A stretch of 41,739 nt of DNA, taken from NCBI GenBank assembly GCA_937141935.1, contig CAKZQS010000047.1:1-41739 (forward strand), given 5' to 3'. Every line of letters begins with the position of its first letter. Position 1 is the first letter of the stretch. The notes under the pieces are model-generated. The model ran no database searches and was not told the DNA's origin. It was given only the letters and a program-made list of their open reading frames with translations. Positions 1 through 41,739 of the stretch are shown piece by piece. This DNA comes from an uncultured Ectothiorhodospiraceae bacterium (GTDB lineage Bacteria; Pseudomonadota; Gammaproteobacteria; Nevskiales; Oceanococcaceae). A program made the translations under genes and the position numbers.

Positions 1-885
1 GAGGCCGCGCCGCCCGCGCCGGCCAGCTACGCGGGGGCGCTGCCGGCCCTGCTGGCGCTGGGCGAAGGCGACCCGGCCCGGGCGCGCCGCGCCCTGCGCA
101 TCGCGCCGCCGCCCCCGGCGCTCGCGGCCCTGCTCGCGGCGGTGGCCCATGGCCTCGGCGGCCGTGTCGACGACGCCGCCCAGGCACTGGCACCGCTGTG
201 TGGCGAGGCCAGCCCGGCCGGCATGCTCGCCGCGGCCCTGGCGCAGCTGCTCACGCCCTACCGGGACGAGGACAGCCCCGGCCCGGTGGGGGCCGGCGTG
301 GCCACGCTGCCCGCCGACTATGGCTTGCTGCACGAGCTGATGTTGCTGGCCCGGCTGTGGGCCTTTTACCAGAGCTACCGCGCCGCCGGCCGTCCGGCGC
401 CGGTGGCCGAGGTGCGGGGGCCGCTGCAGGCTGAACAGCAGCGCGGCGGCAGCCCGCTGCTGCAGGGCCTGCGGGCGCTGTTCCTGGTGCGCTTGCAACT
501 CGACGAGGGCGCGCGCCGCGCGGCCCGCGAACAGCTGGGGCAGTGGGACAACCTGCTCGCCGCGCAACCGCTGCTGCGGCTGCCGGCCCAGCTGCTGCAG
601 GCGGAGATCGCCGAGGAGGGCGAGGGCCTGCTGACGCTGTTCCGGCGCAGCGAGAGCCGCCTGGAGGAACTGCGCCACGCGGTCGAGGACAGCGGCTGCC
701 TGATATACGCCCCATGGGTGCTGGAGCTGCAGGCGCGGGCGCAGCGCGGCCAGGACGAGGGCCAGGCGGCGGCGCTGCGGGCGCAGGCCGCGGGTCTGCG
801 CCGCCAGCTGGGGTGGCGGGTGGCCGACGCCGACGCCGACGCCGACGCCGCTCCCGACCCCGAGTCCGACCCCGGGTCCGACTAG
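1..885 (+). CDS. 5'-truncated protein of unknown function, Ala/Leu-rich helical, acidic tail
   Basis: The frame is open from the first base of the window, so the N-terminus lies outside; 294 codons and a TAG stop remain. The visible part is almost entirely Ala-, Leu-, Arg- and Gln-rich sequence with the look of a helical-repeat solenoid (for example residues about 145-180 and 240-270), with no signal peptide, membrane segment or catalytic motif that I recognise. The C-terminus ends in a low-complexity acidic tail made of Ala-Asp dipeptides and then Asp/Pro/Ser. It runs in the same direction as the transport operon that follows after a 63-base gap. I do not recognise the family. A TPR-like regulatory tail of a larger protein is possible, but this is only a guess from composition. 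Confidence 0.6.
   Translation, partial: EAAPPAPASYAGALPALLALGEGDPARARRALRIAPPPPALAALLAAVAHGLGGRVDDAAQALAPLCGEASPAGMLAAALAQLLTPYRDEDSPGPVGAGVATLPADYGLLHELMLLARLWAFYQSYRAAGRPAPVAEVRGPLQAEQQRGGSPLLQGLRALFLVRLQLDEGARRAAREQLGQWDNLLAAQPLLRLPAQLLQAEIAEEGEGLLTLFRRSESRLEELRHAVEDSGCLIYAPWVLELQARAQRGQDEGQAAALRAQAAGLRRQLGWRVADADADADAAPDPESDPGSD
823..846 (+). repeat. GCCGAC hexanucleotide tandem repeat (4 copies)
   Basis: Four exact copies of GCCGAC, followed by a partial fifth, encode the Ala-Asp repeats of the acidic tail of the truncated first gene. The unit is a multiple of three, so copy-number changes would keep the frame. Confidence 0.85.
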
Positions 886-948
886 GCGGGGCCCGCGCTA
901 CACTGCGCTTTCACCGAGGCCTGTCCGTCAGCGCGATTGGGGGTTTGG

Positions 949-1839
949 ATGCCTGCGTATTTGAAGGCGCGTGCGCGCCTGCTGTGGCTTGGCGTGGCGC
1001 TGGGTCTGTTGGGGCCGCTGCCGGCCGCCGTGGCCGCGGATGCGAGCAAGACCGAGGCGGCCGACAGCGCGGCCGAGGCCGCGACGCCCGCCGCCGCGCC
1101 GACCACGGCTCCGGGCGAGGCCCCGCCCACGGACCTGGACAGCCTGCGCGCCTGCCTGGGCGAGAACCTGCCCGCGCAATCGCTGGTGCAGAACGTGCGG
1201 CTGATTGCCAGCGACAGCGCCGGCGGCCGCGAGCTCAAGGCCCGGGTTTACGGCATGAAGCTGGATTCCGAAACCGCCGTGATGATCGATGTGCGCGCCC
1301 CGTCCGACATGTCCGGCTCGCGCTACCTGGTCATCGCCGGGCCCGAGCGCGACGCGATGTATCTGTACATCCCGGCGCTCAACCGCACCCGCCGCGTGGT
1401 CGGCAGCATGGCCGGGCAGTCGCTCTGGGGCACCGACTTCAGCTACGAGGACATCAAGCTGCTGCGCGGCCTGCTGAACCAGGGCGTGCTGGAGGTCGAG
1501 ACCGGCCACGAGTACGAAAAGCGCCCAGCACTCAAGGTGCGCATCGACCCCACCGAGGAGGGCGCCGAGAGCCAATACAGCCAGGTGACGCTGCTGGTCG
1601 ACCAGCAGACCTGCGTCATCGTCGAGGGCCGCTTCGCCGACGAGGCCGGCTTGGCCAAGACCCTGCGCGTGGCGCCTGAGGACCTGATCGAGGTCGACGG
1701 CCGCTGGTGGGCGCAGCGCGTGCAGGTGGAAAGCCACCGGCGCAACAGCCGCTCGGAGCTGATCGTGGACGACTTCGAGTTCGACCGCGAACTGCGCGCG
1801 CGGCTGTTTGACCCGCGCTCCTTCCAGCGCGGGAGCTAG
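949..1839 (+). CDS. LolA-like outer-membrane lipoprotein-sorting family protein (PF17131 type), periplasmic
   Basis: This 296-residue protein begins with a clear Sec signal peptide (Arg/Lys-rich start, hydrophobic core to about residue 25, Ala-rich cleavage site), followed by an Ala/Thr/Pro-rich spacer to about residue 65. The rest resembles the LolA-like sorting proteins that typically sit beside MMPL/RND transporters: alternating beta strands with the blocks SRYLVIAGPERDAMYLYIP and QSLWGTDFSYEDIKLL, both typical of that family. Such proteins are thought to carry lipids or lipoproteins across the periplasm in a half-barrel. I chose ATG at 949 because a G-rich ribosome site (939-943) precedes it; a TTG at 937 is in frame. 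A TACACT box at 899-904 could be a -10 element, but no good -35 is seen. The stop is 3 bases before the transporter start, which implies coupling. Confidence 0.8.
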   Translation: MPAYLKARARLLWLGVALGLLGPLPAAVAADASKTEAADSAAEAATPAAAPTTAPGEAPPTDLDSLRACLGENLPAQSLVQNVRLIASDSAGGRELKARVYGMKLDSETAVMIDVRAPSDMSGSRYLVIAGPERDAMYLYIPALNRTRRVVGSMAGQSLWGTDFSYEDIKLLRGLLNQGVLEVETGHEYEKRPALKVRIDPTEEGAESQYSQVTLLVDQQTCVIVEGRFADEAGLAKTLRVAPEDLIEVDGRWWAQRVQVESHRRNSRSELIVDDFEFDRELRARLFDPRSFQRGS

Positions 1840-1842
1840 ACC

Positions 1843-4587
1843 ATGCCCGGCCTGGGTCCGCGCCTGGTGCGCTGGCGGCGGCCGGTGCTGGCCCTGGTGG
1901 CGCTGCTGACGCTCGGCGCGCTGCTGACGCTGATCGACTTCAGCGACCCGCGCGACCCGCGGCCCCGGCTGCGCATCGACCCGACGGTCGATCGGCTGCT
2001 CGACCCCAACAGCGCGGCGCGCGCCTTCCAGCGCAGTACCGGCGAGCTGTTCGGCGCCGAGCAGCGCGCCGTGCTGGCGGTCGCCGGCCCGGACTACTAC
2101 AGCGACACCGGCCTGGCGCTGCTGCGCGAGGTGCATGCGGCGCTGCTGGCGCTGCCGCAGATCCGCAGCGTTGAATCGCTGGCCACGGCGCCGCATGCCG
2201 CGCTGGACGAGGACGGCTTTCTGGCCATCGAGCCCTTCGCCCGGCTCCCGGCCGGCGACGCGTCCGAGCGGGCCGCGCTGCGCAGCGCGATAGCCGGCAA
2301 CCCGCTGGTGGGCGGGCAGCTGATCAGCGACGAGGGGCGCGTGGCCGCCTTCGTGCTGCAGTTCGCCGACCCGGCCGCCGCGCAGGCCGCCTTTGCCGAC
2401 GCCGATTTCGTGCCGGGGCTGAAGGCCCGCGTGCGGGCGCTGGCGCCGGGGCCGGTGGAGGTCTGGGTCACCGGGCCGGATGTGGTCAAGGCCGGGGTCA
2501 GCCGCAGCCTGGCCAGCCAGCTGCAATACATGGTGCCGCTGGTGTTGCTGCTGACGGCGCTGATCACCGCGCTGGCCTTTCGCAGCCTGCGCGGCGCGCT
2601 GCTGACGCTGCTGACCATCGGCATCGCGCTGTCCTGGACCCTGGCCTGCCTGGTGCTGCTGGACATCCCGCTGACGCTGATCAGCGCGATCATGCCGCCG
2701 GTGGTCATCACGCTGGGCCTAGCCTATGCGATGCATGTGCTGTCGACCTATTTCGGCCGCGAGCGGGCGCGCAGCCCGGATCAGCCGCCGGAGGTTGCGA
2801 CGGCGGCGGCCATCGACAGCCTGAAGTTGCCGCTGGTGCTGACCGGCCTGACCACCATCGCCGGCTTTCTGGCCCTGCTGCTGAACCCGCTGACGGCGGT
2901 CAAGGAGTTCGCCGCGCTGTCGGCGCTGGGCATAGGCATCGATGTGCTGCTGGCGCTGTGCGTGCTGCCGCTGCTGCTGCAGACCTTCCACTGCCGGCCC
3001 AAGCGCCCGCGCAGCGAGGACGCCTTCGAGACGCTGGCCAGCAAGCTGGCGGCCTTCTCGCTGCGTCACCGCCGCGCCATCCTCTGGGGCGGTGCGCTGG
3101 TGCTGCTGCTGGGCCTGCTGAGCCTGACCCGCATCGAGGTCGGCACCAACTATGTGCGCAGCTTTGACCCCGAGCACCCGGTGCGTGCCGACTTCGAGCG
3201 CATCAACGCCGAGCTGGGCGGGGTCAACAGCTTTTCCATCGTGCTCGAGGGCTTCGTCGACGACACCTTCACCGAGCCCGAGGTGCTGCGCGCCGTGCAG
3301 CGGCTGCAGGCCTGGCTGCGCGAGCAGCCGGAGGTCGGCGCCAGCGTGTCCCTGGTCGACCACCTGCGGCTGATCCAGCAGGGCTTTGGCGATGCGGTGA
3401 ACGGCGACGCGGTGATCCCCGAGAGCCGCGAGCAGACCAAGCAGCTGCTGCTGTTTGGTGCCAGCCCGGCGCTGCACACCGTGGTCGACCGGCGCCTGGC
3501 GACCTCGCGCATCGTGGTGCGCACCTACGAGGAAAACTCGGCGCTGGTGAAGTCGCTGCTGGACCGGCTGGAGCAGCGGCTGCAGCAGCTGCCCCGGCGG
3601 CTGGATGCGACGTTGACCGGCGACGCGGTGCTGCTGACCGAAACGGTGGCCGACATCGCCTCGGGGCAGTGGCTGACCGTGGGCGTGGCGGCGCTGGTGG
3701 TCTTCGTGATGCTGGCCACGCTGTTTACCTCCTGGCGGGTCGCGGCCCTGGCGATGCTGCCGAACCTGTTGCCGATCGCCGTCTATTACGGCCTGCTTGG
3801 CTTGTTCGACGTGCCCTTGAATCCGACCACCAGCCTGATCGCCTGCATCGTGCTCGGCGTGGCGGTCGACGACACCATTCACTTCCTGGTGCGCTTCAAT
3901 ACCGCCTCGCGCAGCCTGGCCAACGAGCCGCAGGCCGTGGCCGTGGCCCTGCGCGCCGTGCTGCGGCCGGTGACCTTCACCACCGTGGCGCTGTGCGCCG
4001 GTTTTGCCGTGCTCTGCCTGTCGCCGCTGCAGAACCAGGTGCAGTTCGGCGCGCTGGCGGCGGCCACGCTGGCCTTTGCCTGGGTGGGCGACGTGCTGTT
4101 CACGCCGGCGCTGGGTTCGGGCATCCGCCTGGTCACGCTGTGGGATGTGCTGCGGCTGGACCTGGGCCAGGACCCGCAGCTGTCGATCCCGCTCTTTGCC
4201 GACCTCTCGGGGCGTCAGGCGCGCACCTTCGCGCTGATGTCGCGCATCCAGGAGGTGCCGGCCGGCGCCCGGGTGATCACCCAGGGCGATGTCGCCGAGG
4301 ATATATTTGTCATCATCGACGGCCGCCTGCGGGCCTTCCTCGACCGCGAGGAGGGGCCGCGCGAACTGTCGATGATGGAGCGGGGCACGGTGATGGGCGA
4401 AGTGGGCTACTTCGGCCAGAAGCGCACGGCCAGCGTCGAGGCGATGACGCCGGCGCGCTTGCTGGTGTTCAACGGTTCCGATCTGGATGCGCTGCGGCGC
4501 CGTTACCCGCGTATTGCGGCTACGGTGTATCGCAACCTGAATCTGGCCCAGGCCCAGCGCCTGGCCAACATGGCCAAGATGATCTAG
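1843..4587 (+). CDS. MMPL/RND-family transporter with C-terminal cyclic-nucleotide-binding domain
   Basis: The protein has 914 residues. The first about 780 form a duplicated RND/MMPL permease: a first membrane helix at about 16-38, a large periplasmic loop, a helix bundle at about 229-345, a second half starting near residue 410 with another loop, and a bundle at about 606-760. The conserved GLAYAMHVLSTYF and GVAVDDTIHFLVRF segments fit the sterol-sensing-like helices of the hydrophobe exporter subgroup (HpnN/MmpL-like), which moves lipids out of the inner membrane using the proton gradient. From about residue 785 to 905 there is a cyclic-nucleotide-binding/CRP-like domain, with the phosphate-binding pattern GEVGYFG then KRTASVEA (Gly-Glu near 852, Arg near 861). 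Such a domain is unusual on an RND pump and suggests gating by cAMP or c-di-nucleotide, which is inference. A GGGAG ribosome site precedes the start. Confidence 0.88.
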   Translation: MPGLGPRLVRWRRPVLALVALLTLGALLTLIDFSDPRDPRPRLRIDPTVDRLLDPNSAARAFQRSTGELFGAEQRAVLAVAGPDYYSDTGLALLREVHAALLALPQIRSVESLATAPHAALDEDGFLAIEPFARLPAGDASERAALRSAIAGNPLVGGQLISDEGRVAAFVLQFADPAAAQAAFADADFVPGLKARVRALAPGPVEVWVTGPDVVKAGVSRSLASQLQYMVPLVLLLTALITALAFRSLRGALLTLLTIGIALSWTLACLVLLDIPLTLISAIMPPVVITLGLAYAMHVLSTYFGRERARSPDQPPEVATAAAIDSLKLPLVLTGLTTIAGFLALLLNPLTAVKEFAALSALGIGIDVLLALCVLPLLLQTFHCRPKRPRSEDAFETLASKLAAFSLRHRRAILWGGALVLLLGLLSLTRIEVGTNYVRSFDPEHPVRADFERINAELGGVNSFSIVLEGFVDDTFTEPEVLRAVQRLQAWLREQPEVGASVSLVDHLRLIQQGFGDAVNGDAVIPESREQTKQLLLFGASPALHTVVDRRLATSRIVVRTYEENSALVKSLLDRLEQRLQQLPRRLDATLTGDAVLLTETVADIASGQWLTVGVAALVVFVMLATLFTSWRVAALAMLPNLLPIAVYYGLLGLFDVPLNPTTSLIACIVLGVAVDDTIHFLVRFNTASRSLANEPQAVAVALRAVLRPVTFTTVALCAGFAVLCLSPLQNQVQFGALAAATLAFAWVGDVLFTPALGSGIRLVTLWDVLRLDLGQDPQLSIPLFADLSGRQARTFALMSRIQEVPAGARVITQGDVAEDIFVIIDGRLRAFLDREEGPRELSMMERGTVMGEVGYFGQKRTASVEAMTPARLLVFNGSDLDALRRRYPRIAATVYRNLNLAQAQRLANMAKMI

Positions 4588-4619
4588 CGGGCCGGACACG
4601 GCCCCGACGAGGAGACGAC

Positions 4620-5399
4620 ATGAGGCATGGAGGCTTCACGGCCCGCCTGCGACCCGGGCCCTGCGCCCTGTTGCTGCTGTTGCTGACGGGGGCCGGCCCG
4701 CTCGCGGCGGCGGAACCCGAGGCGGTGGAGGGCGCGCTGCAGCGCAGCCAGACCCAGGCCGCGGCCTCGCAGCAGCGCGTGGATCAGCTCGACGACGCCA
4801 CCCGCGAGGCGCTGCAGGAATACCGCGCCGCCTTGCTGCAGGCCGAGCAGCTGCGTCTGTACGAGCGCCAGCTGGCCGCCCAGCGCGACACCGTGCAGGC
4901 CCGCCTGGCCGAGGTCGATGCGGCGCTGGCCCGGCTGGAGGAAAGCCGTGGGGCGATGGTGCCGCTGCTGGTGCGTATGGCCGATGCGCTGGAGGCCTTT
5001 GTCGAGGCCGACCAGCCCTTTGACCTGGACGCGCGACGCGCCCGCGTGGCCGGGCTGCGCAACCTGCTGGCCGACCCGGAGGCGGGCCTGTCCGAGCAGT
5101 ATCGCGGCGCCTACGCCGCCTGGCAGGCCGAGGCCGCGGCCGGGCGCACGTTGGCGGCCGAGCGCGTGAACCTGCCCGGCAGCCGCAGCGGCCAGCTGGT
5201 GGACCTGGTCCGGGTCGGCCGGCTGGGGCTGTATGCGCTGGCGCTGGATGGCAGCAGCGCCTGGGTCTGGCGGCCGCAGGCGCGCGACTTCGTCGAGCTG
5301 CCGCGGGGCACCGTGCCGGCCCTGAAGCAGGCGCTGCGCGTGGCCCAGGAGCAGGCCGCGCCCAGCCTGCTGACGCTGCCGCTGGAGGCGCCGCAATGA
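4620..5399 (+). CDS. DUF3450 family periplasmic protein of TonB2-type energy complex
   Basis: The 259-residue product has a signal peptide (hydrophobic core LLLLLLTGAGPLAAA, residues about 18-32) and then a long coiled-coil-like region rich in Gln, Ala and Glu to about residue 120. A compact C-terminal domain ends with the segment SSAWVWRPQARDFVELP. This architecture and its position immediately before a long ExbB-like gene are characteristic of DUF3450, which accompanies TtpC-ExbB-ExbD-TonB systems in Vibrio, Shewanella and Pseudoalteromonas relatives. Its exact role is unknown; a periplasmic partner of the ExbB/TtpC extension is a reasonable inference. A GAGGAG site at 4609-4614 fixes the ATG at 4620. 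The stop overlaps the next start (ATGA). Confidence 0.85.
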   Translation: MRHGGFTARLRPGPCALLLLLLTGAGPLAAAEPEAVEGALQRSQTQAAASQQRVDQLDDATREALQEYRAALLQAEQLRLYERQLAAQRDTVQARLAEVDAALARLEESRGAMVPLLVRMADALEAFVEADQPFDLDARRARVAGLRNLLADPEAGLSEQYRGAYAAWQAEAAAGRTLAAERVNLPGSRSGQLVDLVRVGRLGLYALALDGSSAWVWRPQARDFVELPRGTVPALKQALRVAQEQAAPSLLTLPLEAPQ

Positions 5400-6739
5400 G
5401 GCCGCTGATCGCCGCTGCCCTGCTGCTGCTCGGCAGCACCGCCATCGCGCAGTCCGGTGGCGATGCCGCGCTGGATGCGCTGCTGGAGCAGGTGCAGGCC
5501 GAGGCGCGCGCGCAGGGCAGCACGCTGCGCGAGCGCGAGCAGGCCTTTCTGGCCCGGCGCGACGAGCAGCGCGCGCTGCTGCGCCAGGCGCGCGCCCAGG
5601 TGGCCGAACGCCAGCGCGCGGTGGACGCGCTGCGCGGGCAGATCCGCGAGCTGGGCGAAACCCTGGAGGAGCGTCAGGCCACGCTGAAGGAGCGCAGTGG
5701 CGACCTGGAGGGCGTGGCCGCCGTGCTGCGCGATGCGGCCACCGAGACCCGCGAGGCCTTCTCCGGCTCGCTGGTTACGTTGCAGGAGCCGGTGCGGCTG
5801 GACACGCTGACCGACCTGACCCGCGTCTCCGACGTGCCGGCCGCCAGCGAGCTCGAGTCGCTGTGGCTGCTGCTGCAGCAGGAGGCCACCGCGCTGGCCG
5901 CCACGCAGACGCTGCGCACCCTGGCCGCCGACGCGCAGGGCGAGCTGGCCGAACGCGAGCTGCGGCGCTACGGCGGCTTCGCGCTGCGCACGCCCGAGGG
6001 CGATTACCTGCGCTGGCGTGGCGGCGGCGCGGCGCCCGAGATCATTGCCCGCCAGCCCGAGCCCGGCCTGGTCGAACGCGCAGCCGGCAGTGCCGGTGAC
6101 GGCCTGATCGTCGACCCCACCGGCGGCCTGCTGCTGGGCCTGCAGGAGAGCCGGCCGGACCTGCGCGCGCGCATCGCCCAGGCCGGCATCATCGGCCTGA
6201 TCATCCTGGCGCTGGGCGCACTGGGCCTGCTGCTGGGCCTGATCCAGCTCGTGTACCTGGTGCTGGTGGGCGGGCGCGTGCGGCGCCAGCTCAAGGACCC
6301 GGCGCGGCCGCGGCCGAACAACCCGCTGGGCCGGGTGCTGCGGGTCGGCCAGGAGCGCGCCGGCCAGGACTTCGAATCGCTGGAGCTGGCCGCCGACGAG
6401 GCCGTGATGCGCGAGGTGCCGCGGCTGGAGCGGCTGCAGGACAGCGTGCGCCTGATCGCCGCCGTGGCGCCGCTGCTGGGGCTGCTGGGCACGGTGACCG
6501 GCATGATCGAAACCTTCCAGGCCATCACGCTCTTTGGCACCGGTGACCCCAAGCTGATGGCCGGCGGCATCAGCCAGGCGCTGATGACCACGGTGCTGGG
6601 CCTGGTGGTGGCCGTGCCGCTGCTGTTCCTGCACAGCCTGATTGTCGCCCGCAGCCGCGCCATCGTGCAGCGGCTGGACCAGCAAAGCGCCGGCCTGCTG
6701 GCCCGTATCCGCGAGGGCCGCGCGGAGGCGCTGGCGTGA
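5396..6739 (+). CDS. TtpC-like MotA/TolQ/ExbB proton-channel protein with long periplasmic coiled coil
   Basis: The protein has 447 residues: a signal peptide to about residue 18, a periplasmic part to about residue 255 dominated by Arg/Glu/Gln heptads (about 25-120), then a MotA/TolQ/ExbB domain. Membrane helices lie near 263-290, 353-375 and 391-417. The motif APLLGLLGTVTGMIETF in the second helix is the family hallmark that lines the proton path. The long periplasmic extension separates it from ordinary ExbB and matches TtpC, the fourth component needed by Vibrio TonB2 systems. It starts inside the DUF3450 stop (ATGA) and its own stop overlaps the GTG of the next exbB, so the genes are translationally coupled. 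Function: stator that converts proton flow into movement of TonB. Confidence 0.88.
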   Translation: MRPLIAAALLLLGSTAIAQSGGDAALDALLEQVQAEARAQGSTLREREQAFLARRDEQRALLRQARAQVAERQRAVDALRGQIRELGETLEERQATLKERSGDLEGVAAVLRDAATETREAFSGSLVTLQEPVRLDTLTDLTRVSDVPAASELESLWLLLQQEATALAATQTLRTLAADAQGELAERELRRYGGFALRTPEGDYLRWRGGGAAPEIIARQPEPGLVERAAGSAGDGLIVDPTGGLLLGLQESRPDLRARIAQAGIIGLIILALGALGLLLGLIQLVYLVLVGGRVRRQLKDPARPRPNNPLGRVLRVGQERAGQDFESLELAADEAVMREVPRLERLQDSVRLIAAVAPLLGLLGTVTGMIETFQAITLFGTGDPKLMAGGISQALMTTVLGLVVAVPLLFLHSLIVARSRAIVQRLDQQSAGLLARIREGRAEALA

Positions 6740-7248
6740 ACGCGCTGATCGCGGTGGCCGAGCTGATCGACCGCGGCGGGCCGCTGCTGCCGGCGCTGTT
6801 CGCCGCGGCCGTGCTGCTGTTCATGCTGACCTTTGAGCGCTATGTCGAGCTGTGGTGGGCCTGGCCGCGGCTGCGCAAGCGCCTGGTGGCGGCCTGGAAT
6901 GCCCGCGGCGACCGCCAGAGCGTGCCCGCGCACCGCGTGCGCGAGGCGCTGATCAGCGAGGCCCGGCTGCGCCTGGAGGCCACGCTGCCGGTGCTGGCGG
7001 CGATGGTGGCCATCTGCCCCTTGCTGGGCCTGCTGGGCACGGTGACCGGGATGATGACCGTCTTTGACCTGATGGCCGTGGCCGGCACCGCGGAACCGCG
7101 GGCGATGGCGTCGGGCATCTCGCAGGCCACGCTGCCGACGATGGCCGGGATGATGATCGCGCTGCCGGGGCTGTTCTTCCTGACCCGGTTGCGGGCGCGG
7201 GCGCGGCGCGCCGTCGACGCCTTCGCCGACCAGCTGGACTTCCACTGA
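6736..7248 (+). CDS. ExbB-type MotA/TolQ/ExbB proton-channel protein
   Basis: A short 170-residue ExbB2-like protein. It has three membrane segments (about 16-39, 84-112 and 128-155) and the conserved second-helix motif CPLLGLLGTVTGMMTVFDL. It lacks the periplasmic extension of the preceding paralogue, so the operon carries two members of the same family, as in TonB2 systems. The protein should assemble as a pentamer around ExbD in the inner membrane and pass the proton-motive force to TonB. GTG start within the upstream stop (GTGA); its TGA shares a base with the exbD ATG. Confidence 0.9.
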   Translation: MNALIAVAELIDRGGPLLPALFAAAVLLFMLTFERYVELWWAWPRLRKRLVAAWNARGDRQSVPAHRVREALISEARLRLEATLPVLAAMVAICPLLGLLGTVTGMMTVFDLMAVAGTAEPRAMASGISQATLPTMAGMMIALPGLFFLTRLRARARRAVDAFADQLDFH

Positions 7249-7652
7249 TGGCCGCCCGTCGCCACGACCGCCGCGAGGCCGAGCAGGGGCTGGACCTGAC
7301 GCCGATGCTGGACATCGTGTTCATCATGCTGATTTTCTTCATCGTCACGACCAGCTTCGTGCGCGAGGCCGGGGTCGAGGTCAAGCGCCCGCAGGCGGCC
7401 AGCGCGCAGAAGCAGGCGGCCACCAGCATCTATGTCGCCGTCACCGCCGACGGCGAGATCTGGGTCGACCGCAAGGCCGTCACGCTGCCGGCCCTGCGCG
7501 CCGCCGTGGCCCGCATCCGGCTGGAGAACCCCGAGGCCACCGGCGTGGTGCAGGCCGACAAGGATGCCCGCCACGGCCTCGTGGTCGACGTGATGGACGA
7601 GCTGCGCCTGGCCGGCGTGCGCGAGATCGCCGTCGCCGCGACCGGGCCCTGA
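7248..7652 (+). CDS. ExbD-type biopolymer transport protein
   Basis: The 134-residue protein shows the ExbD layout: short cytoplasmic Arg-rich N-terminus, one membrane helix (about residues 22-40) containing LDLTPMLDIVFIMLIFFIV, and a periplasmic domain ending near a conserved GVREIAVA strand. Asp22 in the helix corresponds to the essential proton-carrying aspartate of ExbD (Asp25 in E. coli). It works with the two ExbB-like proteins to energise TonB. It is coupled to the upstream gene by a TGATG overlap and followed after 13 bases by tonB. Confidence 0.92.
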   Translation: MAARRHDRREAEQGLDLTPMLDIVFIMLIFFIVTTSFVREAGVEVKRPQAASAQKQAATSIYVAVTADGEIWVDRKAVTLPALRAAVARIRLENPEATGVVQADKDARHGLVVDVMDELRLAGVREIAVAATGP

Positions 7653-7665
7653 GCGCGTCCGCAAC

Positions 7666-8334
7666 GTGCGCTGGCCCCTCGTTTTTGTCGCCGCCGCCGC
7701 GGCCGTGTTTGGCCTGTTCTGGCTGATGCACTGGCTGGTGCTGCCGCCGGAGGGCGGGCGCGGGGGTGGCGAGGCCGCGGCCACCATCGCCGTGGCGCCG
7801 CCGCCGCCGGACCAGCCCGAGGAGCAGGCCGCGGCCTCCGACCCGGTGGAGGCGCCGCCGGCGCCGCCGCAGATGCCTTCGATTGACCTGGCGATGGACG
7901 CCGGCCTGCCGCTGGCGCTGCCGCCCAGCAGCTCGCAGGCCCTGGCGGTGCCCAGCCCCGACGTCGAACTTAGCGGCGGCGCGGTCGGTGCCGCGGGCTT
8001 CGGCGGCTTCGCGCCGGGCCGGGCGGGGTTGTCGGCCGGCCGCGGCGAGCGCATCCGCGGCAGCGCGCTGGTGCCGCTGTCCACCGCGCGCCCACAGATC
8101 CCGCGGGCGGCCTTTGAGGCCGGCATCGAGGGCTTTGTCGAAGTGGTCTTTTTTGTCACCGCCGAAGGGCGGGTGACCAACATCCGCATCGTCGACGCCC
8201 AGCCCAAGGGGGTCTTTGAGCAGGCGATGATCGAGTCGATCCGCAACTGGATCTACCCGGAATCCTCCGGCGCCCGTGAGGTGCAGCAGCGCTTCGAGTT
8301 CAAGCTCGAGGACTACCAGTACAACTGGAACTGA
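7666..8334 (+). CDS. TonB family protein (TonB2-like)
   Basis: A 222-residue protein with an N-terminal membrane anchor (residues about 3-24), a Pro/Ala/Gly-rich linker (about 25-135) and a C-terminal TonB domain (about 140-222) containing GIEGFVEVVFFVTAEGRV and the end motif IRNWIYPE. The C-terminal domain should contact the TonB box of outer-membrane receptors. Unusual points: the linker is short with only a few Pro runs (PPPP and PPAPPQMP) and turns Gly-rich, and the YP motif normally preceding the TonB domain reads IP (RPQIPRAAF). GTG at 7666 is the first usable start after exbD. The stop overlaps the next ATG (TGATG). Confidence 0.88.
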   Translation: MRWPLVFVAAAAAVFGLFWLMHWLVLPPEGGRGGGEAAATIAVAPPPPDQPEEQAAASDPVEAPPAPPQMPSIDLAMDAGLPLALPPSSSQALAVPSPDVELSGGAVGAAGFGGFAPGRAGLSAGRGERIRGSALVPLSTARPQIPRAAFEAGIEGFVEVVFFVTAEGRVTNIRIVDAQPKGVFEQAMIESIRNWIYPESSGAREVQQRFEFKLEDYQYNWN

Positions 8335-10871
8335 TGCGCGCGCGCTTCCCCTTCTCGGCAGCCCTGCTGCCCGGCCTGGCGCTGGCCCTGCTGCTGGGCA
8401 GCGCGCCGACGGCGGCGCAGCAGTACCGCTCTGAGGCGCGCGGCGTGTCCGAGGAGGAGCTGCGCGAGGCCGAAGGCTTCGATGCCGAGTCGGCGCTGCC
8501 GCAGGTCAGCGACCCCTACGCCCGGGCGATGCTGCTGAGCCAGGCCGCCGCGCAGGCCCAGGCCCGCGGCGATCTAAAGCAGGCGCTGGCGCACCTGCGC
8601 GAGGCGGTGGCGCTGGATGCGCTGTCCGACTTCGCCGAGCAGCGTCTGCAGCGCGATGCCGGCATGCTGGCCGCCAAGCTCGGCGACGACGACCAGGTCA
8701 TCGCCCTGCTCAGCGGCCTGCGCGAGGGCACCGACCCGGCCGCGCTGCGCCAGCTCGCGGCCGCCTATGCGCGCAGCGAGCGCTGGCGGGAGGCCGGCGG
8801 CGTGGTGGCCACGCTGATGCAGGCCGACAAGCCCAGCACCGAGGACCGCCTGCTCGACGCCACCGTGGCCGCGCAGAACCGCGACTGGCGCCGGGTGCTG
8901 GCGCGCACCGATGAGATCCTGGCCGCGAATCCGGCCTCGGCGGAGGCCTGGACGCTGCGCATCCGCGCCCAGCTCGGCCTGGGGCGCAAGGCCCAGGCGC
9001 TGGCCAGCCGCACCGCCGCCTGGCGGCTCAAGGTCTATGTCGACGCCGAGCAACGCCTGGCCCTGGCTCGCGACTTCGCCGACGGCGGGCTGCCGCTGGC
9101 CGGCGCCAGCCTGCTGGAGGAGGGCCTGGCCAGCGGCCAGCTGGAGCGCAGCCCCGAGCAACTCGATCAGCTGGCCGCGCTGTGGCTGGCGGCCCGCGAA
9201 AACAGCGAGGCCGGCCGGGTGCTGCGCGAGCGGCTGGCGCTGGCACCCTCGGCCGAGGCCTCGGCGCAACTTGGGCGGCTGGCGCTGGACGCCGGCGACT
9301 GGGACACGGCGGCGCGCGCGCTGCGCGCCGGGCTGCGCCTGCCGCAAGCGGCCCGGCGGGCCGGCGTGGCGATGCTGCTGGGCCAGGCCGAGTTTCAGCG
9401 CGGCAACGCCGAGGCCGCCAGGCGCGCCTTCGAGGCGGCCGCCGCGCACCCGCCCTATCGCAACAGCGCGCAGCAGTGGGTGGACTATCTGACCTCCGGC
9501 CAGGCCTCGGCGCGCGCCGTGGCGGGCCAGGCCGTGGGGCAGGGCGAGGCACAGCGGCGCAGCCTGTCGCGCATCGAAGGCGCCGGCGCGCGGCCCGGTC
9601 AGGGACAGGGACAGGGGATCGGCGGCTTCACCCCGGTGGGCGCCGAGGCCGCGGGCAGCGCCGACGGGCGCATCCCGCCCTGGACCGGCGGGCTGGCGCA
9701 GGACGATGACGCCCAGTCCAACCCCTATGCCGACGACGCGCCCATCGCCAAGATCACCGCCGCCACGATGCAGGAATGGCGGCCCTGGCTGGCGCCGGGC
9801 CACGAGGCGCTGCTGCGGCGCATGCCCGAGCACGCGCTGCATGTTTACCCCAGCCGGCGCAGCGTGGCCTACCCCGAGGCGATCTACGAGGCCACGCAGA
9901 AAAACCGCGGCCGGGCGCGGCTGCTGGGCTCGGATGCGCTGTCCGGCGCAAGGCTGGGCTTTCCCTTCCCGGCGCCGGATAACGGCGTCGAGGCCATGTG
10001 GAACCACCGCCTGCGCTGGCGCGGCGAGGCCACGCGGCGCAAAGGCGAACAGGCCGTCGTGGGCCCCGAGGGCGAGATACGCAACACGCTGGTGCAGTAC
10101 GAGGAGATGTTGGCGCGCTACGCCCACCTGAGCGACCCGGCGGACCTGGCCCGCGAGAACATCCTGCTCTATTACCTGACCACCTTCGGCTCCGGCCGTG
10201 GCAGCCCGGACTTCACCGTGCTGGTGCACGAGAGCGCCAATTCGCTGGAGCGGGCGCGGGCCATCTGGGTGTTGCCCAAGAGCTTCAAGAAGATGTTTCG
10301 CATCCCGCCGGTGGGCTATGACAACCCCTTCCCGGGCTCGGAGGGGCTGTTCTATGTGGACATGGTCGACATGTACAACGGCGCCTTTGACCATTACGAC
10401 TGGAAGCTGGCCGGCAAGCGCGAGCTGCTGGTGCCCTACAACGCCTTCGCCGCCCAGGATTACGGCGCGGAATCCGGCCCGCGGGGGCTGCTGCACGCCG
10501 GCGCACCCAACCCCGAGGCCCTGCGCTACGAGGTGCACCGCGTCTGGGTGATCGACGCCACCGAGCGCAAGGGCGCCTCGCATATGTTCGGCGTGCGCCG
10601 CTTCTACCTGGACGAGGATTCCTGGAATGTGGTGCTGGTCGAGAACTACGACCGCATCGGCCAGCTCTGGCGGCTGCAGGAGGGGCACCTGCTGCCCAAT
10701 CGCCGGCTGCAGTCGGCCGACAGCACGCCCACGATCACCTACGACCTCAAGGACGGGCGCTATTTCGCCCAGCGCATGACGGCCGCCTTCGGGCCCGGCG
10801 AGTCGATTGAGCCGCCGCCGGACAAGGGGGACTACCGCCCGGCCAACGTGCGCATGCGTTACGCCCGCTAG
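8334..10871 (+). CDS. Secreted fusion protein: TPR-like solenoid joined to DUF1329 domain
   Basis: This 845-residue protein starts with a signal peptide (to about residue 28, Ala-rich cleavage). Residues about 40-385 are tandem helix pairs of TPR character (for example LSQAAAQAQARGDLKQALAH), as in the TPR protein that ends TonB2 operons. A Gly/Gln/Pro-rich linker (about 395-428) leads into a complete DUF1329 domain (about 430-845) with the family start signature FTPVGAEAAG...IPPWTGG, a central FPFPAPDNGVEAMWNHRLRW block and the late FYLDEDSWNVVLVENYD block. DUF1329 proteins are periplasmic or outer-membrane-associated, of unknown function, and usually encoded beside DUF1302 and MMPL genes. 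The frame is continuous and codon use is uniform, so this is a true fusion. It suggests DUF1329 acts directly with the TonB complex. The 90-base gap downstream has a GC hairpin without a T tract. Confidence 0.85.
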   Translation: MRARFPFSAALLPGLALALLLGSAPTAAQQYRSEARGVSEEELREAEGFDAESALPQVSDPYARAMLLSQAAAQAQARGDLKQALAHLREAVALDALSDFAEQRLQRDAGMLAAKLGDDDQVIALLSGLREGTDPAALRQLAAAYARSERWREAGGVVATLMQADKPSTEDRLLDATVAAQNRDWRRVLARTDEILAANPASAEAWTLRIRAQLGLGRKAQALASRTAAWRLKVYVDAEQRLALARDFADGGLPLAGASLLEEGLASGQLERSPEQLDQLAALWLAARENSEAGRVLRERLALAPSAEASAQLGRLALDAGDWDTAARALRAGLRLPQAARRAGVAMLLGQAEFQRGNAEAARRAFEAAAAHPPYRNSAQQWVDYLTSGQASARAVAGQAVGQGEAQRRSLSRIEGAGARPGQGQGQGIGGFTPVGAEAAGSADGRIPPWTGGLAQDDDAQSNPYADDAPIAKITAATMQEWRPWLAPGHEALLRRMPEHALHVYPSRRSVAYPEAIYEATQKNRGRARLLGSDALSGARLGFPFPAPDNGVEAMWNHRLRWRGEATRRKGEQAVVGPEGEIRNTLVQYEEMLARYAHLSDPADLARENILLYYLTTFGSGRGSPDFTVLVHESANSLERARAIWVLPKSFKKMFRIPPVGYDNPFPGSEGLFYVDMVDMYNGAFDHYDWKLAGKRELLVPYNAFAAQDYGAESGPRGLLHAGAPNPEALRYEVHRVWVIDATERKGASHMFGVRRFYLDEDSWNVVLVENYDRIGQLWRLQEGHLLPNRRLQSADSTPTITYDLKDGRYFAQRMTAAFGPGESIEPPPDKGDYRPANVRMRYAR

Positions 10872-10961
10872 GCGCGGCGGGCCAGGCATGCTGCCCACCC
10901 CCGAGCGGGCCGGGGTGGTGCGCATGGCACAATCGCGGCCCATTCGCGCCACGGGCAGGGC

Positions 10962-12332
10962 ATGGCCGGAACTAAGCGGGAGCTGGAGCGCTTGCGGACC
11001 AAACCGATCGAACGCAACTGGGCAATGACCCGCATGGGCCTGGGCACGGGCGTGCGCGCCGCCGGCCATGTGATGGGCAATTTGTTCCGCGACTCGGCCG
11101 CGCGCGAGGACGCCGACCGGGCCTTCTACAACGCCGAGGCCGAGCGCCTGGTGGCGCAGCTGGGCGAGCTGAAGGGCTCGGTGATGAAGGCCGGGCAGAT
11201 GCTCTCGCTCTACGGCCAGTACTTCATGCCGCCGGAGGCGGTGGACATCCTGGCGCAGCTGCAGGACGACACCGACCATGTCGGCTGGCACATCGTCGGC
11301 CCGGTGGTCGACCGCGCGCTGGGGCCCGAGCGCATGGCCGAGCTGGAGATCGAGACCCGGCCGCTGGCCGCCGCCTCGCTGGGCCAGGTGCACCACGCGC
11401 GCAAGCGCGGCGACGAGCGCCCGCTGGTCGCGAAGATCCGCTACCCCGGCGTGGATGAGGCCATCGACTCGGACATCCGCACCATCGCCCGGCTGCTGTC
11501 GCTGTCGCGGCTGGTGCCCAAGGATCTGTCGCTGGACCCGGTACTGACCGAGGTGCGCGAGATGCTGCACCGCGAAGTGGACTATGTGCACGAATGCGAG
11601 ATGCTGCAGCGCTTCCGCAGCCTGCTCGACGGCGATGCGCGCTTCGTGGTGCCCGAGCCGCTGCCGCGCTATTCCAGCAGCGAGCTGCTGGTGATGACCT
11701 ACGAGGAGGGCGTGCCGGTCAAGGCGGCCGACCTCGCCGAGGTGCCGGAGGCCCGTCGGGTGCGGCTGGCGCAGGCGGCGCTGTGGCTGTTCCTGCAGGA
11801 GCTGTTTGTCTGGCACCTGGTGCAAACCGATCCGCACTTCGGCAATTACCGGCTGCGGCTGGACCCCGAGGGCGGCGCGGACCCGGACGGCGCGCAGGAC
11901 CAGTGGGTGCTGCTGGACTTCGGCGCCACGCGCAGCTTCCCGCCCACATTCGTGCGCGATTACGCGCGCATCGTGCGCGGCGCGCTGGAGGGCGAGCGCG
12001 AGCAGGTGATTCGCGGCGCCGTGGGCATCGGCCTGATGCGCGCGCACTTCCCCGAGAACGTCAAGGCGGGCTTTTACGAGCTGACCCAGCTGATCACCGA
12101 GCCCTTCCGCGGCGGCGATTACGACTGGGGCGCCTCGGATCTGCCGGCGCGGGTCAGCCAGTCGATTGCGCGCAACGCGCTGACGCGGCACTTCAAGATT
12201 CCGCCGCGCGAGATCGTGTTCCTGCACCGGCGTCTGGCCGGCGTGTTCATCACGCTGGCGCGCCTCGATGTGCGCTTCGACGGCCGGCCGCTGCTCGAGG
12301 AGGCGCTGTCACGGGCCGAGGCCATCGAGTAA
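10962..12332 (+). CDS. AarF/ABC1/UbiB-family atypical kinase
   Basis: The 456-residue protein carries the ABC1 signatures: KGSVMKAGQMLS (about residue 71, the KxGQ motif), the Ala-rich nucleotide loop AAASLGQVH (about 135-143) replacing a Gly-rich loop, the VAK lysine (near 157), EVDYVHECEMLQRF, a catalytic QTDPHFGNY with Asp290, and LLDFGATRSF with metal-binding Asp319. Known members (UbiB, Coq8/ADCK) support ubiquinone synthesis through an ATPase or kinase activity at membranes. This protein lacks the C-terminal membrane helices of UbiB and is shorter, so it is probably the soluble AarF-like paralogue found in many proteobacteria rather than UbiB itself. Its substrate cannot be told. It precedes a START-like DUF2505 gene by 43 bases, probably in one transcript. 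Confidence 0.88.
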   Translation: MAGTKRELERLRTKPIERNWAMTRMGLGTGVRAAGHVMGNLFRDSAAREDADRAFYNAEAERLVAQLGELKGSVMKAGQMLSLYGQYFMPPEAVDILAQLQDDTDHVGWHIVGPVVDRALGPERMAELEIETRPLAAASLGQVHHARKRGDERPLVAKIRYPGVDEAIDSDIRTIARLLSLSRLVPKDLSLDPVLTEVREMLHREVDYVHECEMLQRFRSLLDGDARFVVPEPLPRYSSSELLVMTYEEGVPVKAADLAEVPEARRVRLAQAALWLFLQELFVWHLVQTDPHFGNYRLRLDPEGGADPDGAQDQWVLLDFGATRSFPPTFVRDYARIVRGALEGEREQVIRGAVGIGLMRAHFPENVKAGFYELTQLITEPFRGGDYDWGASDLPARVSQSIARNALTRHFKIPPREIVFLHRRLAGVFITLARLDVRFDGRPLLEEALSRAEAIE

Positions 12333-12375
12333 CCTGTCGCCGGCCAACAACAACACGCAAGCCGGGGAGAACACG

Positions 12376-12867
12376 ATGGCGACGCAATTCGACGACACGC
12401 AGACCTTCACCCAGGACGCCGACACCGTGATGCGGATGTTCTGCGACCGCAGCTACTTCGAGCGCAAGTATCAGCAAACGGCGGAGTCCTACGAGATCCT
12501 CGAATGTGAGCAGACGGCGGACCACTTCCGCATCAAGGCGCGGCTGAAGATGCGCTCGAGCGCGCCGCTGCCCGGCTTTGCCAAGAAGTTCGTGGCCGAG
12601 ACGATGACGGTGGTGCAGGAAGACAGCTGGGATGCCAACACCCGGCGGGGCCAACTCAGCGTCGAGATCGCCGGCGCGCCGGTGTCGATCCAGGCCGACA
12701 TGGCGCTGGTCGAACAAGGCGAGGGCGCGGCGAATAAAATGCACTGGACGGTCACCTGTAAGGTGCCGCTGGTCGGCGGCAAGCTGGAAAAGCTGATCGC
12801 CGACGACATCCGGCAAAAGGCGCCGCGTGACCTCGAGGTCAGCCGCGAACTGGTCGCCGACTACTAG
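12376..12867 (+). CDS. DUF2505 (START/SRPBCC-like) protein
   Basis: A 163-residue protein without signal peptide or membrane helix. The start (DDTQTFTQDADTVMRMFCD), the middle GFAKKFVAETMTVVQED and the end block VGGKLEKLIADDIRQK match the DUF2505 pattern, a small helix-grip fold of the START/SRPBCC type expected to bind a hydrophobic ligand. Its function is unknown. A GGGGAG ribosome site at 12364-12369 supports the ATG at 12376. The adjacency to an ABC1 kinase recalls the Coq8-Coq10 (START protein) partnership in ubiquinone metabolism, which is an inference only. Confidence 0.8.
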   Translation: MATQFDDTQTFTQDADTVMRMFCDRSYFERKYQQTAESYEILECEQTADHFRIKARLKMRSSAPLPGFAKKFVAETMTVVQEDSWDANTRRGQLSVEIAGAPVSIQADMALVEQGEGAANKMHWTVTCKVPLVGGKLEKLIADDIRQKAPRDLEVSRELVADY

Positions 12868-12873
12868 AACGAC

Positions 12874-12894
12874 GGGCCGCCCGCGCGGCGGCCC
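12874..12894 (+). terminator. GC hairpin after the DUF2505 gene, no T tract
   Basis: GGGCCGCC pairs perfectly with GGCGGCCC around a 5-base loop, 6 bases after the DUF2505 stop. There is no T run, so it is at best an mRNA 3'-end stabiliser or weak terminator. Confidence 0.3.
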
Positions 12895-12926
12895 CCACGC
12901 GGCCCCGGGCCGCTTCAGGGAAGAAG

Positions 12927-13157
12927 ATGATGCAGGTTTCCGGGGACGGCGATACGCGCCAGGCCCCGCGCTGGTACCAGGTCCTGTGGTCGACGCTGGC
13001 CGCGTTTTTCGGTGTGCAGTCGCGGGCCAACCGCGAGCGCGATTTCACCCATGGTCGGGCCAGCCACTTCATCGTGGTCGGCCTGTTGTGCACCGCCGGC
13101 TTCATTGGCCTGCTGGTGCTGGCGGTGCGCCTGGCCATGCGCACGGCGGGGGCTTAG
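12927..13157 (+). CDS. DUF2970 small inner-membrane protein
   Basis: A 76-residue protein with one clear membrane segment (about residues 47-70, HFIVVGLLCTAGFIGLLVLA). The part before it contains the characteristic FFGVQSRANRERDFTHG block of DUF2970, a small proteobacterial family of unknown function. Two ATG codons stand in a row (12927 and 12930) after an AGGGAAG site, so the exact start may be one codon later. The TAG stop is followed directly by the pcnB GTG, so the two genes may be cotranscribed. Confidence 0.8.
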   Translation: MMQVSGDGDTRQAPRWYQVLWSTLAAFFGVQSRANRERDFTHGRASHFIVVGLLCTAGFIGLLVLAVRLAMRTAGA

Positions 13158-14642
13158 GTGGACGCGCTGGCCTGGGGCCGCAAAGCCGCTAAAATCCTCG
13201 GTTTGAGCCGCCCCGAGGGTGGCGCCGAGTCCCGCCGGAGGCCGCATATCGAAGCCGTGCGCATACCCCGTGCCGAGCACCCCATCTCGCGCAAGAACGT
13301 CTCCAAGGCGGCGCTGCGCGTGCTCTACGGGCTGCATGAGGCCGGCTACCAGGCCTTGCTGGTGGGTGGCGGCGTGCGCGACCAGCTGCTGGGGCTGTCG
13401 CCCAAGGACTTTGACATCGCCACCGACGCCCACCCCGAGGACGTCAAGCGGGTCTTTCGCCGCTGCCGGCTGATCGGGCGGCGCTTTCGCCTGGCCCATG
13501 TGCGCTTTGGCGACGAGATCATCGAGGTGGCCACCTTCCGCGCCGCGCCGCGTACGCCCGACGAGGGCGACGAGGACGAGGCCGACGACACCCGGCACGA
13601 GCTGGACGACAGCGGCCGCATCCTGCGTGACAACGTGTACGGCAACCTCGAGGAGGACGCCGTGCGCCGCGATTTCACGATCAACGCGCTGTATTACGAC
13701 ATCGCCGACTACAGCATCGTCGACCACGTCGGCGGCATGGAGGACATCGCCGCGCGGCGGCTGCGCCTGATCGGCGACCCCGAGACCCGCTACCGCGAAG
13801 ACCCGGTGCGCATCCTGCGCGCCCTGCGCTTTGCGGCGAAGCTCGATTTTCATATCGACCCGGCGGCGCGCAAGCCCATACCGGCGCTGATCCCGACCCT
13901 GCTGGATGTGCCGCCGGCGCGGCTCTTCGACGAGCTGCAAAAAATGCTGCTCTGCGACCACGCCAGCGAGTGCTTCGCCCAGCTCGAGAGCTACGGCCTG
14001 GTCAAGCTGCTGCTGCCGCCGGTGGCCGCGCACCTGGAGACGCCGCCAACCCGCGAGCTGATCATGGCCGCCTTGCGCAGCACCGAGGAGCGCGTGCGCG
14101 CCGACAAGCCGGTCAGCCCGGCCTTCTTGCTGGCCTGCCTGCTGTGGTTCCCGGTGCGCCAGCTGCAGGACGAGCTGGTGGGGCAGGGCATGCCGCCGGT
14201 GCAGGCGCTGGCCGCCGCCTCGGACACGCTGTTCAGCCAGCTGGCCAGCCGCGTGGCGATGCCGCGGCGTTTCACCGGCATGGTCAACGAGATCTGGCAG
14301 CTGCAGCACCGCTTCCTGCAGCGCCGCGGCAAGCGCCCGCTGCGCCTGCTGGAGCACAAGCGCTACCGCGCGGCCTGGGATTTTCTTGAGCTGCGCGCGC
14401 AGGTCGGGGATGCCGAGGCCGAACTGCCGGGCTGGTGGGAGCAATTCGCCGCCGGTCAGGGCGGCGAACGCGAGGCCCTGCAGGAGGACGCGCCGAGCGG
14501 CCCCGCGCCGGCACGCAAACGCCGGCGCCGGCGTCGCGGGGGGCGCGGCGGCCGCAGTGGCGGCCAGGGTGGCGGCCAGGGTGGCGGCCAGGGCGGCGGC
14601 CAGGGCGGCGGCGGCAACTCCGGCGGCGGTGGCGGCGGCTGA
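13158..14642 (+). CDS. pcnB: Poly(A) polymerase I with Arg-rich, Gly/Gln-repeat tail
   Basis: PcnB adds 3' poly(A) tails to RNA and so promotes decay. The 494-residue protein has the entry sequence AEHPISRKNVSKAAL, the nucleotidyltransferase core VGGGVRDQLLG (from about residue 69) with the metal-binding DFDIAT, then GRRFRLAHVRFG and the RRDFTINALYYD block, RYREDPVRILRALRF, and the C-terminal PAP arm. The last about 45 residues are a basic patch (RKRRRRRRGGRGGR) followed by GGQG repeats, longer and more Gly-rich than the usual basic tail. GTG at 13158, directly after the DUF2970 stop, gives a length like E. coli PcnB. A TTG at 13203 preceded by TAAAAT (13190-13195) is an alternative. folK follows after 30 bases, as in other gammaproteobacteria. 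Confidence 0.94.
   Translation: MDALAWGRKAAKILGLSRPEGGAESRRRPHIEAVRIPRAEHPISRKNVSKAALRVLYGLHEAGYQALLVGGGVRDQLLGLSPKDFDIATDAHPEDVKRVFRRCRLIGRRFRLAHVRFGDEIIEVATFRAAPRTPDEGDEDEADDTRHELDDSGRILRDNVYGNLEEDAVRRDFTINALYYDIADYSIVDHVGGMEDIAARRLRLIGDPETRYREDPVRILRALRFAAKLDFHIDPAARKPIPALIPTLLDVPPARLFDELQKMLLCDHASECFAQLESYGLVKLLLPPVAAHLETPPTRELIMAALRSTEERVRADKPVSPAFLLACLLWFPVRQLQDELVGQGMPPVQALAAASDTLFSQLASRVAMPRRFTGMVNEIWQLQHRFLQRRGKRPLRLLEHKRYRAAWDFLELRAQVGDAEAELPGWWEQFAAGQGGEREALQEDAPSGPAPARKRRRRRRGGRGGRSGGQGGGQGGGQGGGQGGGGNSGGGGGG
14559..14606 (+). repeat. 12-bp tandem repeat in pcnB (4 copies, GGQG tail)
   Basis: Four head-to-tail copies of GGCGGCCAGGGT/C encode GGQG four times in the PcnB tail. The last base of the unit is T in copies 1-2 and C in copies 3-4. 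The unit keeps the reading frame. Confidence 0.9.
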
Positions 14643-14672
14643 GACGCCGCCAGGGCTGAGCCGGGGCGTGGC

Positions 14673-15254
14673 GTGAGCGCGCTGGCGGTCGTGGGCCTGG
14701 GGGCCAACCTGGGCGCGCCGGCCACGCAGATCGCCGCGGCGCTGGCCGCGCTGCGGCGCGACTGCGCCTGCGGGCCGCTGCGCGTCTCGCCGCTGTACCG
14801 CTCGGCGCCCATGGGCGGCATGGCGCAGCCCGACTATGCCAACGCGGTCGCCTGCTTCCCGACGGACCTGAATGCGCTGGCGCTGCTGGACACGCTGCAG
14901 GCCCTGGAGGCCGCGGCGGGGCGCCACCGCGCGGGCGAGCGCTGGGCGGCGCGGCCCCTGGATCTGGATCTGCTCGATCTCGGCGGCCAGTCGCTGCGGC
15001 ACCCGCGCCTTTGCCTGCCGCACCCCGGCATTGCCGAGCGCGACTTCGTGCTGCTGCCCTGGCTGACGCTGGACCCGGCGGCGCAGCTGTCTGACGGGCA
15101 CCGCATTCGGGCGCTGTGGCAGGCGCGCGGGTCCACGGTGCTGCCGCTCTGGGCCCCGCGCCGCCAGAGCGCAAATGCGGACCAGGGCGCGGACCCGGGT
15201 TGCGGCCCGGACCCGGCCGCGGCTGGCCATTCTCGTATGATGTCGGCGCCTTGA
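14673..15254 (+). CDS. folK: 2-amino-4-hydroxy-6-hydroxymethyldihydropteridine pyrophosphokinase
   Basis: HPPK transfers pyrophosphate from ATP to the pterin in folate synthesis. The 193-residue protein has the N-terminal GLGANLG strand-loop, the substrate block SPLYRSAPMGGMAQPDYANAV, and the HPPK signature ERWAARPLDLDLL that binds ATP and magnesium (the two Asp of DLD). The LPHPGIAERDFVLLPW block follows. The last about 35 residues are a non-conserved Pro/Ala/Asp-rich tail, so the protein is a little longer than E. coli FolK. GTG start with no good ribosome site, suggesting coupling to pcnB 30 bases upstream. panB follows after 15 bases. Confidence 0.93.
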   Translation: MSALAVVGLGANLGAPATQIAAALAALRRDCACGPLRVSPLYRSAPMGGMAQPDYANAVACFPTDLNALALLDTLQALEAAAGRHRAGERWAARPLDLDLLDLGGQSLRHPRLCLPHPGIAERDFVLLPWLTLDPAAQLSDGHRIRALWQARGSTVLPLWAPRRQSANADQGADPGCGPDPAAAGHSRMMSAP

Positions 15255-15269
15255 CGCTGCAGGACCGCG

Positions 15270-16097
15270 ATGTATCCCAACCCCCGCCCCACGGGCGAAC
15301 GCCCATTGACCGTGCAGGATTTCCGCAAGATGCGGGACGCAGGCGAGAAGGTCGCCTGCCTGACGGCCTATGACGCCAGCTTTGCCCGCCTGGCCGATGC
15401 CGCCGGCGTCGAGATCGTGCTGGTCGGCGACTCGCTGGGCATGGTGGTGCACGGGCAGGGCACCACGGTGGGCGTCAGCAACGAGGACATCGTGTACCAC
15501 TGCCGTGCCGTCGCCACCGGGCTGTCGCGGGCCTTCTTGATGGCCGACATGCCCTTCTTGAGCTTCGCGACCCGCGATGCCGCCATCCGCAGCGCCCAGG
15601 ACCTGATGCAGCGCGGCGGCGCGAAGATGGTCAAGCTCGAGGGCGGGGCCATCCAGGCCGACATCGTCGAGTTTCTGACCGCGCGCGGCGTGCCGGTCTG
15701 CGCCCACCTGGGGCTGCAGCCGCAGCTGATCCACAAGCTGGGCGGCTTCAAGGTGCAGGGCCGGGACGAGGCGCTGGCGGCGCAGATGCGCGAGGACGCC
15801 CGCGTGCTCGAGCAGGCCGGTGCCGACATGCTGCTGATCGAATGCGTGCCCTCGGGGCTGGCCGGCGACATCACCGCGGCGGCCGGCGTGCCGGTCATCG
15901 GCATCGGCGCCGGGCCGGCCACCGATGCGCAGATCCTGGTGATGCACGACATCCTTGGCGTGTCGCGTGGGCGCGTACCGCGCTTCGTCAAGAACTACCT
16001 GAGCGGCCGCGACGACATCGAGGCCGCGATGCGCGCCTATGTCGAAGAGGTCAAGTCCGGGGCCTACCCGGCACCGGAGCATGGCTTTGGCGACTGA
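15270..16097 (+). CDS. panB: 3-methyl-2-oxobutanoate (ketopantoate) hydroxymethyltransferase
   Basis: PanB makes ketopantoate from 2-oxoisovalerate and methylene-tetrahydrofolate, the first step to pantothenate. The 275-residue length is usual. Seen in order: LTAYDASFARL, VGDSLGMVVHG (magnesium-binding Asp), ADMPFLSF (second Asp), MVKLEGG (Glu ligand), CAHLGLQPQ, and the VPVIGIGAGPATDAQILV barrel strand. ATG at 15270 has a weak AGGA site about 5-8 bases upstream. The 3' end overlaps panC by 17 bases. The gene sits between folK, which supplies folate, and panC, the usual gammaproteobacterial arrangement. Confidence 0.96.
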   Translation: MYPNPRPTGERPLTVQDFRKMRDAGEKVACLTAYDASFARLADAAGVEIVLVGDSLGMVVHGQGTTVGVSNEDIVYHCRAVATGLSRAFLMADMPFLSFATRDAAIRSAQDLMQRGGAKMVKLEGGAIQADIVEFLTARGVPVCAHLGLQPQLIHKLGGFKVQGRDEALAAQMREDARVLEQAGADMLLIECVPSGLAGDITAAAGVPVIGIGAGPATDAQILVMHDILGVSRGRVPRFVKNYLSGRDDIEAAMRAYVEEVKSGAYPAPEHGFGD

Positions 16098-16959
16098 GCA
16101 GCCGGCCCTGCTGGCCGAGCCGGCGGCGCTGCGGGCGCGCATCCAGGCCTGGCGCAGCGCCGGGGAGCCGGTCGCGCTGGTCCCCACGATGGGCTGCCTG
16201 CACGCCGGGCACCTGGAACTGGTGCGCGTGGCCGCGCGGCGGGCCCGGCACGTGGTCGTGTCCATCTTCGTCAATCCGCTGCAATTCGCGGCCGGCGAGG
16301 ACCTGGAGCGCTACCCGCGCACGCTGCAGGCCGACCTGGACGCGCTGGCAGCCACCGATTGCGATCTGGTCTTCGCCCCGCCGGAGGCCGCGCTGTACCC
16401 GCATGGCCGCGAGGGCCTGACCGAGGTGCACGTGCCCGAGCTGTCCACCCGCCATTGCGGCGCACATCGGCCGGGGCACTTCGAGGGCGTGACCACCGTG
16501 GTCAACCTGCTGTTCAACCTGGTGCAGCCGGACCTGGCCGTATTCGGCGAAAAGGACTACCAGCAGCTCTATCTGATCCGGCGCATGGTGCGCGACCTGC
16601 ACCTGCCGGTGGAGATCGTCGGCGTGCCCACCGTGCGCGAGGCCGACGGGCTGGCGATGAGTTCGCGCAACCGCTACCTCAGCGCCGATGAGCGGGCCCG
16701 CGCGGCGGCCTTTCCCCGGCTGCTCGACGCCACGGTGGCGCGGCTGCAGCAGGCCGAGGCGCCCGCGCAGGACGTCCTCGAGGCGGGGCTGGACGCGCTG
16801 CGCGAGGCGGGCCTGGAACCGCAGTATCTCGACCTGGTCGATGCCGACTTCGCGGCGGCGCAGGGCCGGCCCGAAGGGGAACATATCCTGCTCGGTGCCG
16901 TCCAAGTGGGGTCCGCGCGCCTGATCGACAACCGCGTTTTCCGCATCGCAACATCTTGA
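16081..16959 (+). CDS. panC: Pantothenate synthetase (pantoate-beta-alanine ligase)
   Basis: PanC joins pantoate and beta-alanine using ATP. The 292-residue protein shows the nucleotidyl-transferase HIGH-like motif PTMGCLHAGHLELV, the SIFVNPLQFAAGEDLERYPRT block, HFEGVTTVV, FGEKDYQQL and the KMSKS-equivalent DGLAMSSRNRYL. ATG at 16081 lies inside the end of panB and places the conserved core about 40 residues in, which is slightly longer than usual. An in-frame upstream start at 16039 is possible but would extend the overlap. The last 25 residues (LGAVQVGSARLIDNRVF) are well conserved. Confidence 0.95.
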   Translation: MALATEQPALLAEPAALRARIQAWRSAGEPVALVPTMGCLHAGHLELVRVAARRARHVVVSIFVNPLQFAAGEDLERYPRTLQADLDALAATDCDLVFAPPEAALYPHGREGLTEVHVPELSTRHCGAHRPGHFEGVTTVVNLLFNLVQPDLAVFGEKDYQQLYLIRRMVRDLHLPVEIVGVPTVREADGLAMSSRNRYLSADERARAAAFPRLLDATVARLQQAEAPAQDVLEAGLDALREAGLEPQYLDLVDADFAAAQGRPEGEHILLGAVQVGSARLIDNRVFRIATS

Positions 16960-16985
16960 TTGCCGCCCCCCGGCTTACGTAAACT
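16956..16985 (+). promoter_or_regulatory. Possible sigma70 promoter of panD
   Basis: TTGATT (16956-16961), an 18-base spacer and TAAACT (16980-16985) precede panD; transcription would begin about 65 bases before its ATG. Each hexamer matches consensus at 4 positions, so this is tentative. Confidence 0.3.
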
Positions 16986-17058
16986 GCGCGGCCAATCGGG
17001 CGGGCCGCCTTGTGTCGCGCCGCCGGCCCAGACCCCCTTATCCGGAGGAGCTTGCGTC

Positions 17059-17439
17059 ATGCATCTCACCCTGCTGAAAGCCAAATTGCACCGCGCCTGT
17101 GTCACGCATGCCGAGCTCGACTACGAAGGCTCCTGCGCCATCGACGACGACATGCTGCAGATGGCCGGTATCCGCGAATACGAGCAGATTCAGATCTACA
17201 ACCTGACCAACGGCGAGCGTTTCGAGACCTACGCGATCCGCGCCGAGGCCGGGTCCAAGGTGATTTCGGTCAACGGCGCCGCGGCGCACAAGGCGAGCGT
17301 GGGCGACCGCGTGATCATCTGCGCCTACGCCGGCATGAGCGAGGCCGAGGCCAACAAGCACAAGCCCAAGCTCGTCTATTGCAACGAGCACAACGACATC
17401 ACCCACACGCGCTACACCATCCCGGTGCAGGCGGCCTAG
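17059..17439 (+). CDS. panD: Aspartate 1-decarboxylase proenzyme
   Basis: PanD makes beta-alanine from aspartate and completes the pantothenate set with panB and panC. The 126-residue proenzyme has the self-cleavage site EGSCAID, with cleavage expected between Gly24 and Ser25 so that Ser25 becomes the pyruvoyl group. Lys9 (in LLKAKLHRA) and Tyr58-like residues of the [23 protein letters not shown] core match the family. A strong GGAGGAG ribosome site at 17044-17050 fixes the ATG. It stands 99 bases after panC, far enough for its own promoter, and 10 bases before pgi. Confidence 0.95.
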
Positions 17440-17449
17440 CGCCGCAAGC

Positions 17450-18955
17450 GTGCTGGCGCAGCTAGGGCCTTGGGCGGCCGCACACGCGGGCCGCGACTGG
17501 GCTGCCGCCTGCGATGATGCCGCGCGCTGCGCGGCGCTGAGCTTTCGCGCCTGCGGGCTGCGCCTGGATCTGGCCCGCGAGCAGCTCGACCCCGCCGATC
17601 TTGCGCGCCTGCTGGCCTGGGCCGAGCAGGCCGACATCGTCGGCCAGCGTGCCGCGCAATGGGCGGGCGAGCGGGTCAACCGCAGCGAAGACCGGCCGGT
17701 GATCCACGGCCCGCTGCGCAGTCCCGACCGCGCGCCGGCCGCCCTGCGCGAGGAACTGGCCGCGCAGGAGGCGCGGCTGCTGGCGCTACAGGACGAGATC
17801 GAGCGCGATTTTCCCGGGCACGCGCTGCTGCATATCGGCATCGGCGGCTCGGATCTGGGGCCGCGGCTGGCCGCCGAGGTCGCCGGCCCCCAGCCGCGCC
17901 GTGCGCTGCATTTTCTGAACAACCTCGACGACGCCACGCTGCAGTCCACGCTGGCGCGGCTGGACCCGGCGCGGACGCTGGTCTGCGTGGTGTCCAAATC
18001 CTTCGGCACCGCCGAGACCCGGGCCCTGTATGCGCGCGTCGCCGACTGGCTGCGCGCCGGCGGCGTGGATCCCGCCAGCGCGAGCGTGGCGGTGACCGCC
18101 AACCCGGAACGCGCGCAGCAGGAGGCCGGCATCCCCGGGGACCGTGTTGCGCCGGTGCACCCCGGCGTGGGCGGGCGCTATTCGCTGTGGTCGGCCGTCA
18201 GCTTCAGCCTGGCGCTGGCCTATGGCGCGCAGGCACGGGCCGAACTGCGGGCCGGCGCGGCGGCGATGGACACGCATTTTCTCGACAGTCCGCTGGCGCA
18301 GAACCTGCCGGTGCTCGGCGCGCTGGTGGGCCTGTGGCAGCGCAACGGCCAAGGACTGGCGACGCGCATCGTCGTGCCCTATGCCGACCGCCTGCGGCTG
18401 CTGCCCGAATACCTGCAGCAGCTGGAGATGGAGAGCAACGGCAAGCGCGTGGACCCGCAGGGCCGCCCGCTGGGCCACCGCACGGCGCCGGCGACCTTTG
18501 GCGGTGTGGGCAGCTGCGTGCAGCACGCCTTTTTCCAGCTGCTGCATCAGAGCGAGGACGTGCACCCGGTCGAGTTCGTGCTGCCGGCGCGCGTGCCCGG
18601 CGTGGCGCCGGATCTGCAGCGCACGCTGCTGTCGCACGCGCTGGCCCAGGCCTGCGCGCTGACCCGCGGCCGCCCGGTCGAGGGCGCGGACGAGAGCCGG
18701 CTTTGCCCCGGGTCGCGGCCCAGCAGCCTGATCGGTCTGGCGCAACTGGATTTGTGGCACCTGGGCGCGCTGCTGGCCTACTACGAGCACCGTACCGCCG
18801 TGCAGGGCTGGCTGTGGGGGCTGAACAGCTACGACCAGTTCGGCGTCGAGATCGGCAAGCAGATCGCCGGCGAGGTCGAGGCCGCGCTGCAGGGCGAGGG
18901 CGCCTATCCCGACGCCGCCTGTGCCGCCGCGGCCCAGGCGCTGCGCCCCGACTGA
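17450..18955 (+). CDS. pgi: Glucose-6-phosphate isomerase
   Basis: Pgi interconverts glucose-6-phosphate and fructose-6-phosphate. The 501-residue protein is shorter than the 549-residue E. coli enzyme but keeps the core: RPVIHGPLRSP, LHIGIGGSDLGPRLAAE (phosphate binding), VVSKSFGTAETRA, VGGRYSLWSAVSFSLAL, the catalytic QLEMESNGKRV (Glu of MESNGK) and SYDQFGVEIGKQ (catalytic Lys). The N-terminal region before residue 60 is abbreviated. GTG at 17450 starts 10 bases after panD without a clear ribosome site. The end faces queG, which runs the other way. Confidence 0.94.
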   Translation: MLAQLGPWAAAHAGRDWAAACDDAARCAALSFRACGLRLDLAREQLDPADLARLLAWAEQADIVGQRAAQWAGERVNRSEDRPVIHGPLRSPDRAPAALREELAAQEARLLALQDEIERDFPGHALLHIGIGGSDLGPRLAAEVAGPQPRRALHFLNNLDDATLQSTLARLDPARTLVCVVSKSFGTAETRALYARVADWLRAGGVDPASASVAVTANPERAQQEAGIPGDRVAPVHPGVGGRYSLWSAVSFSLALAYGAQARAELRAGAAAMDTHFLDSPLAQNLPVLGALVGLWQRNGQGLATRIVVPYADRLRLLPEYLQQLEMESNGKRVDPQGRPLGHRTAPATFGGVGSCVQHAFFQLLHQSEDVHPVEFVLPARVPGVAPDLQRTLLSHALAQACALTRGRPVEGADESRLCPGSRPSSLIGLAQLDLWHLGALLAYYEHRTAVQGWLWGLNSYDQFGVEIGKQIAGEVEAALQGEGAYPDAACAAAAQALRPD

Positions 18956-18958
18956 GGG

Positions 18959-19005
18959 CCGGCGCCGCCCCCTGATTGATGCCCGGCGCCGCACCCTGAT
19001 CGAGG
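18959..19005 (+). repeat. Imperfect 23-bp direct repeat between pgi and queG
   Basis: Two copies (18959-18981 and 18983-19005) starting CCGGCGCCGC and ending in TGATYGAKG differ at 3 positions. A further ATCGAGGGA occurs at 18999 and 19015. The remainder of the 180-base gap between the two convergent genes holds no terminator I can defend. Confidence 0.6.
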
Positions 19006-19135
19006 GAACAAGGGATCGAGGGATCAAGGCATTCAGGTCAAGCGCAGCGCGGGCGGGGCTGTCCGCAGTGGGGAGCCGGGCCGCGGTCAAGGCGGGCGCG
19101 GCCGAGGCCGGCGCGGCGGTTCGCCGCCCCGGGCC

Positions 19136-20275
19136 TTAGCGCGGTCCGGGCTTGTCGCCGTGCTGGCGCTGCAAGGCCCAGTCCCGCAAGCCCTCCCACC
19201 AGGGCGCGTCCTCCGCCGGCGCCGCGCGCAAGGCCGCCTGTATCCGCGCATCCGCGGGCGCATTGCCCAGCGCGATGCACAGGTTGCGGCGCCAGCCCAG
19301 CCAGCCGGGCCGGCGTAGCGGCATGCCGGCCGTGCGCGCCTCCCATTGCTCCCGACTCCAGGCCCACAGCTCCAGCAGCGCCGGCGCGTCCAGCCCGTGG
19401 CGCGGCGCGAAGTCGGCGTCCACGCGCGAGGCGGCCAGGCGATTCCAGGGGCAGACCAGCTGGCAGTCGTCGCAGCCAAAGATGCGGTTGCCCATCGCCT
19501 CGCGCATGGGCTCCGGGATGTCGCCGCGGTGCTCGATGGTCCAGTAGCTGATGCAACGGCGGGCGTCGAGCTGTCGCGGGCCGGTGATGGCGCCGGTGGG
19601 GCAGGCCTGAATGCAGGCGGCGCAGGCGCCGCAGCCGTCGGCCTGCGCGGGCTGCGCGCTCGGCGGCAGCGGCAGGTCGGTCAGGATCTCGCCCAGCAGG
19701 AAGGTCGAGCCGTCGTGGCGGTCCAGCAGCAGCGTGTTCTTGCCGATCCAGCCCAGGCCGGCGTCGCGGGCCAGCGCCTTTTCCAGCAGCGGCGCGCTGT
19801 CCGTCGCGACGCGATAGCGCAGCGGCGGCGCGGCCGCGGCGATCCGCTGCGCCAGCTGCTTGAGCCGCTGGCGAAAACTCTTGTGGTAGTCGCGGCCCAG
19901 CGCATAGCGCGCCACATAGCCGCGCCGGGGGTCGGCCAGCGTGTGCTGCGCCGGGGCCAGCGTCGCTTCCGGCCAGTAGGGCCACTTGACGCTGATGATC
20001 GACAAGGTATTGGGGTGCACACGTTCGGGGTCGGCGCGCAGCGGCAGGCTGTCGGCCAGCCACTGCATGCCGGCGTGGCGGCCCTGCGCGACCCAGCGTT
20101 CGAGCAGGCCCAGGTCCTCGGCGAGCTGCACGCGGGCGACCGCGACGCCGGAAAAGCCCAGGGCGGCGCCCCAGGCGGGCAATTGCGCGGCGATCTGCGC
20201 GGGGCTCAGGCCGGCGTCCGGGGCCGTCTTGGCGGCCGCCGTGTTGGCGGGCGGGGAATCGGCAGGTGCGGGCAT
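19136..20275 (-). CDS. queG: Epoxyqueuosine reductase
   Basis: QueG reduces epoxyqueuosine to queuosine in tRNA, using cobalamin and two [4Fe-4S] clusters. The 379-residue protein has the same length as the E. coli enzyme. Cysteines 215, 218, 221 and 225 (CGACAACIQACPTGAI) and 241, 268, 271 and 275 (FGCDDCQLVCPWN) give the two ferredoxin-like clusters. KWPYWP, YALGRDYHK and AGLGWIGKNTLLL are family blocks around the cobalamin site. Start ATG chosen at 20275. The first about 22 residues are a variable Ala/Pro-rich lead and a later start cannot be excluded. The gene is divergent from nnr, 18 bases apart, as in Pseudomonas. Confidence 0.95.
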   Translation of the reverse strand: MPAPADSPPANTAAAKTAPDAGLSPAQIAAQLPAWGAALGFSGVAVARVQLAEDLGLLERWVAQGRHAGMQWLADSLPLRADPERVHPNTLSIISVKWPYWPEATLAPAQHTLADPRRGYVARYALGRDYHKSFRQRLKQLAQRIAAAAPPLRYRVATDSAPLLEKALARDAGLGWIGKNTLLLDRHDGSTFLLGEILTDLPLPPSAQPAQADGCGACAACIQACPTGAITGPRQLDARRCISYWTIEHRGDIPEPMREAMGNRIFGCDDCQLVCPWNRLAASRVDADFAPRHGLDAPALLELWAWSREQWEARTAGMPLRRPGWLGWRRNLCIALGNAPADARIQAALRAAPAEDAPWWEGLRDWALQRQHGDKPGPR

Positions 20276-20280
20276 CTTTC

Positions 20281-20286
20281 TATAAT
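20281..20286 (+). promoter_or_regulatory. TATAAT -10 box just before nnr
   Basis: A perfect TATAAT ends 7 bases before the nnr ATG, and no ribosome site lies between. If used, transcription starts at or a base or two before the ATG (a leaderless message). No convincing -35 is seen, and the same AT-rich spot could serve queG on the other strand. Confidence 0.4.
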
Positions 20287-20293
20287 CGCCCCT

Positions 20294-21754
20294 ATGTTGC
20301 AGACCACGCCATGTTTCACCGCCGCGCAGGTGCGTGAGATCGACCGCCGGGCCATGGGCGACCTCGGCCTGAGCGACTATGCGCTGATGCAGCGCGCCGC
20401 CCGCGCGGCGCTGCGGGTGCTGCAGCGGGAGTGGCCGGCGGCGCGCAGCCTGGCGCTGCTGGCGGGGCCGGGCAACAACGGGGGCGATGCCATCGAGGTG
20501 GCGCGGCTGGCGCGGGCCGCCGGCTACCGGGTGCGCCTGCACCTGCTTGGCGACCCCGCGGCGCTCAAGGGCGCGGCCGGCGCCGCCTGGGCCGCGGCGC
20601 AGCGCGCGGGCCTGGCGCCCGAGGCCGGGCCGCTGCAGGCCGCCGATGTGCTGGTGGACGGGCTGTTCGGCAGCGGGCTGTCGCGGCCGCCCGAGGGCCA
20701 GGCCGCGCAATGGATCGAGGCCCTCGCGCGGCTGCGCGCCGAAGCGGGCTGCGGCGTGCTGGCGCTGGATGTGCCCTCGGGCCTGAGTGCCGACGACGGC
20801 CGCGCGCTCGGCACCGCGGTGCAGGCCGACCACACCGTCAGCTTCGTCGCGCGCAAGGTCGGGCTGGATCTCGGCGCGGCCATCGATGCCTGCGGCCAGG
20901 TGCACTTCGCCGATTGCGGCGCGCGTGCGGCGCTGGCCGCCGACTTGGCGCCGGCGGCCTTGCGCCTGGACGGGTTGCGCTGGCCGGCCCGCCGCCGCGG
21001 CGCGCACAAGGGCGACAGCGGCCATGTGCTGTGCGTCGGCGGCGCGCCGCAATATGCCGGCGCCCTGGTGCTGGCCGCGCGGGCCGCCCTGCGCGCCGGC
21101 GCCGGCAAGGTCTCGCTGCTGGGCCACACGGCCGACAACCATCCGACCCAGTGGCCGGAGATGATGCGCGTGCAGCCGGACGGGCACAGCGCGCTGCTGG
21201 AGGCCGCAGCGGGCGCCGACGCGCTGTGTCTGGGGCCGGGCCTGGGCCGGGACGAGGAGGTCTGGGGCCGGCTGGCGCTGCTGCGGCGCGCGCCGGCGCA
21301 ACAGGTCTGGGATGCCGATGCGCTGTGGGCCCTGTCGCAGCGCCCGCAGCTGCGCCCCAAGCACCTGCTGTTGACGCCGCACCCCGGCGAGGCCGGCCTG
21401 CTGCTCGGGCGCAAGGCCGCCGAGGTCCAGGCCGACCGCCTGCAGGCGCTGGCCGATCTGGTCGCGCGCTGGGAGTGCCCGGTGATCCTGAAGGGCGCGC
21501 GCACGCTGGTGGGCGCCCCCGGCCATACGCCGCTGATCGTGCCCCAGGGCCACCCGGGCATGGCGGTCGGGGGCATGGGCGATGCGCTGGCGGGCATCGT
21601 CGCCGCGCTCTGCGCGCAGGGCCTGGCCGCCTACGAGGCCGCGGCGGCCGGGGCCTGGTGGCTGGCCGCGACCAGCGATGCGCTGCGCGCCGAGCAGGGC
21701 GCAAGCCTGCTGCCGCAGGACGTCATCGACGTGCTCGGCCGGCTGCGGGCCTGA
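20294..21754 (+). CDS. nnr: Bifunctional NAD(P)H-hydrate epimerase / ADP-dependent dehydratase
   Basis: Nnr repairs hydrated NADH and NADPH. The 486-residue protein joins a YjeF_N epimerase domain (about 1-205; GPGNNGGDAIEVARLA motif) to a C-terminal ribokinase-like dehydratase domain (about 225-486). In the latter I see KGDSGHVLCVGGA, LCLGPGLGRDEEVW, LLTPHPGEAGLLLG and the ADP-binding GGMGDALAGIVAAL. The ATG at 20294 has no ribosome site but follows a TATAAT by 7 bases. It heads the nnr-tsaE run; tsaE starts 3 bases after its stop. Confidence 0.94.
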   Translation: MLQTTPCFTAAQVREIDRRAMGDLGLSDYALMQRAARAALRVLQREWPAARSLALLAGPGNNGGDAIEVARLARAAGYRVRLHLLGDPAALKGAAGAAWAAAQRAGLAPEAGPLQAADVLVDGLFGSGLSRPPEGQAAQWIEALARLRAEAGCGVLALDVPSGLSADDGRALGTAVQADHTVSFVARKVGLDLGAAIDACGQVHFADCGARAALAADLAPAALRLDGLRWPARRRGAHKGDSGHVLCVGGAPQYAGALVLAARAALRAGAGKVSLLGHTADNHPTQWPEMMRVQPDGHSALLEAAAGADALCLGPGLGRDEEVWGRLALLRRAPAQQVWDADALWALSQRPQLRPKHLLLTPHPGEAGLLLGRKAAEVQADRLQALADLVARWECPVILKGARTLVGAPGHTPLIVPQGHPGMAVGGMGDALAGIVAALCAQGLAAYEAAAAGAWWLAATSDALRAEQGASLLPQDVIDVLGRLRA

Positions 21755-21757
21755 GCG

Positions 21758-22270
21758 ATGGCGGCGTGGAGCGACTGGCTGGCCGGGCCGGAGCACACCG
21801 ACGCGCTCGCCCAGCGCTGGGCGGCGCTGCTCGCCCGCCACGCCACGCAGGCGCCCCAGGCCCGCGTGGCCCTGGCGCTGGATGGCGAGCTGGGCGCCGG
21901 CAAAAGCCACTTCAGCCGCGCCTTGCTGCGCGCCTGCGGCGTGGACGGGCCGATCCCCAGCCCCACCTACAGCCTGCTGGAGCTGTACCCGCAGGCGCGG
22001 CCACCGGCGGCGCATATGGACTGGTACCGGCTCGCCGATCCGCTGGAACTGGAGATGCTGGACTGGGTCGAACTGCGCGCCGAGCAGCCGCTGCTGCTGG
22101 TCGAATGGGCCGCCCGGCTGCCGGAGCTGGCGGGGGCCTTTGACCTGGCCCTGCGCTTCGCCCCCGAGGGGGCGGGGCGGCGCTGCGAGATTCACGCAAG
22201 CAGCCCCACCGGCGAGCACTTACTGCGTTTATTTGAGGTGATGAACGAGAAAAGCGGCGCAGATCTGTAA
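21758..22270 (+). CDS. tsaE: tRNA threonylcarbamoyladenosine biosynthesis ATPase TsaE
   Basis: TsaE is the small ATPase needed with TsaB and TsaD for t6A37 formation in tRNAs reading ANN codons. The 170-residue protein has the Walker A DGELGAGKSHFSRALL (Lys49), the IPSPTYSLLELY switch-like strand and the MDWYRLADPLELEMLDW block, and the LLLVEWAARLPE strand typical of the family. It is close to the usual 150-160 residues with a slightly extended end. It starts 3 bases after nnr, so the two are coupled. The next gene has its own promoter. Confidence 0.95.
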   Translation: MAAWSDWLAGPEHTDALAQRWAALLARHATQAPQARVALALDGELGAGKSHFSRALLRACGVDGPIPSPTYSLLELYPQARPPAAHMDWYRLADPLELEMLDWVELRAEQPLLLVEWAARLPELAGAFDLALRFAPEGAGRRCEIHASSPTGEHLLRLFEVMNEKSGADL

Positions 22271-22287
22271 TTTCATTAAGAAAAACC

Positions 22288-22317
22288 TTGTCAGGCCCTT
22301 GCGGGGTGGCCTATGCT
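22288..22317 (+). promoter_or_regulatory. Probable sigma70 promoter of the amidase-mutL-miaA run
   Basis: TTGTCA (22288-22293), an 18-base spacer and TATGCT (22312-22317) follow the tsaE stop in a locally AT-rich stretch. Transcription from about 22324 would give a leader of about 105 bases before the amidase ATG. Confidence 0.5.
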
Positions 22318-22428
22318 CGCCGCATTCGGGGTCGCGAGGGACGCGCCGCCATGCCGTTCGTCCACATTGCCAGCCGCCCGGCCTGCCGCCGGGATCGCCG
22401 CGGGGATCGCTGCGGGGGCGTTGGCGCC

Positions 22429-23772
22429 ATGCGCCGCGCGCGCCTGCGTGCCTGCGCGGTGCTGCTCGCGCTGCTGGCGGCCTGGGGGCCGGCGCAGGCG
22501 GCGACGCTGCTGTCGGCGGCCAGCCAGGCCAGCGCCGAGCGCACCGAAGTCGAACTGCGCTTTGATGCCCCGGTGCAATGGCGCTGGTTCCGCCTGGATG
22601 GGCCCGAGCGCGTCGTTATCGACGTCAGCGGGGCCGCGCAGGGCGGCGCCCAGGGTGCGGCGGCCGGCATCGTCGAGCGGCTGCGCTTCGGCGCGCTGGA
22701 GGATGGGCTGCGCATCGTGCTGGACCTGGAGGCCGCGCCGGAATCGGTCAGCCTGGCCGCCGGCGAGCCGCACGCGATCACGGTCCGCCTGAGCGCGCCG
22801 CCGCAAAGCGCGGTGGCGAGCGCACCCCCCGCAGTGCTGGCCGCGCCCGAGGCGCAGCCGGCGCCGCGCCCGACCGCGCCGGTGATGACGGCCGTGGCCC
22901 GCCCCGTCGTCGTGGTCATCGACCCGGGGCATGGCGGCAAGGATTCGGGCGCCGTCGGCCCCAGCGGGCTGATGGAGAAGAACGTCGCGCTGAGCATTGG
23001 CCGCGAGCTCAAGCGCCTGCTCGAAGCGCAGGCCGGCTTTCGCGTGCGGCTGACCCGCGACAGCGACACCTTCGTGCCCTTGCGCGACCGCATTCGTATC
23101 GCGCGCGAGGCCGGGGCGGACCTGTTTGTCTCGATCCACGCCGATGCCTTCGATGATCGCCGGGCGCATGGCTCCTCGGTCTATGTGCTGTCCAATCGCG
23201 GCGCCAGCTCCGAACATGCCCGCCTGCTGGCCCGGCGCGAGAACGAGGCCGACCTGGTCGGTGGCATCGAGATTCAGGATCGCGACGAGACCCTGGCCGC
23301 GGTGCTGCTGGACATCTCGCAAAACGCGGCGCTGGAGGCCAGCGTCGACATCGCCAGCCGCGTGCTGCAGGGCATGGGCGGGCTGGGCCGGCTGCACAAG
23401 AGCACCGTGCAACGGGCGGGCTTTGTGGTGCTGAAGTCGCCGGATGTGCCTTCGATCCTGGTCGAGACCGCCTTCATCTCCAACCCGCGCGAGGAACGCC
23501 AGCTGGGCAGTGCCCGGCACCGCCAGCGCATCGCCGCGGCCCTGGCCAGCGGCATCGAGGACTATTTCCACCAGTACCGCCCGGCGCGGCTGGTCGAAGT
23601 GCCGGCGGGGGCGCCGCAGGAATACACGGTGCGCGCCGGGGACACGCTGTCGACCATCGCCGAGCGCTTTGGCGTGGGCCTGGATGCGCTGCGCACGGCC
23701 AATGCGCTGCGCGGCGATGTGATCCGCGTCGGCCAGACGCTGCGGCTGCCGATCACCACGGCCGCGCGCTAG
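22429..23772 (+). CDS. amiC: N-acetylmuramoyl-L-alanine amidase (AMIN-Amidase_3-LysM)
   Basis: The enzyme cleaves the amide between MurNAc and the stem peptide, mainly for daughter-cell separation. The 447-residue protein has a signal peptide (residues 1-24, MRRARLRACAVLLALLAAWG then PAQA), an AMIN domain (about 25-125) for targeting to the septum, a Pro/Ala linker, an Amidase_3 domain (about 158-385) and a C-terminal LysM domain (EYTVRAGDTLSTIAERFGV). Zinc ligands are His168 (DPGHGGKDSGA), Glu of LMEKNVAL and His of SIHADAF; the catalytic Glu is in VETAFISN. The ATG at 22429 gives a proper signal peptide; an ATG at 22351 would bury it. In the amiB/amiC neighbourhood usual before mutL; the amiC symbol is approximate. 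Confidence 0.92.
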   Translation: MRRARLRACAVLLALLAAWGPAQAATLLSAASQASAERTEVELRFDAPVQWRWFRLDGPERVVIDVSGAAQGGAQGAAAGIVERLRFGALEDGLRIVLDLEAAPESVSLAAGEPHAITVRLSAPPQSAVASAPPAVLAAPEAQPAPRPTAPVMTAVARPVVVVIDPGHGGKDSGAVGPSGLMEKNVALSIGRELKRLLEAQAGFRVRLTRDSDTFVPLRDRIRIAREAGADLFVSIHADAFDDRRAHGSSVYVLSNRGASSEHARLLARRENEADLVGGIEIQDRDETLAAVLLDISQNAALEASVDIASRVLQGMGGLGRLHKSTVQRAGFVVLKSPDVPSILVETAFISNPREERQLGSARHRQRIAAALASGIEDYFHQYRPARLVEVPAGAPQEYTVRAGDTLSTIAERFGVGLDALRTANALRGDVIRVGQTLRLPITTAAR

Positions 23773-23973
23773 CGACTGCGCGCCCGGCCCGCGCACGCCC
23801 AGCCCGTGCACCTTGGGCCCGCGCTCGATAGATCAGGCCCGCGCGCCTGGCCCCGGCGTAGGCCTTCGCAAATCGCGCGATGGCCGGCGCATTCCCGGCG
23901 CTGCCGTCCCGCAGGCCGGGGCGGTGGCGGCGCGACCTTGCCGAGCGCGCGGGGCATGCGGCAAGGTCCGCCG

Positions 23974-25863
23974 ATGCCGATCCGTGAACTGAGCTCCGAG
24001 CTCATCAATCAAATCGCCGCGGGCGAGGTCGTCGAGCGGCCCGCCGCGGTATTGCGCGAGCTGCTGGACAACGCAGTGGACGCCGGCGCGACGCGCATCG
24101 ACATCAGCGTGGAGCAGGGCGGAATCGACGCGCTGAGCGTGCGCGACGACGGCTGTGGCATCGCGCCCGAGGAACTCGCGCTGGCGCTGACCCGGCATGC
24201 CACCAGCAAGATCGCGCGCCTGGATGATCTGGAGGCGCTGCGGACGCTGGGCTTTCGTGGCGAGGCCCTGCCCAGCATCGCGGCCGTGGCCGACCTGCGT
24301 CTGGTTTCGCGCACGGCGACGGCCGAGCACGCCTGGGCCGTGGAGGTCGGGCCCGGCCGCCCGGCCGGCGCGCCGGAGCCGGCGCGTGGCGGCAGGGGCA
24401 CCAGCGTCGAGATGCGCGACCTCTTCGCCCGGGTGCCGGCGCGGCGCAAGTTCTTGCGCAGCCCGCGCACGGAATGGACCCACATCGAGGCCATGGCCCG
24501 GCGGCTGGCGCTGGCGCGGCCGGACATCGCGCTGAGCCTGCGCCACAACGGCCGCGAGCAGTGGGCGCGCCCGCACGAAACGCTGGAGGCGCGCGTGCAG
24601 GCCCTGGTGGGCGCCGACTTCCTGGCGGCGGCCATGCGCATCACGGCGCAGGAGGGCCCGCTGCGGCTCAGCGGCTACGCCAGCCGGCCGGCCTGGTCGC
24701 GCGTGCAGCCGGACACCCAGTATGTGTTCCTGAACGGCCGCTACCTGCGCGACCGCTTGGTGGTCGGCGCGCTGCGGGCCGCCTATGCCGAAGTGCTGCA
24801 CGGCAGCCGCCAGCCGGGCTATGTGCTGTTCTTGGAGCTGCCGCCAGAGCAGGTCGACGTCAATGTGCACCCGGCCAAGCAGGAGGTGCGCTTTCGCGAG
24901 GGCCAGCAGGTCTTTCGCTTCCTGCGCGGCGCCGCGATGCAGGCCATCCACAGCGAACACCGCGCCCGCGAGGCCGCATCGATGCCCGCGGCCGGAGCCC
25001 ATGGCGGACCCGGTGTCGGTTCCGGTTTGACAGGTGCCGGCGCCACTGCCGCGTCCAGGTCCCGGTCCGCGCCCTACGCGCCGGCCTTCGGCCTGGGCCC
25101 GGCGGCGGGGGTCGATGAACCCCGGGGCGACTGGGCGGCCGCCGCGCCCAGCGCCGAAGGCGCAGCCGCACGCGATGTCGCCGCACTCATCCAGCAGATG
25201 CCGGCCGCTGCGGCGGAGGCCGCCGTCGCCGATGCCCCCGCGCCGCCAAAGCAGGCCGGCTGGCTGGCCGAGCAGCCGCTGGGCACGCCGCTGGCGCAGC
25301 TGCATCAGGCCTACATCCTGGCGCAGAGCGCCCGCGGCCTGGTGCTGGTCGACATGCACGCCGCCCACGAGCGCATCGTGCTGGAGCGTTTGAAGGCCGC
25401 GCTGGGCGAGGCCCATTGCGTGGCGCAGCCGCTGCTGGTGCCGCTCGAGTTCGCCGCGCGCGAAAGCGAGCTGGCGGCGGCCGAGGAGGCCGCCGAGGCG
25501 CTGCAGCGGTTGGGCCTGGAGCTGCGCGTCTGCGGCCCCGGCCGGCTGGCGGTGCAGGCGCGGCCGGCCTTGCTGGCCGGCTATGACCTGGAGCGCCTGG
25601 TGCGCGACTTGCTGGCCGACCTGCACGCCGGCGAGGGCGCCGACACGCACCGGCTGGAGGCGGCGCTGGACCGGGCGCTGGGCAACCACGCCTGCAAGGC
25701 GGGCAGCATCAAGCATGGGCGCCGGCTGAGCCTGCCGGAGATGGAGGCGCTGCTGCGGCAGATCGAAAGCACGCCGCGCAGCGGCCAATGCAACCACGGC
25801 CGCCCGACCTGGCGCGAGATTCCGCTGGACGAACTGGATGGCTGGTTCCTGCGCGGACGCTGA
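23974..25863 (+). CDS. mutL: DNA mismatch repair protein MutL with endonuclease-type motif
   Basis: MutL couples mismatch recognition by MutS to strand removal. The 629-residue protein has the GHKL ATPase domain: INQIAAGEVVERPAAVLREL (catalytic Glu29), DDGCGIAPEEL, TRHATSKIA and LGFRGEALPSIAAV, then the NVHPAKQEVRF block. A Gly/Ala/Ser-rich linker spans about 335-420. The C-terminal dimerisation domain contains DMHAAHERIVLE (Asp460, Glu466, Glu471), corresponding to the nicking motif DQHA-x2-E-x4-E, and later ACKAG and QCNHGRPT metal-site blocks, so it probably has endonuclease activity, unlike E. coli MutL. ATG at 23974 is set by the conserved N-terminus. The 201-base gap before it shows no clear signal. 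miaA overlaps the 3' end by 26 bases. Confidence 0.95.
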   Translation: MPIRELSSELINQIAAGEVVERPAAVLRELLDNAVDAGATRIDISVEQGGIDALSVRDDGCGIAPEELALALTRHATSKIARLDDLEALRTLGFRGEALPSIAAVADLRLVSRTATAEHAWAVEVGPGRPAGAPEPARGGRGTSVEMRDLFARVPARRKFLRSPRTEWTHIEAMARRLALARPDIALSLRHNGREQWARPHETLEARVQALVGADFLAAAMRITAQEGPLRLSGYASRPAWSRVQPDTQYVFLNGRYLRDRLVVGALRAAYAEVLHGSRQPGYVLFLELPPEQVDVNVHPAKQEVRFREGQQVFRFLRGAAMQAIHSEHRAREAASMPAAGAHGGPGVGSGLTGAGATAASRSRSAPYAPAFGLGPAAGVDEPRGDWAAAAPSAEGAAARDVAALIQQMPAAAAEAAVADAPAPPKQAGWLAEQPLGTPLAQLHQAYILAQSARGLVLVDMHAAHERIVLERLKAALGEAHCVAQPLLVPLEFAARESELAAAEEAAEALQRLGLELRVCGPGRLAVQARPALLAGYDLERLVRDLLADLHAGEGADTHRLEAALDRALGNHACKAGSIKHGRRLSLPEMEALLRQIESTPRSGQCNHGRPTWREIPLDELDGWFLRGR

Positions 25864-26812
25864 GCGCAGCCCGCTCGTCTGCATACTCGGGCCGACGGCC
25901 AGCGGCAAGACCGGCCTGGCGGTCAGCCTGGCCGAGCGCCATGCCGGCGAGGTGCTGGTGATGGACTCGGCGCAGGTCTATCGCGGCCTGCCTATTGGCA
26001 CGGCGAAGCCCACGTCGGCCGAGATGCGCGCCGTGCCCCACCACCTGCTGGGCGTATACGACTGGCAGGACGTGTGCACGGCGCAGCGTTGGGCGGACGC
26101 CGCCCGCGCCTGCATTGCCGACATCGCCGGGCGCGGCAGGCTCCCCATCCTGTGTGGCGGCACCTTTTTGTACCTGCGGGCCCTGCTGGAAGGCCTGCAC
26201 GCGCTGCCGCCGGAGGACCCGGCGCTGCGCCAGGCACTGGAGGCGCGCGCCGCCCGCGAGGGCACCCCGGCGCTGCATGCCGAGCTGGTGGTCGCGGACC
26301 CGGAGACGGCCGCACGCCTGCACCCCAACGACACCCAGCGCGTGCTGCGGGCGCTGGAGATCTACGCGCAGACGGGGCAGGGCCGCGAGGGCCTGCTGCG
26401 CAGCCAGCCCGGCCCGCAGCCCTGGGCCGGGCCGGTGCTGAAGCTGGCGCTGCTGCCGGGCGACCGGGCGCAGCTGCGCGAGCGCATCGCGCGGCGCTTT
26501 GCCGCGATGCTGGAGGCCGGCCTGTGGGACGAGGCGCGGGCCGCCCGTGCCGACCCGCGCTATGACCCGCGGCTGCCGGTGCTCAAGGCCGTGGGCTATC
26601 GCCAGCTCTTCGCCGCGATCGAGGGCCGCTGCGGCGAGGCCGAGGCGGTCGAGCGGGCGATCATTGCCACCCGCCAGTACGCCAAGCGCCAGCTGACCTG
26701 GCTGCGCCGCGATGCGGAGGTCCACTGGCTCGATAGTGCCGCCGCGGATCTGGAAACTCGGGCCGGGCGTTTGCTGTCCGAGTGGGCAAGTCAGGGCGGC
26801 AGCGCCGCCTGA
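25838..26812 (+). CDS. miaA: tRNA dimethylallyltransferase
   Basis: MiaA adds the isopentenyl group to A37 of tRNAs reading UNN codons. The 324-residue protein has the P-loop ILGPTASGKTGLAV (Lys24), DSAQVYRGLPIGTAKPT, PHHLLGVYDW, LCGGTFLYLRALLEGL and PNDTQRVLRALEI, then the zinc-finger-like insert region and KAVGYRQL and RQYAKRQLTWLRR. It starts inside mutL (26-base overlap), giving about 12 residues before the P-loop. hfq follows after 66 bases, the conserved miaA-hfq arrangement. Confidence 0.96.
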   Translation: MAGSCADAERSPLVCILGPTASGKTGLAVSLAERHAGEVLVMDSAQVYRGLPIGTAKPTSAEMRAVPHHLLGVYDWQDVCTAQRWADAARACIADIAGRGRLPILCGGTFLYLRALLEGLHALPPEDPALRQALEARAAREGTPALHAELVVADPETAARLHPNDTQRVLRALEIYAQTGQGREGLLRSQPGPQPWAGPVLKLALLPGDRAQLRERIARRFAAMLEAGLWDEARAARADPRYDPRLPVLKAVGYRQLFAAIEGRCGEAEAVERAIIATRQYAKRQLTWLRRDAEVHWLDSAAADLETRAGRLLSEWASQGGSAA

Positions 26813-26849
26813 TACACTTCGCCTGATAACTCCTCTGATAACGATTAAC
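26808..26849 (+). promoter_or_regulatory. AT-richer upstream region of hfq with CTGATA repeats
   Basis: CTGATA occurs three times (26809, 26823, 26835), the last two extended to CTGATAAC, followed by GATTAAC. A TACACT at 26813-26818 could be a -10 box, but I see no -35 at the right distance. Composition differs from the surrounding GC-rich sequence, which suggests a control region for hfq. Confidence 0.35.
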
Positions 26850-26878
26850 CGGCCCCCGAGGCCACCGGAGAGATAACA

Positions 26879-27133
26879 ATGTCCAAGGGACACACCCTGC
26901 AGGAACCCTTTCTGAATGCCCTGCGCAGGGAGCGCGTGCCGGTTGCCATCTTCCTGGTCAACGGCATCAAGCTGCAGGGACAAATCGAGTCCTTCGATCA
27001 ATTCGTGGTGGTGCTGCGCAACGCGGTCAGCCAGATGATCTACAAGCACGCCATTTCGACCATCGTGCCGCAGCGCCAGGTGCGCCTGGACTTCGGCAAC
27101 GGCGAGAAAGCCTCTGACGACGACACCGAATAA
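26879..27133 (+). CDS. hfq: RNA chaperone Hfq
   Basis: Hfq is the hexameric Sm-like protein that pairs small RNAs with mRNAs. The 84-residue product holds Sm1 ([40 protein letters not shown]) and Sm2 with the hallmark [13 protein letters not shown]. The C-terminal tail after residue 65 is short and acidic, shorter than the E. coli tail of about 37 residues. GGAGAG at 26867-26872 sets the ATG. It heads the hfq-hflX-hflK-hflC cluster. Confidence 0.98.
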
Positions 27134-27236
27134 GACGCCGGACAAGGCGCCGCTTGCCGGCAGCCTCGGCGACACCGGACTGACACCGGCCGCCTCGGCG
27201 GTCGGCGGCAGCCGCCAGGAGGACCTGGCGCTGCTG

Positions 27237-28493
27237 GTGTCGGTGGAACTGCCGGGCGGCCGCGGCGCGGCCGGGCGCGAGGAATTCGTGGAGCTGGTGG
27301 CGGCCACCGGCTCCCGCATCGCCGGCCTGGTCAGCGGCAGCCGCCACCGCCCGGACCCGGCCACCTTCATCGGCCGCGGCAAGCTCGAGGAGATTGCCGC
27401 GCTGGTCGAGGAGCAGGCCATCGGCCTGGTGATCTTTGACCACACGCTGAGTCCCGCCCAGGAGCGCAACGTCGAGCGCGCCGTCGGCACACGCGTGCTC
27501 GACCGCAACGGCCTGATTCTGGACATCTTTGCCCGCCGGGCGCGCAGCCACGAAGGCAAGTTGCAGGTCGAGCTGGCGCAGCTCAAGCACCTGTCGACAC
27601 GGCTGGTTCGGGGCTGGTCCCACCTGGAGCGCCAGCGGGGCGGCGTGGGCCTGCGCGGCCCCGGTGAAACCCAGCTGGAAACCGACCGCCGGCTGCTGGC
27701 CGGGCGGGTGCAGCAGATCGAGCGGCAGATTGCCAACGTGCGCCGCGGCCGCGCGCTGAACCGCGCCCGGCGGCAGCGCAACGAGGTGCCGGTGGTGGCC
27801 CTGGTGGGCTACACCAACGCCGGCAAGTCCACGCTGTTCAACACGCTCAGCGGCTCCGAGGTCTACGCCGCCGACCGGCTGTTCGCCACGCTGGACACCA
27901 CGCTGCGCCAGCTGCCGCTGCCCGGCATTGCCGACGCGGTGATGGCCGATACCGTGGGCTTCGTGGCCGACCTGCCGCATGCCCTGGTGGCCGCCTTCCG
28001 CGCCACGCTGGAGGAGGCGGTGGAGGCCGACCTGCTGCTGGTGGTCTACGACGCCGCGGACCCCAACAACGATGAGCAGCGGCGCGCGGTGCGCGAGGTG
28101 CTCGACGAGATCGGCGCCGAAGACCGGCCGGTGCTGCTGGTGGCCAACAAGGTGGATCTGCTTGAGCGGCCGCCCGCGCCGCTGCTGGAGCGCGACCCGA
28201 ACGGCGTGGCCGAACGGGCCTGGGTCTCGGCGCGCAGTGGCGCCGGCCTGGAGCCCCTGCGTCAGGCCATTGCCGAGCGCCTCGGCGGCGGGCTGCGCGA
28301 GGCGCGGCTGACGCTGCCGCCGCAGGCCGGCCGGCTGCGGGCTCGCCTGCACGCCAGCGAGGCCGTGCAGGAGGAGGCGCCCAGCGAGGCCGGCGGCTGG
28401 GAGCTGCGCGTGCGCATGCCGGCCGAGCGCCTGGCGCGGCTCTGTCGCGAGCACCAGCTGCCCCTGGAGAGCATCGAGCGCCGCGCGGACTGA
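27237..28493 (+). CDS. hflX: Ribosome-associated GTPase HflX
   Basis: HflX binds and splits stalled ribosomes. The protein (418 residues from GTG 27237) has the N-terminal domain with IGRGKLEEI and DHTLSPAQERNVE, the LSTRLVRGW and GLRGPGETQLE linker, and a G domain with GYTNAGKSTLFNTL (Lys197), DTVGFVADLP, VANKVDLL and VSARSGAG. The start is uncertain. The frame is open back into hfq but holds no ATG, GTG or TTG there, and GTG 27237 falls inside the first conserved strand (LALLVSVEL). A perfect AGGAGG at 27217-27222 is spaced 8 bases from an in-frame CTG at 27231, which may be the real start. hflK follows after 52 bases. Confidence 0.93.
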   Translation: MSVELPGGRGAAGREEFVELVAATGSRIAGLVSGSRHRPDPATFIGRGKLEEIAALVEEQAIGLVIFDHTLSPAQERNVERAVGTRVLDRNGLILDIFARRARSHEGKLQVELAQLKHLSTRLVRGWSHLERQRGGVGLRGPGETQLETDRRLLAGRVQQIERQIANVRRGRALNRARRQRNEVPVVALVGYTNAGKSTLFNTLSGSEVYAADRLFATLDTTLRQLPLPGIADAVMADTVGFVADLPHALVAAFRATLEEAVEADLLLVVYDAADPNNDEQRRAVREVLDEIGAEDRPVLLVANKVDLLERPPAPLLERDPNGVAERAWVSARSGAGLEPLRQAIAERLGGGLREARLTLPPQAGRLRARLHASEAVQEEAPSEAGGWELRVRMPAERLARLCREHQLPLESIERRAD

Positions 28494-28545
28494 GCGCGCG
28501 CGATCATGCGACAATTCGCACTCAACCCCCGGTAGCGACGCGCAG

Positions 28546-29685
28546 ATGGCCTGGAACGAGCCCGGCAACAAGAACCCCTGGGACCAGCAGGGCCCGCCCG
28601 ACCTCGAAGAAGTGTTCCGCAAGTTTCGGCGCAAATTCGGCGGCGGCGGCAACAACAGCGGTGGTGGCGGCGACGGCGGCGGCCTGCCGAAGGGCCTGAT
28701 CGCGATCGTCGCGGGCATCGGCCTTGTGGTCTGGCTGTTTACGGGTTTCTACATCGTGCAGCCCGGCGAGCGCGGCGTGGTGCTGCAATTCGGCAAGTAC
28801 CTCGCGACCACCGGCGAAGGCCCGCACTGGCATGTGCCGGCGCCCTTCCAGACGGTGGAGAAGGTCAACGTCGACGGCATCCGCAACGTCACCGACCGCC
28901 AGGTCATGCTGACCCAGGACGAGAACATCGTCGACCTGGAACTGGGCGTGCAATACCGCGTGTCCGACCCGCGTGCCTACCTGTTCAACACCCGCAGCCC
29001 CGACCAGACGCTGAGCCATGGCCTGAAGAGCGCGCTACGCGAGGTGGTGGGCAAGTCCAGCATGGACTTCATCCTGACCGCCGGCCGCGAGGAAGTGGCC
29101 GAGCGCACCAAGCTGCTGCTGCAGGACACGCTGGACAGCTATGACACCGGCCTCGTTGTGACCGAGGTCAACATCAAGGATGCCCAGCCGCCGGATCCGG
29201 TGCAGGGCGCCTTCGCCGACGCGATCAAGGCGCGCGAGGACGAGCAGCGCCTGATCAACGAGGCCGAGGCCTACGCCAACGAGGTGGTGCCGGTGGCCCG
29301 TGGTGAGGCCGCGCGCATGCTGGCCGAGGCCAATGCCTACCAGACCCGCGTCGTCGAAAGCGCCTCGGGTGATGCCAGCCGCTTCGATCAGCTGCGCAGC
29401 GAATACGAGCTGGCGCCGGAGATCACCCGCGACCGCATGTATCTGGAAACGATGACCGAGGTGCTGGGCAATGCCAGCAAGGTCATGATCGATGTCGATT
29501 CGGGCGCCCCGCTGCTGTACCTGCCGCTGGACCAGATCATTAACCGGGGTGGCCGCACGCTGGACGCGCCGCCGAACCTGCCGTCGTCGAACAACACCGG
29601 CAGCCGGGGCGGCAGCATGGGCGCGCCGCGCTCCCCGAGCAGCCGTGACGGCCGCGACAGCCTGCGCGAGAGAGGACGCCGCTGA
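28546..29685 (+). CDS. hflK: FtsH protease modulator HflK
   Basis: HflK and HflC form a large SPFH cage around FtsH in the inner membrane and limit its proteolysis of membrane proteins. The 379-residue protein has a short cytoplasmic Gly-rich N-terminus (GGGGNNSGGGGDGGG, residues about 28-44), one membrane helix (about 49-70), then the band-7/SPFH domain from VQPGERGVVLQFGKY and a long helical region (VVPVARGEAARMLAEA). The C-terminus is a Ser/Arg/Gly-rich tail. The ribosome site is weak. Its stop overlaps the hflC ATG (TGATG). Confidence 0.95.
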   Translation: MAWNEPGNKNPWDQQGPPDLEEVFRKFRRKFGGGGNNSGGGGDGGGLPKGLIAIVAGIGLVVWLFTGFYIVQPGERGVVLQFGKYLATTGEGPHWHVPAPFQTVEKVNVDGIRNVTDRQVMLTQDENIVDLELGVQYRVSDPRAYLFNTRSPDQTLSHGLKSALREVVGKSSMDFILTAGREEVAERTKLLLQDTLDSYDTGLVVTEVNIKDAQPPDPVQGAFADAIKAREDEQRLINEAEAYANEVVPVARGEAARMLAEANAYQTRVVESASGDASRFDQLRSEYELAPEITRDRMYLETMTEVLGNASKVMIDVDSGAPLLYLPLDQIINRGGRTLDAPPNLPSSNNTGSRGGSMGAPRSPSSRDGRDSLRERGRR

Positions 29686-30557
29686 TGCGCATCAATTCCC
29701 TGGTTGGCCTGATTCTGCTGGCCATCGCCGCCGGCCTGGCGCTGGATTCCTTCTTTGTTGTCGACGAGCGCGAGTACGCGGTCAAGTTGCAGCTGGGCGA
29801 GATCAAGCGCACCGACTATGCGCCGGGCTGGCACTTCAAGGCGCCGCTGTTTCAGAACGTGCGCTTCTTCGACCGCCGCATCCTGTCGCTGGACAAGCAG
29901 CCGGAGCGCTTCCTGACGCTGGAGAAGAAGAACGTCCAGGTGGACTTCTTCGTCAAGTGGCGCATCGTCGATGTGGGCCGCTTCTACCGGGCCACCGGCG
30001 GCTTCGAGAGCGTGGCGCTGGAGCGCCTGTCGGACATCATCAACCGCGGCCTGCGCAACGAGTTCGGTACCCGCACGATTCAGGAGGCCGTGTCCGGCGA
30101 GCGCCGCGAGATCGTGCGCGCGCTGGAAGAGGCGGCGGCCGACAAGGTCAGCGAGCTGGGCATCGAGCTGGTGGATGTGCGGGTCAAGCGCATCGACCTG
30201 CCGGACACCGTCAGCGACTCGGTCTACGACCGCATGCGCGCCGAGCGCAAGCGCGTGGCCGCCGACCTGCGCGCCCGCGGCGCCGAGGTGGCCGAGGGTA
30301 TTCGTGCCGAGGCCGACCGCGAGCGCGAGGTCATCCTGGCCAATGCCTACCGCGAGTCCGAAGAGCTGCGCGGTAGCGGCGACGCCCAGGCCACCAAGAT
30401 CTACGCCGAGGCCTATGGCAAGAACCCCGAGTTCTTCAATTTCTACCGCTCGCTGGAGCTGTACCGTCGCGCGCTGGCCAACTCGGACGACGTGCTGGTG
30501 CTGGAGCCTGACAGCGAGCTGTTCCGCTACTTCCGCAGCGCCAGCGGCGCCGACTAG
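29685..30557 (+). CDS. hflC: FtsH protease modulator HflC
   Basis: Partner of HflK in the FtsH-regulating cage. The 290-residue protein has an N-terminal membrane anchor (residues about 5-24, LVGLILLAIAAGLALDSFFV), the SPFH domain starting VDEREYAVKLQLGEI, the VQVDFFVKWRI strand, and the helical arm DRMRAERKRVAADLRARGAE. GDAQATKIYAEAYGKNPEFF is a highly conserved C-terminal block. Its length matches Pseudomonas HflC rather than the 334-residue E. coli protein. ATG overlaps the hflK stop. Confidence 0.96.
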   Translation: MRINSLVGLILLAIAAGLALDSFFVVDEREYAVKLQLGEIKRTDYAPGWHFKAPLFQNVRFFDRRILSLDKQPERFLTLEKKNVQVDFFVKWRIVDVGRFYRATGGFESVALERLSDIINRGLRNEFGTRTIQEAVSGERREIVRALEEAAADKVSELGIELVDVRVKRIDLPDTVSDSVYDRMRAERKRVAADLRARGAEVAEGIRAEADREREVILANAYRESEELRGSGDAQATKIYAEAYGKNPEFFNFYRSLELYRRALANSDDVLVLEPDSELFRYFRSASGAD

Positions 30558-30586
30558 GCCGGCGGGCGACGCCCGGACGACCGACG

Positions 30587-30775
30587 GTGACCGAGGCCCT
30601 GCTTACGGCGCTGGCGCTGGCCATGGTGATCGAGGGCATCGGCCCCTTCATCGGGCCCAGTCGCTGGCGCCGCATGATGCTGCGCCTGGCGCAGCTGCCT
30701 GACCGCAGCCTGCGCGTTTTTGGCGCCATCACGATGGGCCTGGGCGTGCTGCTGCTTCAATTGCTCGGACCCTAA
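30587..30775 (+). CDS. DUF2065 (YjeT-like) small membrane protein
   Basis: A 62-residue protein with two membrane segments (about residues 3-22 and 42-60) separated by the basic loop SRWRRMMLRLAQLPDR, matching DUF2065/YjeT, a small family of unknown function encoded between hflC and purA in many gammaproteobacteria. GTG start 29 bases after hflC. The conserved position supports reality despite its size. Confidence 0.85.
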   Translation: MTEALLTALALAMVIEGIGPFIGPSRWRRMMLRLAQLPDRSLRVFGAITMGLGVLLLQLLGP

Positions 30776-30786
30776 AGAGCGACACG

Positions 30787-33248
<2,462 letters not shown>

Positions 33249-33717
33249 GCGCCGGGCCGCCGCCGCGTGTGCCCCTGCGCTCGGCGGGTCCGCGGGGCCG
33301 GGTGTGCCGGCCTGCCTGCCCGCTGCAGGGCGCCGCTATCGCCCGGAGCCGGCCGCCGGCGCGGACATCGGTGCCGCGGGGCGGCGCGCGGCGGCAACGC
33401 CCGCTGAGCGCCGCTCAGGGCCTCTGCCGGCGCTGGGCGCTGCGCGGCGGTCGCCGAGCGAGCACGACGCCAGGGGTTGTGCTGATCATCGCCGCGACGG
33501 GACTCCGTACCTGCGCGGGCGTGCTGTGGGCGCGCAGCGTCCTGCCATGGCCCTGTCATCATTGGCCTCGCACACTGGCCGGGCAGCGGCGGTTCGGCGG
33601 GGCTTCGGCCGCCGCCCGGCACGGCGCAATGCGCGCGCCGTGGTGGCATGGGAAGGGGGCGCCGCGACGCTCGGCGCGGCGGTGACCTTGGTCAGCGGCG
33701 CTGGCGAGCAGGCACAA
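33249..33717 (+). other. Gene-free stretch between purA and the tRNA-Leu terminator
   Basis: About 470 bases of very GC-rich sequence. I find no recognisable gene on either strand, no promoter with both boxes, and no T-tracted terminator for purA. One small hairpin (CTGAGC-GCC-GCTCAG, 33404-33418) is present. Open frames here translate to Arg/Ala/Pro-rich low-complexity sequence typical of non-coding high-GC DNA. Confidence 0.6.
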
Positions 33718-33741
33718 AAAAGCCCGCAATTGCGGGCTTTT
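33718..33741 (-). terminator. Bidirectional rho-independent terminator for tRNA-Leu
   Basis: A perfect 24-base palindrome, AAAAGCCCGCAATTGCGGGCTTTT. Read on the minus strand it follows the tRNA 3' end by 9 bases and ends in six T. On the plus strand it ends in four T and could also stop transcripts arriving from purA. Confidence 0.85.
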
Positions 33742-33750
33742 CCGATACCG

Positions 33751-33837
33751 TGGTGCCGAAGAGAGGACTTGAACCTCCACAGGGTTTCCCCTACTAGAAC
33801 CTGAATCTAGCGCGTCTACCAATTCCGCCACTTCGGC
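33751..33837 (-). tRNA. tRNA-Leu (anticodon CAG)
   Basis: An 87-base tRNA with encoded CCA. The acceptor GCCGAAG pairs with CTTCGGC, and the anticodon stem CTAGA/TCTAG encloses the loop TTCAGGT, giving anticodon CAG for CUG codons. The long variable arm (GGG-GAAA-CCC) is typical of class II tRNA-Leu and the T loop is GTTCAAGTC. CUG is by far the commonest Leu codon in this window, which fits the strong promoter upstream. Confidence 0.96.
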
Positions 33838-33850
33838 GACGAAGGCGCGC

Positions 33851-33878
33851 ATCTTAAAGAAGGAAAATTTCTTGTCAA
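33851..33878 (-). promoter_or_regulatory. Strong sigma70 promoter of tRNA-Leu with GC-rich discriminator
   Basis: On the minus strand: consensus TTGACA (33873-33878), a 16-base AT-rich spacer and TAAGAT (33851-33856), then GCGCGCC before the start point. Such a discriminator is typical of stringently controlled stable-RNA promoters. The -35 box overlaps the rnr start codon region on the other strand. Confidence 0.8.
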
Positions 33879-35806
33879 GAGACGACCACAAAAAATCTTC
33901 CCGTCGGGGCGCTGAACCCCGGGCCCGGGTCGCCCGCCGACTGCGCGGGCCGGACCTGGCCATCCTGGAAGAGGGCGGGCAGTCGCTGGCCATAGACCGC
34001 GACTTGCCGCGCCCGGCGCATGGCGCCGTGATCGCCTGCACGCGCATCGATGAGGAGGCCGGGCTGCTGCGTGGCTACACGCTGCTCGACGCGCCGGCGC
34101 AGAGCGAGGTCGTGGGGCGCATTGACAAGCGCTCGGCGCCGACCCAGCTGCGGCTGGAGTCGGCCATCCGCGAGGGCACCCTGCCGCTGCTCGGCGCCGA
34201 GGAGGCCGCCCATGGCCAGTACGCCCGCGCCCGCGTCGAGGGCGGGCAGGCGCAGCTGATCGAGCTGCTGGGCGAAACGCCCGACGCCGCACTGCGCATC
34301 GCCGCGATGATCGACGAGTTTCAGCTGCCCACCCAGTTCGACGCGGACACGCTGCAGGCGGCCGAGGACATCGCGGGCCCCGCCGAGCTGCTGCCGCGCG
34401 AGGACATGCGCGACAAGCCCTTCGTCACCATCGATGGCGCCGACGCGCGCGACTACGACGACGCGGTTCTGGTCGAGCGGCGCGGGCCGGGCTTTCGCCT
34501 GTATGTGGCCATCGCCGATGTCTCGGCGCATGTGCGGCCCGGCGACGCGCTGGACCGCAGCGCGCGCGAGCGCGGCACCTCGGTCTATTTCCCCGGCCGG
34601 GTGATTCCGATGCTGCCGCACCGGCTGGCCGACGATCTGTGCTCCTTGCGCCCGCTGGAGGACCGCGCGGCGCTGGTCTGCGAGATGAAGATCTCGATGA
34701 GGGGCCAGCTCAAGGGCTTTCGCTTTTTCCCGGCCCTGATCCGTTCCCAGGCGCGGTTGATCTACGAGGAGGTCGCGCAGGCGCTGGACGGCGACATGCC
34801 GGACACCTGGAACCGGGGCATCCGCCGCAACCTGCGCAACCTGGCCAAGCTGCATGGCAAGCGCATGGCCGACCGCGAGGCCCGCGGGGCGCTGGATTTC
34901 GTCAGCCGCGAGCTGCAGGTGCAGCTGGATGACGAGGGCCAGGTCTCCGGCCTGCGCACCCCGCCGCGTACCGTGGCCCACCGCATCATCGAGGAGTGCA
35001 TGATCCTCGCCAATGTGGCCGCGGCGCGGGCGCTGCGCGGCGCCGGCCAGCCCTTCCTGGCCCGCATTCACGAGCCGCCCTCGGCCGACAAGCTGGCCGC
35101 GCTGCGCGCCTTTGCCGGCGGCGTCGGCCTGAGCCTGGGCGGCGGCGAGCAGCCCGAACCGCGCCACTATGCGGCGCTGCTGGCCCGCGCGGTCGACCAC
35201 CCGCAGGCCGACAGCATCCAGTTGGCCGTGCTGCAAAGCCTGCAGCAGGCCGTGTACGCCCCCTCGGACGCCGGCCACTTCGGCCTGGCTCTGACCGACT
35301 ATGCGCACTTCACCTCGCCGATCCGCCGCTACCCCGACCTGCTGGTGCACCGGGCGCTGTACGCGATGATCGGCGGGCCCAAGACGCCCAAGGAAAACTG
35401 GGTGGAACTGGGCGGGCAGTGCTCGATGCTGGAGCGTCGGGCCGACAAGGCGGCCTGGGGCGTCATCGAGGCGCTCAAGTGCGACTACCTGGCCGACAAG
35501 GTCGGCGAGGTGCTGCCGGGCCGTATCGGCGGTGTGACAGAATTCGGCCTGTTCGTGGAACTCGAGGGCTATGGCATCTCCGGGTTGCTGCACATCAGCG
35601 ACCTCGGGAACGACTACTTCGTCTACGAGTCTGACTCGCAACGCCTGCGCGGCAGGCGCGGCGGCCAGACTTTTGAGCTCGGGCAGGAACTCAAGGTCCG
35701 CATCGCGGCCGTCCACCCGGCGCAACGCAAGATCGATCTGCAATTGCCCTCGGCCGCGAAGGCCGGTGGCGACCGTTCTCAAAACCCCAGGAGAAAGCGA
35801 CGATGA
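33872..35806 (+). CDS. rnr: Ribonuclease R (short form)
   Basis: RNase R is a processive 3'-5' exonuclease that degrades structured RNA. The 644-residue protein has two short cold-shock-type domains (about 15-150), the RNB domain with TIDGADARDYDDAV (metal-binding Asp cluster near residue 190), VAIADVSAHVRPG, SVYFPGRVIPMLP, HFTSPIRRYPDLLVHR, and a C-terminal S1 domain (GRIGGVTEFGLFVELEGYGISGLLHIS). Compared with the 813-residue E. coli enzyme it lacks the N-terminal helix-turn-helix and the long Lys-rich tail. TTG at 33872 follows an AAGAAGGA site at 33858-33865. An upstream extension would enter the tRNA gene. The stop overlaps the next gene (ATGA). Confidence 0.92.
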   Translation: MSRDDHKKSSRRGAEPRARVARRLRGPDLAILEEGGQSLAIDRDLPRPAHGAVIACTRIDEEAGLLRGYTLLDAPAQSEVVGRIDKRSAPTQLRLESAIREGTLPLLGAEEAAHGQYARARVEGGQAQLIELLGETPDAALRIAAMIDEFQLPTQFDADTLQAAEDIAGPAELLPREDMRDKPFVTIDGADARDYDDAVLVERRGPGFRLYVAIADVSAHVRPGDALDRSARERGTSVYFPGRVIPMLPHRLADDLCSLRPLEDRAALVCEMKISMRGQLKGFRFFPALIRSQARLIYEEVAQALDGDMPDTWNRGIRRNLRNLAKLHGKRMADREARGALDFVSRELQVQLDDEGQVSGLRTPPRTVAHRIIEECMILANVAAARALRGAGQPFLARIHEPPSADKLAALRAFAGGVGLSLGGGEQPEPRHYAALLARAVDHPQADSIQLAVLQSLQQAVYAPSDAGHFGLALTDYAHFTSPIRRYPDLLVHRALYAMIGGPKTPKENWVELGGQCSMLERRADKAAWGVIEALKCDYLADKVGEVLPGRIGGVTEFGLFVELEGYGISGLLHISDLGNDYFVYESDSQRLRGRRGGQTFELGQELKVRIAAVHPAQRKIDLQLPSAAKAGGDRSQNPRRKRR

Positions 35807-36513
35807 AAGACTGGCAACTCAATGGCCGTCACATGGTGGCGGCGTCGGTAGTGGCAAGCCTGCTGCTCGCGGGCTGCGCGGCGGATGACCCGAACAAGCG
35901 CGCCAAGCGCGGCGCCGCCATTGGCGCCATCGTGGGCGCCGTGGCCGGCCACCAGGTCGACGGCGACAAGGGTCGCTACATCGGTGCCGTGGTCGGCGCG
36001 ATTGCCGGCGGCGCCGTGGGCAACTACATGGACCAGCAGCAGGCCGAGCTGGAGCGCGAACTGGCCGCCGAGGCCGCGCGTGAGGAGCTCAACATCACGC
36101 GCCTGGCCGGCGATGCCCTGAAGGTCGGCGTGGCTTCGGATGTCTCCTTCGACTTCGACAGCGCGCAGATCCGCTCCGGCGCCCGGCCGACCTACCAGAA
36201 GATCGCCGACGTGCTGAAGGACTACGAGAAGACGGTGATTCACGTCGTCGGCCATACCGACTCGACCGGTGCGGCCGACTACAACCAGGGCCTGTCCGAG
36301 CGCCGTGCCGCCAGCGTCGCCAGCGTGCTGCGCAATGCCGGCGTGCTGCCCGAGCGCATCGTGACCGAGGGTCGCGGTGAGAGCGAGCCGCTGGCCGACA
36401 ACTCGACCAAGGCCGGCCAGGCGCAGAACCGCCGCGTGGACATCGTCATCAAGGCGATCGTGGAAGGCAACGAGGGCGCGGCCTACACCCCGCCGCCCTA
36501 CCTGGGCTCCTAA
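35803..36513 (+). CDS. OmpA-family lipoprotein with glycine-zipper (YiaD-like)
   Basis: A 236-residue outer-membrane lipoprotein. The signal ends in the lipobox LLLAGC (Cys about residue 25), and Asp at +3 and +4 does not match the usual inner-membrane Asp+2 rule, so outer-membrane placement is likely. Residues about 35-75 are a Gly-zipper (AAIGAIVGAVAG, YIGAVVGAIAGGAVGNY), and residues about 105-225 form an OmpA C-terminal peptidoglycan-binding domain (VSFDFDSAQIRSGA, VVGHTDSTGAADYNQGLSERRA, NRRVDIVIK). It is translationally coupled to rnr (ATGA, with AGGAG at 35789-35793) and lies 12 bases before rlmB. An envelope protein between two RNA genes is unexpected. Confidence 0.93.
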   Translation: MKDWQLNGRHMVAASVVASLLLAGCAADDPNKRAKRGAAIGAIVGAVAGHQVDGDKGRYIGAVVGAIAGGAVGNYMDQQQAELERELAAEAAREELNITRLAGDALKVGVASDVSFDFDSAQIRSGARPTYQKIADVLKDYEKTVIHVVGHTDSTGAADYNQGLSERRAASVASVLRNAGVLPERIVTEGRGESEPLADNSTKAGQAQNRRVDIVIKAIVEGNEGAAYTPPPYLGS

Positions 36514-36525
36514 GGCCCCGCGCGC

Positions 36526-37290
36526 ATGCCGGCGACCGAAGCCGACGTCGCCGGCCTGCACGCCTGCGCCGCCGCCCTGGAAACGGGGCGGCTGGCGCAG
36601 CTGTTGCTGCTTGCCGGCCGCCTGAACAAGCGCCAGCAGGCGCTGCTGGAGGCGGCCGAGCAGGCCGGCGTGCCGGTTCGCCGCGGCGACGCGACGGCCC
36701 TGGCCGTGGCCGCACCGGCCGGGCTCAAGCACCAGGGCGCCGCGGGCTGGCTGCAGGCCGACAGCGCCGGGCCCGCGCTGACCGACCTCGAGAGCCTGCT
36801 GCCCACGCTGCCCGACCAGCCCCTGCTGCTGGTGCTCGATGGGTTGGAGGACCCGCGTAACCTCGGCGCCTGCCTGCGCAGTGCCGATGGCGCCGGTGTC
36901 GATGCGGTGCTGCTGCCGCGCGGTCGCGGCGCGCCCCTGACGGCCGTGGCCCGCAAGACGGCGGCCGGGGCGGCCGAGAGCCTGCCGCTGCTGACCGTGC
37001 CCAATCTGGCCCAGGCGCTGGCCACGCTGCGCCGCCACGGGCTGGCCGTTTACGGGCTGGCCGACGAGGCCGATGCCTCGCTCTATGCCGCCGATCTCGC
37101 GCGCGGCTGCGTCGTGGTGCTGGGCAACGAGGGGCAGGGGCTGCGCCGGCTCAGCCGCGAGCATTGCGATGCGGTGCTGTCGCTGCCCATGCTGGGCAGC
37201 GTGTCCAGCCTCAATGTCTCGGTGGCCACCGGCGTGGTGCTCTACGAGGCCCGCCGCCAGCGCCTGGCGGCCTTGCCGGAAGGCCCCTAG
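36526..37290 (+). CDS. rlmB: 23S rRNA (guanosine-2251-2'-O)-methyltransferase
   Basis: RlmB methylates G2251 in the peptidyl-transferase P loop. The 254-residue protein has a small N-terminal substrate domain (about 1-85) and a SPOUT knot domain with LVLDGLEDPRNLGACLRSAD, ARKTAAGAAESLPL, VLGNEGQGLRRL and LPMLGSVSSLNVSVATGVVL, the last forming the trefoil-knot SAM site. Its position after rnr is conserved. A promoter for rpsF begins in its last codons. Confidence 0.95.
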   Translation: MPATEADVAGLHACAAALETGRLAQLLLLAGRLNKRQQALLEAAEQAGVPVRRGDATALAVAAPAGLKHQGAAGWLQADSAGPALTDLESLLPTLPDQPLLLVLDGLEDPRNLGACLRSADGAGVDAVLLPRGRGAPLTAVARKTAAGAAESLPLLTVPNLAQALATLRRHGLAVYGLADEADASLYAADLARGCVVVLGNEGQGLRRLSREHCDAVLSLPMLGSVSSLNVSVATGVVLYEARRQRLAALPEGP

Positions 37291-37302
37291 CCCGCCTATA
37301 AT
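37273..37302 (+). promoter_or_regulatory. Sigma70 promoter of rpsF-rpsR-rplI
   Basis: TTGCCG (37273-37278), an 18-base spacer and a perfect TATAAT (37297-37302), followed by a GC-rich discriminator (GCGCGGC) as in stringently controlled ribosomal operons. The -35 lies inside the end of rlmB. Expected start near 37309 gives a leader of about 78 bases. Confidence 0.75.
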
Positions 37303-37333
37303 GCGCGGCTGCGTCGGCGACGGCGCACTCCTT

Positions 37334-37372
37334 GTCCCACCGCTGTGTTCGGGGGACTGTACTTCTCGTACA
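37334..37372 (+). promoter_or_regulatory. Structured rpsF leader, candidate S6:S18 autoregulatory element
   Basis: Two adjacent hairpins precede the rpsF ribosome site (GAAGGA, 37377-37382). The first is GTCCC-A-CCG / CGG-GGGAC with a 7-base loop (37334-37357); the second is TGTAC-TTCTC-GTACA (37358-37372). S6:S18 leaders with a CCG-containing structure are known in rpsF leaders of many bacteria. I cannot confirm a match to the full consensus. Confidence 0.45.
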
Positions 37373-37386
37373 TCCAGAAGGATTCC

Positions 37387-37926
37387 ATGAGACATTACGA
37401 AATCGTGTTCCTGGTCCACCCGGACCAGAGCGAGCAGGTCCCGGCCATGCTCGAACGCTACCGCGCCATCTCCGAAGAGGCCGGCGGCAAGATGCACCGT
37501 GGCGAGGACTGGGGGCGGCGTCAGCTGGCCTTCCCGATCCAGAAGCTGCACAAGGCGCACTACGCGCTGGTGAACATCGAAGTGCCGCAGGAAACGCTCG
37601 ACGAACTGGTGCAGAGCTTCCGCTTCAACGACGCCATCCTGCGTCACCTGGTCATTCGCCGCGACGGTGCGATCACCGAGCAGTCGCCGCTGGCCAAGGA
37701 AGAAGAAATCAAGCAGGCCAACAAGGCCAAGGCTCAGGCCGAGCTGTCCCGCGGTGAGCGCGGCGGCGAGGGCGAGTCCAAGGACGCGGCCAAAGAGGCT
37801 CCGGCCAAAGAGGCTCCGGCCAAAGAGGCTGTGGCCAAGGACGCCCCGGCCGCGGACAGCCCGGCCCCCGAGGCGGCTGCTGACGCGGACGCCGACACCG
37901 AATCGACGAAGCAGGAGAGCAACTGA
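37387..37926 (+). CDS. rpsF: Ribosomal protein bS6 with long Ala/Lys/Glu tail
   Basis: bS6 binds the central domain of 16S rRNA together with bS18. Residues 1-95 are typical ([56 protein letters not shown]). From about residue 100 to 179 there is an unusually long tail rich in Ala, Lys, Glu and Asp, including tandem AKEAP units and ADADAD; E. coli bS6 has only 131-135 residues. The tail does not end in Glu-Glu, so RimK-type glutamylation is not suggested. ATG at 37387 rather than an upstream GTG, because the conserved N-terminus begins there. The stop overlaps rpsR (TGATG). Confidence 0.97.
37789..37848 (+). repeat. 15-bp tandem repeat in rpsF tail (about 4 copies)
   Basis: Two exact copies of GCCAAAGAGGCTCCG, a third differing in its last codon and a fourth more diverged copy encode [15 protein letters not shown] and AKDAP. 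The unit preserves the frame. Confidence 0.9.
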
Positions 37927-38153
37927 TGGCCCGTTATTTCCGCCGTCGCAAGGTTTGCAAGTTCACGGCCGAGGGCATCGAAGAGATCGATTACAAAGAT
38001 CTGGCGATGCTCAAGCAATACATCCTGGAGAACGGCAAGATCGTGCCCAGCCGGGTGACCGGCACCAAGGCGCGCTACCAGCGCCAGCTCTCCAAGGCGA
38101 TCCGCCGCGCGCGTTACCTCGCGCTGCTGCCCTACACCGACCGCCACTTCTAA
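37926..38153 (+). CDS. rpsR: Ribosomal protein bS18
   Basis: The 75-residue protein is the standard length. [16 protein letters not shown] (with Cys11), [19 protein letters not shown] and the closing [19 protein letters not shown] and LLPYTDRHF are the family blocks. It forms a heterodimer with bS6, whose gene it overlaps by one base, and lies 12 bases before rplI. Confidence 0.98.
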
Positions 38154-38165
38154 GGGGAGCCGAGC

Positions 38166-38618
38166 ATGGAAGTCATTCTGCTGTCGCGCGTGCGCAACCT
38201 CGGCGACCTCGGCGATACCGTCAAGGTGCGCGCCGGTTATGGCCGCAACTACCTGATTCCCAAAGGCATTGCGCTGCCGGCGAACAAGGCCAACGTGGCC
38301 GAGTTCGAGACCCGCAAGGCTGAGCTGATGAAGGCCGCCCAAGACTCGATGAACGCCGCCAAGATGCGCCACCAGGCCATCGACGGCAAGACGGTCACGG
38401 TCAAGGCGCTGGCCTCGGAAGAGGGCAAGCTCTACGGCTCCGTCGCCGCGGCCCAGATTGCCGAAGCCGCCGCCAGTGCCGGTCTGGAGATCGAGCCCAA
38501 GGAGGTCATCCTGGACCAGGCGCTGCGCGAAGTCGGCGAGCACCAGGCCACGGTGGCGCTGCACCCGGATGTCGAGGCGACGATTACCGTCGTTGTGGAG
38601 CCCCAGGCCGCCGCCTGA
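38166..38618 (+). CDS. rplI: Ribosomal protein bL9
   Basis: The 150-residue protein has the N-terminal RNA-binding domain (MEVILLSRVRNLGDLGDTV, GYGRNYLIPKGIAL), the long connecting helix (about 40-75) and the C-terminal domain with GKLYGSVAAAQIAEA and ATVALHPDVEATITVVVE. bL9 supports reading-frame fidelity. GGGGAGC at 38154-38160 precedes the ATG. A strong terminator follows, so the operon ends here. Confidence 0.98.
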   Translation: MEVILLSRVRNLGDLGDTVKVRAGYGRNYLIPKGIALPANKANVAEFETRKAELMKAAQDSMNAAKMRHQAIDGKTVTVKALASEEGKLYGSVAAAQIAEAAASAGLEIEPKEVILDQALREVGEHQATVALHPDVEATITVVVEPQAAA

Positions 38619-38654
38619 GGGCCCCCGACCCCGGCGGTGCCAGACCGCAAAACC

Positions 38655-38691
38655 GCCGGTGGCGCAGCGACTGCGTCACCGGCTTTTTTTT
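38655..38691 (+). terminator. Rho-independent terminator of the rpsF-rpsR-rplI operon
   Basis: GCCGGTGGCGCAG pairs with CTGCGTCACCGGC (13 pairs, one G-U) around a CGA loop, followed directly by eight T. It lies 36 bases after the rplI stop. Confidence 0.95.
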
Positions 38692-38765
38692 GCCCGCCGT
38701 CGCGCCTGGCGCGGCGGCCCGCGACCGGCCCTAACCCCGGCCGCGATGCAGGCTAGTATGAACGG

Positions 38766-40133
38766 ATGGACGAGACGCTAAGCCGCGGCTCCAAGGCCCC
38801 GCCGCATAACCCGATGGCCGAGCAAAGCGTGCTCGGCGCGCTGTTGCTGGGCGGGCGCCACTACGACGCCGTGGCCGAACGGTTGATCGCCGAGGACTTC
38901 TATCGCAGCGAACACCGTCTGATCTGGAAGGCGGCGGCCGAGCTCGGCCGCCGCGGCCAGCCGATCGACCCGGTGACGGTGGCCGAGGCCCTGGAGAGCC
39001 GCGACGAACTGGAGGACGGCGGCGGCCTGGCCTACCTGGTCGAGCTGGCCGGGCAGACGCCTACGGCCATCAATGCCGTGGCCTATGCCGACATCGTGCG
39101 CGAGCATGCGATCCGGCGCTCGCTGATCCATGCCGCCACCGACATCGTGGCCAAGGTGCACGCCCGCGAGGGCGAGGACACCCGCGACCTGCTCGACTTC
39201 GCCGAGCAGCAGGTTTTCGCGATTGCCGACCGGCGCTCGCGCAGCGACAGCGCCGCGGCCAACCTGGTCGATTTGCTGCCGGCGGCGGTCGAAGAAATCC
39301 GCCTGATCAGCGAATCGCGCGGCGTGGCCGGGCTGCCGACCGGGATCAGCAAGTTCGACGAGATGACCACCGGCCTGCGACCCGGCGACCTGGTCGTCGT
39401 GGCCGGCCGGCCGGCGATGGGCAAGACCTCACTGGCGATGAACTGGGCCGAGCACGCGGCCCTGACCAGCGGCGTGCCGGTCGCCGTGTTCTCGCTGGAA
39501 ATGCCCGCGCAGCAGCTGGCCATGCGCCTGATTGCCTCGCACGGGCGGATCAACCAGCAGGCGCTGCGCAGTGGCTCACTCAGCAAGGAGGACTGGGCCC
39601 GCATCAACTCCGCGGCGGTGACACTGCGCGAGGCCAAGATCTTCATCGACGACGACGGCAGCCTGTCGCCGCAGGAACTACGCAACCGCGCGCGCCGGCT
39701 CAAGCGCGAACATGGCCTGGGGCTGATTCTGGTCGACTACCTGCAGCTGATGGAGGTGCCGGGCAGCAAGGAGAACCGCACCAACGACATCGCGCAGATC
39801 TCGCGGGCGATGAAGTCGCTGGCCAAGGAGCTGGAACTGCCGATCATCGCGCTGTCGCAGCTCAACCGGGGCGTGGAGTCGCGCGACAACAAGCGCCCGC
39901 GCATGGCCGACCTGCGCGAATCCGGCGGTATCGAGCAGGATGCCGACCTGATCACCTTCATTTACCGCGACGAGGTCTACAACCCGGACAGCCCGGACAA
40001 GGGCACCGCGGAGCTGATCATCGCCAAGCAGCGGAACGGCCCCATCGGCACGGTGCGCACCTCCTTCCTGGGGCACCTGACCCGCTTCGAGAACTTGGCC
40101 ACCTACAGCTACGACGCGGAGTTCGACGGCTGA
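38766..40133 (+). CDS. dnaB: Replicative DNA helicase
   Basis: DnaB is the hexameric 5'-3' helicase of the replication fork. The 455-residue protein has the N-terminal primase/DnaC-contacting domain (PHNPMAEQSVLGALLLGG), a linker, and the RecA-like motor: VVAGRPAMGKTSLAMNWA (Walker A Lys220), VAVFSLEMPAQQLAMRL, LGLILVDYLQLM (Walker B) and PIIALSQLNRGVESR, with the ADLRESGGIEQDAD arginine-finger region. No intein is present. The ATG has no obvious ribosome site; a TAGTAT box lies 7 bases before it. The stop overlaps alr (TGATG). Confidence 0.97.
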   Translation: MDETLSRGSKAPPHNPMAEQSVLGALLLGGRHYDAVAERLIAEDFYRSEHRLIWKAAAELGRRGQPIDPVTVAEALESRDELEDGGGLAYLVELAGQTPTAINAVAYADIVREHAIRRSLIHAATDIVAKVHAREGEDTRDLLDFAEQQVFAIADRRSRSDSAAANLVDLLPAAVEEIRLISESRGVAGLPTGISKFDEMTTGLRPGDLVVVAGRPAMGKTSLAMNWAEHAALTSGVPVAVFSLEMPAQQLAMRLIASHGRINQQALRSGSLSKEDWARINSAAVTLREAKIFIDDDGSLSPQELRNRARRLKREHGLGLILVDYLQLMEVPGSKENRTNDIAQISRAMKSLAKELELPIIALSQLNRGVESRDNKRPRMADLRESGGIEQDADLITFIYRDEVYNPDSPDKGTAELIIAKQRNGPIGTVRTSFLGHLTRFENLATYSYDAEFDG

Positions 40134-41302
40134 TGGTGGGGGTCGCGGGCGACCCGGTCGCCTCGACCGCCGGCCGGGTGCGCGCCTGGGTGGACCCGCA
40201 GGCCCTGCGCGACAACCTCGCCGTGGTGCGGCGCCTGGCCCCGCAGGCCGCGGTCATGGCCGTCATAAAGGCCGATGGTTATGGCCATGGCGCGCTGCGC
40301 GTGGCCGCGGCGCTGGCCGGGCGGGTCGAAAGCTTCGCCGTTGCCGCGCTCAGCGAGGCCGTGGCGCTGCGCGAGGGCGGCCGGCGCGAGACGATTTGCG
40401 TGCTGGGCGGGCTGACCGAGGCCGAGCAATGGGACCGCGCCGAGGCCCTGGGCCTGACGGTGGTGGTGCACGCGCAATACCAGCTCGACGAGCTGCGGCG
40501 GCGGCCCGCGCCGCCACGCTTCTGGCTCAAGTTCGACACCGGCATGGGCCGGCTGGGTTTCGCCGCCGCCGAGGCCGGCGCCGTGGCCGCGCAGCTGGAT
40601 GCCCGGCTGCAGGCCTGCTGCGCCGGCGTGATGACGCACATGGCCTGCGCGGACGAGGAGGACGCCGCGGCGCTGGCGCACATGCGCGGGCAGTTGCAGG
40701 CCCTCGAGACGCACCTGCGCGGCGCCTTCCCCGAGGCCCGCCTGTCGGTGGCCAACTCCGCCAGCGTCGTGGCCTGGCCGCAGACCCGCGTCGGCCTGAT
40801 GCGGCCCGGGCTGATGCTCTATGGCGTGCTGCCCTTCGCGCTGGACTCGGCGGCACGCGCCGGCCTGGGCCTGCGCCCGGCGATGCGGCTGGAGGCGCGG
40901 GTGCTGGACGTCAAGACGCTCCCGGCCGGGCACGGCGTGGGTTATGGCGCCACCTGGACGGCACCGACGGCCACACGCATCGCGATTGTGGCCGCCGGCT
41001 ATGCCGACGGCATCCTGCGCAGCCTGGCCGGTAGCGACTACCCGCTGCAAACGGTCACTGGCCATGCGCTGCCGCTGCGCGGCCGGGTGTCGATGGACAT
41101 GATCGCCGCAGAGGTGCCGGCGGACGCGACGCTGGCGCCGGGCGACTGGGTCGGCCTGTGGGGCGCCGGCGCGCAGGCGGTAGAGGTGGCCGCCGCGGCC
41201 GCCGGTACGGCGCCCTATGAACTACTGACCGCGCTCGGGGGGCGCGTGGCCCACGGCGAGGCGAGTCTGGGCGCCGCCATCACGCCGCAAGCGCAGGACT
41301 GA
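40133..41302 (+). CDS. alr: Alanine racemase
   Basis: Alr is the PLP enzyme that makes D-alanine for peptidoglycan. The 389-residue protein has the PLP site VMAVIKADGYGHGA (Lys46), FWLKFDTGMGRLGF, the MTHMACADEED block, VANSASVVAWP, GLMLYGVLPF, the second catalytic base in GVGYGATWTAP (Tyr271), and the C-terminal GRVSMDMIAAEV. It is coupled to dnaB by overlap, the usual gammaproteobacterial order. It converges on the FHA gene; the 116-base gap has only a short GC palindrome (41303-41314). Confidence 0.96.
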   Translation: MVGVAGDPVASTAGRVRAWVDPQALRDNLAVVRRLAPQAAVMAVIKADGYGHGALRVAAALAGRVESFAVAALSEAVALREGGRRETICVLGGLTEAEQWDRAEALGLTVVVHAQYQLDELRRRPAPPRFWLKFDTGMGRLGFAAAEAGAVAAQLDARLQACCAGVMTHMACADEEDAAALAHMRGQLQALETHLRGAFPEARLSVANSASVVAWPQTRVGLMRPGLMLYGVLPFALDSAARAGLGLRPAMRLEARVLDVKTLPAGHGVGYGATWTAPTATRIAIVAAGYADGILRSLAGSDYPLQTVTGHALPLRGRVSMDMIAAEVPADATLAPGDWVGLWGAGAQAVEVAAAAAGTAPYELLTALGGRVAHGEASLGAAITPQAQD

Positions 41303-41418
41303 CCCCGGCCGGGGACGGATTCCGCTGCGCTGATTCCGGTTCGCTGGGGCCGGCTTGCGGCATGCGGCGCCGCGCTGACCGCTATGCGCGCGCCGCCGCG
41401 TGCGCCCGAGTGGAGCGC

Positions 41419-41739
41419 CTAGTCCAGCGAAAACCGCATCTGCGTGCCGGCCACTTCCAGGCTGTCGCCGGAGCTGAGTTTGCGCGGCTTGTTGTCGAGC
41501 ATGTCGCCGTTGAGCTTGGGCCGGTTGGGCGCCGTCGGCGGACCGACGTGCACGGCGTAATAGCCATCGCCGCGGCGGGTGATGGCCGCCACCTGCACCC
41601 CGGGCTTGCCCAGGGTGGTGAGGGCCTTGACCAGCTTCAACGAACGCCCGGTATTGGGCCCACTGCTGACGGTGACCTTGCCCACGGGCAGGCGCTTGGC
41701 GCCGGCCGGGGGCGTGTTCGGCGCACCCGGGGCGGCGGG
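41419..41739 (-). CDS. FHA-domain protein, 5'-truncated by the window edge
   Basis: Only the C-terminal 106 residues are visible, open to the right edge. After a Pro/Ala-rich linker (APNTPPAGAKRLP) comes a forkhead-associated-type fold: VTVSSGPNTGRSLKL, TLGKPGVQVAAITRRGDGYYAVHV, LNGDMLDNKPRKLSSGDSLEVAGTQMRFSLD region. FHA domains bind phosphothreonine peptides, but the canonical Gly-Arg and Ser-x-x-His are altered here (TLGKPG, ITRRGDGYYAVHV), so this is the degenerate variant found in many proteobacterial FHA proteins. A GTG at 41685 is not the start, because the frame stays open beyond it. The rest of the protein is unknown. Confidence 0.75.
   Translation of the reverse strand, partial: PAAPGAPNTPPAGAKRLPVGKVTVSSGPNTGRSLKLVKALTTLGKPGVQVAAITRRGDGYYAVHVGPPTAPNRPKLNGDMLDNKPRKLSSGDSLEVAGTQMRFSLD

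Follow-up and report, generated by a model that had tools for sequence, protein, structure and literature searches.

A TonB2-type gene block ending in a TPR–DUF1329 fusion protein, putatively coupled to an MMPL pump with a cyclic nucleotide-binding domain

The last gene of a TonB2-type block in an uncultured Ectothiorhodospiraceae bacterium encodes a genuine fusion of a TtpD-type TPR protein with a DUF1329 domain. Our preferred reading, to which we give a probability of roughly 0.45, is that this block is one of two coupled modules, namely a TonB2 system whose TPR subunit bears a predicted LolA-fold domain, and a shuttle made up of an MMPL pump and a LolA-like protein. The window analysed is the whole stretch of 41,739 nucleotides of contig CAKZQS010000047.1 (assembly GCA_937141935.1, forward strand), and the features of concern are the following.

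1..882, plus strand: C-terminal 294 codons of a gene truncated at the edge of the contig, which possibly encodes a class III nucleotide cyclase-AAA-TPR protein (from its position and a weak sequence link)
949..1839, plus strand: LolA-like periplasmic protein (PF17131, Pfam E 3.3e-33), with an N-terminus that by eye resembles a signal peptide
1843..4587, plus strand: MMPL/RND inner-membrane pump (MMPL E 2.4e-29) with a C-terminal cNMP_binding domain (E 3.7e-15)
4620..5399, plus strand: TtpB-type periplasmic protein (DUF3450, Pfam E 3.9e-60), 259 aa from ATG 4620
5396..6739, plus strand: TtpC-type protein with a signal-peptide-like start, a long N-terminal part and a MotA/ExbB domain (Pfam E 2.2e-29)
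6736..7248, plus strand: ExbB (MotA_ExbB E 4.3e-24)
7248..7652, plus strand: ExbD (Pfam E 5.5e-31)
7666..8334, plus strand: TonB (TonB_C E 5.1e-10; TIGR01352 45.8 bits against a cut-off of 27.1)
8334..9533, plus strand: TtpD-type TPR array of the fusion (residues 1–400, including a signal-peptide-like start), from model and similarity
9534..9632, plus strand: disordered linker of the fusion (residues 401–433; pLDDT <50 at 400–433)
9633..10871, plus strand: DUF1329 domain of the fusion (Pfam E 3.4e-95)
10962..12332, plus strand: ABC1/UbiB-like atypical kinase (Pfam ABC1 E 5.5e-47), a neighbour that is often conserved
12373..12867, plus strand: DUF2505 protein (Pfam E 3e-35), likewise an often conserved neighbour

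The original prediction described eight co-directional, tightly packed genes, and the Pfam assignments bear out their families, order and strand. The gaps between the eight gene calls in the window (3, 32, -4, -4, -1, 13 and -1 nt) are nearly nil, so that an operon-like organization is predicted. The proposed start of the LolA-like gene at ATG 949 is possible, with TTG 937 as an alternative.

In the fusion protein, which is 845 aa long, a disordered linker joins a TPR array to DUF1329. Its N-terminal half had been proposed to be the TPR module of TonB2 operons, and indeed it matches the TPR protein of the genome's own ordinary TonB2 operon (G000 C4) with 59 bits and those of control TonB2 blocks with 19–81 bits, a kinship by which a chance occurrence of TPR repeats beside DUF1329 was rejected. 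Judged against the TPR proteins of ordinary TonB2 blocks, this half appears to be a TtpD-related terminal TPR protein, here with DUF1329 fused on; about 20 helices are predicted in the array, with pLDDT of 81–96 (10-residue means) over residues 51–390. The DUF1329 profile had no significant match among PDB sequences (best E 0.11). The model of the domain (pLDDT 90.2, pTM 0.92) aligns with LolA3 (9tp6) at a Z score of 21.6 and an rmsd of 2.7 over 238 of 239 LolA3 residues, and with 4z48 at a Z score of 18.9, the fold match spanning residues 123–419 of the domain model (fusion residues 549–845), and on this model DUF1329 would adopt a LolA-superfamily fold with an incomplete β-barrel of the LolA type. 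LolA3 of P. gingivalis (PMC13103446, in excerpt) is also related by sequence to the LolA-like gene of the window. Unlike LolA/LolB, which work with the ABC transporter LolCDE, the proteins described here have a putative RND partner, and by eye neither the fusion nor the LolA-like protein has a Cys in its first 45 residues, so that the fusion lacks a LolB-type lipobox.

The fusion was found in 59 of the 85 genomes of the order, and because it recurs in this way it is not a chance event; an assembly artefact or accidental fusion was rejected on the same count, and the proposed tie between DUF1329 and a TonB2-type motor now has a conserved gene fusion behind it. The fusion was also present in two genomes, of a single genus, from another family of the class. 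It was not detected in 26 of the 85 genomes of the order, nor, at E 1e-95, in any of 397 further genomes from the phylum; absences in the class and phylum searches are soft because these scored the two best candidates of a first look in each genome, as against up to 10–11 in the order searches. The fusion aligned only partly in G007, G016 and G021, in the case of G007 owing to the end of the contig; G007 (L155) and G016 were counted as fusion genomes and left out of the neighbourhood tallies, which comprise 60 of the 61 annotated fusion loci; the genomes concerned number 59, with 57 belonging to the order and two to the other family.

Upstream sequence of more than 4.5 kb was available for 54 of the 60 fetched full-fusion loci. 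Genes for DUF3450, TtpC, ExbB and TonB precede the fusion in all 54 of these and ExbD does so in 51. No ExbD was found between ExbB and TonB in L153, L154, L156, L169 and L170. By gene content, the block in the window is a TonB2 (TtpB/TtpC-containing TonB) system. Among the 46 loci where the downstream sequence exceeds 6.9 kb, the ABC1/UbiB-like gene lies 3' of the fusion on the same strand in 33, and a DUF2505 gene is found downstream in 30. Among the matches listed, G005 has a DUF1302 gene some 6.8 kb past its fusion. In a TtpC tree the fused blocks do not form one clean clade, there being two label changes and four control rows nested among the fused rows. Twenty control TonB2 blocks were picked by hand among the matches listed; the TPR protein is without DUF1329 in the 18 that are intact, and the other two (L247 and L257) end before the TPR gene. 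DUF1329 had been said to be encoded often near MMPL genes elsewhere, in agreement with which 29 of 79 non-fusion DUF1329 loci (61 of them ≥21 kb, the rest shorter) have an MMPL gene nearby. None of the 79 shows a gene of the TonB block, and an ordinary Ame-type DUF1329 cassette was rejected on that count.

The MMPL pump belongs to a separate module, made up of the LolA-like protein, the MMPL-CNB protein and often a nucleotide cyclase. Across 42 distinct MMPL-CNB loci (matches of at least 400 bits, with G047 counted once), the LolA-like gene lies ≤400 bp upstream of MMPL in 39; in the window, its product matches the PDB sequences 9tp6 (LolA3, 3.6e-9) and 4z48 (5e-9). The Pfam MMPL score of the pump is well above its cut-off, and the score against TIGR00921 (HAE3), 166.7 bits, is below the curated cut-off of 351.9, so that the pump was not assigned to HAE3. 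The cNMP_binding domain occupies residues 803–887 of the pump and includes the motif GEVGYFGQKRTASV, with the Glu and Arg of the cassette, which we take to have the phosphate-binding cassette roles; by eye, the pattern G-E ... R-T/S-A is present in 41 of the 42 distinct orthologues, L228 being without it. Judged by sequence, this appears to be a CNB cassette of the CRP type, and a cyclic nucleotide may act as the switch of the pump. A cyclase gene lies upstream of MMPL, at a distance of at most 6 kb, in 18 of the 42 loci, and in 8 of the 18 the presumed catalytic Asn is replaced. The gene before the LolA-like gene encodes a class III nucleotide cyclase-AAA-TPR protein in G001, G002 and G021, and a check of G044, G020 and G042 found no cyclase beside MMPL, the stretches of the window, G026 and G064 being too short to show one. 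The open reading frame at 1–882 is possibly the C-terminal part of such a protein: it matches the cyclase profile weakly (12 bits), and its alignment z-scores are 4.5 with the cyclase of G002, 8.3 with that of G009, -0.3 with that of G001 and ≤2.0 with 14 of the 18.

In the Vibrio TonB2 system ttpB2 is followed by the genes for TtpC2, ExbB2, ExbD2, TonB2 and TtpD2. There ttpB2 is the first gene, and the subunit families in common with the block described here are DUF3450, TtpC, ExbB, ExbD, TonB and the TPR protein (PMC6957404, in excerpt); the block differs in that its TPR subunit bears DUF1329 and that in 4 of 57 genomes the MMPL/LolA-like pair lies directly upstream. Castellaniella AmeABCD combines a DUF1329 protein (LolA superfamily) with an HAE3-type RND pump (PMC6394551, in excerpt), much as DUF1329 is predicted to work with an RND/MMPL pump here; by contrast, DUF1329 here forms one protein with a TonB2 subunit, the pump has a cNMP-binding domain, and neither a DUF1302 barrel nor an AmeC-like gene is among the genes found at 949–12867, which sets the operon apart from a cassette of the AmeABCD type. 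MMPL and LolA-like parts are joined in one protein in Thalassolituus TOL_3187, which is raised 42-fold on C28 alkane; the excerpt of that report mentions neither a TonB2 block nor a CNB domain (PMC6304351).

We consider it rather unlikely that the system serves the uptake of hydrophobic nutrients, with the TonB2 block energizing distant TonB-dependent receptors or working with DUF1302 barrels, DUF1329 acting as the periplasmic acceptor behind the barrel, and MMPL exporting excess or toxic intermediates. Such a role would agree with the requirement for the V. vulnificus TonB2 system, including essential TtpB2 and TtpD2, in siderophore uptake (PMC6957404, in excerpt), and with the monoterpene metabolism in which the DUF1329 protein AmeB and the RND protein AmeD are made together with the DUF1302 protein AmeA and in which an ameB insertion reduces growth on monoterpenes (PMC6394551, in excerpt). 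The rise of both the MMPL/LolA-like protein and a TonB receptor of Thalassolituus on C28 alkane (PMC6304351, in excerpt) and the presence of at least five DUF1302 matches in the genome of the window point the same way. However, the operon contains neither an outer-membrane receptor gene nor a DUF1302 gene, and the fused domain sits on the motor side and not on a barrel.

The original prediction also regarded the eight genes as one machine, and the conservation of such an eight-gene unit is not supported: MMPL is the immediate neighbour of the TonB block in just 4 of 57 genomes (three from the window's own family and one from another) and is absent from that place in 44, the remaining 9 being cut by contig ends or outside the stretches fetched. 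The one-operon reading is therefore too strong. Independent movement of the modules, named in the original prediction as grounds for refutation, is in part seen as far as the operon is concerned, but not as regards a functional link. Within the order, an MMPL orthologue is present in 57 of the 59 fusion genomes and the fusion in 57 of the 62 MMPL genomes, with 21 of the 85 genomes having neither; Fisher's test gives p 3e-13 for the co-occurrence, or 4e-4 without the two genera lacking both, values that treat genomes as independent and counts that are inflated by shared ancestry. Where pump and fusion share a contig, MMPL precedes the fusion in the same orientation in 27 of 28 genomes (13 genera), at distances of 3.7 to 193 kb; the two are on different contigs in 29 of the 57 genomes. 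The claim that DUF1329 is linked to both exporter and motor thus survives through the fusion to TtpD, the co-occurrence and the conserved order, though not as a single operon.

That these are two unrelated modules, neighbours by ancestral gene order, with DUF1329 no more than a diversification of the TPR subunit, we judge to be unlikely. The spread of distances would fit such a view, as would the seven of 85 genomes with one and not the other (five with MMPL and no detected fusion, two with the fusion and no MMPL; G063 and G065 among them are <90% complete) and the 17 of 369 class genomes with a full-length MMPL-CNB match and no detected fusion in a search that scored the two top candidates of each genome. 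It is opposed by the co-absence of the two, both being missing from G053 and from G003 and both present in G002 of the same genus as G003, and by the two fusion genomes outside the order (one genus), whose MMPL-CNB matches are the two best there and lie on another contig than the fusion. The 20 ordinary TonB2 blocks also count against it, having no MMPL or LolA-like gene in the 10–18 kb fetched; such genes are likewise lacking from the stretches fetched for L167 and L168, further TonB blocks of the window's genome (G000). Functional coupling of the MMPL/LolA-like pair and the fusion is supported by these observations, and since related species mostly keep both motor and pump in the genome, the two probably share one greasy substrate within the cell envelope.

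Envelope upkeep of a Tol-Pal- or lipid-homeostasis-like kind, in which force would move membrane lipids or lipoproteins with the ABC1 kinase and DUF2505 protein as partners, would suit the conservation of these neighbours (33/46 and 30/46), the LolA-like nature of both carriers and the Flavobacterium LolA/LolB paralogues found in a flexirubin operon and for lipoproteins (PMC11885536, in excerpt), but is very unlikely, as Pfam identifies no TolA, TolB or Pal among the operon genes and the system is not universally needed, because 26 of the 85 genomes of the order are without a detected fusion.

Of the two coupled modules that we favour, the first is, by its anatomy, TtpB(DUF3450)-TtpC-ExbB-ExbD-TonB together with a TtpD carrying DUF1329. 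Points against the coupled reading are the rarity of direct adjacency (4 of 57), the seven genomes of the order with one module and not the other, the lack of an MMPL gene near the fusion at L169 (a locus of the other family with long flanks), the loci where no ExbD was found, the share of loci with a cyclase (18 of 42) and its replaced Asn, the lack of an outer-membrane receptor gene in the operon, and the TtpC tree. Our working hypothesis keeps to the predicted order of export, transfer through the periplasm and a TonB-powered step at the outer membrane. The MMPL pump, gated by a cyclic nucleotide, would draw on the proton motive force to extract a hydrophobic molecule from the inner membrane, and the LolA-like protein would shield this cargo in the periplasm. 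The TPR array would hold the DUF1329 domain at the TonB2 complex, where the domain may accept or donate the same cargo as the LolA-like protein, and TonB force would then power the outer-membrane step, whether it opens a receptor or acts on the carrier itself. To our knowledge, TonB is usually thought to pull on outer-membrane receptors only. It is tempting to speculate that its force could act directly on the tethered LolA-fold carrier, giving a mechanically driven shuttle for lipids or hydrophobes, fed by the cNMP-gated MMPL pump and free of a classical receptor, although we regard this form of the mechanism as improbable.

DUF1329 and DUF3450 still carry the names of domains of unknown function. 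Within the open-licence literature we found no title or abstract on a TPR–DUF1329 fusion, among the matches listed, and no paper on an MMPL protein with a cyclic nucleotide-binding domain; PMC12204202, in excerpt, contains neither TtpC nor DUF as a term. How the movement of hydrophobic molecules across the Gram-negative periplasm and outer membrane is powered is largely an open question. That a predicted LolA-fold carrier is covalently joined to a TonB2 subunit, and that this join is conserved, makes the idea that TonB energy acts on lipid carriage directly testable. Signalling would be a further input open to test, through the putative cNMP-binding domain of the RND/MMPL pump, which in 18 of 42 loci has a cyclase gene no more than 6 kb away.

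The gene set on which the original prediction rested was borne out. The window, contig C47, comes from a draft genome of 3.57 Mb, and in it eight genes lie on the same strand with intergenic gaps of -4 to 32 nt; Pfam gives their order, and places the cyclic-nucleotide-binding domain of the MMPL protein at its C-terminus, as follows.

949-10871 (+): LolA-like gene (PF17131); MMPL/RND pump with cyclic-nucleotide-binding domain (MMPL-CNB); DUF3450; TtpC-type; ExbB; ExbD; TonB; 845-aa TPR-DUF1329 fusion protein
10962-12867: downstream of the fusion, ABC1/UbiB-like gene, then DUF2505 gene

Eight more window genes tested are housekeeping genes, for example those for poly(A) polymerase, pantoate ligase, PGI, HflK and DnaB.

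The AlphaFold model of the full-length fusion (pLDDT 82.4, pTM 0.53) has about 20 helices at residues 51-400, a low-confidence linker at residues 400-433 and DUF1329 as a separate domain, and leaves the relative placing of the TPR part and DUF1329 unfixed. For the DUF1329 domain modelled by itself, using 57 relatives (a Stagnimonas fusion at 51% identity, the rest at 35-40%), the pLDDT was 90.2 and the pTM 0.92. When this domain model was compared with solved structures by Foldseek and VIA-align, its residues 123-421 matched LolA3 of P. gingivalis (9tp6; Z 21.6, rmsd 2.7, 238 residues); the scores were Z 18.9 for 4z48 (deposited as DUF1329), 18.8 for 3bk5, 15.2 for 3buu, 11.2 for LolB of P. 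gingivalis and about 7-8 for classical LolA/LolB. Since 9tp6 is also the nearest solved relative, by sequence, of the window's LolA-like gene, and since the PF17131 profile weakly matches DUF1329 genes (e.g. 42.6 bits on contig C7 of genome G012 and 36.7 bits on contig C24 of G000, the window's genome), the locus has two domains of the LolA superfamily, a free one and one joined to the TonB2 TPR subunit.

The fusion is present in 59 of the 85 genomes of the order. Samples of the class and the phylum, scored with at most two candidates per genome, gave fusion-level scores only in G000, G001, G195 and G311 (369 class genomes), the last two being one genus of another family than the window's, and in 1 of 398 phylum genomes, the window's own. 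Sixty-one fusion loci were annotated, one of them cut within the fusion. TonB precedes the fusion in all 60 uncut loci, and where more than 4.5 kb lay upstream, DUF3450, TtpC, ExbB and TonB were found in 54/54 and ExbD in 51/54. The ExbB-TonB spacing in L153, L154, L156, L169 and L170 is too short for an ExbD between them, and none was found there; these junctions span two families. Among the 46 loci whose downstream flank exceeds 6.9 kb, an ABC1/UbiB-like gene follows in 33 (same strand in all), a DUF2505 gene in 30 and a separate DUF1329 gene in 22. The ABC1/UbiB-like kinase and DUF2505 genes, conserved 3' of the fusion in the window as in L122, L126, L172, L173 and L174, are often parted by one or two stand-alone DUF1329 genes. 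One genome, G083, has two fusion loci (L179, L183).

Ordinary TonB2 blocks served as controls. One lies on contig C4 of the window's genome, its final TPR protein (open frame of 426 codons) being without DUF1329. A further 20 blocks were drawn from 20 genomes of the order. Such a TPR protein closes 18 of them, and the other two are truncated ahead of the TPR gene; DUF1329, MMPL and LolA-like genes were absent from all 20 within the 10-18 kb fetched. Against the window's TonB, the TonB proteins of 59 fused loci scored 97-341 bits and those of control blocks 24-69 bits (one stray frame at 16 bits left aside). The fused and control labels changed twice on the TtpC tree, compared with 18.3 changes in shuffles. 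Seventeen of its 21 control rows form one clade; the other four sit among fused rows, and a single clean origin of the fused blocks is therefore unsupported. Two adjacent ExbD frames occur in some ordinary blocks (L251, L252, L258, L259 and L260), all but L252 branching among fused blocks in this tree. The window's genome also has a third, divergent TtpC/ExbB/ExbD/TonB-like block (L168:8149-11257, contig C19), near which, on the opposite strand, a 732-aa frame is by eye a candidate TonB-dependent receptor.

The original prediction read the eight genes as a single trans-envelope machine for hydrophobe transport. This reading holds in part: of the 59 genomes of the order with the fusion, 57 also have the pump (five genomes have the pump without the fusion, two the fusion without the pump, and 21 neither). 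Pump and fusion share a contig in 28 of these 57, the pump being upstream and on the fusion's strand in all but G028, yet it directly adjoins the TonB block in only four (G000, G001, G002 and G021). It does not adjoin the block in 44, and for the other nine contig ends or unfetched sequence hide the junction. In the 27 same-strand genomes, 3.7 to 193 kb separate the end of the pump gene from the start of the fusion; gaps of a few kb between pump and TonB block are filled by other genes, which in three loci tested include an SDR enzyme or GreA/GreB. A full-length MMPL-CNB match was obtained in 21 of the 369 class genomes, including all four with the fusion; beyond the window's genus the combination is found in one genus, and thus amounts to one independent case. 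Elsewhere in the window's genome (L166:6014-9146, contig C39) the order is reversed: a different MMPL gene precedes a LolA-like gene, and the 18 kb fetched there carries no labelled TonB-block gene. The MMPL and TonB modules are best regarded as members of a common pathway rather than as one obligate operon.

Pumps scoring at least 400 bits were compared at 42 distinct loci (43 rows, G047 occurring twice). At 39 of them the LolA-like gene lies no more than 400 bp upstream of the pump, and 41 have both the Glu and the Arg of the cNMP phosphate cassette. Eighteen have a class III cyclase-AAA-TPR gene no farther than 6 kb upstream, and at three the sequence was too short to tell. Genes of this kind precede LolA-like/MMPL-CNB at L209:4103-7366, L189:424-7102, L216:4227-10660 and L221:11318-14848, and are tandemly doubled in G005 and G058. 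By eye, the 18 cyclases (16 genomes) all keep both metal-binding Asp residues and the Arg, and 10 keep the Asn. G195 has its cyclase, LolA-like and MMPL-CNB genes grouped together on a contig other than that of its fusion. As judged from these sequences, cyclic-nucleotide control of an RND/MMPL pump is possible.

Among related systems, TtpB2 and TtpD2 are essential to the V. vulnificus TonB2 system (PMC6957404), and monoterpene metabolism involves joint production of a DUF1329 protein with an RND pump, a DUF1329 mutant growing poorly on monoterpenes (PMC6394551). Our working model is that the pump would take a hydrophobe out of the inner membrane, the LolA-like protein would ferry it, and DUF1329, docked on the TonB2 complex via the TPR array, may have a part in an outer-membrane step; import along the reverse route is possible. 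New here are a TonB2 variant whose TPR subunit includes a carrier with a LolA fold, as predicted by modelling, and an unexpected, predicted cyclic-nucleotide-binding domain on the pump.
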